From positions 466,001 through 530,000 of the forward strand of contig NZ_CP110644.1 in assembly GCF_026153515.1 (NCBI RefSeq): a stretch of 64,000 nt of DNA, read 5' to 3'. Position numbers and translations under genes: made by a program. The notes below the pieces were generated by a model. It was given only the letters and a program-made list of their open reading frames with translations, ran no database searches and had not been told where the DNA came from. This document shows positions 1-64,000 of the stretch, piece by piece. This DNA comes from Pseudomonas sp. KU26590. GTDB taxonomy: Bacteria; Pseudomonadota; Gammaproteobacteria; Pseudomonadales; Pseudomonadaceae. Every line of letters starts with the position of its first letter. The first letter of the stretch is position 1.

Positions 1-1
1 C

Positions 2-277
2 GCCAAGACCGTTGTGCAGGACAACTGCAGCTGCAGCAGTGAGCACGAAACCATGCACGTGCTCACTGAAGAAAACGTCATCGCACAGCTGCAACATCTG
101 CGCACGCACCCTTCCGTGGCGTCCAAGCTGGCCAGTGGTCAGTTGTTCATCCATGGCTGGGTCTACGACATCGAAACCAGCGAAATCCGCGCTTACGATG
201 CCGAGCAGGATTGCTTCCTGCCGCTGGATGGCGACCATCCGGTGCCCATGGCGTCGATCCCCCGCGGGCGATATTGA
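2..277 (+). CDS. Beta-class carbonic anhydrase, C-terminal part (cut by window edge)
   Basis: This is the last 91 codons of a protein that begins before the window, since the frame is open to base 2. It contains HGWVYDIETSEIRAYD, the characteristic final strand of bacterial beta-carbonic anhydrases, which interconvert CO2 and bicarbonate in the cytoplasm. The zinc ligands (Cys, His, Cys) lie upstream and cannot be checked. A SulP anion transporter follows 131 bp downstream on the same strand. Such pairs suggest that the enzyme works with bicarbonate or another anion carried by the transporter; that is inference. Confidence 0.85.
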   Translation, partial: AKTVVQDNCSCSSEHETMHVLTEENVIAQLQHLRTHPSVASKLASGQLFIHGWVYDIETSEIRAYDAEQDCFLPLDGDHPVPMASIPRGRY

Positions 278-408
278 TCGCCGGCTGACCCGCTGCGCCT
301 GAGCGCAGCGGCGTCGGCCCTGACGCTTCCACCCTCATACAAGCTCGTAGCGGCCGCGCATAGCGCGTGCCGCCGGGCGTTGTCACGTCTGAATTCCGGA
401 GAGTCGTC

Positions 409-1938
409 ATGGCTACTACTGATCTGAAAGCGTTGTTACCACGGGAGCTGCTGGCTTCCGTGGTGGTTTTTCTGGTGGCCCTGCCGCTGTGCATGGGCAT
501 TGCCATCGCTTCCGGCATGCCGCCGTCCAAAGGTTTGATCACCGGCATCATTGGCGGTCTGGTGGTGGGCTGGCTGGCCGGTTCGCCGCTACAGGTCAGC
601 GGCCCGGCGGCAGGTCTGGCGGTGCTGGTGTTCGAGCTGGTCCGTGAACATGGCATGGCCATGCTCGGGCCGATTTTGCTGCTCGCCGGGGCGCTGCAAT
701 TGCTGGCCGGTCGCTTGAAGCTCGGTTGCTGGTTTCGCGTCACGGCGCCGGCGGTGGTGTACGGCATGCTCGCGGGCATTGGTGTGCTGATCGTGCTTTC
801 CCAGGTCCACGTCATGTTCGACAGCGGGCCCAAGCCTTCCGGGCTGGATAATCTGGTGGCGTTCCCGCAGACCGTTGTCAGTGCGATGGGGATGGGCAGC
901 GCCATGCAGGCCGGTCTTCTCGGGCTGGGCACCATCGCCGTGATGTGGCTGTGGGAAAAGCGTCGGCCCCATGCGCTGCGGTTTGTGCCGGGCGCATTGC
1001 TCGGCGTCGGCATCGCAACGGTGGTGAGCCTGGTGATGAGCTTGCAGGTCAAGCGCGTCGAGGTTCCGGCCAACCTTGCTGAGGCCATCGACTGGCTGCG
1101 CCCCGCAGACCTGCTGAACCTGGCGGATCCTGCCATCCTGATCGCGGCGATTGCCGTGGCCTTCATTGCCAGCGCCGAAACCCTGTTGTCGGCAGCGGCG
1201 GTGGATCGGATGCACGACGGCCCGCGTTCGGACTTCGACAAAGAGCTCAGCGCCCAGGGCGTAGGCAACATGTTGTGCGGTCTGGTTGGCGCGTTGCCGA
1301 TGACCGGCGTGATCGTGCGCAGTTCGGCCAACGTGCAGGCGGGTGCAAAGACGCGACTGTCGGCGATGTTCCACGGGCTGTGGCTGCTGGCGTTCGTGCT
1401 GTTGCTGTCGAGCGTGCTGCAGAGCATTCCTGTGGCGAGCCTCGCCGGCGTGCTGGTCTACACCGGCGTGAAGCTGGTGAACATTCAGGCGCTCAAGGGG
1501 CTGGGACGCTACGGCCGCATGCCGATGTTCATCTATGGCGCGACCGCCAGCGCGATTGTCCTGACGGACCTGCTGACGGGTGTGTTGATCGGCTTTGGCC
1601 TGACCCTGGTGAAGCTGGCGCTGAATGCATCGCGGTTGAAGATCAATCTGGTCGACCTGCCGGCCGAGGGTGAAATGGAGCTGCGCCTCAATGGTTCGGC
1701 TACGTTCCTCAAAGTGCCGGCCCTGACGCAGACACTGGAAACCGTGCCGCCCGGCACCACGCTGCATGTGCCGTTGGGCAATCTGAGGTATATCGACCAT
1801 TCCTGCCTGGAGTTGCTGGAGGAATGGGGTCGGGCCAATGCCGCACAGGGCTCGCGTTTACTGTTGGAGCAACGGCTGCTCAAGCGTCGCGTGGAGGGAA
1901 GGATCCGCACGTCGATCGGAGGCGCAGCGCTGCATTAA
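409..1938 (+). CDS. SulP-family inorganic anion transporter
   Basis: A 509-residue inner-membrane protein with about ten to twelve hydrophobic segments. SulP hallmarks are visible: a GPAAGLAVLV segment in the first quarter, and the ALPMTGVIVRSSANVQAGAK region followed by TRLSAMFHGLWLL. The last ~90 residues (LRLNGSATFLKVPAL to LELLEEW) look like a short STAS domain. I chose ATG 409, which has GGAG about 9 bases upstream, rather than a GTG at 367. Family members move sulfate, bicarbonate or other anions. Placement next to a carbonic anhydrase favours bicarbonate, but the substrate is not established by sequence. Confidence 0.85.
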   Translation: MATTDLKALLPRELLASVVVFLVALPLCMGIAIASGMPPSKGLITGIIGGLVVGWLAGSPLQVSGPAAGLAVLVFELVREHGMAMLGPILLLAGALQLLAGRLKLGCWFRVTAPAVVYGMLAGIGVLIVLSQVHVMFDSGPKPSGLDNLVAFPQTVVSAMGMGSAMQAGLLGLGTIAVMWLWEKRRPHALRFVPGALLGVGIATVVSLVMSLQVKRVEVPANLAEAIDWLRPADLLNLADPAILIAAIAVAFIASAETLLSAAAVDRMHDGPRSDFDKELSAQGVGNMLCGLVGALPMTGVIVRSSANVQAGAKTRLSAMFHGLWLLAFVLLLSSVLQSIPVASLAGVLVYTGVKLVNIQALKGLGRYGRMPMFIYGATASAIVLTDLLTGVLIGFGLTLVKLALNASRLKINLVDLPAEGEMELRLNGSATFLKVPALTQTLETVPPGTTLHVPLGNLRYIDHSCLELLEEWGRANAAQGSRLLLEQRLLKRRVEGRIRTSIGGAALH

Positions 1939-1963
1939 GGTCCGCGTGAGGGGGCGTGCGGGA

Positions 1964-2614
1964 TCAGTCTTTCCCGCATTCCAGCTCCAGACCCACGCCC
2001 AGCTGACGTGACAGGCTGGGCCAGCGTTTCCAGGCCGCATCGGTGTCCGGGCTGGCGAGGCGATCGCGGTAGGCTTCCACCGACTCCAGGGAGAAGCTTT
2101 CGTCGTTGAGCATTTCGTCGATAGCGTGATGCACCACTTCATCCAGCTGGTTGGCGAACGATTCGCCGATCAGTTGGTGGGCGATGACACTGGCCACGGT
2201 GGTGTTCATCGGTATCAGCGGTTGGCCGAAATGCTTGATGTACAGATCATTCACTTCTTCTACCAGACGGTGGGCCAGATACGCCTCATCCAACAGCCCG
2301 TCGAGCCCTTCGTGGCCCGCCATGATGGCGGGCGGCGCGCTGAAGAATTGCTCGGCGATTCTGAGGACCGGCCTGATCTGGCTTTCAATGCCCGCCTGCA
2401 ACGCGACGTCGTGGGCGGCGTCCAGCAGGTCCGGCACCTGACCGATGTAGGCAACGACGAATCGCGTCAGCACGCCTCGCGCGTCTACGTCAGGCAGGTG
2501 AATGGAAGGGTGCAGATGAGGAAGTTGCGACTCCAACTGGCGCGATAGCTGCCCGGATTGGTTTTCGTGTTCCTGAGCTCGGGTGATCTGCTCGCGCAAT
2601 GCGGCGGTGTTCAT
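1964..2614 (-). CDS. Conserved hypothetical protein
   Basis: A 216-residue soluble, mostly helical and acidic protein with no signal peptide or membrane segment. I recognise no catalytic motif and no named domain. It is convergent with the SulP gene (25 bp between the two stops) and divergent from the SCO gene. Codon use looks native, so this is probably a conserved Pseudomonas protein. In related genomes the aa3 cytochrome oxidase cluster lies in this interval; here this gene takes that position. Confidence 0.6.
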   Translation of the reverse strand: MNTAALREQITRAQEHENQSGQLSRQLESQLPHLHPSIHLPDVDARGVLTRFVVAYIGQVPDLLDAAHDVALQAGIESQIRPVLRIAEQFFSAPPAIMAGHEGLDGLLDEAYLAHRLVEEVNDLYIKHFGQPLIPMNTTVASVIAHQLIGESFANQLDEVVHHAIDEMLNDESFSLESVEAYRDRLASPDTDAAWKRWPSLSRQLGVGLELECGKD

Positions 2615-2764
2615 GGATGCTCCATAGGCAGTGAAACCAAGCGGTCATTATAGGGAAGTCCATACCTTAGCTTGCCCACAAATGACGCTAAGACGTAATT
2701 GTCATAACAGCTTCATGGTTATGTGCATAATCGCGCGCTCGTGGACCACTTATGGGCTGAACTC

Positions 2765-3397
2765 ATGACCCGAACCCAGAAAACCGTTTTCATCTTTATG
2801 GCCATCGTGGCGCTGGTGCTTGGCCTGACCGTTTACCGTGTGCTGTCCGGACCGGATCAAGGCGACCAGACAGCCCTTATCGACGCAGGGATTATCCTTC
2901 TCCCGCAGAGCCGCAACGTGCCGGATCTCTCGCTCACCGATCAGGACGGCCAATCCGTTTCATTGAGCCAATTGAAGGGCAAATGGACGGTGCTATTCTT
3001 CGGCTACACCTTCTGCCCGGACATCTGCCCGACCACCCTCGCCCAGCTACGTCAGATTAAAAGCGAGTTGCCTAAGGACGTCGTCGAAAAACTGCGCATC
3101 GTGCTGGTCAGCGTCGACCCCGATCGCGACACCCCGCAACAGCTCAAGCAATACCTGGGTTATTTCGACAAGCAGTTCGTCGGTCTGGCGGCGCCAGTCG
3201 ATACGCTGCAGAAGTTGGCGAATGCCGTGAGCATCCCGTACATCCCGGCGGACACCAGCAAGCCGAACTACACGGTCGACCACAGCGGTAACCTCGCCCT
3301 CCTCGGTCCCGACGGCACGCAGCGCGGCTTCATCCGCGCGCCGCTGAACAGCCAGAAGCTGGTGGCGCAGTTGCCGGGGCTGGTTGAGAGGAAGTGA
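2765..3397 (+). CDS. SCO1/SenC-family copper chaperone / thioredoxin-fold protein
   Basis: A 210-residue protein with one N-terminal membrane anchor (about residues 7-27) and a periplasmic thioredoxin-like domain. The copper-binding set of the SCO family is complete: Cys84 and Cys88 in CPDIC, and His173 in VDHSGN. SCO proteins deliver copper to the CuA site of cytochrome oxidase subunit II or act as thiol-redox proteins. ATG 2765 is preferred over a start at 2723 because the membrane anchor follows it directly. No oxidase subunit gene is adjacent, which is unusual for this gene in pseudomonads. Confidence 0.85.
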   Translation: MTRTQKTVFIFMAIVALVLGLTVYRVLSGPDQGDQTALIDAGIILLPQSRNVPDLSLTDQDGQSVSLSQLKGKWTVLFFGYTFCPDICPTTLAQLRQIKSELPKDVVEKLRIVLVSVDPDRDTPQQLKQYLGYFDKQFVGLAAPVDTLQKLANAVSIPYIPADTSKPNYTVDHSGNLALLGPDGTQRGFIRAPLNSQKLVAQLPGLVERK

Positions 3398-3462
3398 AGA
3401 CAAATGATCTCGGCGTCGCGCCGTGATAATTGCAGGAGCGCTTGATGCCTAACGACGGCCTC

Positions 3463-3554
3463 TGTAGGAGCGCGCTTGCCCGCGATGGCTGAGGCACGGA
3501 CGCTAGAGATATATCGGCTGTACCGACCATTTCGCGGGCAAGCGCGCTCCTACA
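3463..3554. repeat. REP-type inverted repeat pair
   Basis: A perfect 23-base inverted repeat: 3463-3485 begins TGTAGGAGCGCGCTTGC, and its reverse complement lies at 3532-3554. The arms are separated by 46 bases. It has the form of the GTAGGAGC-type REP doublets of fluorescent pseudomonads and lies between the convergent ends of the SCO gene and metQ. Confidence 0.8.
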
Positions 3555-3598
3555 CGGGGGTGGTAGCGGATGATCAATCCGAGCGTGCGCAATATCTG

Positions 3599-3683
3599 TG
3601 AGCCGGCTTGAACTGGCGAACGCGGTTTGCCAGCTGCGATCCTAATCTCTGAAACAACGCATTCGCCAGCAAGCCGGCTCCCA
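3599..3683. repeat. Second REP-type inverted repeat pair of a different family
   Basis: An imperfect inverted repeat: GTGAGCCGGCTTG at 3599 pairs with CAAGCCGGCTCCCAC ending at 3683, and CTGGCGAACGCG pairs with GCATTCGCCAG. The core differs from the pair just upstream, so two REP families occupy the same 311 bp intergenic gap. No gene is visible in that gap. Confidence 0.7.
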
Positions 3684-3708
3684 CGACGTCACCCGCCTAA
3701 TACCTTGA

Positions 3709-4482
3709 TCAGAACGCCGGAACCACGGCGCCTTTGTATTTCTCAACGATGAACGCCTTGGTTTCCGGGCTGTGCAGCGCGGCGACCAGTTTCTGGATGG
3801 CCGGGGCATCCTTGTTGTCTTCGCGGGTCACCAGGATGTTCGCGTAAGGCGACTCCGATCCTTCGATGATCAGCGCATCCTTGGTGGGATCAAGCTTGGC
3901 CGTCAGGGCGTAGTTGGTGTTGATCAGCGCCAGATCCACCTGCGTCAGTACGCGTGGCAGAGTCGCGGCTTCCAGCTCGCGGAATTTCAGGTTCTTCGGG
4001 TTCTGCTGAACGTCGCTTGGCTTGGCGGTGATGCTGGTCGGATCCTTCAGGGTGATCAGGCCGGCCTTGACCAGCAGCAACAGCGCGCGGCCCTCGTTGG
4101 TGGCGTCATTCGGGATGGCCACGTTAGCGCCATCCGGCAGCTCGGCCAGACTTTTGAGCTTGTCCGAGTACGCGCCAAACGGCTCAATGTGAACCTTGGC
4201 CACGCTCACCAGATGCGTGCCCTTGCCCTTGTTGAACTCATCGAGATACGGCTGGTGCTGGAAGAAGTTGGCGTCCATGCGGTTCTGGTCCACCTGCACG
4301 TTGGGCTGAATGTAATCGTTGAACACCTTCACGTTCAGCGTTACACCTTCCTTCGCCAGCATCGGCTTCACGAACTCGAGAATCTCGGCGTGGGGCACGG
4401 CGGAAGCCGCAACGGTCAAGGTCTCATCAGCATGGGCAGACAGGGCCGCCACCGCCGCAAATACAGCCAACAACTTCTTCAT
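3709..4482 (-). CDS. metQ: MetQ/NlpA-family methionine-binding protein
   Basis: A 257-residue substrate-binding protein of the D/L-methionine ABC importer. It has an N-terminal signal peptide ending near SAHADE. There is no lipobox cysteine, so this version is predicted to be a free periplasmic protein and not a lipoprotein like E. coli MetQ. Family landmarks include NDYIQPNVQVD, DANFFQHQPYL, VHIEPFGAYSDK and AIPNDATNEGRALLLL. It is the last gene of the metN-metI-metQ operon, 65 bp after metI. Binding of another amino acid cannot be excluded. Confidence 0.9.
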   Translation of the reverse strand: MKKLLAVFAAVAALSAHADETLTVAASAVPHAEILEFVKPMLAKEGVTLNVKVFNDYIQPNVQVDQNRMDANFFQHQPYLDEFNKGKGTHLVSVAKVHIEPFGAYSDKLKSLAELPDGANVAIPNDATNEGRALLLLVKAGLITLKDPTSITAKPSDVQQNPKNLKFRELEAATLPRVLTQVDLALINTNYALTAKLDPTKDALIIEGSESPYANILVTREDNKDAPAIQKLVAALHSPETKAFIVEKYKGAVVPAF

Positions 4483-4547
4483 TTCTACTACTCCTGAAAT
4501 GCACGCGCAGTGGCGTGCATCTGCCGGTCAGTGACCGGCGAATTCGG

Positions 4548-5222
4548 TTAACGGTGTGAAAAGTGCGCGACCAGTCTGTCGCCAACGGTTTGCAGGATCT
4601 GCACCAGCACCAGCAGCAATACGACCGTTACAAACATCACATCGTTCTGAAAGCGTTGATAACCGTAGCGAATCGCCAGATCGCCCAGGCCGCCGGCGCC
4701 GACCGCACCGGCCATGGCCGTGAACGACACCAGTGCAATCGCGGTGACGGTGATTGCGGCGAGAATGCCCGGGCGTGCTTCAGGCAACAGCGCCTTGATC
4801 ACGACCTGCCGGGTCGTCGCGCCCATGGCCTGAGTGGCCTCGATGATCCCGCGATCCACTTCCCGCAGCGCGGTTTCCACCAGGCGTGCAAAGAACGGCG
4901 TGGCGCCTGCGATCAACGGCGGCAGCGTGCCGAGAATGCCCAGCGAGGTGCCGGTGATGATTTCCGTCAGCGGCATCATCACGATCAGCAGGATGATGAA
5001 CGGCAGCGCTCGCAGCATGTTCACGATCAGGCCGACGGTGGTGTAGAGCGGCTTGTTCTCAAGCAACTGACGCGGAGAGGTCAGGAACATCAGCACGCCA
5101 AGCGGCAAGCCCAGCAGGACGGTGAAGGCAAGCGACACGCCGAGCATGATCAGGGTGTCGCCTGTCGCCAGCCAGATTTCGTACCAGTCGACGTTGGAAA
5201 ACAGGTTGAGAAAGGTGTCCAT
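4548..5222 (-). CDS. metI: Methionine ABC transporter permease
   Basis: A 224-residue inner-membrane permease with about five hydrophobic segments. The binding-protein-dependent transport loop (EAA-type, around EVDRGIIEATQAMGATTRQVV) contacts the ATPase. The start codon overlaps the metN stop by one base (TGATG), so the two are translationally coupled. Length and order (N, I, Q) match the standard MetNIQ importer. Confidence 0.92.
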   Translation of the reverse strand: MDTFLNLFSNVDWYEIWLATGDTLIMLGVSLAFTVLLGLPLGVLMFLTSPRQLLENKPLYTTVGLIVNMLRALPFIILLIVMMPLTEIITGTSLGILGTLPPLIAGATPFFARLVETALREVDRGIIEATQAMGATTRQVVIKALLPEARPGILAAITVTAIALVSFTAMAGAVGAGGLGDLAIRYGYQRFQNDVMFVTVVLLLVLVQILQTVGDRLVAHFSHR

Positions 5223-6229
5223 CAGCGCAGGACCTCCATGTGAACGTCGGCTGCGGTGAAGCGGGCAAACGCGGCATCCATGTCACCACCGGTGATGGCC
5301 AGCGTCAGTTGCCCGTAAGGCGTGTCTTTGATGCGGTCGATACGGCCGGCCAGAATGCTGTAGTCCACACCGGTTTCCCGCGCGACCGTGCCCAGCAATG
5401 GCGCGTAGGTCGCTTCGCCCTGAAACGTCAGGCGCACGATGCGACCCTGAACATGGGCGAAATCGAGGTTCAGCTGGTTTTCGTCGACCTCCTCGTCTTC
5501 CTGCACAAAACGGCGAGTGGTCGGGTGCTTGGGGTGCAGAAACACATCGGCCACAGCGCCCTGCTCGACGATGATGCCCGCATCCATGACCGCCACCTGA
5601 TCGCAGACGCGACGGATCACGTCCATTTCGTGGGTGATCAACACGATGGTCAGGTTTAGTTCGCGATTGATCTCGGCCAGCAGCTGCAACACCGACGCCG
5701 TGGTTTGCGGGTCAAGGGCGCTGGTGGCCTCGTCGCACAGCAGAATCTTTGGCTTGGTCGCCAGCGCGCGGGCGATGCCGACGCGTTGCTTCTGACCGCC
5801 TGACAATTGCGCCGGGTATTTCCTGGCGTGGTCGGAAAGACCCACGCGGGCGAGCAGCTCGGCCACGCGCTGATCAATCTGCGCGCGGGACATGTCCCCG
5901 GCCAGCGTCAGCGGCATGGCGACGTTGTCGGCCACCGTCTTTGACGACAGCAGATTGAAGTGCTGGAAAATCATGCCGACCTGACGGCGGAAGCCGCGCA
6001 GACCATCGGCGTCCAGTGCGGTGACATCAACGTCATCGACCAGAATCTTGCCGCCGCTCGGTGCCTCAAGGCGGTTGATCAGGCGCAGCATGGTGCTTTT
6101 GCCGGCGCCGGAATGGCCGATCAGACCAAACACCTGGCCGTTTTCGATGCGCAGGCTGGTGGGGTGCAGCGCGGGAATTTCCCGGTCGGCAACCCGATAG
6201 GTTTTGTGGACGTTTTGGAACTCGATCAC
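5222..6229 (-). CDS. metN: Methionine ABC transporter ATP-binding protein
   Basis: A 335-residue ATPase. Walker A is GHSGAGKST (residues 38-46), the signature is [15 protein letters not shown], and Walker B is [12 protein letters not shown]. The C-terminal ~90 residues form the extra ACT-like NIL domain of MetN proteins, which binds methionine and inhibits transport when the cytoplasmic pool is full. It is the first gene of the operon. I see no recognisable methionine riboswitch or other known operator upstream. Confidence 0.92.
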
Positions 6230-6610
6230 GGAGCGAACCTTGTGGGGCGCGTTGAAAGATCAGCGTGGGGCTCATGCCTTCATCACGCTGCTGAGCGATG
6301 CCATTTCGGCTTCGGCTGGGTAAACCGGGCGCGCATTTTAGCCTGTCGAATCCAGGTTGGGCCCAGCATTCTTAGCATTTATTTCGCACTGGACCTGCCG
6401 AACGGTCATATGGATGGCCGGCTGTCAGTCCGGCGATGGAAATCGAAGAATCGGAAAAACAAACGGAACGGCTGTTTTCATCGTCAGTCACTTACTTAGC
6501 GCCTGAATAATGCCTGACTTCGTGTCAGGCATTTCCGCCTACGAGCTCCTGCTGCCTCCACACCATGGAATGCCGAAAAAGGAGCCGTCTGAACCGAGGA
6601 GTTTTGTCTG
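6230..6610. other. Intergenic region between divergent metN and katE
   Basis: This 381 bp region contains no supportable gene and must hold the promoters of metN (leftward) and katE (rightward). The only structure I see is a hairpin at 6511-6531 (TGCCTGAC, loop TTCGT, GTCAGGCA) about 80 bases before katE. It could be a transcript feature or an operator-like site; its role is unknown. Confidence 0.5.
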
Positions 6611-8770
<2,160 letters not shown>

Positions 8771-8790
8771 TTTGCGGGGCTAGCCGTAAC

Positions 8791-8826
8791 AAAAAAGGCG
8801 TTGCCCGCGAGGGCAACGCCTTTTCT
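8791..8826. terminator. Bidirectional hairpin terminator after katE
   Basis: A-run, then GGCGTTGCCC, loop GCGA, GGGCAACGCC and TTTTCTTTT: a perfect 10 bp stem with A and T tracts on both sides, so it can act in both directions. A second copy with one stem mismatch lies at 15822-15857, beside the intact lipoprotein gene. Confidence 0.9.
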
Positions 8827-8935
8827 TTTGATCAAAAATCGATCAGAGCTGAGCGGGTTTCAACACAATCTTCGCAGGCTCGGTCCGCTCGATTTCACGC
8901 TGCATCTGCAACTCGAAATCGGGGTTGATCTTCGT
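8791..8935. repeat. Left copy of the ~145 bp direct repeat flanking the Rhs island
   Basis: It aligns without gaps to 15822-15966 (constant offset 7,031), with about 8 mismatches by eye, close to 94% identity. The repeat consists of the bidirectional terminator plus the last ~30 codons of the PA5502-like lipoprotein gene. Similarity stops sharply around 8936, where island sequence begins. Confidence 0.9.
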
Positions 8936-8947
8936 TAGGCGCTGTCA
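8843..8947 (-). pseudogene. 3'-terminal remnant of the PA5502-like lipoprotein gene
   Basis: Read on the minus strand, this encodes 32-33 residues (TKINPDFELQMQREIERTEP, then AKIVLKPAQL and stop). They match the C-terminus of the intact lipoprotein at 15874-16587 with about three substitutions. Upstream the frame meets a stop and unrelated island DNA, so it cannot be a working gene. It marks the left boundary of an insertion between katE and its ancestral neighbour. Confidence 0.88.
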
Positions 8948-9086
8948 GTGCGTGACCAATCACAACGAGCCTCCTCCCACTGCGCTGCAATTAGCACGTT
9001 GAAAAAAGGCAAAGAACTCTTCTGAGACTTCAGGGCATAAGCGCAGCAAACCATAATGGTCCGCGCCTTTAACTTACTGGCTATTT

Positions 9087-9518
9087 TTATCGATATTCAA
9101 AATACTTTATCATCATTTCAGTTGGTAGGTTCCTGTCGACGTTCAAAGCGTGTAGCAGCTCGAGAAACCATGACAGGTTATCTCCTAGGTCCGAGCGTTT
9201 GGTCTCATCCCAGTAGAGAAGACAGATAGCAAGTCTTGCCATTAATATATTGCGGTCTCGGAATTCACGCACCGCTGCTGAATCCCCAATTATTGACCAC
9301 CAAATTGAGGCTTTAGCAGCAAGTGTCTCAACAGGGATCTTGTCTTCGATGTAGTCCCTAACTAACTGCGTCGGATCGTTTTCGGGATTTGAAAAATGAA
9401 TATCCAATGCGTCTAAAACGCTGACAAAGAACGTAAGCTGATGCTTAAGCGCATTAGAGTCCCCGGCAGGTCGAACTATTGAGTTGATACTATATTTTTT
9501 AAAATGTTCGAGATCCAT
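9087..9518 (-). CDS. Hypothetical protein, candidate orphan immunity protein
   Basis: A 143-residue soluble, probably all-helical protein with no signal peptide or membrane segment. Its DNA is visibly more AT-rich than the flanking core genes, as is usual for Rhs-associated cargo. Its second half (ILMARLAICLLYWDETKRSD to FLELLHAL) has the same spacing of hydrophobic and acidic positions as the immunity candidate at 10268-10756, so both may belong to one divergent family; that is only pattern similarity. It is the most distal gene of the Rhs cargo. I do not recognise a named family. Confidence 0.6.
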   Translation of the reverse strand: MDLEHFKKYSINSIVRPAGDSNALKHQLTFFVSVLDALDIHFSNPENDPTQLVRDYIEDKIPVETLAAKASIWWSIIGDSAAVREFRDRNILMARLAICLLYWDETKRSDLGDNLSWFLELLHALNVDRNLPTEMMIKYFEYR

Positions 9519-9714
9519 AATTTATTTCCAAAATTACTCAAGGCGGTTGAGCGATACTGGCTGTATGAGCCGCTTTCTTTTTCCCATCCTCAGACTTTGA
9601 TTAAACAGAACCGAGCTCTAGTACCTAGGGAGGCTGTCCACCTCGAATCAGCAAAAAACCCGAGGCCAGCCCTTTTAGGAAATCACAGAGAAGAAAGAGG
9701 CCGCTATTTAAAGC

Positions 9715-10017
9715 CTAATCCTTGGTAAAGAACTCAATTAGAAGCGGGGGGATTCCGGGAATGACTTTCTTCAAGTAGACCAAGTAGAGATATACCGCTG
9801 TTGGCTCAGTTGAGTCTCCTTCTTCCCATTCCTCTTGAGTTCCATAGCAGACGATTACACACCTAGCAAGATTTGAAAGGGCGGCGTTTGGTCCACATTG
9901 CTGGTCGTGCAAAACCCAAAGTTCATGCATCAGTTTTATTATTGCTGGGTCGCGTCGATCTATTTTTCGACAAGCGACCGCTTTTTTAGATGAGGAACAA
10001 GATTTGGCGTTCGCTCG
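9715..10017 (-). pseudogene. Truncated paralogue of the Rhs immunity gene
   Basis: The frame is open from 10017 down to the stop at 9715 but has no good start; the first ATG, at 9930, leaves only 71 residues. The product matches the second half of the 162-residue immunity candidate: NLARCVIVCYGTQEEWEEGD here against KLARCVIMCFGTEEGWLEMD there, with similarity reaching upstream through KAVACRKIDRRDPAIIKLMHELW. The N-terminal half is missing. It is either a 5'-truncated relic left by replacement of an earlier toxin-immunity tip or, less likely, a short expressed protein from ATG 9930. Confidence 0.65.
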
Positions 10018-10030
10018 TCAAAAACAGAGC

Positions 10031-10230
10031 TAAAGGGGTCCGTCCCCTTAAACTGTCCCCTTAAACTAGATGTTCAATCATCTGAAATCCCGTCCCTTAT
10101 CCCAAGCCGGTTCATAACATGTAAACAGAAGTCGCAAAATGGCAATGGCTTACCATAGCTGAAGGGGTCCGCCCCCTTTAACTTCGTTACCAGGCTGTTA
10201 GTGGATGCTCTAGAGTTAAAGGGGGGGCGT
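10031..10230. repeat. Short G/C-tract repeats between immunity genes
   Basis: A cluster of related motifs: AAGGGGTCCGTCCCCTTAAA near 10032, TCCCCTTAAACT near 10056, GAAGGGGTCCGCCCCCTTTA near 10161, and the inverse AGTTAAAGGGGGGGC near 10213. Each unit is a small palindrome (GGGG...CCCC). They sit in the 250 bp gap between the truncated and intact immunity genes and contain no gene. Similar palindromes are often seen around Rhs tips and other rearranged loci; I cannot assign a function. Confidence 0.6.
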
Positions 10231-10267
10231 CACGTCTGGCTGCTCGCCTATGCCCGTATTGGTTGCA

Positions 10268-10756
10268 TCAAAGCTGATGGGGCTCGCCCAGTTCAACCCT
10301 CGAATTTAAGAGCTTTCTAAAGAAAATCATATATCGCTGCGAAATCTGCGGACGGCACCTTATCAAGCTAAACAGGTAATAGTCTAAAGGTGTAGGTTCG
10401 CCGGAGTCCATCTCTAGCCAGCCTTCCTCTGTTCCAAAGCACATAATCACGCATCTTGCCAGCTTGGAACTAGCTGCGTCGCTCTCCGTTCTTAGCTCTT
10501 CGATCTCCCACAATTCAGAGATCAGCGTTTTCATCATGCAATCTTCTTTATTTATTCTTTCGTGCGCCGCCGCCACATTAAGACAAGAAACAACTTTCTC
10601 CATTATTCCCTCAGGAATGTCGCTAAAGCTGCCATCACTTATCAGCTGGAGTAAAAACTTAGCGTAATGACGCCTCAAACCATCTATCGACACTCCCTGT
10701 AAAACCAGTGCTTCTTCAAGAATATCAATCTCTTGGGCAAGTTGATCACTTATCAT
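10268..10756 (-). CDS. Candidate immunity protein for the Rhs toxin
   Basis: A 162-residue soluble, mainly helical acidic protein starting MISDQLAQEIDILEEALVL. Its ATG overlaps the rhs stop codon by four bases (ATGA), so it is translationally coupled to the toxin tip, as cognate immunity genes commonly are. An upstream ATG at 10813 lies inside rhs and is rejected. A 5'-truncated paralogue lies downstream at 9715-10017. I recognise no named immunity family; function is inferred from position, size and coupling. Confidence 0.72.
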   Translation of the reverse strand: MISDQLAQEIDILEEALVLQGVSIDGLRRHYAKFLLQLISDGSFSDIPEGIMEKVVSCLNVAAAHERINKEDCMMKTLISELWEIEELRTESDAASSKLARCVIMCFGTEEGWLEMDSGEPTPLDYYLFSLIRCRPQISQRYMIFFRKLLNSRVELGEPHQL

Positions 10757-13700
10757 TGTAAAACTCCGTCTTTGATACCGAGAGCTCCCATCACTTGGGA
10801 ACAGGAAGGACAAAAAGGCATCGGTTTGCCATCGTTGCGTACGGTCGTAAAGGTGGCACCTTCAACTAGTTGCTGTAACTGGGGAACGCTCTGCGCGTCG
10901 TGATTGCGCGCGATCTTGCTAAGTAGGTCAGCTTCTCCGCAGTCCCCATGAAACAACTCAGTACGTTTGTCGGACGGAACCGAAGCGTAGAGGTCCCTCA
11001 CAACGGGGTGCTCTGCGCCAGCGCCACCGGCTCGCTTGCTGTAACCAACCTCCGGTATTGGGATTGGCCCGTCGTCACCGGTGGAGCGAGTGCCTCTGTT
11101 ATTTGGTGTAATCCCCTTTAGACGGGCAAGTCCCAGCGGGTCGATCCAATCCGTCGGATTCGGTACGTATTGATAGAGGTTTAGCCCACCACTGTAGCCA
11201 ATCGGATCCCTGCTGATGAATCGCCCGACCCTCGAATCATAGTACCGATGCCGGTTGTAGTGCAGGCCGGTTTCGTGGTCGTGGTACTGCCCCTGGAATC
11301 GGATCGGGTTGGTCAGGCCGACTTGTTGGGCGAACTCTGAGCGCTGTTCTTGCGCCTCGCCCCACGCTTTGTATTGGGCGGTCCAGGCGGTGTTGCCGTT
11401 TTGGTCGGTGATTTCCTGGGGCGTGCCGAGGTGGTCGCACTGGTACCAGGCGAGTGCGTCAATCGGCAGCGCGACTGGCTTGTAGGTCCAGAGCGGATCT
11501 TCTTTGAAGTTGTAGCGGCCCTGATAGGTCGGTTGGCTTACCAAGCGGATCGTTTCGTGGCGGATGGCTTGGGCCACCGGGACGAAGGCGCCGGGTTCGT
11601 GGATGTAGTGGACGGTGCGGCCGAGGGCTCCGGCGTATGGCGGGGGGCTGCTTTCCCAGGCGAGGTTGTCTCCGTCCCAGCCGTAGAGGGTGAAGCCGCA
11701 GCCGAGCTCGCGCTCTTTGCGGGCGTGTTCGTTTTCGTTCCAGCCTGTGCCGGCTTCGGGACGTGGCCTGTAGTGCGCTTTCGAGAATTTGTAGAGGCGG
11801 CGTCCGAGGGGGTCGTAGCCGAAGTCGACGGTCAGGCGCGGATCGCGGAAGTGAACCAAGCGATCGAATAGATCCCAGTGCAGTTCGCTGCGCAGGCCGT
11901 TGGTCCAGCGTTCGGTCTGGTTGCCGCGTTCGTCGTATTCGTAGTGGTTGCCGGCGTAGTCGCGCAGCAGGTTGTCGATCAGTTTGTGGCGGACAGGCTC
12001 CCGATCTAACGGGCGGCGGACGGGCGCGGCGGTGTCGTCGAGCAGGTTGCTGGCCGGGTCGAAGGCGAAGGTTTCCAAGCCCTGGCGGCTGGTGGCGCTA
12101 AGGAGGCGGCTGACCGGGTCGTATTTATAAGCTAGGACCCCACGACGGCTGTCGTTGATGTCGGTGAGCTGGCCAGCAGCATCGTAGGTGTAGGAGCGTT
12201 TGATCAGGGTGGTTTTGTCGTCTGCTCGGCCCAGTAGTTGTTCTTGGAGGCGCCCCGCCGGGTCCCATTGCTGGGTTTGTAGCAGGTTATTGCCTTGATG
12301 CCGGCTGATTTCGCGGTGCAGATCATCGCGTTCATAGCTGAGCAGTTCATGCTCATCGAGCTTCAGGCCGAGCAGATGACCGCTGCCGTAGGTGAGCCAA
12401 CTGACGCGGTGTCCATCCGGGCGAACAGTGGCGACGCGGTTATTCAGCGCGTCGTACTCGTGCTGCCAAACGGCAACCAGTGGCTTGTCCAGATTCGAGT
12501 AATGCTGGTGCTCGCGCAGCAGATTGCCGGCCGGGTCGTGAAACCATTGCAGCTTGCTGACGGCGTTGGTCGCCATGACCAGATGGCCATTGCCGTCGTA
12601 GGCAAAGGTTTCGCTCTGGGACTGTTCGCCGAGGGTGGCGCGGCGTTCGGTCAGGCGGCCCATCGGGTCGAAGGTCAATGCGATCGTGCGTTGGCCGTTG
12701 AGGGTTTGGGCAAGGCGCCCCGTCTCGGGATCGTACTGATAGCGGGTCGAGCGATTGTCGAAGCCGCGCTCTTCCAGCAGGCGCCCAACCGGGTCGTAGT
12801 GAAAATGCGCGCTGCGTTCGTTTTCGTTTTCCAGCGCGACGAGGCGGCCGAGTTTGTCCCATCGATAACGCAGGGTTTGCTCGGCGGCGTCGACGCGTTC
12901 GGCGATGAAGCCTGCAGCGGTGTAGCGCCAAGTGGTGCAGCGCTCCAAACCATCGGAGTGAGCTAGCAGTCGTCCTTCTGCATCGCGGCTGAAGCGTTCT
13001 TCGGTCTTGTCCGGGTGCTTGATCAGCACTAACTGGCCTAACTTGTACTCGTAGGTCGTGCTGGGCCCGGCCGGATCGGTAAAGCGGATCATCTGGCCGC
13101 GCTCGTCGTATTCCCAGATGCTGACCTTGCCCGAGCAGTCGGTGTACTTAACGAGTTGTCCGGCGTCGTTGTAGGCCAGCTCCTTCGTATTGCCGTTGGC
13201 GTCCTTGACCGCTGTAGGAAGACCGAAGCCGTTGTAGGCGTATTCGGTAACGTTCTCTAGCGGGTCGATCACCTCGATCAGATTTCCGCGAAGGTCGTAG
13301 TTCCGTTTCCACAACCCGCCCTCGCCATCGCTGATCTTGATCAGGTGGCTTTTGTCGTCGTACGCGTAATTCATCACGCTGTGATCAGCGCGAGTGTGCT
13401 CGGTGAGATTGCTGAGCTTGTCGTAACGATACCGGTCGGTACTGCCGTCGGTGTGTACGTGGCGAATGATGTTCTTCGCCGCATCGCGGAAGAACCACTC
13501 GGAACGCCCATCGGCATGACAGATGCGATAGGTGTAGCCGAGGCTGTCGTAGTAATGCCGGATTTGGTGACCGAGCGCATCGGTGACGTAGGTGAGACGG
13601 ATGTTTTCATCCCACGCCAGCCGGGTATCAAAACTGCCGTCGTCAGCCCATTCTCGGATGGCTTTCGCGTCGGGGCCGGATCCCTGCCACTGCAGGTTCA

Positions 13701-15486
13701 GCCCACGATGGGTACGGTCGGTGTAGCGAGTAATTAGGTGGTTTTGATACTGGTAGTGCCAGGCAGCGCCGTTTTCGTCCTGAGCCAGAACAAGATCGCC
13801 AGCATAATCGTACTGATACGCGCACAGTTGGCGTTTGACGTCGCCATCACGAACTTCCCACAGGCCGGTCAGACGGCCCTGATCATCAATCAAAGTGCCC
13901 AAGCGCAAGTGGACTTTACTGGCGTCCTTTTCCCGATAAGTGACCAACTCAGAGAGCACCAACTGCCCATCATGGCGATGCTCATAATGGAGCATGACCC
14001 CGGCTGCATTGGGCAAAACCTTGTTGATCAGAACAAAGCGCTGTCCCCGCCGAACATAGGTTTCCCTATGCTCAAGCCCTCGCATCAGCAACAGCCGATC
14101 CTTGCTGAGTCGAATAACGGTCAGATTTTCGATGGCATTGAAATGGAACAGCTTGACCTTGGGCAGAGGGAATTCATGGCTGCGGCCATCGGCGTCATGG
14201 AAGACCAGACCGTCGCCGACGAGATCAAAGCGTGTAGTAAACGGCGTGATCCACCGCGCACCAATGACATCCTCATCGAACGCATCCAGACTGGAACAGT
14301 AAGTGCGCGTCCACTCAATCGGAAACGGCCCCGGCAGACTGAAATCGGTATGGCTGACCGACTCCGAGCCCGTCGCAAAGCTGATGCTCCTCGCCGTCGA
14401 CCCGCAGGCACATTCACAAGGACACGCACACTTGCAGTTCTTCCGCTTGTTCGCCCGGCCCTTTGCAGGCTTCTCGAACTGAACAGTCTCCAGCTTGCCT
14501 TCACCCGCCTGGCGCTTGGCCTTATTAACCACCCCGGGCTTGATGTTGAAAGCCTGCCCATGGCCATTGCGCGACCGCCAGCTGACGACCGCACCCTCCA
14601 AAGTAACCAGCAACGCCGCGATAGAATGCTGAGCTTCGGGATTACCCAACCCTGTGATCTGCGTGCGAAGCTGAGGAGCCAGATCACGCAATAACTTGGC
14701 CTGCCTGCCCACCTCTTTTTTAACCGCTTCAGGCACGAGGTATTCAGCAGCACCATTCACCGCACCCTTACCCGCAGCAACACAAATATCTGCAGCCGCG
14801 ACGAAGATATTGCCAATCGCGGCCTGAGGGTCGTAGGCCCAAAGATCGCCTGCGGCATGAGCCAACTGCCCCGCCTCAAGCAAATCGGCCTTGGCGTTCA
14901 GTTTTGGGTCTACCAAGCTCTCCAAGCCAGCAGCGATCTGATGCAGTACGCCTTCACCCAGGCTCCCCGCATCCTCAAGAATCCCGGGAAGCTTCCCGTG
15001 CGCCTGAGTCACAAAGTCATCAAGGGTCCCGACGATGGTGGCATTAAGGTGCCCGATCAGAATCTCGATCAGTGCATCGCCCAGCACCATCTTGCCGGCC
15101 TGCCGCATCTCCTGACGCACCAGAAACAGCATTGGCCGGAGGCTCATCCGCGCCGCCGCCATGCCCGGCGGAATCGGCACCATCCCAATCAGGTTGATGC
15201 CCAAACTGACCCAGTCCAGCGGGTCTCGCTCCGAGCTTGTAGAAAGCCGAACGATGTCATTCAGCGCATCGACCAGCGCCATGATATTGCCCACCACCGG
15301 CAGCCCGCCGGCTACGGCTTTGATCCGCTCAAGCGTGACAACCCCGCCGCTGATCTCCTGCAGCCAGGCATCAACATTCGCCGCACCAAGACCAACGTCT
15401 TCAACCTGAATTTGATCAAGCGGAACAATCGCGACCTGAGGTTCGCGTTTATCGCCACCAACGGGAAGATTTAAGGGGGTTGCCAA
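10753..15486 (-). CDS. Rhs-repeat polymorphic toxin with deaminase-like C-terminus
   Basis: A 1,577-residue protein. Residues 1-340 form a non-repetitive, partly hydrophobic N-terminal region. A run of six alternating cysteines follows (351, 353, 355, 357, 359, 361), and then the Rhs core opens with DFSLPGPFPIEWTRTY. Many YD repeats lead to the conserved core end (GRFISRDPIGYSGGLNLYQY, then DWIDPLGLA, ending near residue 1454). The last ~123 residues are the variable tip. They carry HGDCGEADLL (Cys1516, Glu1518) and FCPSCSQVMG (Cys1559, Cys1562), the CxE and CxxC zinc motifs of deaminase-fold toxins. The start is TTG 15486 with GGAGAG 5 bases upstream. No PAAR domain, VgrG or Eag chaperone is visible here, so the export route is unknown. 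Confidence 0.9.
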   Translation of the reverse strand: MATPLNLPVGGDKREPQVAIVPLDQIQVEDVGLGAANVDAWLQEISGGVVTLERIKAVAGGLPVVGNIMALVDALNDIVRLSTSSERDPLDWVSLGINLIGMVPIPPGMAAARMSLRPMLFLVRQEMRQAGKMVLGDALIEILIGHLNATIVGTLDDFVTQAHGKLPGILEDAGSLGEGVLHQIAAGLESLVDPKLNAKADLLEAGQLAHAAGDLWAYDPQAAIGNIFVAAADICVAAGKGAVNGAAEYLVPEAVKKEVGRQAKLLRDLAPQLRTQITGLGNPEAQHSIAALLVTLEGAVVSWRSRNGHGQAFNIKPGVVNKAKRQAGEGKLETVQFEKPAKGRANKRKNCKCACPCECACGSTARSISFATGSESVSHTDFSLPGPFPIEWTRTYCSSLDAFDEDVIGARWITPFTTRFDLVGDGLVFHDADGRSHEFPLPKVKLFHFNAIENLTVIRLSKDRLLLMRGLEHRETYVRRGQRFVLINKVLPNAAGVMLHYEHRHDGQLVLSELVTYREKDASKVHLRLGTLIDDQGRLTGLWEVRDGDVKRQLCAYQYDYAGDLVLAQDENGAAWHYQYQNHLITRYTDRTHRGLNLQWQGSGPDAKAIREWADDGSFDTRLAWDENIRLTYVTDALGHQIRHYYDSLGYTYRICHADGRSEWFFRDAAKNIIRHVHTDGSTDRYRYDKLSNLTEHTRADHSVMNYAYDDKSHLIKISDGEGGLWKRNYDLRGNLIEVIDPLENVTEYAYNGFGLPTAVKDANGNTKELAYNDAGQLVKYTDCSGKVSIWEYDERGQMIRFTDPAGPSTTYEYKLGQLVLIKHPDKTEERFSRDAEGRLLAHSDGLERCTTWRYTAAGFIAERVDAAEQTLRYRWDKLGRLVALENENERSAHFHYDPVGRLLEERGFDNRSTRYQYDPETGRLAQTLNGQRTIALTFDPMGRLTERRATLGEQSQSETFAYDGNGHLVMATNAVSKLQWFHDPAGNLLREHQHYSNLDKPLVAVWQHEYDALNNRVATVRPDGHRVSWLTYGSGHLLGLKLDEHELLSYERDDLHREISRHQGNNLLQTQQWDPAGRLQEQLLGRADDKTTLIKRSYTYDAAGQLTDINDSRRGVLAYKYDPVSRLLSATSRQGLETFAFDPASNLLDDTAAPVRRPLDREPVRHKLIDNLLRDYAGNHYEYDERGNQTERWTNGLRSELHWDLFDRLVHFRDPRLTVDFGYDPLGRRLYKFSKAHYRPRPEAGTGWNENEHARKERELGCGFTLYGWDGDNLAWESSPPPYAGALGRTVHYIHEPGAFVPVAQAIRHETIRLVSQPTYQGRYNFKEDPLWTYKPVALPIDALAWYQCDHLGTPQEITDQNGNTAWTAQYKAWGEAQEQRSEFAQQVGLTNPIRFQGQYHDHETGLHYNRHRYYDSRVGRFISRDPIGYSGGLNLYQYVPNPTDWIDPLGLARLKGITPNNRGTRSTGDDGPIPIPEVGYSKRAGGAGAEHPVVRDLYASVPSDKRTELFHGDCGEADLLSKIARNHDAQSVPQLQQLVEGATFTTVRNDGKPMPFCPSCSQVMGALGIKDGVLQ

Positions 15487-15653
15487 GGATGCTCTCCGTG
15501 CTCAAAAAACCATCGGAAAAGGCGTGAATGCCAATCCGGGGGCTACGGAGATATCAAGGCTTGTGCCAGTTATGAATTAGCCGAGAAAAATCAATAGTTT
15601 AAGAAGAAAAATGACGGGTTTTAGCGAACGCCAACCCTAATAACAAAGAGAAA

Positions 15654-15780
15654 GTGCGCAAGAAGTTGCGCACCCCTGCGCAACTTCTTGCGCACTCGTC
15701 TGCAGGCCACAGAAGACGTGGCTTACAGCGCAGAAAGCACCCTGGAACTCACAATCGACTGCGCAACTTCTTGCGCAGTC
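15654..15780. repeat. Three copies of a palindromic TGCGCAA hairpin upstream of rhs
   Basis: TGCGCAA-GAAG-TTGCGCA lies at 15655-15672 and, in the opposite sense, TGCGCAA-CTTC-TTGCGCA at 15677-15694 and 15760-15777. The third copy extends its stem by GAC/GTC (15757-15780). All three share an identical 7 bp stem and a four-base loop within 127 bp. The array sits at the right edge of the island, between the rhs start and the right direct repeat. It may serve as REP-like elements, operator sites or transcript hairpins; no gene is present. Confidence 0.8.
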
Positions 15781-15821
15781 GATCCCGCGACTTTCCCGTG
15801 GGAAGGGAGGCAAGCAAGCGC

Positions 15822-15857
15822 AAAAAAGGCGTTACCCGCGAGGGCAACGCCTTTTCT
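15822..15857. terminator. Hairpin terminator after the lipoprotein gene
   Basis: A 10 bp stem with one A/C mismatch, loop GCGA, flanked by A and T tracts. On the minus strand it lies 17 bases past the lipoprotein stop codon and would end that transcript. Confidence 0.8.
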
Positions 15858-15966
15858 TTTGATCAAAAACCGATCAGGGCTGAGCGGGTTTCAACACGAT
15901 CTTCGCAGGCTCAGTGCGCTCGATTTCACGCTGCAGCTGCAACTCGAAATCCGGGTTGATCTTCGT
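15822..15966. repeat. Right copy of the ~145 bp direct repeat flanking the Rhs island
   Basis: The partner of 8791-8935. This copy continues into the complete lipoprotein gene, so it is the one still joined to its parent sequence. Its terminator stem (GGCGTTACCC/GGGCAACGCC) carries one mismatch that is absent from the left copy. Confidence 0.9.
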
Positions 15967-16587
15967 CACGCGCTTGGTCAGCAATGTCGCCAGCCAAGGG
16001 TAGTCGTCCGTGCGCGGCACCTGCACAGTGACGTCGCAATTGAAGGCTGTGACGTCTTCAGCGATGTCACTCAACTGACGGCGCAGCTGCTTCATGTCGC
16101 TGAGCTTCAATTCAATGGTCGTGCTCTCGGCACTCGGGTCGATCACCTTGGCCTTGCGTTTGGCTTCAGCAGCGCGCAGATCCGCTTCCGCCTTCTCCAG
16201 CTCCGCTTTACGAGCGTGGGCGATGGCACCGTTTACGCCACTGGTCAGCGCCGGGGCTTTAGGCATCAAGGCGCGGGCGCGGCTGAGCGCGGTGGCCGCG
16301 GCGTTCATGTCGCCCTTTTGCAGGACGATCTGGCTGCGACTCAGGTACGCCTCAGCCAGCTGACGCTGGTATTGCTCGAGTCGGGGATCGTCCGGGGATT
16401 TGCTTTGCAGCGCGGCCAATTGATCCTCGGCGGTCGCCAGCTCGCTGCTGGCGATGTTCTGTTCCAGCTGCTGATACGCATCGGGCGGCGCAACAGGCGC
16501 GGGTTGCTCGATGGGCTTGCTTTGGCAAGCGCTCAACAGGACGGAAAATGCAGCAAGCAGCAGATAACGGGATGCGAACGGCTTCAT
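15874..16587 (-). CDS. PA5502-like outer-membrane-type lipoprotein
   Basis: A 237-residue lipoprotein. The signal peptide MKPFASRYLLLAAFSVLLSAC ends in the lipobox LSAC (lipidated Cys21). The mature part is helical and rich in Ala, Gln and Glu, with tetratricopeptide-like or coiled segments (QLEQNIASSELATAEDQLAA, then AEAYLSRSQIVLQKGD), and ends in a small beta region. I recognise it as the conserved gene next to znuB in Pseudomonas; its function is unknown. Its 3' end is duplicated at 8791-8935, which marks it as the target or partner of the island insertion. Confidence 0.8.
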   Translation of the reverse strand: MKPFASRYLLLAAFSVLLSACQSKPIEQPAPVAPPDAYQQLEQNIASSELATAEDQLAALQSKSPDDPRLEQYQRQLAEAYLSRSQIVLQKGDMNAAATALSRARALMPKAPALTSGVNGAIAHARKAELEKAEADLRAAEAKRKAKVIDPSAESTTIELKLSDMKQLRRQLSDIAEDVTAFNCDVTVQVPRTDDYPWLATLLTKRVTKINPDFELQLQREIERTEPAKIVLKPAQP

Positions 16588-16744
16588 TCCTGCGATTCTC
16601 TATTTGCGCAAAAAACGAGCAAGTCTACACACAACTGACTTGCACCGAAAATAACTGATCACTATCGGTGGGCGCGCAAGGAGTCATTGCACATTGCCGC
16701 CATTGGATTATTGCGGAGTATGACTCAACCCGCCAGCCAAGGTT

Positions 16745-17527
16745 CTACCGCTTGGGCAAAAGGAAGCTGAGCAGAAACAGCGCCGCCGCCGAGACCACGA
16801 TAGACGGGCCTGCCGGGGTGTCCTTGAACCAGGACAGCGCCAGACCCGCGCACACCGCAATGACGCCAATGATGCTCGCCCCCAGGGCCATTTGCTCCGG
16901 CGAACGGGCGTGACGTTGTGCCGCAGCGGCGGGAATGATCAGCAGCGAGGTAATCAGCAACACGCCGACGATTTTCATGGCCACCGCGATGACCACGGCA
17001 ATCAGCAGCATCAACGTCATGCGCAGCGTTGCCACCGGCAGACCTTCGACCGTCGCGAGCTCTTCATGAACAGTGATCGCCAGCAGCGGCCGCCACAGCG
17101 CACAGATCAGCACCAGCACCAACGCACTGCCCGCGAGAATCCAGGCCAGATCGTTCGGGCTGATGGCCAGCAGGTCGCCGAACAGATAGCCCATCAGGTC
17201 GATGCGCACATCGCGCATGAAGCTCAACACCACCAGCCCGAGGGACAAGGTACTTGGCGCCAGAATGCCCAGCAACGTGTCAGAGGCCAGCGGTTGGCGC
17301 TGCTGCAGAGTCACCAGCAAGACCGCCAGCAGCAGGCAGCCCACGGTCACGGCGATCGTCGGGCTGATGTCCAGCAAAAAGCCCAGCGCCACGCCGAGCA
17401 ACGCGGCATGTGACAGCGTATCGCCAAAATAAGCCATGCGCCGCCACACCACGAAAGACCCCAGAGGGCCTGCGACTACCGCTAACGCGAGGCCTGCGAG
17501 CAAGGCGTAAAGAAGAAAATCAGCCAT
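16745..17527 (-). CDS. znuB: Zinc ABC transporter permease
   Basis: A 260-residue inner-membrane permease of the ABC-3 family with about eight hydrophobic segments. Family marks are [30 protein letters not shown] near the N-terminus and [24 protein letters not shown] toward the end. I chose ATG 17527 ([10 protein letters not shown]), which overlaps the end of znuC by 8 bases; longer starts add an unrelated Pro/Thr-rich stretch. It works with ZnuC and ZnuA in high-affinity Zn uptake. Confidence 0.93.
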
Positions 17528-18320
17528 GCTTGCAGCTGTCCCCGTGGTCGTGATTGTGGGTATGGACGTGATCGTGGATGGGCACGGGTTGGCAGACTTC
17601 GCCATGCAGATCGTGCGCGTGATCGTGACGATGGTGATAGATCGCCAGGCTCGGCGCGTTCAGGCCGAACAGCTCGACGAACGCGGGATCGTTACTGACC
17701 TGCTCGGGGTGGCCGGAGCAGCACACGTGGCGATTGAGACAGACCACTTGATCGGTGGTGCTCATGACCAGATGCAGGTCATGGGAAACCATCAGCACGC
17801 CACATTGATGCCGGTTGCGCAGCTGAGTGATCAGCGCGTACAGCTCGGCCTGCCCGGCGACATCAACGCCTTGCACCGGCTCGTCGAGCACCAGCAGCTC
17901 CGGCTTGCGCAACAGCGCTCGCGCCAGCAGCACGCGCTGCATCTCGCCACCGGAAATCCCTTGCAGCGGGCTGTCGATGACCTTCTCAGCGCCGACCTCG
18001 ATCAGCGCCGCCCGCGCGGTATCGCGATCAACGCCGGGGACCAGGCGCAGGAAACGCAAGACCGACAGCGGCAGCGTGGCGTCGATGTGCAGCTTCTGCG
18101 GCATGTAACCTACGCGCAGTTTCGGCTTGCGCCAGATTTCGCCCGAATCAGCCGTGAGCAGCCCCAGAACGGCGCGCACCAAGGTGGTCTTGCCCGCGCC
18201 GTTGGGGCCGATCAGGGTGACGATCTCGCCCGAACTGACGCTCAGCTGGATGTTTTCCAGCACGCTCTGGCCTGCGCGCGTCACGCTGACGTCCTTCAGG
18301 CGGATCAGTGCATCGCTCAT
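17520..18320 (-). CDS. znuC: Zinc ABC transporter ATP-binding protein
   Basis: A 266-residue ATPase with Walker [10 protein letters not shown], signature [16 protein letters not shown] and Walker [13 protein letters not shown]. The C-terminal tail is rich in histidine ([24 protein letters not shown]), typical of ZnuC and probably metal-binding. The ATG at 18320 overlaps the zur stop by one base (TGATG), so zur, znuC and znuB form one coupled operon. Confidence 0.94.
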
Positions 18321-18802
18321 CAGGCGGCCTTGCACCCGGCACACACACCGACGACTTCGACGGTCTGGCCTTCGACATCAAAACCCACCTCGTTGGCCGC
18401 GTCGACGATGGCCGAGCTGATGCTGCCGTGCTGCAACTCGATGGCAGCGTGGCACTCGCGGCAGATCAGGAACTGGCCCTGATGCGCGTGGGTCGGGTGG
18501 TTGCAGCCGGCGAAGGCGTTCAGCGACGCGATGCGGTGCACCAGGCCGTTTTCCAGCAGGAAGTCCAGCGCGCGGTACACCGTAGGCGGTGCGGCGCGAC
18601 GGCCGTCTTCTTCGCTGAGCACGGCGAGGATGTCGTAGGCGCCCAGCGGCTTGTGGCTCTGCCAGACCAGCTCCAGCACGCGACGACGCAGGGCCGTCAG
18701 CCGCAAGCCTTTGCCCGCGCACAGCGTGTCGGCTTCAGTGAGTGCACTGTGCACGCAGTGGGAGTGATCGTGGGGGCGACTGGCCAGGGGTGTTTTAGAC
18801 AT
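18320..18802 (-). CDS. zur: Zinc uptake regulator Zur (Fur family)
   Basis: A 160-residue Fur-family repressor. The winged-helix DNA-binding half includes [16 protein letters not shown] and [20 protein letters not shown]. The structural zinc site is formed by CRECH and CAGC, and regulatory-site residues lie in NHPTHAHQG. It represses zinc uptake genes when zinc is sufficient. It heads the zur-znuC-znuB operon and is divergent from znuA across 66 bp, so a single Zur operator could control both directions. Confidence 0.93.
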
Positions 18803-18828
18803 GAGCGGCGACGGCCTTTGAGAGAGAC

Positions 18829-18843
18829 GTTATTATGTTACCC
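18829..18843. promoter_or_regulatory. Possible Zur box between zur and znuA
   Basis: GTTATTATGTTAC lies in the short divergent zur-znuA gap. It resembles half of the Zur consensus (ATGTTATANTATAACAT), but the dyad is imperfect. Position supports it more than sequence does. Confidence 0.4.
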
Positions 18844-18868
18844 GTTCCTGCCCCCATGAGTGGTTATC

Positions 18869-19789
18869 GTGTCCCGACTTTTTTTACTTTTTGTCGTATT
18901 TATCAGCGGTTTTTCAACCATCACTGCCGCCGAAGCCAGCGTCCGCGTACTCACCAGCATCAAGCCGCTGCAGCTGATCGCCGCGGCTGTGCAGGACGGA
19001 ATCGCGGTGCCGGAAGTCCTGCTTCCGCCAGGCGCATCCCCTCATAACTATGCGCTGCGCCCGTCCGACGTACGGCGCGTGCAGCAAGCCGATTTGCTCT
19101 ACTGGATTGGCCCGGACATGGAGACCTTCCTGCCTCGCGTGCTGTCCGGGCGCAGCAAAGCGTCGGTGCCGGTCGAGTCGTTGCCGGGCATGCACCTGCG
19201 CCATTTCACCGCCAGCACCGAGCACCACGATGATGACGAAGATGAGCATGATCACGATCACCGGCCGGGCAGCGTCGATGCGCATTTGTGGCTGTCGTCA
19301 GTCAATGCGAGGGTGATTGCGGCAAAGATGGCCGCTGACTTGAGTCAGGCCGATCCGGCCAATGCGGCGCGCTATGAGAGCAATGTGAAGGCCTTCGACG
19401 CGCGCCTTGACGCGCTGGACGCTCAAATCAAACAGCGGGTCGCCGGCATTTCAGGCAAGCAGTATTTCGTGTTCCACGAGGCGTTTGATTATTTCGAAGA
19501 GGCTTACGGGCTCAAGCATGCGGGCGTATTTGCCGTCAGCAGCGAGGTTCAGCCCGGTGCCCAGCACGTTGCCGCCATGCGCGCACGACTGACGGAGTTC
19601 GGCAAGACCTGCGTGTTCAGCGAGCCACCCCTCCGCCCGCGTCTGGCCGACACGCTCAGTGCCGGTTTGCCGGTCAAACTGGCTGAACTGGACGGATTGG
19701 GTGGCTACACACCTGCCACAGCCCAAGGTTACGAGCAATTGCTAAGCAAACTGGCGGATGATCTGGCGGGGTGTCTGGAGAGTCTTTAA
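18869..19789 (+). CDS. znuA: Periplasmic zinc-binding protein of the Znu importer
   Basis: About 306 residues with a signal peptide (cleavage near TAAEA). Cluster A-I metal-binding protein marks are LLPPGASPHNYALRPSDV (first His ligand), then an acidic His-rich loop (EHHDDDEDEHDHDH) and VDAHLWLSSVNARVIA. Later it has FVFHEAFDYFEEAYGL. The loop is typical of zinc-specific ZnuA. The start is a GTG at 18869 with a weak AGTGG site upstream; GTG 18860 is a possible alternative three codons earlier. Confidence 0.93.
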   Translation: MSRLFLLFVVFISGFSTITAAEASVRVLTSIKPLQLIAAAVQDGIAVPEVLLPPGASPHNYALRPSDVRRVQQADLLYWIGPDMETFLPRVLSGRSKASVPVESLPGMHLRHFTASTEHHDDDEDEHDHDHRPGSVDAHLWLSSVNARVIAAKMAADLSQADPANAARYESNVKAFDARLDALDAQIKQRVAGISGKQYFVFHEAFDYFEEAYGLKHAGVFAVSSEVQPGAQHVAAMRARLTEFGKTCVFSEPPLRPRLADTLSAGLPVKLAELDGLGGYTPATAQGYEQLLSKLADDLAGCLESL

Positions 19790-19804
19790 CTCCTGCGCCA
19801 ACGC

Positions 19805-19870
19805 CTTCGCGAGCAAGCTCACTCCTACAGTTGAAACACGGTCCCTGTGGGAGTGAGCTTGCTCACGAAG
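19805..19870. repeat. REP-type inverted repeat pair
   Basis: CTTCGCGAGCAAGCTCACTC (from 19805) and GAGTGAGCTTGCTCACGAAG (to 19870) form nearly perfect 26-base arms separated by 14 bases. This is the GAGCAAGCTC-type REP doublet of fluorescent pseudomonads, placed between the convergent ends of znuA and thrB, where it may also end transcription. Confidence 0.8.
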
Positions 19871-19882
19871 CTTTTATGAGGT

Positions 19883-20833
19883 CTACAACGCAAACGGCAA
19901 CGGAATATGCGTCTCCTGACGCTGTTCCAGGCGTTTACGGAATTCGTCCGGGTCATGGATCAACACGTCCTGCCCGGCGAAGCTTTCGGCGGCGATCAGG
20001 CGTGACAGCCAGAAGCGCACGCAACCGACACGCAGCATTGTCGACCACAGCTCGGCTTCGGCGGCGGTAAACGGCCTAAGCGCGGCGTAGGCACCCAGAA
20101 ACGCCCGGGCTCGCGGCGCATCAATGGTGCCGTTCTCAAACGAGCACCAGTCATTCACGGCAATTGCCACGTCGTACAGCATCGGGCCGGAACAGGCGTT
20201 GTAGAAGTCGATCACCCCCGTCAGGTGGGTGCCTTCAAACAGCGTGTTATCGCGAAACAGATCGGCGTGCAGATTGGCCCGCGGCAGCGCCATGATGGCC
20301 GCCTTGCGATGCTGGATTTCCTCGACAGCTTTGGTCAGCAGCGCGCCCTGCGCGTCGTCCAGGTGAGAGATGAAATTACCGCCCTCCTCCAGCATCCAGT
20401 CCAGACCACGGTCGGTTTTGCGTTCGATGGTCTGGCTGCGAGTGGCCATGTGCATGTGCGCCATGAACTCGCCAATCTGCACGCAATGCTGGGTGTTGGG
20501 CTGGGCCGGATGCTTGCCGGACAGACGCGGTTGAAGCAGCGCCGGTTTGCCTTTCAGCTCGCGCAAGGCCAGACCGTCAGTGGTGCGCAGCGCGTAGGGC
20601 ACGGGCAGGTTGGCGTCGTGGAGAACATCCAGCAGCTCGATAAAGAACGGCATTTCCTGAACCGGACCGCGCTCGACCAGAGTCAGCACGAATTCACCCT
20701 GCTCCAGGCTGATGAAGAAATTGGTGTTTTCACTTCCAGCGGCAATGCCCTGAAAATCACGCAGGGCGCCAAGCCCGTACGGGGCGAGAAAAGCTTCCAG
20801 CTCGGGCCGAGCCAGGGGAGTAAAAACGGACAT
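19883..20833 (-). CDS. thrB: Homoserine kinase, ThrB type II (aminoglycoside-phosphotransferase fold)
   Basis: A 316-residue cytoplasmic kinase that phosphorylates homoserine in threonine biosynthesis. It belongs to the Pseudomonas/Rhizobium class, unrelated in fold to the GHMP-type ThrB of E. coli. The catalytic loop is HADLFRDNTLF (HxDxxxxN) and the metal-binding Asp lies in GVIDFYNACSG. The N-terminus MSVFTPLARPELEAFLAPYG is typical of the family. The gene is followed upstream by a DUF2782 gene, as in other pseudomonads. Confidence 0.92.
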   Translation of the reverse strand: MSVFTPLARPELEAFLAPYGLGALRDFQGIAAGSENTNFFISLEQGEFVLTLVERGPVQEMPFFIELLDVLHDANLPVPYALRTTDGLALRELKGKPALLQPRLSGKHPAQPNTQHCVQIGEFMAHMHMATRSQTIERKTDRGLDWMLEEGGNFISHLDDAQGALLTKAVEEIQHRKAAIMALPRANLHADLFRDNTLFEGTHLTGVIDFYNACSGPMLYDVAIAVNDWCSFENGTIDAPRARAFLGAYAALRPFTAAEAELWSTMLRVGCVRFWLSRLIAAESFAGQDVLIHDPDEFRKRLEQRQETHIPLPFAL

Positions 20834-20867
20834 AGAAGACTGCCAGCAAAAGAGTGAATGTAGGGCG

Positions 20868-21158
20868 TTACCAGCTGAATAGTACCCATTGAGGTATCAG
20901 CATGTCCGGTTGATCCGAACGTATGAATTGACCACTTGTGCCGTCGGCGCGCACCAGATAATAAGGCTTGCCGTGTTTGGGCGTGATCTTCACCGCGTAG
21001 ACGAATCCGTTCGCGCGGTACTCCTTGATGAAGCCGTCGCTGTCCTGACGAATCGTCACATCAGGCTCCGCCGAGGGCGCTTCGTCATCCGCTGCGACCG
21101 CCAGCCACGGACAGGCAAGCAACCCGCCGAGCAGTAACAGGCGATTCAGCGCGCGCAT
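20868..21158 (-). CDS. DUF2782 periplasmic protein
   Basis: A 96-residue protein with a signal peptide (MRALNRLLLLGGLLACPWLA, cleavage near AVAADD). The short basic beta-rich domain includes VTIRQDSDGFIKEYRANGFV and YAVKITPKHGKPYYLVRADG, matching the DUF2782 family. Its role is unknown. It lies 34 bp upstream of thrB on the same strand and divergently from polA, an arrangement conserved in Pseudomonas. Confidence 0.82.
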   Translation of the reverse strand: MRALNRLLLLGGLLACPWLAVAADDEAPSAEPDVTIRQDSDGFIKEYRANGFVYAVKITPKHGKPYYLVRADGTSGQFIRSDQPDMLIPQWVLFSW

Positions 21159-21232
21159 GATAACCTTGTGCCTTTGTCGTCAACGGTCCGCGCATTCTAG
21201 CGCCGACCCCGCCGAAAAGGTTGATCTTGCAC

Positions 21233-23998
21233 ATGAGTCTTGCGCCCCTCGTCCTGGTGGACGGTTCTTCTTATCTCTACCGCGCGTTCCATGCGCTGCC
21301 GCCGCTCATGACCTCCAAAGGCCTGCCCACCGGTGCGGTCAAGGGCGTGCTGAACATGCTCAAAAGCCTGCGCAGGCAATATCCCGAAAGCCCGTTTGCC
21401 GTGGTTTTCGACGCCAAGGGCGGAACGTTCCGCGACGCGCTGTACGGCGAATACAAAGCCAACCGCCCAAGCATGCCGGACGACATGCGCGTGCAGATCG
21501 ACTTCCTGCACAACTGCGTGCGAGGCCTCGGCTACCCGCTGTTGTGCGTCGAAGGCGTGGAGGCTGATGACGTGATCGGCACATTGGCACGCAGCAGCGC
21601 GGCCGCTGATCGTCCGGTGGTCATCTCCACCGGTGACAAGGACATGGCGCAGTTGGTCGATGGCCACATCACGCTGGTCAATACCATGACCGGCAGTGTG
21701 CTGGACGTCGCCGGCGTGAAAGAAAAGTTTGGCGTCGGCCCGGAACACATCATCGATTACCTAGCGCTGATGGGCGACAAAGTCGACAACATCCCCGGCG
21801 TGCCCGGCGTTGGCGAGAAAACCGCCGCGGGCCTGCTGGTGGGCATCAACGGTGGCCTGAAAGAGCTTTACGCAAACCTCGACAAACTGGCAGCGCTGCC
21901 GCTTCGGGGCGCTAAATCCCTGCCGGCCAAGCTCGAAGAGCACAAGGAAATGGCCTTCCTGTCCTACGAGCTGGCGACCATCAAGATCGACGTGCCGCTG
22001 GACATCGAGCTCGACGCCCTGCACTGCGGTGAGCCTGATCGTGAAGCGCTGATGGCGCTGTACACCGAGCTGGAATTCAAGAGCTGGATTACCGATTTGC
22101 AGCGTGACGCCCGCCAGGAAGGCGCGGAAGTTGTCCCTGCTGCCGAGCCAGCGCCGATCATCGAGGCCACGTACGAACTCATTCTTGAGCAAACCCAATT
22201 CGACGACTGGCTGAAGAAGCTCAACGCCGCGCAGTTGTTCGCCTTCGTGGTGCAGAGCAATGGCACCGACGCCCAGCGCGCGCAGATTGTGGGTCTGTCC
22301 TTTGCGATCAAGACTCACGAAGCCTGTTACATCCCGCTGACCCATTCCTATATGGGCGTGCAGCAGCAACTGGATCGCGACGCGGTATTGAAAGCGCTCA
22401 AGCCCATGCTGGAGGACGCGAGCAAAATCAAGGTCGGCCAGCACGCCAAGTTTGCGATCAACCTGCTGGCCAACTGCGCCATTGCTGGTGACCAGAGCCA
22501 GGGCATCGACGTGCAGGGCGTCAAGTTTGACACGATGCTCGAATCCTACGTGCTCGACTCCACCGCGACGCGTCATGACCGTGACAGCCTTGTTGCCAAG
22601 TACCTGGATCACACACCGGTCAATTTCCAGGACATCGCGGGCAAAGGCGCAAAACAGCTGAGTTTCGACCAGATCGCGCTGGAGCAGGCCGGCACCTATG
22701 CGGCTGAAGAGGCCGACTTGACGCTGCGCTTGCACGAGGTGTTGCAGGACAGACTGGCCAAGACGCCGAGTCTGGCGCCGGTGCTGAACGACATCGAAAT
22801 GCCGCTCATGCCCGTATTGGCCCGCATCGAGCGTCAAGGCGCACTGGTCGATGCCAAACTGCTGGGCAATCAGAGTGTCGAGCTGGGCAACAAAATGACC
22901 GAGCTTGAGCGCGAAGCGTTCGCTATCGCCGGTGAAGAATTCAATCTCGGCTCGCCCAAGCAGCTCGGGGTGATTCTCTACGAAAAGCTCGGCATGCCGA
23001 TCATCAGCAAGACCGCCACCGGCCAGCCGTCCACGGCAGAAGCGGTGCTCGCCGAACTGGCCGAGCAGGAATATCCGCTGCCGAAGGTGCTGATGCAGTA
23101 CCGCTCGATGAGCAAGCTGAAAAGCACGTACACCGATCGCCTGCCGGAGCAGATCAACCCGCGCACCGGGCGAATCCACACTTCCTACCATCAGGCGGTG
23201 GCGGTGACTGGGCGTCTGTCCTCCAGTGACCCGAACCTGCAGAACATTCCCATCCGGACCGCCGAGGGTCGTCGCATTCGTCAGGCGTTTGTCGCTCCCA
23301 AAGGCTACAAGCTGCTGGCGGCGGACTACTCGCAAATCGAACTGCGGATCATGGCGCATCTGGCCAAGGACGAAGGCTTGTTGCACGCCTTCCGCAACGA
23401 CCTGGACGTCCACCGTGCAACGGCGGGCGAGGTGTTCGGTGTCGAACTGCCGGACGTGACCAACGACATGCGCCGCAGCGCCAAGGCGATCAACTTCGGT
23501 TTGATCTACGGCATGAGCGCGTTCGGGCTGGCCAAGCAGATTGGTGTTGATCGCAAGCAATCCCAGGCGTATGTGGACCGCTATTTCGCGCGCTATCCGG
23601 GCGTGCTCGATTACATGGAGCGCACCCGTGCTCAGGCGGCGGAACAAGGGTACGTCGAGACCATTTTCGGTCGTCGCCTGTACCTGCCGGACATCAACGC
23701 GAAGAATCAGGCGTTGCGCAAAGGCGCCGAACGCATGGCGATCAACGCACCGATGCAAGGCACGGCGGCTGACATCATCAAGCGGGCGATGGTGGCGGTG
23801 AACGGCTGGCTGGACGCGTCAGGTCTGGATGCTCGCGTCATCTTGCAGGTTCACGATGAACTGGTGCTGGAAGTGCGTGAGGATCTGGTCGAGCAGATCA
23901 GCAAGGACATCCGCGTGCACATGAGCGGCGCGGCCGATCTGGATGTTCCGCTGTTGGTCGAAGTGGGTGTGGGGAATAACTGGGACGAGGCGCATTGA
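21233..23998 (+). CDS. polA: DNA polymerase I with apparently inactive proofreading domain
   Basis: A 921-residue enzyme for Okazaki-fragment processing and repair. The 5' nuclease (about 1-290) is intact: LVDGSSYLYRAFHALPPL, FDAKGGTFRD, GVEADDVIGTLA. The polymerase has motif A DYSQIELR (Asp698), motif B RRSAKAINFGLIYG and motif C VHDELVLEV (Asp875). The 3'-5' exonuclease (about 310-500) keeps its fold but not its metal ligands: DTE of E. coli (355-357) is VVQ (339-341), Asp424 is Ala408 and Asp501 is Glu493, while Tyr497 is kept (Tyr489). ATG 21233 is preferred over an upstream TTG. Confidence 0.95.
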   Translation: MSLAPLVLVDGSSYLYRAFHALPPLMTSKGLPTGAVKGVLNMLKSLRRQYPESPFAVVFDAKGGTFRDALYGEYKANRPSMPDDMRVQIDFLHNCVRGLGYPLLCVEGVEADDVIGTLARSSAAADRPVVISTGDKDMAQLVDGHITLVNTMTGSVLDVAGVKEKFGVGPEHIIDYLALMGDKVDNIPGVPGVGEKTAAGLLVGINGGLKELYANLDKLAALPLRGAKSLPAKLEEHKEMAFLSYELATIKIDVPLDIELDALHCGEPDREALMALYTELEFKSWITDLQRDARQEGAEVVPAAEPAPIIEATYELILEQTQFDDWLKKLNAAQLFAFVVQSNGTDAQRAQIVGLSFAIKTHEACYIPLTHSYMGVQQQLDRDAVLKALKPMLEDASKIKVGQHAKFAINLLANCAIAGDQSQGIDVQGVKFDTMLESYVLDSTATRHDRDSLVAKYLDHTPVNFQDIAGKGAKQLSFDQIALEQAGTYAAEEADLTLRLHEVLQDRLAKTPSLAPVLNDIEMPLMPVLARIERQGALVDAKLLGNQSVELGNKMTELEREAFAIAGEEFNLGSPKQLGVILYEKLGMPIISKTATGQPSTAEAVLAELAEQEYPLPKVLMQYRSMSKLKSTYTDRLPEQINPRTGRIHTSYHQAVAVTGRLSSSDPNLQNIPIRTAEGRRIRQAFVAPKGYKLLAADYSQIELRIMAHLAKDEGLLHAFRNDLDVHRATAGEVFGVELPDVTNDMRRSAKAINFGLIYGMSAFGLAKQIGVDRKQSQAYVDRYFARYPGVLDYMERTRAQAAEQGYVETIFGRRLYLPDINAKNQALRKGAERMAINAPMQGTAADIIKRAMVAVNGWLDASGLDARVILQVHDELVLEVREDLVEQISKDIRVHMSGAADLDVPLLVEVGVGNNWDEAH

Positions 23999-24066
23999 TA
24001 CTGCCTTGTTGTTTCGATTCTGCTCGGAGTCGGAACCGCGCCATCCATTAAATTTCCGCCGTTTTT

Positions 24067-24094
24067 GAACTTCGGCGGACAAACCCCGGTCTGA
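24067..24094 (+). promoter_or_regulatory. AlgU (sigma-22/RpoE-type) promoter of ErsA
   Basis: GAACTT at 24067-24072, a 17-base spacer, then TCTGA at 24090-24094, a full match to the GAACTT-N16/17-TCTGA consensus for AlgU. It ends 7 bases before the first hairpin of the ErsA candidate, which fits a start near 24101. Confidence 0.85.
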
Positions 24095-24100
24095 TTTTGC

Positions 24101-24228
24101 GAATGGCTGACGTAGCCATTCATGCTCCTATGTTGTGTTAAGTGTTGGCAGATATCCGGACCCCTTCCGAGAGGTCTGGACTTGGACCCCGAACTTCCCC
24201 TCCCCACATGAAGTCCGGGGTTTTTTTT
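24101..24228 (+). ncRNA. ersA: ErsA regulatory small RNA (Spot 42 locus)
   Basis: The polA-engB gap holds an sRNA in many gammaproteobacteria (Spot 42 in enterics, ErsA in Pseudomonas). Here an AlgU promoter leads into a perfect first hairpin (GAATGGCT-GACGT-AGCCATTC, 24101-24121), then an unpaired U/G-rich stretch, then a second hairpin (CCGGACC...GGTCTGG, 24156-24177) whose loop carries the C-rich CCCCTTCC seed. A terminator follows (CCCCGAACTT...AAGTCCGGGG and eight Ts, to 24228). The ~128 nt length agrees with the ~132 nt ErsA. ErsA is known to target mRNAs such as algC and to be induced by envelope stress. Confidence 0.87.
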
Positions 24229-24237
24229 GCCTGCGAT

Positions 24238-24873
24238 TCAGGCCGCCGGTGCCTTGTCTTCCAGTTCCATCCAGTCCGCCAGCACGGTGTAAGCCTCTTC
24301 CAGGCCCATGCGCTTGGGTGCCGAGAACAGCTGGATGGTGATGGCGTCACCCCAACCGCGATGTATTTCCGACTGGACCTTGAGCAGCGTGTTTTTCGCC
24401 GCGCCGAAGGTCAGCTTGTCGGCTTTGGTCAGCAGAATGTGCATCGGCATGCCGCTGGCGATGGCCCAGTCGAGCATCAGTAGGTCGAAGTCAGTCATCG
24501 GGTGGCGGATGTCCATCATCAGGATCAACCCCTTCAGACTTTCACGGCCGCCCAGATAGGCCTCGAGGTGGCGTTGCCAGTGCAGCTTGAGCGGAATAGG
24601 CACCTTCGCGTAACCGTAGCCGGGCAAGTCGACCAGACGGCGGTCGTCATCCAGGCTGAAGAAGTTCAGTAGCTGGGTACGGCCGGGGGTTTTCGACGTA
24701 CGCGCCAGGCTGGCGTGAGTCAGCGTATTCAGCGCGCTCGATTTGCCAGCGTTGGAGCGGCCGGCGAACGCGACTTCAAAGCCTTCGTCGTCCGGGCATT
24801 GGTCGACTTTGGCAGCGCTGAGCATGAACTTGGCTTGTTGGCACAGGCCGAGAATTGGGTTTTTGAGTTGCAT
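24238..24873 (-). CDS. engB: Ribosome biogenesis GTPase EngB/YsxC
   Basis: A 211-residue GTPase of the TRAFAC class that assists assembly of the 50S subunit. G1 is [10 protein letters not shown]3 is DLPGYG, G4 is TKADKLT, and a [10 protein letters not shown] switch region is present. Synteny with polA and the sRNA is conserved across gammaproteobacteria. Its end and the ErsA terminator are convergent, only ~10 bp apart. Confidence 0.94.
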
Positions 24874-25104
24874 GGGATATCCGGTGAGGGCGTTGCGGCG
24901 TGCGCGGCAACGAGGTGTCTTTTTCCGTTCAATGGGCGCGAGTATATAATGCCGCAGATTTCATGTGTGCCTTGTCCGACCCCCGCAAGGGTATTGCCTA
25001 GGCGAAACCCACGTGGCGCGTAGCCTCATACGTACCAAACAGGCCGCTCCCCCTCAGGACAGTGAGTTCTGAAGACGGCACTTTCAGCCGCATCGGATCA
25101 GCCC

Positions 25105-25722
25105 ATGAACGCATTTTTTTCGAGCCTGCTATTGATCCTGAGCCTGAACGGCGTCGTGCAGGCCGCTGAATCGCCAGTGGGCGATCCGGTCGCCGGCCAA
25201 GCGAAAACAGCGGTCTGCGGCGCTTGCCATGGGCCTGACGGCAACAGCCTGGTGCCCATATTCCCGAAGCTCGCCGGCCAGGGTGAGCGCTATCTGCTCA
25301 AGCAAATGCACGACATCAAAGACGGGAAGCGGGTCGTGATGGAGATGACCGGTCTGCTCAACCCGCTCACGGATCAGGACCTGGCCGACATCGCCGCCTA
25401 CTACGCCGGTCAGAAAGGCAGCGTGGGCGCTGCTGATCCTAATCTGGTCGCCGGTGGCGAAGCATTGTTTCGCGGCGGCAAGCTCGATCAGGGCATACCG
25501 GCCTGCACCGGCTGCCATTCACCAAACGGCGCAGGCCTTGCTGCGGCAGGCTTTCCACACGTGGGCGGGCAGCACGCCGATTACATCAAGAAACAGCTCA
25601 CAGCGTTCCGCGAAGGTGAGCGCACCAATGACGGCGACACCCTGGTCATGCGCACCATCGCTGCGAAGCTGAGCAATTCCGATATCGACGCGCTGGCAGC
25701 GTACATTCAAGGGCTGCATTGA
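25105..25722 (+). CDS. cc4: Dihaem cytochrome c4
   Basis: A 205-residue periplasmic or membrane-associated cytochrome with a signal peptide (cleavage near VQAAES) and two homologous class I haem domains. The haem motifs are CGACH (38-42) and CTGCH (134-138). Cytochrome c4 carries electrons to terminal oxidases. It lies between engB and dsbA, as in other pseudomonads. Confidence 0.93.
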   Translation: MNAFFSSLLLILSLNGVVQAAESPVGDPVAGQAKTAVCGACHGPDGNSLVPIFPKLAGQGERYLLKQMHDIKDGKRVVMEMTGLLNPLTDQDLADIAAYYAGQKGSVGAADPNLVAGGEALFRGGKLDQGIPACTGCHSPNGAGLAAAGFPHVGGQHADYIKKQLTAFREGERTNDGDTLVMRTIAAKLSNSDIDALAAYIQGLH

Positions 25723-25913
25723 GCTTTAGGCGCGAGGTCTCCACTGACACGGTTGGTAAAACAAATGGGCGCCAGACCTGCCCGGACGGGCCAAACAGGG
25801 TAGCGAACGGCTGCCCTTTTTTATGGCCGCAGGCGTTACACTTGCGAACTCATATCACCTCGGCCGGTCGAACTGCGGCCACCGAAGTGACCTTCCATGC
25901 CCAGGAGTTAAGC

Positions 25914-26555
25914 ATGCGTAATCTGATTCTCAGCGCCGCTCTGATTTTTACCAGCCTGTTCGGTCTGACCGCTCAAGCAGCAGAGCCCATCGAAGCCGGC
26001 AAGCAATACGTCGAGCTGAAAAGCGCTGTCCCTGTTTCCGAGCCAGGCAAGATCGAAGTCGTCGAAATGTTCTGGTACGGCTGCCCGCACTGTTACGCCT
26101 TCGAGCCGGTCATCAATCCATGGGTCGAAAAACTTCCCGCTGACGTCCACTTCATCCGCGTTCCCGCCATGTTTGGCGGCCCTTGGGATGCTCACGGCCA
26201 GCTATTCATTACCCTCGACACCATGGGCGTGGAGAAAAAAGTCCACACCGCTGTCTTCGACGCGATTCAGAAAGGCGGCAAGCGTCTGACCGACCCGAAC
26301 GACATGGCCGAGTTCGTTGCCACCCAGGGCGTCGACAAGACCAAGTTCCTCGAAACTTTCAACTCGTTCGCCGTGAAGGGCAAGATCGCCCAATACAAGG
26401 AACTGGCCAAGAAGTACGAAATCACGGGCGTTCCGACCATGATCGTCAACGGCAAGTACCGCTTTGATCTCGGCACCGCCGGTGGTCCCGAGCAGGCGCT
26501 GCAAGTGGCCGATCAGCTGATCGCCAAAGAACGCGCGACGCTGACCGCCAAGTAA
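25914..26555 (+). CDS. dsbA: Periplasmic thiol:disulfide oxidoreductase DsbA
   Basis: A 213-residue protein with a signal peptide (MRNLILSAALIFTSLFGLTA, cleavage near AQAAEP). The thioredoxin fold carries the DsbA active site CPHC (57-60) and the cis-Pro loop TGVPTM. It introduces disulfides into exported proteins. ATG 25914 has an AGGAG 6-7 bases upstream; the open frame extends back to 25719 but without signal-peptide character. Confidence 0.95.
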   Translation: MRNLILSAALIFTSLFGLTAQAAEPIEAGKQYVELKSAVPVSEPGKIEVVEMFWYGCPHCYAFEPVINPWVEKLPADVHFIRVPAMFGGPWDAHGQLFITLDTMGVEKKVHTAVFDAIQKGGKRLTDPNDMAEFVATQGVDKTKFLETFNSFAVKGKIAQYKELAKKYEITGVPTMIVNGKYRFDLGTAGGPEQALQVADQLIAKERATLTAK

Positions 26556-26564
26556 GGGCTGACC

Positions 26565-27446
26565 ATGGCGCGCTGGGGAACTACTGAACGGGTCGTTGCC
26601 CGGCACATGCCGAAGGTCAACGAGCATCATCTTCACGAAACAGGCTTGCCGGCTGACGGTCGGCTTCGCCTGCTCAGTTTCAATATCCAGGTCGGCAACA
26701 GCACCGAACGCTACCGGCACTACCTGACCCGGGGTTGGCAGCATCTGCTGCCCCATAACGGTCGAGCCGGTAACCTGCAGAAGATCGGCGATCTGCTGCG
26801 TGACTACGATCTGGTCGCGTTGCAGGAGGCCGATGGCGGCAGCATGCGTTCGGGCTACATCAATCAGGTCGAACACCTCGCCCAGCTCGGTTCGTTTCCG
26901 TACTGGCACCAGCAACTCAATCGCAACCTCGGGCGGCTCGCTCAGCACAGCAACGGCGTGCTGAGCCGCCTGCGCCCGTGGGACATCGAAGACCATCCGC
27001 TGCCAGGCCCTGCCGGGCGTGGCGCCATTCTCGTTCGTTTCGGCGAAGGTCCCGATGCGCTGGTCGTGGTGGTCATGCACCTGGCACTGGGCGCGCGGAC
27101 CCGCACGCGGCAGCTCGCGTACATTCGCGAACTGATTGGCGGCTATCGCCATCAGATACTGATGGGCGACATGAACACCCACGCCAACGACCTGCTGCAA
27201 AACTCGCCACTGCGCGATCTTGGCCTGCTTGCGCCGCAGATCGAGGCGACGTTTCCGAGCTGGCGGCCGCAGCGCTGCCTGGACCACATTCTTCTGAGCC
27301 CGACCCTGACCCTTGAAAAAGTGCAGGTGCTGGCGCAGCCCATTTCCGATCATCTGCCCGTCGCGGTGGAGATTCGCTTGCCGGCCTCATTAATCGGTGA
27401 CTCGCTGCCGATAACAAGCACATCTCCTCGCGGACCTGTGGAATGA
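26565..27446 (+). CDS. Endonuclease/exonuclease/phosphatase-family protein
   Basis: A 293-residue protein of the DNase I-like metal phosphodiesterase superfamily. Conserved motifs are LLSFNIQVG, LQEADGG (metal Glu), MGDMNTHAND (catalytic Asp/Asn), LDHILLS and SDHLPVAVEI (catalytic His). There is no signal peptide. It starts 9 bp after dsbA and overlaps the start of the diguanylate cyclase gene by 4 bp (ATGA). The substrate (nucleic acid, lipid or sugar phosphate) cannot be told from sequence. Confidence 0.85.
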   Translation: MARWGTTERVVARHMPKVNEHHLHETGLPADGRLRLLSFNIQVGNSTERYRHYLTRGWQHLLPHNGRAGNLQKIGDLLRDYDLVALQEADGGSMRSGYINQVEHLAQLGSFPYWHQQLNRNLGRLAQHSNGVLSRLRPWDIEDHPLPGPAGRGAILVRFGEGPDALVVVVMHLALGARTRTRQLAYIRELIGGYRHQILMGDMNTHANDLLQNSPLRDLGLLAPQIEATFPSWRPQRCLDHILLSPTLTLEKVQVLAQPISDHLPVAVEIRLPASLIGDSLPITSTSPRGPVE

Positions 27447-29551
27447 CCGACGAAGCGCAGCGCTGGAAAGAAAAGTACCTCAAGGGCATCGAGCAGCAAG
27501 ACAAACTGGAGCGGCGCTGGAATGCGCGGCTCGACTTGCTGCGTCGAGGCCTTGTGCGCAGCAGCCTGGCGGCCGAAGGTGCCGACAAGGCCGTAGATGA
27601 GTGCATGAAGGAAATGCGCGAGATCGTTCGCAAGGACGACATGGACGCAGGCCTGGCCGCCTTGATTCCGCGCCTCGAAAAGGCGGTGCTGGACTCCGAA
27701 CAGCGTCGCGAGCAGCGCGTCGAGCAAATGGGCACGGCGTTGACGTCATTGGTCGCGCAGTTGCAGGCGTTGCCGTTGCCGAAGGACGTCAGCAAGCCGC
27801 TCAAGCGATTTGCCAAAAGTCTGGAAGATCGCATCACCCAAGCCCGTGAGCTGCCGCTGATATTGAGTGAGTTGAGCGGTCTCCAGGGACAAGCGCTGTC
27901 ACAGATCGAACACCCGGATGAGGCGTCCCGTCCGGGTTTTCTGCAGCGATTGTTCGGCAGTCACCGTGAGGTTGGCGGCGAGGGTGAGGAGCCGGCTGAG
28001 TTTCCACGCGCGGCCCCCGAACCCGTCAGATCCACGCCGCCAGCCTCTGACGATGCGTCGCAGTCATCGGTCGTGGTGTCGCAAGCTGCTCCAGAAAATA
28101 CGGCACTTGAGGCTGAGCTGCGCAGCGCTGTCATCACGGTTACTCAGCCAGTTACCAAAGAGCCGGAGCCCTCCATCCCGGAGCCTCACCCGGAAGTGGC
28201 AGTCGAGCCGGTCACACCCGAGCCCGAGCCCGATCGGGCTGCCACGACTGACGAAGAGCCCGAGGCATCGCCCCAAACCGCTGACCTCCCGCAGCCCTCC
28301 GCCGATGAGGCCCCATACGACGAAGCAGCCGAGCGGGTAGCTGAAGAGCCCTCCCCGGATCCGGAAGAGCCCGAAGACCCCGTCGAGGCCAGCGTTGTTG
28401 CCGACGATAGCGAAATCGTCGCTGAAGACGAAGAGCCAGACGATACCGCCGCCGCCGCCGCCGAAGAAGACGGCCCCTACGCGCTGCCCTCCTCGCCCGA
28501 GCCGAGTTACAGCTCCGTCGCTGCCCACATCGAAGAAACGCTGCTGGGCCTGCTCGACGAACTGACGCTGCCAGAACACCATCGTCCACAAGCCGAAGCC
28601 ATGCGTGCCCGGCTTGAACATGGGCTTAACTGGTACGAATTGCTGCCGATCCTCGACGATCTTGCTGTGCTGATGCTCGCCATCACCGACAGCGGCCAGC
28701 ATGAATTCGAGGCCTACCTCAAACAGCTCAACGAGCGCCTGGAGTCGTTTCAGAGCGGCTTGCTGGCTGCCAGCGAAGACCATGCCGATCAGCAATCGGC
28801 GTCGCGGCAGCTGGACCATCAATTGCGCGAGCACGTCGATGACCTGCAAACCAGCGTTCAGCAAGCGGCCGATCTGGACAGCTTGAAGCACGTGCTGGAG
28901 AGCCGCCTCGAAGGCCTGATTGGCACCATGGATCATCATCAGCAGCAACGCGATCAGCGCGAGCAGGAAGTCGCCACCCGCCTGCAAGCACTCTCCAGCC
29001 GCGTGGCCACGATGGAGCAGGAAGCGCTGGGTTTCCGGGTTCACCTGGAAGAGCAACGGCAGAAGGCGCTTATCGACACGCTGACAGGCTTGCCGAACCG
29101 CGCGGCGTGGAACGAACGACTGGAGCATGAGATCGACCAGTTGCAGAGGAAACGCTCAAGCCTGCTGCTCGGCATTCTCGACCTGGACCACTTCAAGCGC
29201 ATCAACGACGGTTACGGCCATCTGGCAGGCGACAAGGTCTTGAAGATCATCGCCGGTCAGTTGAGAAAGCGGTTGCGGGCTTCGGACTTCATTGCGCGTT
29301 TTGGCGGGGAAGAATTCGTGATCCTCCTGCCAACCACGCCGATGGATGAAGGGTTGGCGCTGTTGGAGCGTCTGCGCGAGGGCATCGAACAGTGCCCGTT
29401 TCACTTCAAGGGCGAGCGGGTGACGGTCACGGTGTCCATGGGCATCACGTTGTTCACTCCGGGTGAGCGCAGCGATGTTGTACTCAAACGTGCGGATGAG
29501 GCGCTATACCGCGCCAAGCATGAGGGGCGCAACCGGATCGAGCAGGGCTGA
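27443..29551 (+). CDS. dgcH: GGDEF diguanylate cyclase (DgcH-like)
   Basis: A 702-residue cytoplasmic protein. An N-terminal helical region (1-170) is followed by a long Pro/Glu/Asp-rich, probably disordered linker (about 190-350), a helical coiled-coil segment (350-530) and a C-terminal GGDEF domain. The active site is GGEEF (621-625) and the inhibitory I-site RxxD is RASD (612-615), so it should make c-di-GMP with product inhibition. It is the counterpart of PA5487. No membrane segments are visible. It is translationally coupled to the gene upstream. Confidence 0.9.
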   Translation: MTDEAQRWKEKYLKGIEQQDKLERRWNARLDLLRRGLVRSSLAAEGADKAVDECMKEMREIVRKDDMDAGLAALIPRLEKAVLDSEQRREQRVEQMGTALTSLVAQLQALPLPKDVSKPLKRFAKSLEDRITQARELPLILSELSGLQGQALSQIEHPDEASRPGFLQRLFGSHREVGGEGEEPAEFPRAAPEPVRSTPPASDDASQSSVVVSQAAPENTALEAELRSAVITVTQPVTKEPEPSIPEPHPEVAVEPVTPEPEPDRAATTDEEPEASPQTADLPQPSADEAPYDEAAERVAEEPSPDPEEPEDPVEASVVADDSEIVAEDEEPDDTAAAAAEEDGPYALPSSPEPSYSSVAAHIEETLLGLLDELTLPEHHRPQAEAMRARLEHGLNWYELLPILDDLAVLMLAITDSGQHEFEAYLKQLNERLESFQSGLLAASEDHADQQSASRQLDHQLREHVDDLQTSVQQAADLDSLKHVLESRLEGLIGTMDHHQQQRDQREQEVATRLQALSSRVATMEQEALGFRVHLEEQRQKALIDTLTGLPNRAAWNERLEHEIDQLQRKRSSLLLGILDLDHFKRINDGYGHLAGDKVLKIIAGQLRKRLRASDFIARFGGEEFVILLPTTPMDEGLALLERLREGIEQCPFHFKGERVTVTVSMGITLFTPGERSDVVLKRADEALYRAKHEGRNRIEQG

Positions 29552-29650
29552 ACGGTTCGTCTGGTTAGCTATGGGGGCACGATGCATTTTTGAATGCGCT
29601 GCCGACGTTACGTTACACTGTTGCATTATTTGCCCACACGTCGTGCCGCC

Positions 29651-30427
29651 ATGAAGTCTATTTACGCCCTAATTCTGCTGTTGCTGCTGACCGCTTGCAG
29701 CAGCGGTCCGAAAATCGACACCAGCCACCCTTCCGTCAATTTCGACAGCCGCGTGCAGTTTGTGGTGGTTCATTACACTTCTGCCTCCCTTGAGCGTTCG
29801 TTGGCATTGCTGACCCACGGTGAGGTCAGCGCGCATTACCTGATCGGCGACGGTCCAGCCACCACCTACAAGTTGGTCGACGAATCCCAGCGCGCGTGGC
29901 ATGCCGGTGAAAGCGAATGGGACGGGCGCACCTGGCTCAACTCAAGCAGCATTGGCATCGAGATAGTCAATCCGGGCTACCGCGACACGCCTACCGGCCG
30001 GCTCTGGTATCCCTACAGCGAGGCGCAGATTCAAGCGCTGATCGTGCTGCTTAAAGACATCGTCAAACGCAATCACATCGAACCGCGCCATGTCATTGGC
30101 CACAGTGACATTGCACCCCTGCGCAAGCTCGATCCGGGGCCGTTGTTCCCGTGGAAGCGGCTCGCCCAGGAAGGGTTGGGAATCTGGCCGGATGAGCAGC
30201 AGGTCGCACAGCGTCAGACTCAGCTGATGGGCGTCGTGCCGAATATCGTGTGGTTCCAGCAGCAATTGGCGCTGCTGGGTTACCCGACGCCGCAGACCGG
30301 AGAGCTGGACATCGCAACACGTCACACCCTGGCGGCCTTCCAGATGCATTACCGACCACAAAAATTTGACGGTGAACCGGATCTACAAAGTGCGGCTATG
30401 CTGCAAGTACTTAACTTCAGGCACTAA
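29651..30427 (+). CDS. ampDh2: N-acetylmuramoyl-L-alanine amidase lipoprotein (AmpDh2-like)
   Basis: A 258-residue lipoprotein with lipobox LTAC in MKSIYALILLLLLTACSSG. An Amidase_2 domain has zinc ligands in VVHYTSA and IGHSDIAP. A C-terminal peptidoglycan-binding domain of about 70 residues ends with FQMHYRPQKFDGEPD. It cleaves the amide bond of peptidoglycan in the periplasm. ATG 29651 is chosen because it starts the lipoprotein signal; the frame extends upstream without one. The match to P. aeruginosa AmpDh2 (PA5485) is by locus and domain order. Confidence 0.88.
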   Translation: MKSIYALILLLLLTACSSGPKIDTSHPSVNFDSRVQFVVVHYTSASLERSLALLTHGEVSAHYLIGDGPATTYKLVDESQRAWHAGESEWDGRTWLNSSSIGIEIVNPGYRDTPTGRLWYPYSEAQIQALIVLLKDIVKRNHIEPRHVIGHSDIAPLRKLDPGPLFPWKRLAQEGLGIWPDEQQVAQRQTQLMGVVPNIVWFQQQLALLGYPTPQTGELDIATRHTLAAFQMHYRPQKFDGEPDLQSAAMLQVLNFRH

Positions 30428-30518
30428 ATTCCCCTGGTTGTCGGTATTTCCGGGCTATTTCTGCGCTTGTTGCTATACCTCAGTGGTTATGCAAATCCCA
30501 CCCTCTGGATGACTGTCG

Positions 30519-32138
30519 ATGTTCACGGCGACGCCGCGACTGCGCTCTTTCCTTTACCGTCCCTGGCTTCTGGCATTACTGGCCGCGCTGTTAAGCGCGG
30601 CGGTCTTGCTGGCGGGCAGCTTCGGGCTGGCGATGCATCAGGCCCGGCAGGAAGAACGTGCGCAAATGAATGCACAGGGCGAGCGCTTTCTGGTGCGGCT
30701 GGAGCAATTGTTCGGCCAGTTGAGGGCCGGGCTCGATCAGCTTGAAGCGCAGCCGTCCCGCGGCTGCAGCCCCGAGATGATCGAGCAACTGCGTCAGGTG
30801 AACTCGCGCTACCGCTTTATCTACGAAGTGGCGTACGTCAGCGAAAGCCAGTTCTGCTCCAGCTGGACGCGTCAAAGCCTGATCGGCAAGCCCAGGCCGC
30901 CGGACATTCGCGGCCCCACCTACGATTACTGGCTCAACACCTCCACCCAGCCCGACGATAACCTGGCTTCACTGATGCTCGGGCGCGGGGAGTTTCGTGT
31001 TTCTACCTCCCGCGGTCACCTGACGGATGTCGTCGACCTGCCGGCGGGCGGCAGTCTGGTGGTGGTGCTCGATCGCGGGTCCAAAGCAGTTCCGGTGCTA
31101 GGCCCGCCTCAGACATGGCCGCCCACCCCCGACTGGTCGCCGACCTCAACCGAAACGCTGATGACCACCCAGGACAAACTCGTCTACCGGATGCCGACCC
31201 AGAGCCCGGAATATCAACTGGTCCTGATTACGCCGCGCAGTGCCTTGCAACAGAAGGTCACCGGGGCGTGGTGGCTGCTGGTCCCGGCCAGCCTGTTGAT
31301 TTCGTTGTTCATTGGCATTCTTGTGCTGCAACTGGTCCGTCAGCGTCAGTCGCTGGGCGGCGAGCTGCACGGGGCGCTACGGCGGGGCGAGTTGAAGGTT
31401 TTGTATCAGCCGATTTTTGACCTCAACACGCGGCTGTGCGTGGGCGCTGAGGCCCTGGTGCGCTGGCGACGACCGGACGGCACGCTGACCAGCCCTGACC
31501 TCTTTATCCCGCTCGCGGAGAACACCGGGCAGATCCGACAGATCACCGACTTCGTGCTTCAGCAGCTGCTTGAGCAACTGGGGCATTTGTTGCGCGCCAA
31601 TCCGCACCTGTACGTGTCGGTCAATCTGGCCGCTTGCGATGTCATGGCCCCGCGCATTGGTCGAGTGACGGCAAAGCTGCTGGCGTTGCACCGAGTGGCG
31701 CCTCGGCAGATTGCATTCGAGGTCACCGAGCGCGGCCTGGTCGATGTCGTGGTCGCGCGCAATCATCTTCAAGCGCTGCGCGATCGGGGGCATCAGGTGT
31801 TGATCGATGACTTTGGCACCGGTTATTGCAGCCTGGCTTACCTGCAGACGTTGCCCGTGGACTGTCTGAAAATCGACAAGGCCTTTATTGACGCCCTCGG
31901 TCACGATGCGGCGAGCAGTGGTGTGGCGCCGCACATCATTCGCATGGCCCATGCGCTGCAGTTGCGGGTGATCGCTGAAGGCATCGAGTTTGAATCGCAG
32001 GCAACGCTGCTGAAAAGCGAAGGGGTGATTTACGGCCAGGGCTGGCTCTTCGCCCGGCCCCTGAGCGCGACCAAGTTCAGTGAGCTGGTGACCGGCGGCA
32101 GACGCAGCGGCGGGCGGCGTGCGGATGATGTGGCGTAG
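30519..32138 (+). CDS. CSS-motif periplasmic sensor / EAL c-di-GMP phosphodiesterase
   Basis: A 539-residue inner-membrane protein. A first membrane segment (about 14-36) is followed by a periplasmic CSS domain with Cys83 and the C-S-S motif at 113-115, a second membrane segment (about 250-272), and a cytoplasmic EAL domain. Catalytic marks are EAL (311-313), FEVTERGLVD, IDDFGTGYCSL, LKIDKAFI and IAEGIE. In this class, oxidation of the periplasmic cysteines by the DsbA/B system restrains the phosphodiesterase, so the nearby dsbA is a plausible partner. Confidence 0.9.
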   Translation: MFTATPRLRSFLYRPWLLALLAALLSAAVLLAGSFGLAMHQARQEERAQMNAQGERFLVRLEQLFGQLRAGLDQLEAQPSRGCSPEMIEQLRQVNSRYRFIYEVAYVSESQFCSSWTRQSLIGKPRPPDIRGPTYDYWLNTSTQPDDNLASLMLGRGEFRVSTSRGHLTDVVDLPAGGSLVVVLDRGSKAVPVLGPPQTWPPTPDWSPTSTETLMTTQDKLVYRMPTQSPEYQLVLITPRSALQQKVTGAWWLLVPASLLISLFIGILVLQLVRQRQSLGGELHGALRRGELKVLYQPIFDLNTRLCVGAEALVRWRRPDGTLTSPDLFIPLAENTGQIRQITDFVLQQLLEQLGHLLRANPHLYVSVNLAACDVMAPRIGRVTAKLLALHRVAPRQIAFEVTERGLVDVVVARNHLQALRDRGHQVLIDDFGTGYCSLAYLQTLPVDCLKIDKAFIDALGHDAASSGVAPHIIRMAHALQLRVIAEGIEFESQATLLKSEGVIYGQGWLFARPLSATKFSELVTGGRRSGGRRADDVA

Positions 32139-32153
32139 CGCAGCGAGACCTTT

Positions 32154-33941
32154 CTACAGTGGCAGTGCCATATAAAACTGTGTGCTCTGCCCCGGTCGTG
32201 AATAGACGCCCATTCGCCCGCCGTGCAGTTGAACGATCTCCTTGCACAAGGCCAGCCCCAGGCCTGCGCCGCCTTTCTTGCGTCCAACTTGCACGAACGG
32301 CTCGAAGATCCGCGCCTGCTGGCCGTAAGCAATGCCCTCGCCGTTGTCTTCCACGCTGATGATCAAGCGCTCGCCATGACGCCGCGCCTGCAAGCGGATC
32401 ACACCTGATTTCGGGGTATGGCGCAGGGCGTTATCGAGCAGGTTGTCGAGCACTCGGTCCAGCTGCGCCTTGTCCGCCTGTACCCGTGGCAGTGGCTCCT
32501 GGGTTTCCAGCAGCACCATGATGTCCTGATCGTGGGCGGTGTCGGCAAAGCGCTGACGCGCCCCTTCGAGCAATTCGCCGATATCACAGGGCTCCAGCGT
32601 CAGCTTTTGCAGGCCGTTCTGATAGCGCGAGAAGTTGAGCAGGTCGTTGATCAACTGCATCAGACGCTGCATTTCTTCGTTGACGGTGTCGAGCAGGTCT
32701 TTCTCACGCGAGTCCGGCGGGAAATGCACACGCTCCTGAAGCAGGCCGAAGGCCATGTGCATGCCGGTGACGGGGGTTCGCAGCTCGTGGGAAGCGCGCA
32801 GCACGAACTCGCTGCGCACGCGTTCGAACGCCCGCTGCTCAGTGACGTCGTGCAGCACCATAACGGCGCCAACGATGTGCCCCTTGGTATGGCTGACCGG
32901 CGTGAGGCTGTAGGTGAGCAGACGGACTTCGCCGTCGATCTCGATGGAAAGATCATCGGGCGCCCGCTCCAGCGTGCCGCCACGCAATACCAGATACAGC
33001 TGTTCGTCGAGTTCCGGGCGTTGCAATGCGTCGCCGAGACCCTGGCCCAGCCGACTTTCTTCCCAGCCCAACTGCCGTTGCGCGACCGGGTTCAGGTGTT
33101 CAAGTCGCCCTTGGCGATCAATCATCAGCAAGCCGTCGTCGATGCTGTCCAGCACCGCCTGCAAACGCTGCTGGCCGGCGAGCAGCTCATCGACATTGGT
33201 TTTCTGATGCTGGCGCAGCGCATCGGCCATCATGCCGAAACGGTGGGTCAGCAGATTCATTTCGTCCGATGAGGACGTGGGCAGCGTGACGTCGAAATCC
33301 CCCTGGGCAATCCGGTCCGCCGCCTTGGCCAACTGCTCGATGGGGCCGCCGAAACGCCGGGCAATGCCGTGGGCGGTGACGAAGCCGATAACCAGCACCG
33401 CCAGTCCCACCAGCCCCAGCAGCGCCGAAACCCACAGCGCTCGCGACCTTGAGGCGCTTTCTGCCTGGCTGATGTTCACCAGCGCTTGGCGGTGGGCGTC
33501 GAGCAGGCCATCGCGCAACGTGTTGAACGCATCGGTCACGGCCTCATTGTCGCGGATCGCGTCACCACGCTCGCTGGATTGTTCGATGGTTTTGACGAAG
33601 CGGGCGTAGTTCACCCGGGCCGTTTCGAAGCCGCTGGGAACGCCGGTTTGCTGATCATGTTCGATGCCCTGATCGAGCAGATTCTGGAACTGTTCCTGAT
33701 TGCGCTTGATCGACGCCTGATCGGGGCTGTCCTTAAGCATCATGACCAATTGGTCGCCCAGGTTCTGTCGCAGCTTCAAACCGATATCGAGGGTGATGAA
33801 GTTGTGCCGAATCGACGATTCCTGAGATTTGGCCATCTGCATGACGCTGACGAGCCCCAGCACCAAGCCCAGCAGGGCAACGGTGATGAGGGCGGAAATA
33901 CTCAGGAAAAGTCGGGTGCGCAACTTCATCGCAAACATCAT
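32154..33941 (-). CDS. kinB: Sensor histidine kinase KinB (alginate regulation)
   Basis: A 595-residue inner-membrane kinase. There are two membrane segments (about 10-32 and 170-192) around a periplasmic helical sensor, then HAMP, PAS (DDGLLMIDRQGRLEHLNPVA), HisKA with SHELRTP (His385) and an HATPase domain (LDNLLDNALRHTP, DNGEGI, GGAGLGLAL). Counting from ATG 33941, the histidine falls at 385 and the length is 595, the same as P. aeruginosa KinB, which supports this start. It controls AlgB and alginate production. The start lies 11 bp after algB. Confidence 0.92.
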   Translation of the reverse strand: MMFAMKLRTRLFLSISALITVALLGLVLGLVSVMQMAKSQESSIRHNFITLDIGLKLRQNLGDQLVMMLKDSPDQASIKRNQEQFQNLLDQGIEHDQQTGVPSGFETARVNYARFVKTIEQSSERGDAIRDNEAVTDAFNTLRDGLLDAHRQALVNISQAESASRSRALWVSALLGLVGLAVLVIGFVTAHGIARRFGGPIEQLAKAADRIAQGDFDVTLPTSSSDEMNLLTHRFGMMADALRQHQKTNVDELLAGQQRLQAVLDSIDDGLLMIDRQGRLEHLNPVAQRQLGWEESRLGQGLGDALQRPELDEQLYLVLRGGTLERAPDDLSIEIDGEVRLLTYSLTPVSHTKGHIVGAVMVLHDVTEQRAFERVRSEFVLRASHELRTPVTGMHMAFGLLQERVHFPPDSREKDLLDTVNEEMQRLMQLINDLLNFSRYQNGLQKLTLEPCDIGELLEGARQRFADTAHDQDIMVLLETQEPLPRVQADKAQLDRVLDNLLDNALRHTPKSGVIRLQARRHGERLIISVEDNGEGIAYGQQARIFEPFVQVGRKKGGAGLGLALCKEIVQLHGGRMGVYSRPGQSTQFYMALPL

Positions 33942-33951
33942 CGGCGCCCTG

Positions 33952-35298
33952 TCACAGGTTGTACTGCTTGCGTTTTCGGTACAGCGTCGAGGCGTCGATG
34001 CCCAACGTGCGTGCGGCCTGATCCAGCGTATCGCTGGTGGCCAGCACCGCGCCGATGTGAGCTTTCTCCAGCTCATCCAGGCTCAACGCTGCGCCCACGC
34101 GCGGGGCATTGTTGACCGGTTGTTCGGCCATGCCCAGATGCGTGATTTCGACTTTTTCCTGCGGGCAGATAATGCTCGCCCGCTCAATCACATTTCGCAG
34201 CTCGCGAATGTTGCCGGGCCACCGGTAGTTGAGCAGCGCACTGCGCGCCTGTTCGCTGAAGCCCCGCGCCGGGCGGCTGTATTCCTTGACGAAGCGTGCA
34301 AGGAAGCGGTCCGCCAGCGTAAGGATGTCTTCGCTTCGCTCGCGCAGAGGGGGCAGGTTCAGGGTGATCACGTTCAGGCGATACAGCAGGTCCTCGCGAA
34401 AACGCCCTTCGCGGACCATGTCTTCGAGGTTCAGATTAGTCGCCGCCAGAATGCGCACGTCGGCGCGACGGGTGACCGGGTCACCGACGCGCTCGTATTC
34501 CTTGTCCTGAATGAAGCGCAGCAGTTTTGGCTGAAGCGTGAGCGGGAAGTCGCCGATTTCATCGAGGAACAAGGTACCGCCGTCTGCCTGATTCACCCGA
34601 CCGAGCGTGCTTTCGCTGGCACCGGTGAAGGCGCCACGGCTATGGCCGAACAGTTCGCTTTCCATCAACTCGGCAGTGAGCGACGGACAGTTGATGGTCA
34701 CGCAGGCCTTCTTGGCGCGCTTGCTCCAGCCATGAATCGCCCGCGCCAATTCACCCTTACCCGTACCGGATTCACCGAGGATAAGGATGTTGGCGTCGGT
34801 GTTGGCGACCTGCCGGGCGGTTTCGAGGATCGCCATCATCGACGGGCTGTGGGAATCGAGGCCGTCCTTTGGTTTGCGAACTTCGCCTTCCAGGGCTTCG
34901 AGTCGCGCGGACAACTGGCGGACTTCGAGCTGCTTGGCGGTGGCGAGGCGCAGTTGATCCGGGCTGCAGGGCTTGACCAGGTAATCGGCAGCGCCGGCCT
35001 GGATCGCGTCCACGGCAGTGTCGACGGCCGAATGCGCGGTGACAATCACCACGCGCATCCAGGGCGCCTGCACGCGCATTTGCGCCAGAACATCCAGCCC
35101 GTTGTCCTCACCCAGACGCAGGTCGAGGAAACACACGTCGAATACCTGACGCTGTAACAGCGCCTCTGCCTGCGCCGCACTGTTGGCGGTGGCTACGTTG
35201 TAGCCCTCATCTTCCAGGCAATAACGGAAGGTGCGAAGGATGGCGGATTCATCATCCACGAGCAGAATACGGCCCTGATTCTCAGCGGCTGCTTCCAT
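33952..35298 (-). CDS. algB: NtrC-family response regulator AlgB
   Basis: A 448-residue regulator. The receiver domain has phospho-acceptor Asp59 (CFLDLRLGEDNG). The AAA+ domain has Walker A GESGTGKGE, the GAFTGA loop and Walker B GGTLFLDEIGDFP. A Fis-type helix-turn-helix lies at the C-terminus (DQAARTLGIDASTLYRKRKQ). It is encoded just before its kinase kinB. P. aeruginosa AlgB activates alginate genes and has been reported to work without the sigma-54 step despite the intact GAFTGA motif. An AAAGGAG ribosome site precedes the ATG. Confidence 0.94.
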   Translation of the reverse strand: MEAAAENQGRILLVDDESAILRTFRYCLEDEGYNVATANSAAQAEALLQRQVFDVCFLDLRLGEDNGLDVLAQMRVQAPWMRVVIVTAHSAVDTAVDAIQAGAADYLVKPCSPDQLRLATAKQLEVRQLSARLEALEGEVRKPKDGLDSHSPSMMAILETARQVANTDANILILGESGTGKGELARAIHGWSKRAKKACVTINCPSLTAELMESELFGHSRGAFTGASESTLGRVNQADGGTLFLDEIGDFPLTLQPKLLRFIQDKEYERVGDPVTRRADVRILAATNLNLEDMVREGRFREDLLYRLNVITLNLPPLRERSEDILTLADRFLARFVKEYSRPARGFSEQARSALLNYRWPGNIRELRNVIERASIICPQEKVEITHLGMAEQPVNNAPRVGAALSLDELEKAHIGAVLATSDTLDQAARTLGIDASTLYRKRKQYNL

Positions 35299-35555
35299 TT
35301 TTCCTACGCTCCTTTATGAATAGTCTGTGTTAGTCCCGGAAAAATCGGGCAAGTTGCATGGTTCATTCTGATTGATTCTTTACGCTGCATGGTAGCGATC
35401 TTCTGAAAAAAGCCGTCAAGCGCTGATCCATGGCAGGTCACGCCCATTAACCGCCGGCTCGAACCCCCATGCAGGCAAAATCAGGACGCGCCGAACATCT
35501 GGGCAAAAGACCAGTCTGTCCAGAGGTACCTTTTTGCAATTGTCTGGAGATTCCC

Positions 35556-36410
35556 ATGCCCCCGTTGAAGAAGATCGCCCTGGCCATCACCACTGCCAGC
35601 CTGCTCGGACTGACGCCCGTCATCGCCCACGCCGCAGCCGCCGATCTGCAGACCCAGCTGGCCGAAGCGCGCCAGGAGGGTTCGATCTGGACCGCCTTTG
35701 CCCTGAACCGGCATTTGAGCCCGTTCAAGATCAGCGTGGACGTGGAGCAAGGCACTGCGATCCTCAAGGGCAAGGTCGAGAACCAGGTCGACAAGGATCT
35801 GGCGGCGCAGATAGCCGGCGACATTCAGGGGATCAACAAGGTCGATAACCAGCTTGAGATCGATCCGCAGGTCGCCGCCGATCCGAGCACCAAAGCCGCC
35901 ATGGCCCAGCGTTTTGACGACGCTACGCTGACGGCAACCATCAAGTCCAAGTTGCTGTGGAACAGCGTGACTGAGGCGTTGAACATCGATGTCAACGCTG
36001 CTCAGGGTGTTGTCACCCTCAAGGGCCAGGCGAAAGACGCGGATGCCAAGCAGTTGGCCGGAAGCCTGGCCACCAACACGGACGGCGTGACGGAGGTGAA
36101 CAACCTCATCAGCGTTAGTGCGCGAGACACACAGGCAATCAAAGAGCAGAACGAACTCCAGGCCGATGCCGTCCGCGAGGAATTCAGTGATGTGTGGATC
36201 ACCAGTAAGGTGAAATCCAGCCTTATATATAGCCGTACGCTCGACGGTTTGAACATCAAGGTCCAGACCAAAGACGGTGTGGTGACGCTGGACGGTGTGG
36301 TGGCCAACTATGCCGAGAAAGAATTAGCGGTCGAGATCGCGCGCAATATTCGGGGGGTCAAAGGCGTCGATGCCGACACCTTGCGCGTTACAGCGCGCAG
36401 CGCAGGCTAG
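35556..36410 (+). CDS. Periplasmic protein with three BON domains (OsmY-like)
   Basis: A 284-residue protein with a signal peptide (cleavage near AHAAAA) and three BON repeats, each ending in a V-x-V/N-x-L pattern (KVDNQLEID, EVNNLISVS, GVDADTLRV). BON domains bind phospholipid or envelope surfaces, and OsmY-like proteins respond to envelope and osmotic stress. ATG 35556 has TGGAGA 6 bases upstream. It is divergent from algB, with 257 bp between the starts. Confidence 0.85.
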   Translation: MPPLKKIALAITTASLLGLTPVIAHAAAADLQTQLAEARQEGSIWTAFALNRHLSPFKISVDVEQGTAILKGKVENQVDKDLAAQIAGDIQGINKVDNQLEIDPQVAADPSTKAAMAQRFDDATLTATIKSKLLWNSVTEALNIDVNAAQGVVTLKGQAKDADAKQLAGSLATNTDGVTEVNNLISVSARDTQAIKEQNELQADAVREEFSDVWITSKVKSSLIYSRTLDGLNIKVQTKDGVVTLDGVVANYAEKELAVEIARNIRGVKGVDADTLRVTARSAG

Positions 36411-36607
36411 AGCGTTACGCGGCGGTCGGAACAAGGGTGTCAGAACTGAATTCGCACCCGGAATGAATTCGGCCGCAGCGGTGGTGTCAGGCCATTCGTG
36501 CATTCCGCACGATGGCAAATGTTCAATCGTGCAGCTTGCGCGTACGACGCTTCCGAGCAGGACACGCAACCTATTGATTTAAAAGGATTAATTCGTTCTC
36601 AAAAAGC

Positions 36608-36623
36608 TGGCACACAGCGTGCA
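36608..36623 (+). promoter_or_regulatory. RpoN (sigma-54) promoter
   Basis: TGGCACACAGCGTGCA matches the -24/-12 consensus TGGCAC-N5-TTGCA, with the required 10 bases between GG and GC. It lies 60 bases before the ATG of the small membrane protein gene, placing the transcript start near 36634. The activator and its binding sites are not identified. Confidence 0.8.
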
Positions 36624-36682
36624 ATATCCTTGGTAACAAAGGCCCGAACAGACGGCCGACAAGATTGCCAGGAGTCCGCTGA

Positions 36683-36967
36683 ATGAACGCTCAACATCTC
36701 GCCAACAAACTGCGTATCTCACCTCTGCATGTGCAGCAGGTTTTGTTTGCCAGTCTGGCGCTGATGATCACGCTCATTGCGGTTCAGCAATTCAATCACT
36801 GGAATCAGAATCAGGAAGTGACTCAGGTTCACTACTCCCATGCCCACACCGCACCGTTTGCCAAGGCAGCTGCGCTGAAAGCCTCGGACGTCGCCCTGAG
36901 CATGCAAGTTGATGATGCGGCCGCTACTGATGTTGAAGCGCCGCGTCAGCAAAGCTGGGTTTTCTGA
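36683..36967 (+). CDS. Small single-span membrane protein, function unknown
   Basis: A 94-residue protein with one hydrophobic segment (about residues 21-39, VLFASLALMITLIAV) and a short Ala/Val-rich periplasmic tail (KAAALKASDVALSMQVDDAA). It corresponds in position to the uncharacterised PA5482 locus. A convincing RpoN promoter lies just upstream, so expression is likely tied to a sigma-54 activator. I recognise no domain. Confidence 0.7.
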   Translation: MNAQHLANKLRISPLHVQQVLFASLALMITLIAVQQFNHWNQNQEVTQVHYSHAHTAPFAKAAALKASDVALSMQVDDAAATDVEAPRQQSWVF

Positions 36968-37037
36968 TCCTTTGGGTCAAAGACGCGATCTACCCCGAGG
37001 GTCATCCCGACGCCTCGACGTAGCAAAAAATCAATAA

Positions 37038-37220
<183 letters not shown>

Positions 37221-37222
37221 AT

Positions 37223-37690
37223 ATGGGCTTCAAGCATTTCCATGCACTGACATTGGCGCTCCTTGCGAGCGCCAGCGTTACAGCCATGGCGGCCAACGAC
37301 GGTCAGTCTCGGGCGAACGAGCTGTTGAGCTCTGACCCCGAATACCGTGAGACGTGGTCAAGCGTGGTAAAGAAGGAAGAGCGACTGCCCGATTGGGTGA
37401 TCAATCTTTCTGGTGCCGCTGAGCAGATGAATGCCGTCACCGAAGACGGCGACAAGTACCTGGTAGGGCCGCTCTGCGAAACCCAGGACACTTGCCGCAA
37501 TAAGCGCCTCATTGTGGCGTTTAGTCTGAACAAGTCCCATGCGTACGCCCTGTTGGTCGAAGTGCCATCGGGACTTCCCGCAGACAAATCACCGACGCGT
37601 CATGCGGATTACCGGTTTTTGGGCAAACCAGATGAAGGCATGCAAGGCCTTCTGAAAGAGCAGCTCAAGAAAGATCCGAACTGGTACTGA
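37223..37690 (+). CDS. ivy: Ivy-family lysozyme inhibitor homologue with variant loop
   Basis: A 155-residue periplasmic protein with a signal peptide (cleavage near VTAMAAND) and the Ivy fold (EYRETWSSVVKKEERLPDWV, then LVGPLC). In E. coli Ivy the inhibitory loop is CKPHDC with a key histidine. Here the equivalent segment is CETQDTC, one residue longer and without histidine, so inhibition of c-type lysozyme may be weak or aimed at another enzyme. The position matches PA5481. Confidence 0.82.
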   Translation: MGFKHFHALTLALLASASVTAMAANDGQSRANELLSSDPEYRETWSSVVKKEERLPDWVINLSGAAEQMNAVTEDGDKYLVGPLCETQDTCRNKRLIVAFSLNKSHAYALLVEVPSGLPADKSPTRHADYRFLGKPDEGMQGLLKEQLKKDPNWY

Positions 37691-38388
37691 TCTGAATGAT
37701 GGCAGACCTGTCCCTGACAGATCTGCCTGATAGGCGCGCAGCCCGAAGACGGTGCGCGTATGACCAAGGGGCCGGGGCGTTGCGATCAAGGGAGTGATCG
37801 AAGCGGCCTAGGTGTACAAGGAGTACTCCCACACGTGGGCCGGGTCAGGCAAGCCGCAACGCAAGTCCATCGTTCGATACGGTTTAGCCGTTATCCGACA
37901 GTGGACTTGTGAAGCGCAAATATCCTCTATTCCCTTCAGGCTCTTTGGTCCTCATGAGTCCTAAATAGCGCCTTCCACACGTCCTACGACCGTATATCGC
38001 CAAAAATCCCCCGCTTCAATGGCTTGTCGGCCGTCTGTGACCAATCCGTCACATTGCCACCCCGCGTCGCACAAATCCGCTACAGGCGACGTTTTAGCCA
38101 CTTCTCAGCATTCCCACGTCGAGTAAATCCGCCCTCTTTTAGCGCATCCATGCGTAAGTGATTGATTTGCATCATGCCGATTCGGCATGGGGTAGTCATT
38201 TACGGCATTAGACGGTGGCAGTCACCGTGGGAATAGTTGCGCCTTTTTCGCCTGCTCAGAGCTCGGATGCTCGCCTGCGGCCACTTACGAGACAGTCCTG
38301 ACGGCGAGCGCGGCGTCGCGCTTGCTGGCAAGCGCAATGATGAACGTGTGGTTGGGGGATGCCTCGGCAATGACAACAAGGTAATGAC
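37691..38388. other. Intergenic region before gltP with two dyad elements
   Basis: 698 bp without a supportable gene. It holds a perfect dyad CATGCCGA-T-TCGGCATG at 38173-38189 and a hairpin ACGGTG-GCAGT-CACCGT at 38212-38228, both upstream of gltP and plausible operator sites. A sigma-54 site was looked for and not found. The rest shows no recognised structure. Confidence 0.5.
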
Positions 38389-39720
38389 ATGAAGAAGGCA
38401 AAACTGAGCCTCGCCTGGCAGATCCTCATCGGCCTGGTCCTGGGTATCGCCATCGGCGCCGTCCTGAACCATTTCAGCACCGAGAAAGCCTGGTGGATCA
38501 GCAATATCCTGCAGCCAGCGGGCGACATCTTTATCCGCCTGATCAAAATGATCGTTATCCCGATTGTGATCTCTTCCCTGGTCGTGGGCATCGCCGGCGT
38601 TGGCGACGCCAAGAAGCTCGGCCGTATCGGCCTGAAGACTATCCTCTATTTTGAAATCGTCACGACGATTGCCATCGTCGTGGGCCTGCTGCTGGCCAAC
38701 GTCTTCCATCCCGGCACCGGCATCGATATGAGCACGCTGGGCACGGTGGACATCTCGCAGTACCAGAAGACCACCGCTGAAGTGCAGCATGATCATGCCT
38801 TTGTCGCCACGATCCTAAACCTCATCCCGTCGAATATCTTCGCGGCGGTTGCTCGTGGCGACATGCTGCCGATTATCTTCTTCTCGGTGTTTTTCGGACT
38901 GGGCCTGTCGAGCCTGAACGCGGAAGTGCGTGATCCGCTGGTGAAGGTATTCCAGGGCGTTTCGGAGACCATGTTCAAGGTCACCCACATGATCATGAAC
39001 TACGCGCCGATTGGCGTGTTCGCACTGATCGCCGTGACCGTTGCCAACTTCGGATTCGCCTCGCTGCTGCCGTTGGCCAAGCTGGTGATTCTGGTGTACG
39101 TCGCCATCGCCTTCTTTGCCTTCGTGGTGCTGGGCCTGATTGCGCGCCTGTTCGGCTTCTCGGTGCTCAAGCTGATGCGCATCTTCAAGGACGAACTGGT
39201 GCTGGCCTACTCCACCGCCAGTTCCGAAACCGTGCTGCCGCGCGTGATCGAGAAGATGGAAGCGTACGGCGCGCCGAAGGCCATCAGCAGCTTCGTGGTG
39301 CCGACCGGTTACTCGTTCAACCTCGATGGTTCGACGCTGTATCAAAGCATCGCGGCGCTGTTCATTGCGCAGCTGTACGGCATTGATCTGTCGATCGGCC
39401 AGCAGTTGATGCTGGTCCTGACCCTGATGGTGACCTCTAAAGGCATTGCCGGTGTGCCGGGCGTGTCGTTTGTCGTGCTCCTGGCAACTCTGGGCAGCGT
39501 GGGCATCCCGCTTGAAGGCCTGGCGTTCATCGCCGGCGTCGACCGCATCATGGACATGGCGCGCACGGCGCTGAACGTGATCGGCAACGCACTCGCTGTG
39601 TTGGTGATCTCGCGCTGGGAAGGCATGTACGACGATGCCAAGGGCGAGCGCTACTGGAATTCCCTGCCGCACTGGCGTGGCAAGGACCCTCTGCCGGCGG
39701 GCCAATCGACGGTCGAGTAA
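38389..39720 (+). CDS. gltP: Proton/glutamate-aspartate symporter
   Basis: A 443-residue dicarboxylate/amino acid:cation symporter with eight membrane helices and two re-entrant loops. The transport motifs are AYSTASSETVLPRVIEKMEAYGAP and SFVVPTGYSFNLDGSTLYQS, and the second serine/threonine-rich loop is TSKGIAGVPGVSFVVLLATL. Over most of its length it matches my memory of E. coli GltP more closely than DctA. The position corresponds to PA5479 (gltP). Confidence 0.92.
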   Translation: MKKAKLSLAWQILIGLVLGIAIGAVLNHFSTEKAWWISNILQPAGDIFIRLIKMIVIPIVISSLVVGIAGVGDAKKLGRIGLKTILYFEIVTTIAIVVGLLLANVFHPGTGIDMSTLGTVDISQYQKTTAEVQHDHAFVATILNLIPSNIFAAVARGDMLPIIFFSVFFGLGLSSLNAEVRDPLVKVFQGVSETMFKVTHMIMNYAPIGVFALIAVTVANFGFASLLPLAKLVILVYVAIAFFAFVVLGLIARLFGFSVLKLMRIFKDELVLAYSTASSETVLPRVIEKMEAYGAPKAISSFVVPTGYSFNLDGSTLYQSIAALFIAQLYGIDLSIGQQLMLVLTLMVTSKGIAGVPGVSFVVLLATLGSVGIPLEGLAFIAGVDRIMDMARTALNVIGNALAVLVISRWEGMYDDAKGERYWNSLPHWRGKDPLPAGQSTVE

Positions 39721-39744
39721 TCACTGTCTGGCGTGAATCATCAA

Positions 39745-39771
39745 ACCCTGGCCCCGGCCAGGGTTTGTTGT
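39745..39771 (+). terminator. Rho-independent terminator after gltP
   Basis: AACCCTGGCC, loop CC, GGCCAGGGTT and TGTTGTTT, directly downstream of the gltP stop and about 50 bp before the next gene. Confidence 0.8.
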
Positions 39772-39817
39772 TTCTGCCCCCGCCGTTATCATCGCCGCAT
39801 CTTGCGAGGGGATTTGT

Positions 39818-41056
39818 ATGCTGAACGGCCTATGGCTTGGGTTTTTTGTGGTCGCGGCGATTTCTGCGCTGGCGCAGTGGCTGGTCGGGGGCAATTCCGG
39901 CGTTTTTGCCGCCATGGTCGAGAGCATCTTCGCCATGGCCAAGCTGTCGGTGGAAGTCATGGTGCTGTTGTTCGGCACCCTGACCCTCTGGTTGGGCTTT
40001 CTTAACATCGCCGAGAAGGCCGGAATCGTTGACTGGCTGGGCAAAGTCCTGGCGCCGCTGTTTCATCGCCTGATGCCCGAAGTGCCGCGCGGCCACCCGG
40101 CACTGGGCCTGATCACCCTCAACTTTGCCGCCAACGCGCTCGGCCTGGACAACGCCGCCACACCCATCGGCCTCAAGGCCATGCGCTCGCTACAAGAGCT
40201 CAATCCCAGTAAGACCGTCGCCAGCAACGCGCAGATCCTCTTTCTGGTGCTCAACGCTTCCTCGCTGACGCTGCTGCCTGTGACCATCTTCATGTACCGC
40301 GCCCAGCAAGGCGCCGCCGACCCCACCATGGTGTTCTTGCCGATCCTGCTCGCCACCAGCGCCTCGACGCTGGTCGGTCTGCTGTCAGTGGCGTTCATGC
40401 AGCGCCTCAAGTTGTGGGACCCGGTGGTGCTCGCTTACCTGATTCCGGGCGCGCTGCTGCTGGGCGGGTTCATGGCGTTACTGGCCGGGCTGTCCGCCGC
40501 TGCGCTGTCGAGCCTGTCTTCGGTGCTGGGCAATGTGACGCTGTTCGGCATCATCATGCTGTTCCTGGTGATCGGCGCGCTGCGCAAAGTGAAGGTGTAC
40601 GAGACGTTCGTTGAGGGCGCGAAAGAAGGCTTTGACGTCGCCAAGAATCTGCTGCCGTATCTGGTTGCGATGCTCTGCGCCGTCGGCGTGCTGCGCGCAT
40701 CGGGCGCGCTGGATCTGATCCTTGAAGGTATTCGACACGGCATTCAGTGGCTGGGCCTGGACGCCCGCTTCGTCGATGCGCTGCCGACCGCACTGGTCAA
40801 GCCGTTCTCAGGCAGTGCGGCGCGGGCGATGCTGATCGAGACCATGAAAACCCAAGGCGTCGACAGCTTTCCGGCCCTCGTCGCGGCGACGATTCAAGGC
40901 AGCACCGAAACCACGTTCTATGTACTGGCGGTGTATTTCGGCGCCGTGGGTATTCAGCGAGCGCGACACGCCGTGGGTTGCGCGCTGCTGGCGGAATTTG
41001 CCGGAGTCGTCGCAGCGATCTCCGTCTGCTATTGGTTCTTCGGCTCGGCGGTGTAA
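39818..41056 (+). CDS. Nucleoside-recognition (Gate) domain membrane protein
   Basis: A 412-residue polytopic inner-membrane protein with two Gate/nucleoside-recognition domains related to SpmA and SpmB. Visible motifs are TLNFAANALGLDNAATPIGLKAM in the first half and GIQWLGLDARFVDALPTALVKPFSGSAARAM in the second. The transport substrate or role is unknown in Pseudomonas. Its 3' end overlaps the convergent lipoprotein gene by 28 bp. Confidence 0.85.
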   Translation: MLNGLWLGFFVVAAISALAQWLVGGNSGVFAAMVESIFAMAKLSVEVMVLLFGTLTLWLGFLNIAEKAGIVDWLGKVLAPLFHRLMPEVPRGHPALGLITLNFAANALGLDNAATPIGLKAMRSLQELNPSKTVASNAQILFLVLNASSLTLLPVTIFMYRAQQGAADPTMVFLPILLATSASTLVGLLSVAFMQRLKLWDPVVLAYLIPGALLLGGFMALLAGLSAAALSSLSSVLGNVTLFGIIMLFLVIGALRKVKVYETFVEGAKEGFDVAKNLLPYLVAMLCAVGVLRASGALDLILEGIRHGIQWLGLDARFVDALPTALVKPFSGSAARAMLIETMKTQGVDSFPALVAATIQGSTETTFYVLAVYFGAVGIQRARHAVGCALLAEFAGVVAAISVCYWFFGSAV

Positions 41057-41667
41057 CGCTTCTCGCCCTGCTCGACGGTCCATTGCAACACTTGGGCGGC
41101 CAGTGCATCGCTGGCCTGACCAAACGCCGAGACCACCGCCGGCACCTGCTTGTCGGCCACCGGCTGATGCACTTCAAAGCGCCGGCTAGCGACTATCCGC
41201 TGGCGATCGTCGGCCAGCCGCGCATCAAGGCGAATCACCACGTCAATGGCAGCCCCGCGATACTCGCTCTGAAACGCCAGCAGCTCCCCGCCCAACTCAA
41301 AATCGGCCTGCAGATTACTGTCGTCGGTGCTGATCGACTGGATTCGTCCATCGCGGTAGAACGCATCGGTCAAGCTGTTGCGCAGCAGGACCGGCGCTGG
41401 ATCACTCCAGCGCGCGCCTTTGTAGCTGCTGATGAGATTGCCCTGGGGGATGACGGCGATGCGCGGGCTGTCCAGTGTCTCGCTGGATTTGGGCCGCACC
41501 ACCCGCAACGACCACGACACGGGCGACGTCCCTTTGCCGGCGGGTGATGCCGTCGGCAAGCGGTAGACGTCAGACGGCGCCTGCTCCGGGAGGATCGAAC
41601 AGGCGCCGAGGGACAACAGGGTTGCCGTCAACAACAGTCGAGTGATGGACTGACCGACAAGCCTCAT
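41029..41667 (-). CDS. PqiC-like (ABC-transport auxiliary) lipoprotein
   Basis: A 212-residue lipoprotein with lipobox LGAC. It belongs to the DUF330/PqiC family: WSLRVVRPKSSETLDSPRIAV, LISSYKGARWSDPAPVLLRN, then IVASRRFEVHQPV. Such proteins anchor MCE-type lipid transfer systems at the outer membrane. It is the last gene of the permease-ATPase-MCE-lipoprotein operon and overlaps the MCE gene by 4 bp (ATGA). Confidence 0.85.
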   Translation of the reverse strand: MRLVGQSITRLLLTATLLSLGACSILPEQAPSDVYRLPTASPAGKGTSPVSWSLRVVRPKSSETLDSPRIAVIPQGNLISSYKGARWSDPAPVLLRNSLTDAFYRDGRIQSISTDDSNLQADFELGGELLAFQSEYRGAAIDVVIRLDARLADDRQRIVASRRFEVHQPVADKQVPAVVSAFGQASDALAAQVLQWTVEQGEKRYTAEPKNQ

Positions 41668-42605
41668 GGCTCGAACTCCTTATTCTTCTCGCTGCCCAGC
41701 AGGTAGCCGCTCGGGTTGGCATTCAGGCTGCGCGAGATGGTTTTCAATGAGCTGAGGGTTTCACGCAGCTCGCGAATCGCCGGGCCCAGTTCGCCCAGCC
41801 CTTGCAGCCCGTCGTTTACCGAATTCTGATTGTTCTTGAGCAGCGTGTTGATGGTCTGGCTGCTCTGTTCAAGGGACTTCATCGCCTGCTGCGCGCTGGC
41901 GATGGTTTGCCTGCCATCGCTGGTCAGCAGCTGGTTGGCATTGCGCATCAGCATCGACGTTTGCTCCAGGGTCGCGCCGGCCTGCTTGCTCAGCAGCGTC
42001 ATCTGCTTCAACGCCTGACGAATGTCGTCGCGCTGATCGGAGATCGCACCGGTGGTTTGCTCCAGATGTTGCAGCGTGCGCGACAGCGTGTCCACGTTGT
42101 TCGAAGAAAACATCGCGTTGGCATTGTGCAGCAGTGCATTGGTGCCGCTGAGCAAGTCGTCGCTGTCGTTCAGCAGCCGCGAGATGGGCGACGGTGAGGC
42201 GATGATCACCGGCAGGTTGCCGGCCTCGCCCTTCAGCGCCTCGCTTTGCGGTGTGCCGCCACTGAGCTGAATGAGCGATGTACCGGTAATGCCGGCCAAT
42301 GCCAGTTTTGCGAAGGTGTCGCGCTTGATCGGGGTTTCACCCGCAACGCGAATCTGCGCCAGCACGCGGCGCGGGTCTTGAGGGTCAAGGCGCAGTTGCA
42401 CCACGTCACCGACTTTGATGCCGCTGTACTGCACCGGGCTGCCCCGAGACAAACCGGTGACCGCCTCGTTGAAGACAACCTGGTAATCCTTGAACGCCGT
42501 GTCGACGCTGGATTTTGCCAGCCACAAGCCGAACAGCAGCGCGGCGGCGACCACGATGACCGTGAACAGGCCGATCAGAACGTGGTGGGCGCGGGTTTCC
42601 ATCAT
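41664..42605 (-). CDS. MlaD/PqiB-type MCE-domain protein
   Basis: A 313-residue protein with one N-terminal membrane anchor (about 9-27), a single MCE domain (FKDYQVVFNEAVTGLSRGSPVQYSG and GVKVGD-type turn at IKVGDVVQLRL), and a long C-terminal helical region (about 150-300) with many Gln/Asn that may form a hexameric needle. MCE proteins ferry phospholipids across the periplasm. It overlaps the ATPase gene by 4 bp. Confidence 0.88.
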   Translation of the reverse strand: MMETRAHHVLIGLFTVIVVAAALLFGLWLAKSSVDTAFKDYQVVFNEAVTGLSRGSPVQYSGIKVGDVVQLRLDPQDPRRVLAQIRVAGETPIKRDTFAKLALAGITGTSLIQLSGGTPQSEALKGEAGNLPVIIASPSPISRLLNDSDDLLSGTNALLHNANAMFSSNNVDTLSRTLQHLEQTTGAISDQRDDIRQALKQMTLLSKQAGATLEQTSMLMRNANQLLTSDGRQTIASAQQAMKSLEQSSQTINTLLKNNQNSVNDGLQGLGELGPAIRELRETLSSLKTISRSLNANPSGYLLGSEKNKEFEP

Positions 42606-43408
42606 GAGACCTCGTGTGGGTGGGTGGCCGCCGAATAGGCCGAGCGGCCGCGCGGGCCATGAAAGTATTCGTGAATCCAGGCGTCCTTGGTCGCGGACAC
42701 CTTGTCGATGCTGTCCGCGACCAACACGCGCTTCTGCGCCAGCACGGCGACGCGGTCGGTGATTGTATAAAGCGTGTCGAGGTCGTGGGTGACCATGAAC
42801 ACGCTCAACCCCAAGGCGTCGCGCAGGGTCAGGATCAACTGATCAAACGCGCCGGCGCCAATCGGATCGAGCCCGGCGGTGGGTTCGTCCAGAAACAGAA
42901 TGTCCGGGTCCAGCGCCAGCGCCCTTGCCAGCGCCGCGCGCTTGATCATGCCGCCCGAGAGCGACGCGGGGTATTTGTGCGCCGCCGACAGCGGCAGTCC
43001 GGCCAACGCCATTTTGATCCCGGCCAGATGCTCGGCCTCCTCGCGGCTCAGTCCGGCGTGTTCAATCAGCGGCAACGCGACGTTCTCCGTAATGGTCAGC
43101 GACGAGAACAGCGCGCCTTTCTGAAACAGGACACCGAAACGTCGTTCAACCTGAGAGCGTGCTTTGTCGGGCAGATTCAGCAAGTCCTGACCCAATACGC
43201 GGACACTGCCCGAGGCAGGTCTTTGCAGCCCGACAATGCTGCGCAGCAAGACCGACTTGCCTGCGCCGGAGCCGCCGACCACGCCGAGGATCTCCCCGCG
43301 ATACAGGTCCAGATCGAGGTTCTCGTGCACCACTTGCGGGCCGAAGCGATTGCTCAGGCCGCGAACCTCGATCACCTTTTCAACGGGTTGTACGCAACGG
43401 CGGGTCAC
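42602..43408 (-). CDS. MlaF-like lipid ABC transporter ATPase
   Basis: A 268-residue ATPase with Walker A GGSGAGKSVLL, signature LSGGMIKRAALARAL (the MlaF-type SGGMxKR) and Walker B ILFLDEPTAGLDP. I choose GTG 43408 because it overlaps the permease stop in the same 4-base fashion (GTGA) as the other junctions of this operon; ATG 43426 is an alternative six codons earlier. Confidence 0.88.
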   Translation of the reverse strand: MTRRCVQPVEKVIEVRGLSNRFGPQVVHENLDLDLYRGEILGVVGGSGAGKSVLLRSIVGLQRPASGSVRVLGQDLLNLPDKARSQVERRFGVLFQKGALFSSLTITENVALPLIEHAGLSREEAEHLAGIKMALAGLPLSAAHKYPASLSGGMIKRAALARALALDPDILFLDEPTAGLDPIGAGAFDQLILTLRDALGLSVFMVTHDLDTLYTITDRVAVLAQKRVLVADSIDKVSATKDAWIHEYFHGPRGRSAYSAATHPHEVS

Positions 43409-44574
43409 CAGCCTATCTCCATGCAAAACATCGCCACCAGTGCGTCCAGTACGATGACCACGAAAATGGACTGCACCACGCTCGACGTCGTGTGAGCCCC
43501 AACGGACTCAGCGCTGCCCTCGACCTTGAAGCCTTCCAGGCAGCCAATGGCGGCGATGAAGAATGCAAAGATCGGCGCCTTGGCGATGCCGACGAGAAAA
43601 TGCTGCACCCCAATGTCGGCCTGCATCAACGACAGAAACATTGCCGGCGAGATGCCCAGCGACACAGCGCAGACCACGCCGCCACCGACAATGCCGCAGA
43701 TCATTGCGAGAAAGGTCAGCATGGGCAGTGAGATGAGCAACGCGATCACGCGGGGCAATACCAGCAGCTCTGTAGGACTCAGCCCCAGGGTTTGCAGCGC
43801 ATCCAGTTCCTCGTTGGCTTTCATTGAGCCGATCTGCGCGGTGAAAGCGCTGGCCGTGCGACCGGCCAACAGAATGGCGGTCAACAGCACGGCGAATTCC
43901 CGCAGGAACGAGAAGCCGATCAGGTCAACGGTGAAAATCGTCGCGCCAAAGGCCTTTAGGACCGTGGCGCCGAGAAAGGCCACCACGGCGCCCACCATGA
44001 ACGTCAGCAGCGCCACGATGGGCGCGGCGTCCAGGCCGATTTGCTCGATGTGGGCGATGACGGAAGTGGTGCGCCAGCGTTTGGGCCGCAACAGCGTGGA
44101 CGCAAACGTCTGGAGGATGAGCCCGATAAAGCCCAGTAACTGCAACGTGTCCTTCCAGATCACGTCCACCGCCGAGCCAATTCGCGCCAGCAGTTGCATG
44201 CCCACGGCCGCTTCAGGCTCTCGGACTGGCCGGCAATAGTCAGCCAATGCGCTTTGGATGGTCTGCATCAGCGCGCGGCTGGACTCCGGCAGATTGGGCG
44301 CTTGCACGGCCAGCAAACGCAGACGTTGCACGCCGAGCAGCTCTACCAGCAACGACGCACCGGCGGTATCGAGCGCGCCGAGCTCTTCCATATCCACGAG
44401 GGCAGTTGGAGCGAATCCGGCGCTCAATGCATCGGTCTGGCGCTTGAGTTCGCGGTAATGGGCGAGCGTCCAGTCTCCGGCAATCCGCAGCTGCACCGGA
44501 TTGTTCGAAGTGTCCATCAAGACGCGCCCTGGAGTCTTGGGCGCGGAGGAAGCCTGCGTGGTCAGTGGGGTCAT
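43405..44574 (-). CDS. MlaE-family lipid transporter permease with N-terminal STAS domain
   Basis: A 389-residue protein. A STAS-like domain occupies about residues 20-110 (VQLRIAGDWTLAHYRELKRQ, ALVDMEELGALDTAGASLLV). It is followed by the MlaE permease with five to six hydrophobic segments (FVGAVVAFLGATVLKAFGAT, LLAGRTASAFTAQIGSMKAN, EELDALQTLGLSP). The fusion replaces the separate STAS protein (MlaB) of the canonical Mla system. ATG 44574 is chosen; ATG 44517 is possible. First gene of the four-gene operon. Confidence 0.85.
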   Translation of the reverse strand: MTPLTTQASSAPKTPGRVLMDTSNNPVQLRIAGDWTLAHYRELKRQTDALSAGFAPTALVDMEELGALDTAGASLLVELLGVQRLRLLAVQAPNLPESSRALMQTIQSALADYCRPVREPEAAVGMQLLARIGSAVDVIWKDTLQLLGFIGLILQTFASTLLRPKRWRTTSVIAHIEQIGLDAAPIVALLTFMVGAVVAFLGATVLKAFGATIFTVDLIGFSFLREFAVLLTAILLAGRTASAFTAQIGSMKANEELDALQTLGLSPTELLVLPRVIALLISLPMLTFLAMICGIVGGGVVCAVSLGISPAMFLSLMQADIGVQHFLVGIAKAPIFAFFIAAIGCLEGFKVEGSAESVGAHTTSSVVQSIFVVIVLDALVAMFCMEIGW

Positions 44575-44584
44575 GGCGACGAGC

Positions 44585-45760
44585 TTAGTTGGTTTTGGCC
44601 GGGGCAGAAGCGTTCTCGGCTGGTGCACTGTCCGCAGGTTTTTTAGCCTCGGAATCATCCGGATCTACAGCGTCGGTGCCTGGCTTCAGGCCTGCCGGCT
44701 TGATCTTGTTGCGAGTGACGGCCGGTTGATCGCGCTCAGTGACGTCAAACCGCAGCACACCGATCATCTGCCCGTCCTCAGTGAGCACCCTCACCTGCCA
44801 TTTGCCGAGCACGTCCGGCGGGAAATTCTGCTTGTGCGTCCAGGCCCGATAGCCTTCCTCACGACCGCCCTTAATGTCTAGAGCGATACGCTCTATTTCC
44901 TCGCCATTATGGCGCCACACGTGATAAATCCGTTCGTTGAGGCCGCGCGGGGCGTTTATTGACGTATAGGCGTAGAGCCCTGCGCTGCGCAGCTGGTTGA
45001 CGCCGATCTCCTGAACGCTCTCGCCGGGGGTCCGATTCTGGTTGTCGAAGCGCGTGCTGATTGCAGCCTCGGTCAGCCAGAGCGTCGCCGGCGGCACCCA
45101 GAATCGCGCCATCCAGCCCGCACCGCCGATGGCCAGTGTCATGGCTACCACGCCGACGCCGCGTTTCCAGTTGTTGATCGGATAGCCCGACGCCAGGCTC
45201 GGGAACGACAGCAGCATCGCAATGCCCAGCGCCAGCTTGTAGCTCTCGGCCGTGGTCAGGTGAACGATGATCGGCAGCGCCGTGAGCAATGCGGCGAACA
45301 GCGTCAGCGTGTGCAGAGCCATGAACAGCCAGCGGCGCGGCGCCAGCCATTTGTAGTACAGCGGGTCGATGATCGAAATCAGGCCTGCCGCCCCGAGCAG
45401 CCCGGTGAACGCCAGCTGGCCGCTGTACCACGTGGTGGTCACGAAAAAGAACGGCAGTACGAAGAACAGGCTTTCCTGATGGATCATCTGGGTGCCGTAG
45501 CGCAACAGCGGCTGCGGGATCTCGCGCTTGAACAGCTTCGCGAACAGGGCGACCGCGCTGTTTTCCACCATCAGCCAGATCCAGCTCACCAGCAGAATGA
45601 CCGCAATCCAGGTCGCCAGCTTGGCTTGGCGATCCACCAGAATGAAGCTGCCGATGCCTGAGCAGAACCCGAAGAACGCAATCAGCCCGGGGTAGCGCTT
45701 GATGAACTCCAGCACGCGCTGTACCAGCGAGTGATGAATGATTGCGTTAATGTCGGGCAT
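44585..45760 (-). CDS. DUF5924/DUF2914 membrane protein
   Basis: A 391-residue protein with about eight membrane segments in the first 230 residues and a periplasmic beta-rich C-terminal domain (DUF2914-like: YAYTSINAPRGLNERIYHVW, then GKWQVRVLTEDGQMIGVLRF) plus an Ala/Pro/Lys tail. The ORF ends 10 bp before the permease gene's chosen start, so it may lead the lipid transport operon. Function is unknown. Confidence 0.8.
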   Translation of the reverse strand: MPDINAIIHHSLVQRVLEFIKRYPGLIAFFGFCSGIGSFILVDRQAKLATWIAVILLVSWIWLMVENSAVALFAKLFKREIPQPLLRYGTQMIHQESLFFVLPFFFVTTTWYSGQLAFTGLLGAAGLISIIDPLYYKWLAPRRWLFMALHTLTLFAALLTALPIIVHLTTAESYKLALGIAMLLSFPSLASGYPINNWKRGVGVVAMTLAIGGAGWMARFWVPPATLWLTEAAISTRFDNQNRTPGESVQEIGVNQLRSAGLYAYTSINAPRGLNERIYHVWRHNGEEIERIALDIKGGREEGYRAWTHKQNFPPDVLGKWQVRVLTEDGQMIGVLRFDVTERDQPAVTRNKIKPAGLKPGTDAVDPDDSEAKKPADSAPAENASAPAKTN

Positions 45761-45860
45761 CTTGGGGCGTCGCTCTCAGGTATAGGTCGAGGTGTATAGA
45801 AAATAACCAAAATCGGACTCCGCCCACTTCGACGAAATCGTACAGAGCCTAGCGCTTCGC

Positions 45861-47243
45861 TTACAACGGCCGCTTCTTGTAAACCCGCCACCGCCAGAGA
45901 ATCAGCGACGCCACCAGCACTGTCAGCAGGCATCCGATGGCGTACAGCTCGTCGTAGCTGAGCAGTGGTTCCTCAACGCGAAGATACCCGGGTTGCGCCA
46001 GCAATTGACGCATCGCCTGATTGGCCAGATCCAGGCTCACGCCACGGGTGCGCTTGGCCGGGTCCTGAAAGCGACCATCGTCGTAATCATTCAGCGCACC
46101 CCAGTAATAGTCGGCCAAAGCGCTATTGCCTTGAACGGTCCAGGCCTGCTTGGCGATGGAGGCCTGTTGCAGTCGTGCAAAGGTGGCCGGGTCCATGCCT
46201 TCCTTTCGCAGCCGCTGGAGCATAGAGCGCACCGCCGCCGTGGCCGAATCGACGTCTTCGCGGTTCAGATCGGCATTCAGGCTGAGAAAACCGGTGTCCC
46301 CAAACGCTTCGCGATCGGCCCATGGCCCGTAGGAGTAACCCTTGTCCAGACGCAGTTCGCTGTACAGCGCCCAGTCCAGGTAAGCCTTCACCAGATCCCA
46401 GGTTTCATCGTGCTGCTCGCCCATGTCCGGCTCGGGGAACAAAAGATGCAGCTTCGCGCCGTCGCCCAATGAGCCGCGCACCAACGTGCGTTCAGGGTCG
46501 GCCTTTTCGGTCATCGAGCGGAGCGGCGGATGTTCCGTCGGATCGACCGCATTGAGTTGGCCGAAGGTGCGCTCCAGGTAGGCCGGCAGCAACTTGTCGA
46601 GGTCGCCCACGATGATCAGCGTCATGTTGTTGGAGGCGTACCAGTTGTCGTGGATGTTCTCGATCTGCTCCAGCGTCAAGTGATCGACCTCAGGCCGCTC
46701 CGCGCACTTGAGGCCCAGCTCCACAGCAAGCTGGCTGCCGGCGCTGTGGCCCAGATCGCGCTTGTCCAGCCAGCGTTGCAGATGCGAATAATGGCCGCCG
46801 TCTTCACGGGTGACAATGCGCTTGGCGGTGTCCAGATTGGCTTGATTGATTTGCGTGTGGGTTAGCAGATTGAGCAGCAGGTCGAGCACCTTGCGCTGAT
46901 TCTGCGCTGGCGCCTCGATGACGAAGGTGGTGTCGGTGTTGCTGGTGAACGCGTTCCACTCCCCGCCCAACGCCTGCATCTGCTGCTCAAGGCCGCCCTC
47001 ACCGCTGTTGTCGATCCCGCTGAAGAGCAGGTGCTCAAGCAAGTGCGGCAGCTCTTTGTCTTCGCATTTAAAGTCATCGAAGCCAATACCCACGACCAGC
47101 CGGATAGCGACGTGCCCCTTGTCCGCAGGCTTGAGCAGCAACTGCAAACCGTTGGGCAGCACGTAGCCCTCGACCTGAAACCGGTCGAGGGCCATGGAAG
47201 AAAGGGATGTCAGAACCAGACAAACGAACAGCAGGCAACGCAT
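45861..47243 (-). CDS. M16-family zinc metallopeptidase with C-terminal membrane anchor
   Basis: A 460-residue protein with a signal peptide (MRCLLFVCLVLTSLSSMALD) and the inverted zinc motif HLLEH in ELPHLLEHLLFSG. The third ligand is probably the Glu in AKRIVTRE about 75 residues on. A second, inactive M16 half follows. The C-terminus has one hydrophobic helix (CLLTVLVASLILWRW) with a basic tail, so the protease domain should face the periplasm from the inner membrane. The substrate is unknown. The start is ATG 47243, where the signal peptide begins. Confidence 0.85.
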   Translation of the reverse strand: MRCLLFVCLVLTSLSSMALDRFQVEGYVLPNGLQLLLKPADKGHVAIRLVVGIGFDDFKCEDKELPHLLEHLLFSGIDNSGEGGLEQQMQALGGEWNAFTSNTDTTFVIEAPAQNQRKVLDLLLNLLTHTQINQANLDTAKRIVTREDGGHYSHLQRWLDKRDLGHSAGSQLAVELGLKCAERPEVDHLTLEQIENIHDNWYASNNMTLIIVGDLDKLLPAYLERTFGQLNAVDPTEHPPLRSMTEKADPERTLVRGSLGDGAKLHLLFPEPDMGEQHDETWDLVKAYLDWALYSELRLDKGYSYGPWADREAFGDTGFLSLNADLNREDVDSATAAVRSMLQRLRKEGMDPATFARLQQASIAKQAWTVQGNSALADYYWGALNDYDDGRFQDPAKRTRGVSLDLANQAMRQLLAQPGYLRVEEPLLSYDELYAIGCLLTVLVASLILWRWRVYKKRPL

Positions 47244-47310
47244 AAAAACGGGCTTCCTTGCGGGCCGGTATGTGTAACAGACTTCGCAGCCGCCCCTGCG
47301 TTCACCACGA

Positions 47311-48954
47311 TTAATCCGCATTGCCCTCGCTGGACAAGGCGCCTGTGTCGGTGGTTTCAAGGACCGCGTAAGCGCTGCTGCAGAACAGGGAGTTCAAGCG
47401 TTTCATGTCGGAAATCAGCTCGAGGTGCAGGGAACTGGTCTCGATACTCTGGACGATCTTACGTTGCAGCCTGCTGACATGGGCGTGTGCCAGGCGCCGC
47501 TCCTGTGCCCGAAAACGACGTTTCTCGCGCAACAACTGGCGCGCGCTTTCCGGGTCGCCGCTGAGGAAGACCGACAGGCCCAGGCGCAGATTCGCCATCA
47601 GTTGCTCGTGCAGCCCGGAAAGTTCTTCCAGACCAACGTCGGAAAACGACCGCCGCTGTGACGTCTTCTGCTGCTGGACCTTGCGCAGCATGCGCTCGAT
47701 CAAACCGCTGGCCAGCTCCAGATTGATAGCCAGTTCGATGATCTCGGCCCAGCGGCGATTGTCCTGATCGCTGAGGTCGTCGCGGGGCATCTGCGCCAGG
47801 TACAACTTGATGGCGTTGTAGAGCACCTCGACATCGTCGTTGAGCCGGCGCACCTCCTGAGTAACCGCCGTCTGGTTGCCACGCAGCACCTCTTGCATGG
47901 CATTGAGCATGCTGTCGATCAGATCGCCCATGCGCAGGGTTTCGCGCACGGCATTGGCCAGCGCCAGGCTCGGCGTGGCGAGTGCGGTCAGGTCCAGATG
48001 GCGAGGCTTGGTCTGGCCGTTGATCTCGGCCTGCTGCGGCAGAATCGACGCGCACAGGCGCCCCATTGGTCCCACCGTCGGCAGCATGATCAGGCAACGC
48101 AGGGAGTTGTAAATAACGTGAAAGCTGATGACCAGGCTCGAGGGGCTGACATTCAGCGTATCCATCCAGGCCACCAGCGGCGTCAGCACCGGGGTGATCA
48201 GCAACAGGCCGATCAGTTTGTAGAGCAGGCTGCCCAGCGCCACTTGTCGACCGGCCACGTTTTGCATGCTGGTGCTGAGGAACGCCAACAGGCCGCTGCC
48301 GATGTTGGCGCCGATCACCAGACCGATCGCCACCGGCAGGCTGATGATCTCCGCGCCCGCCAGGGTCGCCGTCAGCAGCACGGCCGCAAGGCTTGAGTAG
48401 GAGATCAGCGCGAACATGGCGCCGACCAATGCGTCGAGCAGAAGATCGCCCGTCAGTGACGCAAACAGCACCTTCACCCCGGCCGCCTGGGTGATGGGTG
48501 CAGCGGCAGTGACAATCAGCTGCAAGGCGAGAATGATCAAGCCCAGCCCAATGCCGACACGGCCCAGTTGGCCGACGCGGGTTTGTTTGCGCGACAGAAA
48601 GAAGATCACGCCCAGAAAGATCAGCAGTGGTGACAGCCACGACAGGTCGAACGTCAGGATGCGCGACATCACGGCCGTACCGACGTCGGCGCCGAGCATG
48701 ATGGCCAGCGCTGGCGTCAGGCCCATCAAACCCTGGCCGACAAAGGACGTCACCAGCATCGCCGTGGCATTACTGCTTTGCACCACTGCGGTGACCAGGA
48801 TCCCCGCGACAAATGCCAGCGGGCGCTTGGACATGTTCTGGCCAATGACCCGGCGCAGCTGCGAACCATAGACACGCAGAATGCCGGTTCGAACGATGTG
48901 TGTGCCCCAGATCAACAGCGCGACGGCGGAAAGCAAATCGAGCAGGGTCAGCAT
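47311..48954 (-). CDS. Na+/phosphate cotransporter-family protein (NptA/PhoU-like tail)
   Basis: A 547-residue protein. The N-terminal half is the Na/Pi cotransporter fold with two inverted repeats carrying QSSNAT (VTAVVQSSNATAMLVTSFVG) and SYSSLAAVLLTATLAG. The C-terminal ~220 residues are helical and PhoU-like. ATG 48954 has GGGGG 8-9 bases upstream; ATG 48981 is a weaker alternative. Family members export or import phosphate; direction is not evident. Confidence 0.88.
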   Translation of the reverse strand: MLTLLDLLSAVALLIWGTHIVRTGILRVYGSQLRRVIGQNMSKRPLAFVAGILVTAVVQSSNATAMLVTSFVGQGLMGLTPALAIMLGADVGTAVMSRILTFDLSWLSPLLIFLGVIFFLSRKQTRVGQLGRVGIGLGLIILALQLIVTAAAPITQAAGVKVLFASLTGDLLLDALVGAMFALISYSSLAAVLLTATLAGAEIISLPVAIGLVIGANIGSGLLAFLSTSMQNVAGRQVALGSLLYKLIGLLLITPVLTPLVAWMDTLNVSPSSLVISFHVIYNSLRCLIMLPTVGPMGRLCASILPQQAEINGQTKPRHLDLTALATPSLALANAVRETLRMGDLIDSMLNAMQEVLRGNQTAVTQEVRRLNDDVEVLYNAIKLYLAQMPRDDLSDQDNRRWAEIIELAINLELASGLIERMLRKVQQQKTSQRRSFSDVGLEELSGLHEQLMANLRLGLSVFLSGDPESARQLLREKRRFRAQERRLAHAHVSRLQRKIVQSIETSSLHLELISDMKRLNSLFCSSAYAVLETTDTGALSSEGNAD

Positions 48955-49164
48955 ATGGAGAGCCCCCTGTAGGTTGCCCATCGGGCAAAGTTAAAAGGTC
49001 CAGCGTGTAGCGAGCGTAGGCGCTTGAGGGGTATCGAACAGCGCCCTCAACTAAAGCTTTAGTCGGCCTGTGGCCTTAATGCCAGCATGGCACAGCGAAT
49101 TACTTCTTGAAACAAATCTGTCATAAATCAGGTGTTTGAAAGCCACCCCTTTGCGCCCTGCCAA

Positions 49165-49196
49165 TAAAAAACGGGGCATTCACAGCCCCGTTGTTT
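49165..49196 (-). terminator. Rho-independent terminator after the TerC gene
   Basis: On the minus strand: AACGGGGC, loop TGTGAAT, GCCCCGTT and TTTTATT, 25 bp downstream of the TerC stop codon. Confidence 0.85.
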
Positions 49197-49216
49197 TGAC
49201 GTCTGTGCGGCGGACG

Positions 49217-49984
49217 TTATTGACCCGGTACGTCCTTGTGAAGTTTCACCGGGTCCTGCATCTTGCGCTTCTTCGCCATCGACGTGCGCATCTTGATGTT
49301 GATCGCCTCAACCGCCAGCGAGAACGCCATGGCGAAGTAAACGTAGCCCTTGGGCACATGCACATCGAACGACTCGGCAATCAGCACGGTACCGACGACG
49401 ATCAGGAACGACAGCGCCAGCATCTTCAACGAGGGGTGCTTCTCGATGAAGTCGCTGATAACGCCCGCGCACAGCATCATGATCAGCACTGCGACGATGA
49501 TCGCCGCAACCATCACCGGTACGTAAGAAACCATGCCGACTGCGGTGATGACCGAGTCCAGCGAGAATACGATGTCGATGATTGCAATCTGAAGGATGGT
49601 GTACAGGAACATGCCGCCCTTGCCTTTCGGCTCGTCAAGCGTCTCTTCCTCGCCTTCCATGCCGTGGTAAATCTCTTGCGAGCTCTTCCACAACAGAAAC
49701 AGACCACCAAAGAACAGAATCAGGTCGCGTCCGGAAATGCCTTGGCCGAGGACCACGAACAGGTCTTCGGTGAGGCGCATGACCCAGGTGATCGACAGCA
49801 GCAGCAGAATCCGCGTCACCATTGCCAGCGCCAGGCCGAAGATACGGGTCCGCGGCTGCATCGCCTTGGGCATGCGGCTGACCAGGATCGAGATCATGAT
49901 GATGTTGTCGATGCCCAGTACGATTTCCAGGGCAGTCAGCGTGAAGAAAGCAACCCAGATCTCAGGGTTGGTCAGCCATTCCAT
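49217..49984 (-). CDS. TerC-family membrane protein
   Basis: A 255-residue inner-membrane protein with seven hydrophobic segments and the acidic intramembrane TerC motifs (ALEIVLGIDNIIMISI, then IAIIDIVFSLDSVITAVGM). TerC/Alx proteins are linked to metal ion, especially manganese, homeostasis and to tellurite resistance. ATG 49984 (MEWLTNPEIW) is chosen over 50029, which adds a charged non-conserved leader. I looked for a manganese (yybP-ykoY) riboswitch in the short upstream gap and saw none. Confidence 0.88.
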   Translation of the reverse strand: MEWLTNPEIWVAFFTLTALEIVLGIDNIIMISILVSRMPKAMQPRTRIFGLALAMVTRILLLLSITWVMRLTEDLFVVLGQGISGRDLILFFGGLFLLWKSSQEIYHGMEGEEETLDEPKGKGGMFLYTILQIAIIDIVFSLDSVITAVGMVSYVPVMVAAIIVAVLIMMLCAGVISDFIEKHPSLKMLALSFLIVVGTVLIAESFDVHVPKGYVYFAMAFSLAVEAINIKMRTSMAKKRKMQDPVKLHKDVPGQ

Positions 49985-50010
49985 TACGTATTCCTTTGAG
50001 CGTTCGTTTT

Positions 50011-50036
50011 CCCTCTGGCGCGGCTGCACCAGAGGG
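50011..50036. other. Hairpin between citrate transporter and terC genes
   Basis: CCCTCTGG, a GCGCGGCTGCA-type loop, CCAGAGGG. A strong 8 bp stem in the 66 bp gap between two codirectional genes, with no following T-run on the minus strand, so it is more likely a processing or attenuation element than a terminator. Confidence 0.45.
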
Positions 50037-50050
50037 AGCGTTGAGTTGCG

Positions 50051-51358
50051 TTACAAACTGCTGAAGAACGGGAAGATCCCCATCAGTAGCGCGGCGATCA
50101 GGATGCACATGCACACCAGCACGGCCCATTTGAGGGTGAAGCGCTGGTGATCACCAAACTCGATGCCCGCCAGTGCCACTAGCAGATACGTCGACGGCAC
50201 CAACGGACTCAACAGGTGGACGGGCTGGCCGACGATCGAGGCACGTGCCATTTCCACCGGGCTGATGCCGTAATGCGCAGCGGCCTCGGCCAGTACCGGC
50301 AGCACGCCGTAGTAGAACGCATCGTTGGACATGAAGAAGGTGAACGGCATGCTGACCACCGCAGTGATCACGGCCAGATAAGGGCCCATCGCGTCAGGGA
50401 TTACGGCCAGCAGGCTCTTCGACATCGCGTCGACCATTCCGGTGCCGGACAGGATACCGGTAAAGATCCCCGCAGCAAAAATCAGTCCGACCACTGCCAG
50501 CACGCTGCCGGCGTGGGCAGCGACGCGGTCTTTCTGCGCTTGCAGGCACGGGTAGTTGACGATCATGGCGATACTGAACGCAATCATGAACAGCACTGGC
50601 AGCGGCAACAGGCCCATGATCAACGCGACCATCAGCGCCAGTGTCAGAGCACCGTTGAACCAGATCAGCTTGGGACGACGGGCGTCGGGAAACTGCGAAA
50701 CGCTGATGTCACTGTTATCGACTTCGTCACCGGGCAGGTGCAGCTCACCCAGGCGGGCGCGTTCACGTTTGCCGTAGAAGTAGGCGATCACCAGAATCGC
50801 CACGACGCCTGCCAGCATTGCCGGAATCATGGGCACGAAGATGTCGGATGGATCGACATGCAGGGCGCTTGCGGCACGCGCGGTCGGGCCGCCCCATGGG
50901 GTCATGTTCATCACGCCGCCGGCCAGGATGATCAAGCCGGCCATGATGCGCGGGCTCATGCCCAGGCGGCTGTACAGCGGCAGCATGGCGGCTACGCAGA
51001 TCATGTATGTCGTGGCGCCGTCACCGTCCAGCGAGACAACCAGCGCCAGCACCGCTGTGCCGACCGACACTTTGACCGGGTCGCCTTTCACCAGCTTGAG
51101 GATCTTGCGCACGGCCGGGTCGAACAGCCCGGAGTCGATCATCAGTGCGAAATAAAGGATGGCAAACATCAGCATCACGCCTGTTGGCGCAAGCTTGGTG
51201 ATGCCCGCAAGCATCATCGGGCCTATCTCGGAGGCGAAGCCACCGAACAAGGCAAACACGATAGGAACGATGATCAAGGCAATCAGCGCTGACAGGCGCT
51301 TGCTCATGATCAGGTACATGAAGGCGACGACCATGGCGAAGCCGAGGAAGGTCAACAT
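50051..51358 (-). CDS. citA: Citrate:proton/metal-citrate symporter (CitMHS family)
   Basis: A 435-residue polytopic membrane protein of the CitMHS family. Landmarks are GDPVKVSVGTAVLALVVSLD, GDGATTYMICVAAMLPLYSR, NMTPWGGPTARAASAL and FFMSNDAFYYGVLPVLAEAA. It imports citrate, either with protons or as a metal complex; the family cannot be split further by eye. TGGAG precedes the ATG by 8 bases. It corresponds to PA5476 by position. Confidence 0.88.
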   Translation of the reverse strand: MLTFLGFAMVVAFMYLIMSKRLSALIALIIVPIVFALFGGFASEIGPMMLAGITKLAPTGVMLMFAILYFALMIDSGLFDPAVRKILKLVKGDPVKVSVGTAVLALVVSLDGDGATTYMICVAAMLPLYSRLGMSPRIMAGLIILAGGVMNMTPWGGPTARAASALHVDPSDIFVPMIPAMLAGVVAILVIAYFYGKRERARLGELHLPGDEVDNSDISVSQFPDARRPKLIWFNGALTLALMVALIMGLLPLPVLFMIAFSIAMIVNYPCLQAQKDRVAAHAGSVLAVVGLIFAAGIFTGILSGTGMVDAMSKSLLAVIPDAMGPYLAVITAVVSMPFTFFMSNDAFYYGVLPVLAEAAAHYGISPVEMARASIVGQPVHLLSPLVPSTYLLVALAGIEFGDHQRFTLKWAVLVCMCILIAALLMGIFPFFSSL

Positions 51359-51681
51359 AGCAATACTCCAGCGTTACGCGGCGTGGGAACGGACGAGACG
51401 AATCGATCAGCTCAAAACGAGCGGCGCGTGGAGTCGGGGATTACGGAGGGGGTACTGCAGGGCACATGCAAGCATCGGGAATCACCTAATTGTTGTTGTA
51501 GATGGGCCGGAGAACGTCAAGCGCGTTCGTCCTGGCCGACCGGTCTTTCGCCGGCGGTGAGGTGATGCTAAACGGGGAAGCTTTCAGCCAGCTTTCGTTG
51601 CACTTCTTAACTTGACGAGCGGGAGTTTGAGTTATCGACCCCGTGATGCGGTCAGACCCCTACATAACCGGGAGAATGCTC
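51359..51681. other. Intergenic region upstream of citA and the GFA gene
   Basis: 323 bp holding the divergent promoters of the citrate transporter and the GFA-domain gene. I see no clear sigma-54 site, riboswitch or repeat here, and no supportable small gene. Confidence 0.4.
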
Positions 51682-52083
51682 ATGAGTGAATTGCATACGG
51701 GCGGATGCCATTGCGGCAATCTGCGTTACCAGCTCGACGGGCTCGTGGATGACGTTGCCCACTGCCACTGTTCGATTTGTCGGCGCACGTCAGGCGGCAT
51801 CGTGGTGACGTGGACCAGCGTCCCTGTCGATGCGTTCAAATGGCTGGCGGGAAGCCCGACCGCCTATGATTCAGGGCCGACGTGCGTACGGTATTTCTGC
51901 AATAACTGCGGGGCGCAGGTCGCGCTGTTCAGCCGCAACACCCCTGAGACGATGGACGTGACCATCGCCACCCTTGATCACCCGGAGCTGACGCCTGCCG
52001 ATCGACACATCTGGACCGACAGCCGCCTGCCTTGGCTGCACCTCGACGAGCATCTGCCGGGTGAGCCCGGGGAAACTGCCTGA
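51682..52083 (+). CDS. GFA-domain (glutathione-dependent formaldehyde-activating-like) zinc protein
   Basis: A 133-residue protein with the full set of zinc cysteines: GGCHCGNLRY, CHCSICRRTSGG and YFCNNCGAQV. GFA/CENP-V-family proteins bind two zinc ions, and their original link to formaldehyde-glutathione adduct formation is not general. ATG 51682 has GGGAG about 8 bases upstream; ATG 51676 is too close to it. No formaldehyde-pathway neighbour is present. Confidence 0.85.
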   Translation: MSELHTGGCHCGNLRYQLDGLVDDVAHCHCSICRRTSGGIVVTWTSVPVDAFKWLAGSPTAYDSGPTCVRYFCNNCGAQVALFSRNTPETMDVTIATLDHPELTPADRHIWTDSRLPWLHLDEHLPGEPGETA

Positions 52084-52113
52084 ATCATTGCGGGCCGTGT
52101 AGCTGCGCGACGA

Positions 52114-54075
52114 TCAAGGCAGCTCCAGACCGCCGGCTGCTTTGTGCAGCGCACGCAGGTGTTCGCCGACCTGCTTGAGATTGTCTTCGGTCGAGGCGAT
52201 TTCGGCGGCGCGGTCGGGATCGAGCAGCGCCCTCACCTCTTTATCCAGATCGCCGCTGAGCCGCTGCAGCTGTTTCTGCCGCTGACTGCTCTCGTTTTCC
52301 AGCCGCTGCCACTCGCCTTCCTGCGGCAGACCGTACCCGCCGCTGCCCAGCAATTCTGCCGGGCGACTCAGGAATCCGCTGTTAGCCAGAATGTCCTGCA
52401 GCGTGCCGGTCGCTCTGGAGACGCCGTTATCCTTCTGCTCCACGGCGCTGAGGTAGCGCTGCTTGACCTCATCCTGCGCCAGCAATAACTGACGACGCAG
52501 CCCGGCCTGTTCCAGCAGCAGCATTGCCGCGCTGGTGCGTAGATCGGCCTGAGCGAAATACGGGCGCCGCTCCTGCGGGGTCAATGCCAGCCAGTCTTCC
52601 ACCGTGGTTTGCTTGACGCTGGTGGTCTTGCGCAGCACATCGAACATCGCCTGATAACGGTCGCGGTACGAGTCGAAGCGGTAGCCCATGCGCAGCGCTT
52701 TCTTCGGATCGTCCAGCACGCTGGTGTCCGCCAGCCCCCTACCCTTCAGGACTTCCAGCAGCCCGTTGGGCATGATGCTGTCCAGCCCGACAAGCCGTGG
52801 ATCGTTAGTGCCACTGCGCAGCAGCTTCAGGTTTTCCACCGCGCAGTTATTGGACAGGAACCAGTAATCCCCGTCGTATGCCCAGTGCATCTCGGCAGAG
52901 TGCTGAACCAGACCGTTGATCTCCTCACGGGACAGTTTCAGCGGGACCGAGGCCAGGCCGCGCAATTCGGTCTTGGTGTACTCATCGATCACCTGACCCA
53001 GCGGCAGGACAAACAGGCGCGACGGATACTTGCCGGTCAAGCCGCTCCAACTGGACAGCTGCAGGTCGTTGACGAAGGCGCGATAGGACAGCACCAGGTG
53101 CTGATCCAGGTCCAGCCGGCAGTCGGGGCCACGTGGGCGACCGGGCTTGCAGATGACCAGACGCAGCATGCTGTGACCCCAACGGCTCGCCAGATTCTGG
53201 TTAGCCTCGGCCAGCAGGTAATCGACTTCGTACACGCGTTCGGGGTCGAGCTTGCCCAGCGGCTCTCGGGCAAAGTCGTTACCGGCGTTGAGATAAGGAT
53301 AGGACGTCGGGCACTGATCCTTCGTCGCGGGCGCCCAGTCGAACCGAGCCTTGTAATAGTCGTACAGCGCCGGACGGCGGCAGGCGTAGGCCGGGTCGAG
53401 GAGAAAGTACTCCATGTTCACCGCAACGAATTCCAGCGGGCTGCTGATTTCGTAGATGTCCGGACTGCGCGCGACCTGGCCGTTGCGCTCTTCCCTGTCA
53501 CCGCGGCGGCCGACGTATTGCGGCCAGCCGGCGAGATCCAGGAGGCGCGGATCATCACTCAGGGTAAAGCGTCGGTCGGTCTGCCCCCGGCAGCTGTCAC
53601 GCAGGCCAACCTTGCCCACGCTTTTGCCCTGCCGGGCACATGCAACGATCAGCTTGCGGTCTTCAGGGGACCAGAGCTGCGCGTGATCATAAATGTGGGT
53701 CAGTTCATGCAGAACCGTGGCGAGCATTTCCTCGCGTACGGTGCCGTGAGGACGGTTGGTTCGGGTCGTTGCGGCGGTGCCGTCGGTCAGGCCCGCGAGC
53801 AGGTGCTGATTCAGGTCCAGCCGGTAAGGACCGTCTGCACGACCGTAGGCATTGGACGGCATGTCGTCAGTCCAATGCACTTCAATCTGGCGATCAAGCT
53901 TGCTGACGAACAATGGCGGCAGGTGCGCCATGGCTTCGTCGAGCAATGTCTGGCTGGCCTTTTGTTGCGCAGGACTGAGCCCGTCGGTATGCAGCGACAG
54001 GCTGAGGTCGGCGAAGGCGCTCGTGCAAATCAGCGAGAGCGCCGATGTCAGCAGCCAGACAGCGAGGCGTTTCAC
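52114..54075 (-). CDS. DUF4105 periplasmic protein with a HELTH metal motif
   Basis: A 653-residue exported protein (signal peptide ending near TSAFADL). The N-terminal part has a metallopeptidase-like motif ATVLHELTHIYDH. The central part is DUF4105 (SRWGHSMLRLVICKPG, SNNCAVENLKLLRSG), a family resembling lipid- or peptide-processing NlpC-like folds with conserved His and Cys. The C-terminal ~150 residues are coiled coil (QKQLQRLSGDLDKEVRALLD). The role is unknown. Three DUF2388 genes lie immediately upstream, the first overlapping by 4 bp. Confidence 0.83.
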   Translation of the reverse strand: MKRLAVWLLTSALSLICTSAFADLSLSLHTDGLSPAQQKASQTLLDEAMAHLPPLFVSKLDRQIEVHWTDDMPSNAYGRADGPYRLDLNQHLLAGLTDGTAATTRTNRPHGTVREEMLATVLHELTHIYDHAQLWSPEDRKLIVACARQGKSVGKVGLRDSCRGQTDRRFTLSDDPRLLDLAGWPQYVGRRGDREERNGQVARSPDIYEISSPLEFVAVNMEYFLLDPAYACRRPALYDYYKARFDWAPATKDQCPTSYPYLNAGNDFAREPLGKLDPERVYEVDYLLAEANQNLASRWGHSMLRLVICKPGRPRGPDCRLDLDQHLVLSYRAFVNDLQLSSWSGLTGKYPSRLFVLPLGQVIDEYTKTELRGLASVPLKLSREEINGLVQHSAEMHWAYDGDYWFLSNNCAVENLKLLRSGTNDPRLVGLDSIMPNGLLEVLKGRGLADTSVLDDPKKALRMGYRFDSYRDRYQAMFDVLRKTTSVKQTTVEDWLALTPQERRPYFAQADLRTSAAMLLLEQAGLRRQLLLAQDEVKQRYLSAVEQKDNGVSRATGTLQDILANSGFLSRPAELLGSGGYGLPQEGEWQRLENESSQRQKQLQRLSGDLDKEVRALLDPDRAAEIASTEDNLKQVGEHLRALHKAAGGLELP

Positions 54076-54392
54076 AGTGCGAGGATGGCCTCGGCGAGGT
54101 CCTGATCACTGGCGTTACGCGCTTCAGGCAGGCGATCGCGCAGTGTGATGAAGGCTGCGTCGAGCAGTGCGCCGTGGATATCGCCGTTGGTGGCGACATA
54201 GCTGGCGGCATCGTCGCGCGCTTCGAGCACCAGTTTCCAGTTGCGCACGGATGAGGTGGTGTCGGAGGTGAAATCGATGCTGCGGCCGAGGGCGCGAACG
54301 ACGATGTTACTGGTGGCCTTCAGGGTTTGTGCCTGTGCCATGTCAGTCAGCAAGAGCAGGCCGAGGGCGGCAGCGATCAACGGGGTACGCAT
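54072..54392 (-). CDS. DUF2388 protein (first copy, coupled to DUF4105 gene)
   Basis: A 106-residue exported protein (MRTPLIAAALGLLLLTDMAQ, cleavage near AQAQTL). The mature part contains the DUF2388 signature LVLEARDDAASYVATNGDIHGALLDAAF and ends SDQDLAEAILAL. Its stop overlaps the DUF4105 ATG (ATGA), so the two are translationally coupled. ATG 54392 begins the signal peptide; upstream codons are not conserved. Confidence 0.8.
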   Translation of the reverse strand: MRTPLIAAALGLLLLTDMAQAQTLKATSNIVVRALGRSIDFTSDTTSSVRNWKLVLEARDDAASYVATNGDIHGALLDAAFITLRDRLPEARNASDQDLAEAILAL

Positions 54393-54429
54393 GGAACGTC
54401 TCCAAAATACGGAAGTTACAAAAAAGTGA

Positions 54430-54735
54430 CTATTGGACGAGGATTGCCTGCGCCAGTTCAAGGTCGCTTGCATGAAGTTTTGGACGGGTTTGACGAAGGT
54501 ATGCCAGCGCCGATTCCAGCCGTGCTCCTCGCAGTTGGCCGTCACTGGCAACAAACACTGCAGCGTCATCCTGGGCGGCAATTATCAACTTGCTATCGAA
54601 AGGACCGGTCGTCACCTGACTGGTGGCGTATCCGGTTTTGACCAGGCTTTGTGTGGTCACGTCGAACGCCATAACCTGAGTGGAAATACTCAAGGTGGCG
54701 GTGACGGCAAGCACGAGGCGAGACAACGACTGCAT
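54430..54735 (-). CDS. DUF2388 protein (second copy)
   Basis: A 101-residue exported protein with signal peptide MQSLSRLVLAVTATLSISTQ (cleavage near VMAFDV). It carries the core IIAAQDDAAVFVASDGQLRGARLESAL and ends SDLELAQAILVQ. It is a tandem paralogue of its neighbours, with 37 bp to the first copy. Function is unknown. Confidence 0.8.
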   Translation of the reverse strand: MQSLSRLVLAVTATLSISTQVMAFDVTTQSLVKTGYATSQVTTGPFDSKLIIAAQDDAAVFVASDGQLRGARLESALAYLRQTRPKLHASDLELAQAILVQ

Positions 54736-54851
54736 GGCTATTCAGGGCTGTTCAGGTTCTGCGATACGAGTCGCAAGGCTAGCGCAACACCCGGGCCAGA
54801 GCTAGTGAAAAGGCCCGGGCCTGCGCCGGAAAAACCTGTCGCGATACTGAA

Positions 54852-55169
54852 TCAGATGGCAAGAATCGCTTGCGCGAGTTGCGCGTCCGACGCTTGCAGG
54901 CCCGGTGCGACTTCGCGGATGTGTTGCAAGGCGCCCTGGAGCTTCACGCCACGGATCTCGCCTTCGCTGGCAACGAAGCTTGCTGCGTCATCGCGGGCGG
55001 CCAGGACGATCTTGTCGTCATGGAAGGAGGAGGAGATTTTCGACGTGGCATTGGACGAAGCATCCAGCGCACGGACGATGGTGTCAGTTGTAACAACGAA
55101 GCTAGAAGCCTGGGCCCCGGTGGCAGCAACGATCAGGAAAGCGGCACTCAACAGGCGAACGCGAGGCAT
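54852..55169 (-). CDS. DUF2388 protein (third copy)
   Basis: A 105-residue exported protein (signal peptide ending near GAQASSF). The core is VLAARDDAASFVASEGEIRGVKLQGAL and the end is SDAQLAQAILAI. Of the three copies it lies furthest upstream of the DUF4105 gene, separated from the second by 116 bp that may hold a promoter. Confidence 0.8.
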   Translation of the reverse strand: MPRVRLLSAAFLIVAATGAQASSFVVTTDTIVRALDASSNATSKISSSFHDDKIVLAARDDAASFVASEGEIRGVKLQGALQHIREVAPGLQASDAQLAQAILAI

Positions 55170-55438
55170 ACAGGCACTCCAAAATAACGGGATTCGAAAA
55201 CCACAGACGCATAAATCGGAAAGCTCAGCGCTAGCTGTCTCGCGAGTGCATGGTCAAGGTGGCGAAAGATTAGCCTATAAGGTGTCGCGTGAACCATCCC
55301 GGCATCACGCCAGTCCTGCACCGGCAATCCAATACCCGATGCGGGTGCCCGAATTCGTTGGGCTGTATTGTTAAAAAAAGATAAATCTAAAACTGTACCG
55401 GTTTAGCTTTTTCGGACTTTCATTCGCTGGAAACGACA
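55170..55438. other. Intergenic region upstream of the DUF2388 cluster
   Basis: 269 bp between the DUF2388 start and the terminator of the DUF1127 gene. It is AT-richer near 55370-55400 and presumably holds the cluster's promoter. No other structure is seen. Confidence 0.4.
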
Positions 55439-55472
55439 AAACCCGTCAGCAGTAAACTGCTGACGGGTTTTG
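55439..55472 (-). terminator. Rho-independent terminator after the DUF1127 gene
   Basis: AAAACCCGTCAGCAG, loop TAAA, CTGCTGACGGGTTTT: a near-perfect 15 bp stem with A and T tracts on both sides, usable in either direction. Confidence 0.9.
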
Positions 55473-55530
55473 TTTGAACAATTCGGGTTGCTGGTGAGAG
55501 GCACGTGGCCTGGGACCAGCAGACGCTACA

Positions 55531-55746
55531 TTAGCGCCAGAACGGCTTGCTCAGCTCTTCGTAACGCTGGGATTCGCTGATACCGGCGTCAGCCAGCAAA
55601 CGTGCATCCAGACGAGCCAGTTGATGGCGGCTGGACAGACGACGCTGCCAGAGCATCAGGTTGGCGAACATGCGCAGCGGCAACGAGGCTTGTGCGGTTT
55701 TAGCGGTGTCTTCGTAGAACAGTTCGGAACTGACGGTGCGTTCCAT
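55531..55746 (-). CDS. DUF1127 small protein
   Basis: A 71-residue basic protein with the YjiS/DUF1127 motif: LMLWQRRLSSRHQLARLDAR, LLADAGISESQRYEELSKPF, ending WR. Family members in other bacteria are small RNA-binding or stress-linked regulators; the role here is unknown. It has its own promoter region and terminator. Confidence 0.87.
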   Translation of the reverse strand: MERTVSSELFYEDTAKTAQASLPLRMFANLMLWQRRLSSRHQLARLDARLLADAGISESQRYEELSKPFWR

Positions 55747-56065
55747 GATGCTTCTTCCTTCCGCTTGTGGCGGGATTAGAGAGTGACTTGATTGGTGACA
55801 ATATTCCTCTCATTGCCCGTCTCTCTCTAGACACAGTTCATTTGTATTGTGCTGCTCCAGTTAACTGTTAAACACCACTGTTTTGTTCGGAAGTGGAGCA
55901 ACTGTACGGGTCTGCACCAGAAGTGTGCTTTTTGGATGGTTGGCAGCGTAATTTAGGGTTTTACCTAAGCCAAATCACCAGTACAGAAGTACAGTTTTTG
56001 CAGAATTTACGTTCAGCCTGTGAACTGTGACGACGAAAGGTCGCCGCCACGCACAAACTGTATTT
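55747..56065. other. Intergenic region between DUF1127 and CoA-transferase genes
   Basis: 319 bp, AT-rich, carrying the DUF1127 promoter and the downstream end of the CoA-transferase transcript. I see no clear terminator hairpin for the latter, no repeat and no gene. Confidence 0.4.
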
Positions 56066-57559
56066 TCAGATCGCCAACATGCGGCCCGTTTCTTCCAGGT
56101 TAAGGTGCCAACTGAGTGCATCTCGCAGAACATGTGGGGTGTGACCGCCGATTGCGCAGGCGCGGCGGAAGTAGTCATTCAGCGCCTCGCGATAGGCCGG
56201 GTGCACGCAGTTGTCGATGATGACCCGGGCGCGTTCGCGGGGCGCCAGGCCTCGCAGGTCTGCCAGTCCGATCTCTGTCACCAGGATGTCCACGTCGTGT
56301 TCGGTGTGGTCCACATGGCTGACCATCGGCACCACACTTGAAATGGCCCCGGCTTTGGCAATGGACTTGGTCACGAAAATGGCGAGGTGGGCATTCCGAG
56401 CGAAGTCTCCCGACCCGCCTATCCCGTTCATCATCCGCGTACCTCCCACGTGAGTGGAATTGACGTTTCCGTACAGGTCGAACTCCAGGGCGGTGTTGAT
56501 ACCAATGATGCCCAGGCGGCGAACGACCTCCGGATGGTTCGAGATTTCCTGAGGGCGCAATAACAGTCTTGATCTGTACTGCTCGAGGTTGTCATAGACT
56601 GCGGCGTGCTTGCGCTCTGACAGCGTCATGGAGCAGCCCGACGCGAAATCCAGCTTGCCCGCCTCGAACAGATCGAACGTCGAATCCTGCAGCACTTCCG
56701 AATACATCGTCATGCCGTGAAAGGGTGAATCGATCAGCCCTGTCATGACGGCATTGGCAATTGTGCCCACTCCTGCCTGCAGCGGCATCAGTTGATTGGT
56801 CAGGCGGTTCAGCCGCACTTCGTTCTTGAAGAACTCGACCAGGTGGCCCGCGATGGCCTGAGTGTCGGTGTCTGCAGGCAATACCGTCGATGGCGAGTCA
56901 GGTTGATTGCTGATCACGATGCCGACGATCTTGGCCGGATCGATCTTTACGGCCTGGCTGCCGATTCGGGTATCCGTCTTGAGCACCGGGATCGGCAGGC
57001 GCGTCGGCCGGTAGGTCGGTATATAGATGTCGTGCAGCCCTTCCAGCTCCAGGGGCTGGGCGAGGTTGATCTCGATGATCACGTGTTCAGCAAGAATGGC
57101 GAAGCTCGCCGAGTTGCCAACGGACGTGCTGAGCACCAGATGCCCTTCTTCGGTGATCGCCACGCATTCAATCACGGCGATATCCACGGCCTTGATCTGG
57201 CGATTGCGCAGCTGCTCGACGGTGTCCGACAGATGCTGATCTATGAACATCACGGTGCCGTCGTTGATGGCCTTGCGCAGGGTGCTGTCGACCTGAAACG
57301 GCATGCGCCGGGAGAGCACGCCCGCTTCGGTCAGTTGCTTGTCCAGATCGTTGCCCAGGCTGGCGCCCGTCATCAGGCTGATCTTCAGCGGAACTGTCTT
57401 GGCACGTTCAGCCAGCGCCTGGGGCACGGCCTTGGCTTCGCCGGCGCGGGTGAAGCCGCTCATGCCGACGGTCATGCCGTCCTTGATCAAGGAAGCAGCG
57501 TCGGCCGCGCTCATTATCTTGTTCATCAGCGAGGGCAGACGGATTCGTTCACGGTGCAT
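56066..57559 (-). CDS. Acetyl-CoA hydrolase/transferase family (succinyl-CoA:acetate-type CoA transferase)
   Basis: A 497-residue class I CoA transferase of the Cat1/AarC type. Landmarks are DGMTVGMSGFTRAGEAKAVP near the N-terminus, MPLQAGVGTIANAVMTGL, the probable catalytic Glu in MYSEVLQDSTFDL, and the GxGGSGDFARNAHL CoA loop. It moves CoA between acetyl/succinyl-type acyl groups in acetate metabolism. The start is ATG 57559 (MHRERIRLPSL), which fits the relatives better than ATG 57574. It corresponds to PA5445 and PP_0154. Confidence 0.88.
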   Translation of the reverse strand: MHRERIRLPSLMNKIMSAADAASLIKDGMTVGMSGFTRAGEAKAVPQALAERAKTVPLKISLMTGASLGNDLDKQLTEAGVLSRRMPFQVDSTLRKAINDGTVMFIDQHLSDTVEQLRNRQIKAVDIAVIECVAITEEGHLVLSTSVGNSASFAILAEHVIIEINLAQPLELEGLHDIYIPTYRPTRLPIPVLKTDTRIGSQAVKIDPAKIVGIVISNQPDSPSTVLPADTDTQAIAGHLVEFFKNEVRLNRLTNQLMPLQAGVGTIANAVMTGLIDSPFHGMTMYSEVLQDSTFDLFEAGKLDFASGCSMTLSERKHAAVYDNLEQYRSRLLLRPQEISNHPEVVRRLGIIGINTALEFDLYGNVNSTHVGGTRMMNGIGGSGDFARNAHLAIFVTKSIAKAGAISSVVPMVSHVDHTEHDVDILVTEIGLADLRGLAPRERARVIIDNCVHPAYREALNDYFRRACAIGGHTPHVLRDALSWHLNLEETGRMLAI

Positions 57560-57689
57560 GTTGTTTAATCTCATGACAAAGGTGCGTGAGCGAAGTCTAG
57601 AGATTTGAAGTTTGTTCGTCCCGCTACCAAGGTCGCAATAAAGGCTCTAATTAGCGCCTCTACGCGAGAAACACTTTTACCCAGGCTGT

Positions 57690-57727
57690 AAAAAACCCTC
57701 GGCCATGACCTGCGCCGAGGGTTGTTT
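57690..57727 (-). terminator. Rho-independent terminator after pntB
   Basis: ACCCTCGGC, a short loop, GCCGAGGGT with flanking A (57690) and T tracts. On the minus strand it follows the pntB stop by about 20 bases. Confidence 0.85.
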
Positions 57728-57745
57728 TGTCGCGAGTTGCAGCCG

Positions 57746-59191
57746 CTATTCGATCGCTTTGACCATGTCCTCGATGACCTTTTTGGCGTCACCAAAGACC
57801 ATCATGGTTTTGTCCAGATAGAACAGCTCGTTATCCAGGCCCGCATAGCCGCTGGCCATGGAGCGCTTGTTAACGATGATGGTCTTGGCCTTGTACGCCT
57901 CGAGGATCGGCATGCCGGCAATCGGCGACTTTGGATCGTTCTTGGCCGCCGGATTGACCACATCATTGGCGCCAAGCACAAGAACGACGTCCGCCTGACC
58001 GAACTCGGAGTTGATGTCCTCCATCTCGAACACTTGGTCGTAAGGCACTTCGGCCTCCGCCAGCAGTACGTTCATGTGCCCGGGCATCCGGCCAGCCACC
58101 GGGTGGATCGCGTACTTCACCGTGACGCCTGCGTGGGTCAGCTTTTCGGTCAGCTCTTTAAGCGCGTGCTGTGCTCGAGCGACCGCCAAGCCATAGCCCG
58201 GCACGATGATCACGGTGTCGGCGTTGGTCAGCAGAAAGGTCGCGTCGTCAGCCGATCCCGATTTGACCGGCCGGGCTTCCTTGGTGCCGCTCGCAGCACC
58301 GGCATCCACTGCACCACCGAAGCCGCCACCGATCACGTTGAAGAACGAGCGGTTCATCGCCTTGCACATGATGTACGACAGAATCGCGCCGGAAGAGCCG
58401 ACCAGGGAGCCGGCGATGATCAGCATCGAGTTGTTCAGCGAGAAGCCAATACCCGCCGCTGCCCAGCCTGAGTAACTGTTAAGCATCGACACGACGACAG
58501 GCATGTCTGCGCCACCAATCGGGATAATCAGCAGCACGCCAATCACGAACGCCAGGATCAGCATGAGGCTGAACGCGAACAGGCTACCCGTCAGCATGAA
58601 CGTGATGCCGAACAGTAGCGTCGCCAGACCCAGAATCAGATTGAGTTTGTGCTGACCGGCAAACTGCACCGGTGCGCCCTGGAACAAGCGGAACTTGTAC
58701 TTGCCAGACAACTTGCCGAAGGCGATGACCGAACCGGAGAACGTGATCGCCCCGATCGCCGCGCCAAGGAACAACTCCAGCCGGTTGCCCGCAGGAATTG
58801 GATCGCCCAAGTGGTGAACAATGCCCAGCGACTGTGGCTCGACCACTGCAGCGATGGCGATGAACACGGCTGCCAGGCCAATCATGCTGTGCATGAAGGC
58901 GACCAGCTCCGGCATCTTGGTCATTTCGACGCGCTTGGCCATGATCGAGCCGGCAGTGCCGCCGACGAGCAAACCGATGAGGATATAGCCAATGCCTGCG
59001 GTGGCACCGTCCGTGGACAACGCAGCCAGTTTGAACACCAGGCCGATTGTGGTCAGAACCGCCAGGCCCATGCCGAGCATGCCGAACAGGTTGCCTCGAC
59101 GCGATGTGGTCGGGTGAGACAAGCCCTTCAGCGCCTGGATGAAGCAGATCGCCGAGACGAGGTACAGCAAGGTGACGAGGTTCATGCTCAT
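57746..59191 (-). CDS. pntB: NAD(P) transhydrogenase beta subunit
   Basis: A 481-residue membrane protein with about nine hydrophobic segments, followed by the NADP(H)-binding domain III (VIIVPGYGLAVARAQHALKE, VLLAEAEVPYDQVFEMEDIN). With PntAA and PntAB it couples proton flow to hydride transfer from NADH to NADP+. The start overlaps the pntAB stop by one base (TAATG). Confidence 0.94.
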   Translation of the reverse strand: MSMNLVTLLYLVSAICFIQALKGLSHPTTSRRGNLFGMLGMGLAVLTTIGLVFKLAALSTDGATAGIGYILIGLLVGGTAGSIMAKRVEMTKMPELVAFMHSMIGLAAVFIAIAAVVEPQSLGIVHHLGDPIPAGNRLELFLGAAIGAITFSGSVIAFGKLSGKYKFRLFQGAPVQFAGQHKLNLILGLATLLFGITFMLTGSLFAFSLMLILAFVIGVLLIIPIGGADMPVVVSMLNSYSGWAAAGIGFSLNNSMLIIAGSLVGSSGAILSYIMCKAMNRSFFNVIGGGFGGAVDAGAASGTKEARPVKSGSADDATFLLTNADTVIIVPGYGLAVARAQHALKELTEKLTHAGVTVKYAIHPVAGRMPGHMNVLLAEAEVPYDQVFEMEDINSEFGQADVVLVLGANDVVNPAAKNDPKSPIAGMPILEAYKAKTIIVNKRSMASGYAGLDNELFYLDKTMMVFGDAKKVIEDMVKAIE

Positions 59192-59511
59192 TACTTGGCT
59201 ACCTCGTCTTTTGCCTTGGGCGCTTTCTTCTTAAACATCTCAAGCATGCGCCGGGTGACCAGAAATCCGCCGAAGACGTTAACGGCCGCCAGCGCGACGG
59301 CGAGGGTGCCCATGGTTTTGCCCAGTGGCGTCACTGTCAGCGCGGCGGCAAGCATGGCGCCGACGATGACGATGGCCGAGATGGCATTCGTGACTGCCAT
59401 CAGAGGCGTGTGCAGCGCAGGCGTCACGTTCCAGACCACGTGGTAGCCGACGTAAATGGCCAGCACGAAAATGATCAGGTTGTAGATACCGGGCGAGATG
59501 AACTCTTCCAT
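59191..59511 (-). CDS. pntAB: NAD(P) transhydrogenase alpha subunit, membrane part
   Basis: A 106-residue protein with three to four hydrophobic segments (IFVLAIYVGYHVVWNVTPAL, AIVIVGAMLAAALTVTPLGK) and a basic C-terminal tail. In pseudomonads the E. coli PntA is split in two; this is the membrane half. ATG 59511 (MEEFISPGIY) is chosen because the open frame upstream runs into the pntAA 3' end without conservation. It starts 12 bp after pntAA. Confidence 0.92.
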   Translation of the reverse strand: MEEFISPGIYNLIIFVLAIYVGYHVVWNVTPALHTPLMAVTNAISAIVIVGAMLAAALTVTPLGKTMGTLAVALAAVNVFGGFLVTRRMLEMFKKKAPKAKDEVAK

Positions 59512-59522
59512 TATTTTTATCC

Positions 59523-60644
59523 TCAGCCGTTCTTGCGGATAACTTGGCCATCGCGGCACATAAGGCACGCGGCAACGATGTCGTCTTCGAGGTTGATCTG
59601 GAACTGTCCTTCCTGGTTGAAGAGCAGCTTCATGAAGTCCAGCAGGTTGCGGGCATAAAGAGCAGACGCATCGGCCGCCACCATGGCGGGCAGGTTCGTG
59701 TGGCCGACGATGGTCACGCCATGCTCGATCACCACCTGGTCTGCGACGGTCAAAGGACAGTTACCGCCTTGCGCAGCGGCCAGATCGATCACTACCGAAC
59801 CGGGCTTCATCTGCGCGACTGTTTCAGCGCTCAACAGCACCGGCGCTTTGCGGCCGGGGATCAGCGCCGTGGTAATCACGATGTCCGCCTGGCTGGCGCG
59901 CTCATGAACGGCCACCGCCTGACGCTGCATCCAACTGGCTGGCATCGGGCGGGCGTAACCGCCGACGCCCACAGCGGCCTCGCGCTCCTCGTCAGTCTCG
60001 TACGGCACGTCAACGAACTTGGCCCCTAGCGACTCGATCTGTTCCTTGACGGCCGGACGTACGTCCGAAGCCTCGATGACCGCACCCAGACGTTTGGCAG
60101 TGGCGATGGCCTGCAGCCCCGCAACGCCCGCTCCGAGAATCAGCACGCGCGCTGCTTTCACCGTACCGGCCGCGGTCATCAGCATGGGCATGAAGCGCGG
60201 GTAGTGATGCGCCGCCAACAGCACAGCCTTATAGCCGGCGATGTTGGCCTGGGAAGACAGCACGTCGAGGCTTTGCGCCCGAGAGGTACGTGGTGCCGCT
60301 TCGAGGGCAAAGGCGGTGATCCCGCGCTCAGCCAGCTTGGTGATCGTGTCGTTATTGAAAGGGTTGAGCATCCCGACAACCACTGCACCGTTTTTGACCA
60401 GCAGGAGCTCAGCGTCGTTGGGGGCAGAAACCTTGAGGATGAGCTCGGCGCCAAATACATCGACGGCGCTCCCGATCAATGCGCCTGCGGTTTCATAAGC
60501 ACTGTCGGTCACACTCGCCGCAATGCCCGCGCCTTTTTGCACCGTCACGGTGTGGCCTTGGGCGATGAGCTTTTTGATGGTTTCGGGAGTGGCGGCGACC
60601 CGGGTTTCACCAAGCTGGGTTTCGAGGGGGACTCCAATGTGCAC
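59523..60644 (-). CDS. pntAA: NAD(P) transhydrogenase alpha subunit, NAD-binding part
   Basis: A 373-residue cytoplasmic subunit related to alanine dehydrogenase. The NAD-binding fold is VLILGAGVAGLQAIATAKRL with acidic end (EASDVR), and the N-terminal domain starts HIGVPLETQLGETRVAATPE. The start codon is GTG 60644 with AGGAGA about 8 bases upstream. First gene of pntAA-pntAB-pntB. Confidence 0.93.
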   Translation of the reverse strand: MHIGVPLETQLGETRVAATPETIKKLIAQGHTVTVQKGAGIAASVTDSAYETAGALIGSAVDVFGAELILKVSAPNDAELLLVKNGAVVVGMLNPFNNDTITKLAERGITAFALEAAPRTSRAQSLDVLSSQANIAGYKAVLLAAHHYPRFMPMLMTAAGTVKAARVLILGAGVAGLQAIATAKRLGAVIEASDVRPAVKEQIESLGAKFVDVPYETDEEREAAVGVGGYARPMPASWMQRQAVAVHERASQADIVITTALIPGRKAPVLLSAETVAQMKPGSVVIDLAAAQGGNCPLTVADQVVIEHGVTIVGHTNLPAMVAADASALYARNLLDFMKLLFNQEGQFQINLEDDIVAACLMCRDGQVIRKNG

Positions 60645-61070
60645 GTCAAATCTCCTGCGTGATCTTATTGTCTTTAATTAGGCCAGCGCGCTACGGCCCG
60701 AGGGCTGGGATTGAGATCACTACGCCCGTTAAAACAGCCGGGCGCGGCATTTTGCAGGGGATGCCAGAGGCCTTCAAGGGTTTCTGTAACTGAACGAAAA
60801 ATGTACTACAAGTCACCCTGTGACCGATTGACGCACCAAATCGGTTATGACATTGATCTATATGAGATTATCTCGATATTCAGTGCTTGAAGACGCTCTG
60901 ACGATCAGGATTGAAAATAACCTCGAATCAGGCTGGAGAGCGCTATTTGTATGACTATTGGGATGTATTGGTCACTAAAGAAGGGTGTGTCCTAAATGCG
61001 ACAAATGAAGATATATGTAGGTTTCTTGAGAGCGGCACTACATGAGACTCTTCGCGCTGCGGGTGGGAGT
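60645..61070. other. Intergenic region between pntAA and gcdR
   Basis: 426 bp. The half nearest pntAA holds its promoter. The stretch 60840-61000 is notably AT-rich and contains a 36-codon open frame from about 60847 with no clear ribosome site or conserved look, which I do not call a gene. No repeat or clear terminator was seen. Confidence 0.45.
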
Positions 61071-61967
61071 TCAGGGCAGCGAGTAGGTCCCGGCTTCGTG
61101 AATCAGCCAGTCGCGAAACGCTTTAAGTGACGCTGATTCCGTTTTGCGCTCCGGAATCATCAGGTAATACGCCTTTGTGCTTGAGAGCTGGTGAGGGTTG
61201 GCAATCACCAGGCGCTTTTCGGCCAGTTCATGCTGAATAAGAAATGGCGGGATCAGCGCCACACCCATGTCGTGCATGGCTGCCTGCGCGAGCATGGAGA
61301 ATAGCTCGTAACGCGGACCTGTCATGTCACGGGCCACGGACATGTCCAGCGAATTGAACCACTGCCGCCATGCGTAGGGCCGAGTGGTCTGTTGGAGCAG
61401 CGGCATCTCGGCCAGGTCTTGAGCGCTGATGCTGTGCCGTGCTCCAAGCAGCGCAGGACTGCAGACTGGCATCGGGTTTTCGCCCATCAGTCTGTGGGAT
61501 TCGGTACCGGACCAATCGGCATCGCCAAAGTAGATCGCTGCGTCGAATTCGGTATCTGCGAACAAAAAGGGCCGCGTGCGGTTGGTCAGGTTGATGGTGA
61601 CGTCAGGGTGTTTTTTCTGAAAATCCTTCAGGCGCGGCAGTAGCCATTGCGTGCCGAATGTAGGCACCACCGCCAGTTCAATCACATTGACGCCCTGATG
61701 ACCCATCACTAACAGCGTGTCGCGTTCAACGGCGTCAAGTTGCGTTGCAATGCGCCGGCTGTAGGAAAGGCCCGCCTCTGTCAGCTTCACACCCCGTCGT
61801 GAACGTCGGAAAAGGCCGACATTCAAGAACTCTTCCAGGCTCGCGATCTGTCGGCAGATGGCGCTTTGGGTCAGTGAAAGCTCCTCGGCCGCCTTGGTGA
61901 AGCTCTCGTGCCGCGCGGCCGCCTCGAAGCTCACCAGCGCAGCGGTGCTTGGGATTTTACGACGCAT
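61071..61967 (-). CDS. gcdR: LysR-family regulator of glutarate catabolism
   Basis: A 298-residue regulator. The winged HTH at the N-terminus (FEAAARHESFTKAAEELSLT, QSAICRQIASLEEFL) belongs to the GcvA-like LysR subgroup, followed by a periplasmic-binding-type effector domain. It is divergent from gcdH across 172 bp, the usual arrangement for an activator of the glutaryl-CoA pathway in pseudomonads. ATG 61967 (MRRKIPSTAALV) fits the family; codons further upstream do not. Confidence 0.87.
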   Translation of the reverse strand: MRRKIPSTAALVSFEAAARHESFTKAAEELSLTQSAICRQIASLEEFLNVGLFRRSRRGVKLTEAGLSYSRRIATQLDAVERDTLLVMGHQGVNVIELAVVPTFGTQWLLPRLKDFQKKHPDVTINLTNRTRPFLFADTEFDAAIYFGDADWSGTESHRLMGENPMPVCSPALLGARHSISAQDLAEMPLLQQTTRPYAWRQWFNSLDMSVARDMTGPRYELFSMLAQAAMHDMGVALIPPFLIQHELAEKRLVIANPHQLSSTKAYYLMIPERKTESASLKAFRDWLIHEAGTYSLP

Positions 61968-62139
61968 GTACCTTTGCCTCACTTTAAAGGGTGGGCCGAC
62001 TGCTCCCTTGCGTGTTTCGGAGTGAGAAATTAGCACAAGATGATGCGAAATCGTCGTTTGCTCCGGTGAGGGTTCAGGCCTAGGCTCGTTTCATTACTTT
62101 TCCGGCAGGTCCGGAAGCGCATTCGGTGAGGAGAGAATC

Positions 62140-63321
62140 ATGAGCGGCAAGGCAAGTTTCAGTTGGATCGACCCCCTATTGCTGGATCAGCAGCTCACCG
62201 AAGAAGAGCGCATGGTCCGCGACAGCGCCGAGCAGTTCGCCAGGGACAAGCTGGCGCCGCGGGTGCTTGAAGCCTTCCGCCATGAAAAGACGGATCCGGC
62301 CATCTTCCGCGAGATGGGTGAGATAGGTCTCCTCGGCGCCACGATCCCGGAGCAGTACGGTGGCAGTGGCCTTAACTATGTGTGTTACGGCTTGATCGCT
62401 CGCGAAGTCGAGCGCGTGGATTCCGGTTACCGCTCGATGATGAGCGTGCAATCTTCCCTGGTTATGGTGCCTATCAACGAATTTGGCACTGAAGCGCAAA
62501 AACAGAAGTACCTGCCAAAACTCGCGTCCGGTGAATGGATTGGTTGCTTCGGCCTTACCGAACCCAATCATGGCTCGGATCCGGGCGCGATGATCACCCG
62601 TGCGCGGAGCGTCGAAGGCGGCTACCGCTTGACCGGCAGCAAAATGTGGATCACCAACAGCCCGATCGCCGACGTCTTCGTCGTCTGGGGCAAAGACGAC
62701 GCAGGCGATATCCGCGGCTTCGTGTTGGAGAAGGGCTGGCAGGGCCTCACTGCTCCAGCGATTCACGGCAAGGTCGGCCTTCGCGCTTCAATCACCGGCG
62801 AGATCGTGATGGACAACGTGTTTGTGCCGGAAGAGAACATCTTCCCGGACGTCCGTGGCCTCAAAGGGCCTTTCACGTGCCTGAACTCCGCCCGCTACGG
62901 AATCTCGTGGGGCGCCTTGGGGGCTGCCGAGTTTTGCTGGCACACCGCCCGTCAATACACGCTGGACCGCCAACAGTTCGGCCGTCCCCTCGCTGCCAAT
63001 CAACTGATCCAGAAAAAGCTCGCCGACATGCAGACCGAGATCACCCTGGCGCTCCAAGGCTGCCTGCGTCTTGGCCGCATGAAAGACGAGGGCACCGCAG
63101 CGGTCGAAATCACCTCCATCATGAAGCGCAACTCCTGCGGCAAGTCGCTGGACATCGCGCGTATGGCGCGTGACATGCTGGGTGGTAACGGCATTTCTGA
63201 TGAGTTCGGTATCGCCAGGCATCTGGTCAACCTCGAAGTGGTCAATACCTACGAAGGTACGCACGACGTTCATGCGCTCATCCTGGGGCGCGCGCAGACC
63301 GGCATCCAGGCCTTCTATTAA
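62140..63321 (+). CDS. gcdH: Glutaryl-CoA dehydrogenase
   Basis: A 393-residue FAD enzyme of the acyl-CoA dehydrogenase family that oxidises and decarboxylates glutaryl-CoA to crotonyl-CoA in lysine and glutarate breakdown. Family signatures are [57 protein letters not shown], and the catalytic base in [20 protein letters not shown]. The downstream CoA-transferase gene begins 10 bp later. Confidence 0.94.
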
Positions 63322-63331
63322 GGAGCCTGCA

Positions 63332-64000
63332 ATGGGCGCGTTATCGCATTTGCGTGTGCTGGACTTGTCTAGGGTGCTTGCCGGCCCGTGGGCAGGTCAG
63401 ATCCTGGCCGACCTGGGTGCGGAGGTGATCAAGATCGAGCGCCCGGGCAATGGCGACGACACGCGCGCATGGGGCCCGCCTTTTCTGAAGGATCCGCGCG
63501 GAGAAAGCACGTCTGAAGCTGCGTACTACCTCTCCGCCAACCGTAACAAACAGTCCGTCACCATAGACTTCACTCGGCCTGAAGGTCAGAAGCTGGTTCG
63601 GGAGCTGGCGGCGAAGTCCGATATCGTTATCGAGAACTTCAAGGTTGGCGGGTTAAAGGCCTACGGTCTGGATTACGAATCACTGCAGGTGGAAAACCCC
63701 AGGCTCATCTATTGCTCTATTACCGGGTTCGGTCAGACGGGGCCCTACGCCAAGCGCGCAGGTTACGACTTCATGATCCAGGGGCTTGGTGGGCTAATGA
63801 GCCTTACAGGCCGTCCCGAAGGGGAAGATGGCGCGGGACCGGTTAAGGTCGGCGTAGCGCTGACGGATATTCTGACCGGGCTGTATTCGACTTCTGCGAT
63901 TCTCGCTGCCCTGGCGCATCGTGATCAGGGAGGGGCTGGTCAGCACATCGATATGGCGTTGCTGGATGTGCAGGTAGCGTGCCTGGCGAATCAGGCGATG
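63332..64000 (+). CDS. gcdG: CaiB/BaiF CoA transferase, probable glutarate CoA-transferase (cut by window edge)
   Basis: The first 223 codons of a class III CoA transferase, open to the window end. Hallmarks are LSRVLAGPWAGQILADLGAE, VIKIERPGNGDDTRAWGPPF and GYDFMIQGLGGLMSLTGRPE; the Asp in GYD is the catalytic residue of this class. AAGGAG overlaps the gcdH stop region and lies 7-8 bases before the ATG. It likely activates glutarate to glutaryl-CoA for GcdH. Confidence 0.88.
   Translation, partial: MGALSHLRVLDLSRVLAGPWAGQILADLGAEVIKIERPGNGDDTRAWGPPFLKDPRGESTSEAAYYLSANRNKQSVTIDFTRPEGQKLVRELAAKSDIVIENFKVGGLKAYGLDYESLQVENPRLIYCSITGFGQTGPYAKRAGYDFMIQGLGGLMSLTGRPEGEDGAGPVKVGVALTDILTGLYSTSAILAALAHRDQGGAGQHIDMALLDVQVACLANQAM

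What the first reader, a model, noticed from the sequence alone, without database searches (positions are those of the whole stretch)
22247..22711. PolA has lost the catalytic residues of its proofreading exonuclease
Against E. coli Pol I, Asp355-Thr-Glu357 is Val339-Val-Gln341, Asp424 is Ala408 and Asp501 is Glu493, while the surrounding fold and Tyr497 (Tyr489 here) are kept. All four metal-binding carboxylates are changed, three of them to residues that cannot bind metal. The 5' nuclease and polymerase motifs are intact. The enzyme should therefore copy without 3'-5' editing, like Taq polymerase, and could raise error rates in gap repair. My memory is that other pseudomonads such as P. fluorescens keep the FDTET motif, so this may be a lineage trait.
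Basis: partly seen in the sequence, partly recalled or inferred. Interest (0 to 1): 0.78.

Follow-up and report, generated by a model that had tools for sequence, protein, structure and literature searches.

The report
Pseudomonas Pol I without proofreading site
In this Pseudomonas and its relatives (the P. syringae and P. graminis groups) the DNA-repair enzyme DNA polymerase I has lost the active site that would let it correct its own mistakes; such losses occurred several times in the genus, and in the P. cichorii lineage an intact site seems to have come back through DNA exchange.

The parts
21233..23998 (+). polA, DNA polymerase I, 921 aa (stop included in coordinates)
   Evidence: open frame; Pfam 5_3_exonuc_N, 5_3_exonuc, DNA_pol_A_exo1, DNA_pol_A; only PF00476 match of the genome
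21248..22045 (+). 5' nuclease (FEN-like) domain, aa 6-271
   Evidence: PF02739 and PF01367; acidic positions D10, D60, E110, D112, D113, D135, D137, D182, D185 invariant in the 35 aligned sequences; their role as metal ligands is recalled
22172..22756 (+). 3'-5' exonuclease-fold domain with a disabled site, aa 314-508
22247..22261 (+). motif I: V339-V340-Q341-S342-N343, for E. coli D355-T356-E357-T358-D359
22454..22456 (+). motif II: A408 for E. coli D424
22697..22711 (+). motif III: Y489 (Y497 kept) to E493 (for D501)
22859..23989 (+). polymerase domain, aa 543-919, motifs A, B and C intact
   Evidence: PF00476 541 bits; motifs read

Best explanation
The gene makes a Pol I (5' nuclease and polymerase) whose 3'-5' proofreading domain is catalytically dead but structurally kept. 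SHOWN from sequence: all four carboxylates of the two-metal site are substituted; the Val form is fixed across the sampled P. syringae/graminis group except the P. cichorii lineage; in that group D355V with E357Q/K came before D501E and D424A; changes at otherwise conserved positions concentrate in the exonuclease domain; on the polA tree three other Pseudomonas lineages lost the site too; the P. cichorii lineage, nested in the exo-minus group, carries an intact site in a mosaic gene. INFERRED: without D355 and D424 the two metal ions are not held, so the enzyme neither edits mismatches nor idles at 3' ends; it nick-translates Okazaki junctions and repair gaps using base selection alone, extends mismatches and lesions more readily, and leaves residual errors to MutS. 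The loss was tolerable because Pol III has its own DnaQ proofreader. The dead domain persists as a scaffold between nuclease and polymerase. Exchange within polA moves segments between lineages, so the loss is not irreversible.
For: Residue identities against E. coli. Genus survey: 67 of 398 disabled, 328 with intact motif I, 3 unreadable (sum). States on a polA tree of 105 representatives that leaves the exonuclease columns out (5 changes between exo-plus and exo-minus, one of them the P. cichorii-type G018). Columns at least 98% conserved in 51 exo-plus representatives and changed in at least half of a clade: exonuclease 11 of 121 against 11 of 493 in the other two domains (clade 1), 7 of 121 against 6 of 493 (clade 2); exo-plus control subgroup 0 of 107 against 9 of 459. 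Replacement/synonymous odds EXO against POL: 2.64 in clade 1, 1.60 in exo-plus, p 2e-6. Exonuclease fold kept. DnaQ and MutS in 30 of 30 genomes. Species trees and mosaic. H. pylori Pol I, lacking D355, D424 and D501, was measured to lack proofreading (PMC3121766, passages).
Against: No assay. D501 is replaced by Glu and E357 by Gln, so a trace of metal binding cannot be excluded on sequence alone. The domain is still under purifying selection: dN/dS 0.104 in clade 1 and 0.070 in clade 2, against 0.081 and 0.179 in two exo-plus sets, so only the ratio to the polymerase domain is raised. The new Val339 shows 15 synonymous and 0 replacement changes (11 in clade 1, 4 in clade 2), which is not plain neutral decay. 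The shift in clade 2 is not significant on its own (p 0.07).
Confidence: 0.86

Rival explanations
1. The exonuclease is weakened or altered, not dead: the remaining acidic residues (E493, D346, D495) hold one metal and give residual or changed activity.
For: E493 is a carboxylate; D346 and D495 show no replacement change in clade 1; the domain stays constrained.
Against: D355 and D424 are Val and Ala here. H. pylori Pol I lacks the same three aspartates and had no proofreading. The positions of Phe473 and Leu361, recalled as contacts of the 3' terminal base, also drift in part of the exo-minus sequences.
Confidence: 0.08
2. The substitution was selected, not merely tolerated: an editing-free Pol I gives better lesion bypass or nick translation in UV-exposed, plant-associated life, and the V-x-x-x-N state is a maintained new form.
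For: D355V and T359N appear in both large clades; Val339 is not replaced in either clade; several named members are plant-associated (names; ecology recalled).
Against: Stepwise loss and drift at other site positions look like relaxed constraint. 101 of 196 exonuclease codons have no replacement change in clade 1, so Val339 is not special. No ecological test was made, and the P. cichorii lineage, a plant pathogen (PMC4153583, passages), carries the intact site.
Confidence: 0.25
3. Exo-minus clade 2 got its dead motif from clade 1 by a short recombination tract, so the two big losses are one event.
For: Shared D355V, T359N and often Thr at the Leu361 position; the exonuclease-domain tree puts the two clades side by side (90/94).
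Against: With the motif columns left out they no longer group. Third positions of codons 331-350 of clade 2 are no closer to clade 1 than to exo-plus fluorescens-group genes (0.521 against 0.534).
Confidence: 0.15
4. The P. cichorii lineage never lost the site: it branches before the loss, or its odd polA is a fast-evolving native gene.
For: The node uniting the exo-minus group with G018 has only 79/57 support in the three-gene tree. In polA itself the 5' nuclease segment does not reject G018 outside the clade (p 0.196), and the exonuclease and polymerase segments do not reject it inside (p 0.127 and 0.074).
Against: G018 groups with P. syringae and viridiflava genomes at 100/100, and holding the 14 exo-minus genomes together without it is rejected by rpoB, mutS and mfd each (p 0.001, 0.006, 0.0002; concatenated 7e-6). 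PMC4153583 (passages) says three P. cichorii strains lie clearly inside the P. syringae group and P. graminis outside it. Identity falls at about codon 210 and recovers at about codon 850.
Confidence: 0.18

Closest known systems
Helicobacter pylori DNA polymerase I (HP1470; PMC3121766, passages read)
   Same: Full Pol I with exonuclease fold kept and Asp355, Asp424 and Asp501 missing; purified enzyme has no proofreading, extends mismatches and bypasses lesions
   Different: That paper says H. pylori lacks translesion polymerases and a mismatch repair system; of the 30 Pseudomonas genomes checked all keep MutS and DnaQ and 29 keep a family B polymerase, and the loss is within a genus
PolA1 with inactive exonuclease, Timinskas et al. 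2026 (PMC12926913, abstract and passages read)
   Same: Pol I orthologues with substitutions in the DEDDy motif, about half of those in more than 3000 species
   Different: There described as largely phylum-specific, commonest in Firmicutes, Tenericutes and Actinobacteria; the word Pseudomonas does not occur in its main text. Here the loss is inside one gammaproteobacterial genus, graded and apparently reversible
Bacillus stearothermophilus (Bst) and M. smegmatis Pol I structures
   Same: Family A Pol I with an exonuclease-fold domain; listed among the structural matches. That they lack proofreading is recalled

Membership tests
DNA polymerase I orthologues (PolA1) | 5' nuclease, 3'-5' exonuclease-fold and family A polymerase domains in one chain | tested here: met
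   PF02739, PF01367, PF01612, PF00476 above cut-off
DNA polymerase I orthologues (PolA1) | intact polymerase motifs A, B and C | tested here: met
   DYSQIELR, RRSAKAINFGLIYG, VHDELV in the translation; motif names recalled
Active DEDDy proofreading exonucleases | Asp-Glu-Asp-Asp metal ligands | tested here: not met
   V339, Q341, A408, E493
Active DEDDy proofreading exonucleases | Tyr of motif III | tested here: met
   Y489 for Y497; basal clade members such as G298 and G249 have Phe
Exonuclease-inactive Pol I (H. pylori type) | D355, D424 and D501 all replaced, fold kept | tested here: met
   D501 to Glu is conservative
Exonuclease-inactive Pol I (H. pylori type) | purified enzyme lacks 3'-5' exonuclease and extends mismatches | not testable with these tools
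   needs the enzyme assay

The most novel reading that the evidence does not exclude
Within Pseudomonas, Pol I proofreading is a switchable trait: lost at least four times by erosion of the metal site, and brought back in the P. cichorii/capsici/lijiangensis lineage when recombination replaced about 640 codons in the middle of a syringae-type polA with a foreign exo-proficient segment; exo-plus and exo-minus segments have also been exchanged between species of the fluorescens complex.
Probability: 0.53. Interest if true: 0.72.

Novelty: new member of a known kind. Interest (0 to 1): 0.56.

Why it matters
About half of bacterial Pol I enzymes lack the DEDDy site, but those losses are described as largely phylum-wide, so cause and consequence are hard to separate. 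Here closely related, cultivable species differ in the state of the site, with intermediates that have lost two, three and four of the ligands, and an apparent natural regain. This makes it testable what Pol I proofreading contributes to mutation rate, lesion bypass and Okazaki processing, and why bacteria can do without it. The affected group includes the P. syringae complex, whose evolution is intensively studied.

Tried and rejected
Sequencing error or pseudogene: rejected, same state in many genomes and an open, constrained frame. A second Pol I taking over: rejected, one PF00476 match. Compensation or co-loss: DnaQ 30 of 30, MutS 30 of 30, family B polymerase 29 of 30 (missing only in G298); none tracks the exonuclease state. 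Short-tract transfer of motif I between the two big clades: not supported by silent sites, left open. Full-length model: mean pLDDT 56, not used; the exonuclease domain alone gave 94. The first species tree had a wrong reading frame for G386 and was discarded. In one search the group 'put2+' contained the query itself, so its values of 1.00 mean nothing; one search repeats the comparison with other groups. E. coli numbers printed for positions above 611 are one too high. The p values on replacement counts treat changes as independent. 'P. corrugata subgroup' as a label for clade 2 is recalled; no P. corrugata sequence was seen.

Not in print, as far as these searches go (listings of 8 to 20 papers each): no title or abstract start listed describes loss or regain of Pol I proofreading in Pseudomonas, nor a P. 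syringae mutation-accumulation study. PMC6403173 (passages) mentions Desulfurella and Hippea PolA with a lost exonuclease domain. PMC11253446 and PMC3919608 (passages) gave nothing used. Effects of single Klenow substitutions and DNA contacts of Leu361 and Phe473 are recalled.

Full report
The gene. Window 21233-23998 (+) encodes a 921-residue DNA polymerase I with the usual domains, the only family A polymerase match of a 6.18-Mb, one-contig genome. The closest named relatives seen are P. graminis and P. petrae (98 to 99% protein identity, which may leave out the nearest records). The neighbours look ordinary: zinc-uptake-like genes and a homoserine-kinase-like gene upstream, the ErsA sRNA and a yihA/engB-type GTPase gene downstream (open frames, gene names recalled; ErsA).

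Spread in the genus. I surveyed 398 Pseudomonas genomes (one per species, the window's included). 303 carry the strict exo-plus motif I DNA pattern. 65 genomes match a pattern for the Val form, 66 hits in all, of which 6 lie outside polA, leaving 60 (places compared). The other 35 were read one by one: 25 have an intact variant such as DSETT or DTEAT, 5 have Val (G066, G334, G124, G200, G268), 2 keep Asp355 but have Lys or Arg for Glu357 and Glu or Val for Asp501 (G319, G156), and 3 are unreadable (G217 no match, G365 a fragment, G329 incomplete). Totals: 328 intact at motif I, 67 disabled (29 clade 1, 36 clade 2, 2 single), 3 unreadable. A separate pattern for motif III (YAAEDAD) is present in 365 of 398; the 33 without it are the 29 genomes of clade 1 (some by Phe for Tyr497), G156, G319, G217 and G365. 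So no genome counted as intact at motif I lacks it. Asp424 was not screened in the 303 beyond those read in full, and their hits were not each checked to lie in polA. Of the 36 clade-2 genomes 16 were read in full.

Two big clades and an order of loss. On a tree of 105 polA representatives with the exonuclease columns left out, exo-plus and exo-minus need 5 changes: clade 1, clade 2, L162, L166 and G018. Clade 1 holds the sampled P. syringae, P. viridiflava, P. caspiana-like, P. graminis and P. abietaniphila sequences; clade 2 holds P. brassicacearum, P. thivervalensis, P. kilonensis, P. mediterranea and P. gregormendelii among others (names). In clade 1 one basal branch has only D355V with E357Q or K (and Phe for Tyr497), another branch adds D501E, and the window's branch and P. 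syringae proper also have D424A. On this tree D424A needs two changes, though its starred branches force only one. In clade 2 D355V is universal; G107 keeps D424, the other representatives have D424E. Val and Asn at positions 339 and 343 arose in both clades (N in 18 of 19 clade-2 representatives), which I cannot explain fully.

Relaxed but not abandoned. Of columns at least 98% conserved in 51 exo-plus representatives, clade 1 changed 11 of 121 in the exonuclease domain against 4 of 200 (nuclease) and 7 of 293 (polymerase); clade 2 changed 7 of 121 against 0 and 6; L162 14 of 121 against 2 and 4. A control subgroup of 14 exo-plus proteins changed 0 of 107 against 0 of 187 and 9 of 272. L166 shows no excess (7 of 121, 3 of 200, 22 of 293); its exo-plus neighbour L142 has much of the same polymerase divergence (17). 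The positions lost include T358 and M458 in clade 1 and F473 in part of both clades. Replacement-to-synonymous odds of the exonuclease against the polymerase domain are 2.64 in clade 1 and 2.06 in clade 2, against 1.60 in exo-plus genes (p 2e-6 and 0.07); the 5' nuclease shows no such shift (p 0.27 and 0.34). The dN ratio EXO/POL is 3.16 and 2.13 against 1.67 and 1.40 in two exo-plus sets, but dN/dS of the domain itself is 0.104 and 0.070 against 0.081 and 0.179, so the domain is far from neutral. The nine clade-1 loci cut out have the same domain length as the window. Val339 has 11 and 4 synonymous changes without a replacement; 101 of 196 codons of the domain share that in clade 1. I read this as a domain kept as a scaffold after loss of catalysis.

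Loss, exchange and apparent regain. A tree of rpoB, mutS and mfd for 30 genomes places G018, which has an intact site, beside four P. syringae and viridiflava-type genomes (100/100), inside the exo-minus group. Keeping the 14 exo-minus genomes together without it is rejected by each gene (p 0.001, 0.006, 0.0002) and by all three (7e-6). G018 carries a P. cichorii-type PolA: the listed proteins with at least 92% identity over aa 215-840 are 17, of which 14 bear a name, all P. cichorii, P. capsici or P. lijiangensis, and all 17 have the intact site. PMC4153583 (passages) puts P. cichorii inside the P. syringae group and P. graminis outside. The G018 polA is a mosaic. Codons 1-210 and 845-921 are 0.955 and 0.927 identical in protein to P. 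syringae genes; the four stretches between have 0.62 to 0.81 to all six groups compared. In 30-codon windows a P. syringae gene compared with viridiflava-type genes stays between 0.73 and 0.93 in DNA throughout, whereas G018 compared with these genes falls to 0.56 to 0.85 between about codons 211 and 840. The donor is not identified; proteins P0138-P0140, and less clearly P0141, also exo-plus, share the foreign middle, and their place in the species tree is unknown. The simplest reading is that a foreign exo-proficient segment replaced the middle of an exo-minus gene. That the gene was exo-minus before is inferred. Against it: the node joining clade 1 and G018 is weak (79/57), and the polA segments alone do not decide (p 0.196, 0.127, 0.074).

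In the fluorescens complex the exo-minus alleles form one polA group, but their carriers are not one species group: holding the 7 sampled carriers together is rejected by rpoB, mutS and mfd (p 0.021, 0.0004, 0.0001; concatenated 8e-84). Exo-plus G046 is the species-tree sister of exo-minus G236 (100/100). It groups with clade 2 in its nuclease and polymerase segments (100/94 and 95/97) but stands apart in its exonuclease segment (p 5e-5 against sisterhood with G236; the nuclease segment also rejects that pair, p 0.02; the polymerase does not, p 0.11). Segments of polA have therefore moved between species; whether the dead or the intact form moved is open for clade 2.

Mechanism. With the ligands of both metals gone the enzyme should be unable to remove 3' nucleotides. 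The nearest tested precedent, H. pylori Pol I, lacks D355, D424 and D501, has no proofreading, extends mismatches and bypasses thymine glycol and abasic sites better than Klenow (PMC3121766, passages). In the window's organism DnaQ and MutS are present, so I expect a small error load in lagging-strand and repair patches. This is inference.

What is known. PMC12926913 (abstract and passages) reports that about half of Pol I orthologues in over 3000 species have DEDDy substitutions, largely by phylum. An inactive Pol I exonuclease is therefore a known kind. What I did not find in print is its repeated, graded loss and apparent regain inside one genus. Two of six non-Pseudomonas genomes of the same order also have wholly altered motifs (L235, L236), so the survey could be widened.

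Changes made on re-checking: clade 2 renamed after species actually seen; P. cichorii protein count, identity ranges and the segment tests against regain stated in full; the odds of the rival 'never lost' raised from 0.15 to 0.18 and of the novel case lowered from 0.55 to 0.53 for those tests.

Noticed in passing
window 24122-24236, +: ErsA (Pseudomon-1, RF01719) sRNA directly behind polA, 125.8 bits, between polA and a yihA/engB-type GTPase gene.
   Followed up: no
window 37761-37855, + (gene 37223-37690): ivy-DE RNA motif (RF02999) just behind an ivy-like lysozyme-inhibitor gene and ahead of a dicarboxylate transporter-like gene (gene names recalled).
   Followed up: no
L145 / genome G018, contig 1:42458-45217: P. 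cichorii-type polA is a mosaic with about 640 foreign codons in the middle and syringae-like ends; it carries an intact proofreading motif.
   Followed up: yes
L300 / genome G046: Exo-plus polA in a species whose species-tree sister is exo-minus; its nuclease and polymerase segments group with clade 2 but the exonuclease segment does not.
   Followed up: partly
L162 (G319) and L166 (G156): Two further single-genome losses that keep Asp355 but have Lys or Arg for Glu357 and Glu or Val for Asp501.
   Followed up: partly
L235 (G403) and L236 (G402): Two genomes of other families in the same order have PolA with all three exonuclease motifs rewritten.
   Followed up: no
polA aa 746 (E. coli 753 by my count) in clade 1: Met in 32 of 32 clade 1 representatives where exo-plus genes have Gln, close to the O-helix; a possible partner change in the polymerase site.
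   Followed up: no
genome G200, contigs 10, 34 and 35: Three mutS hits with the same score on three contigs, probably redundant assembly.
   Followed up: no
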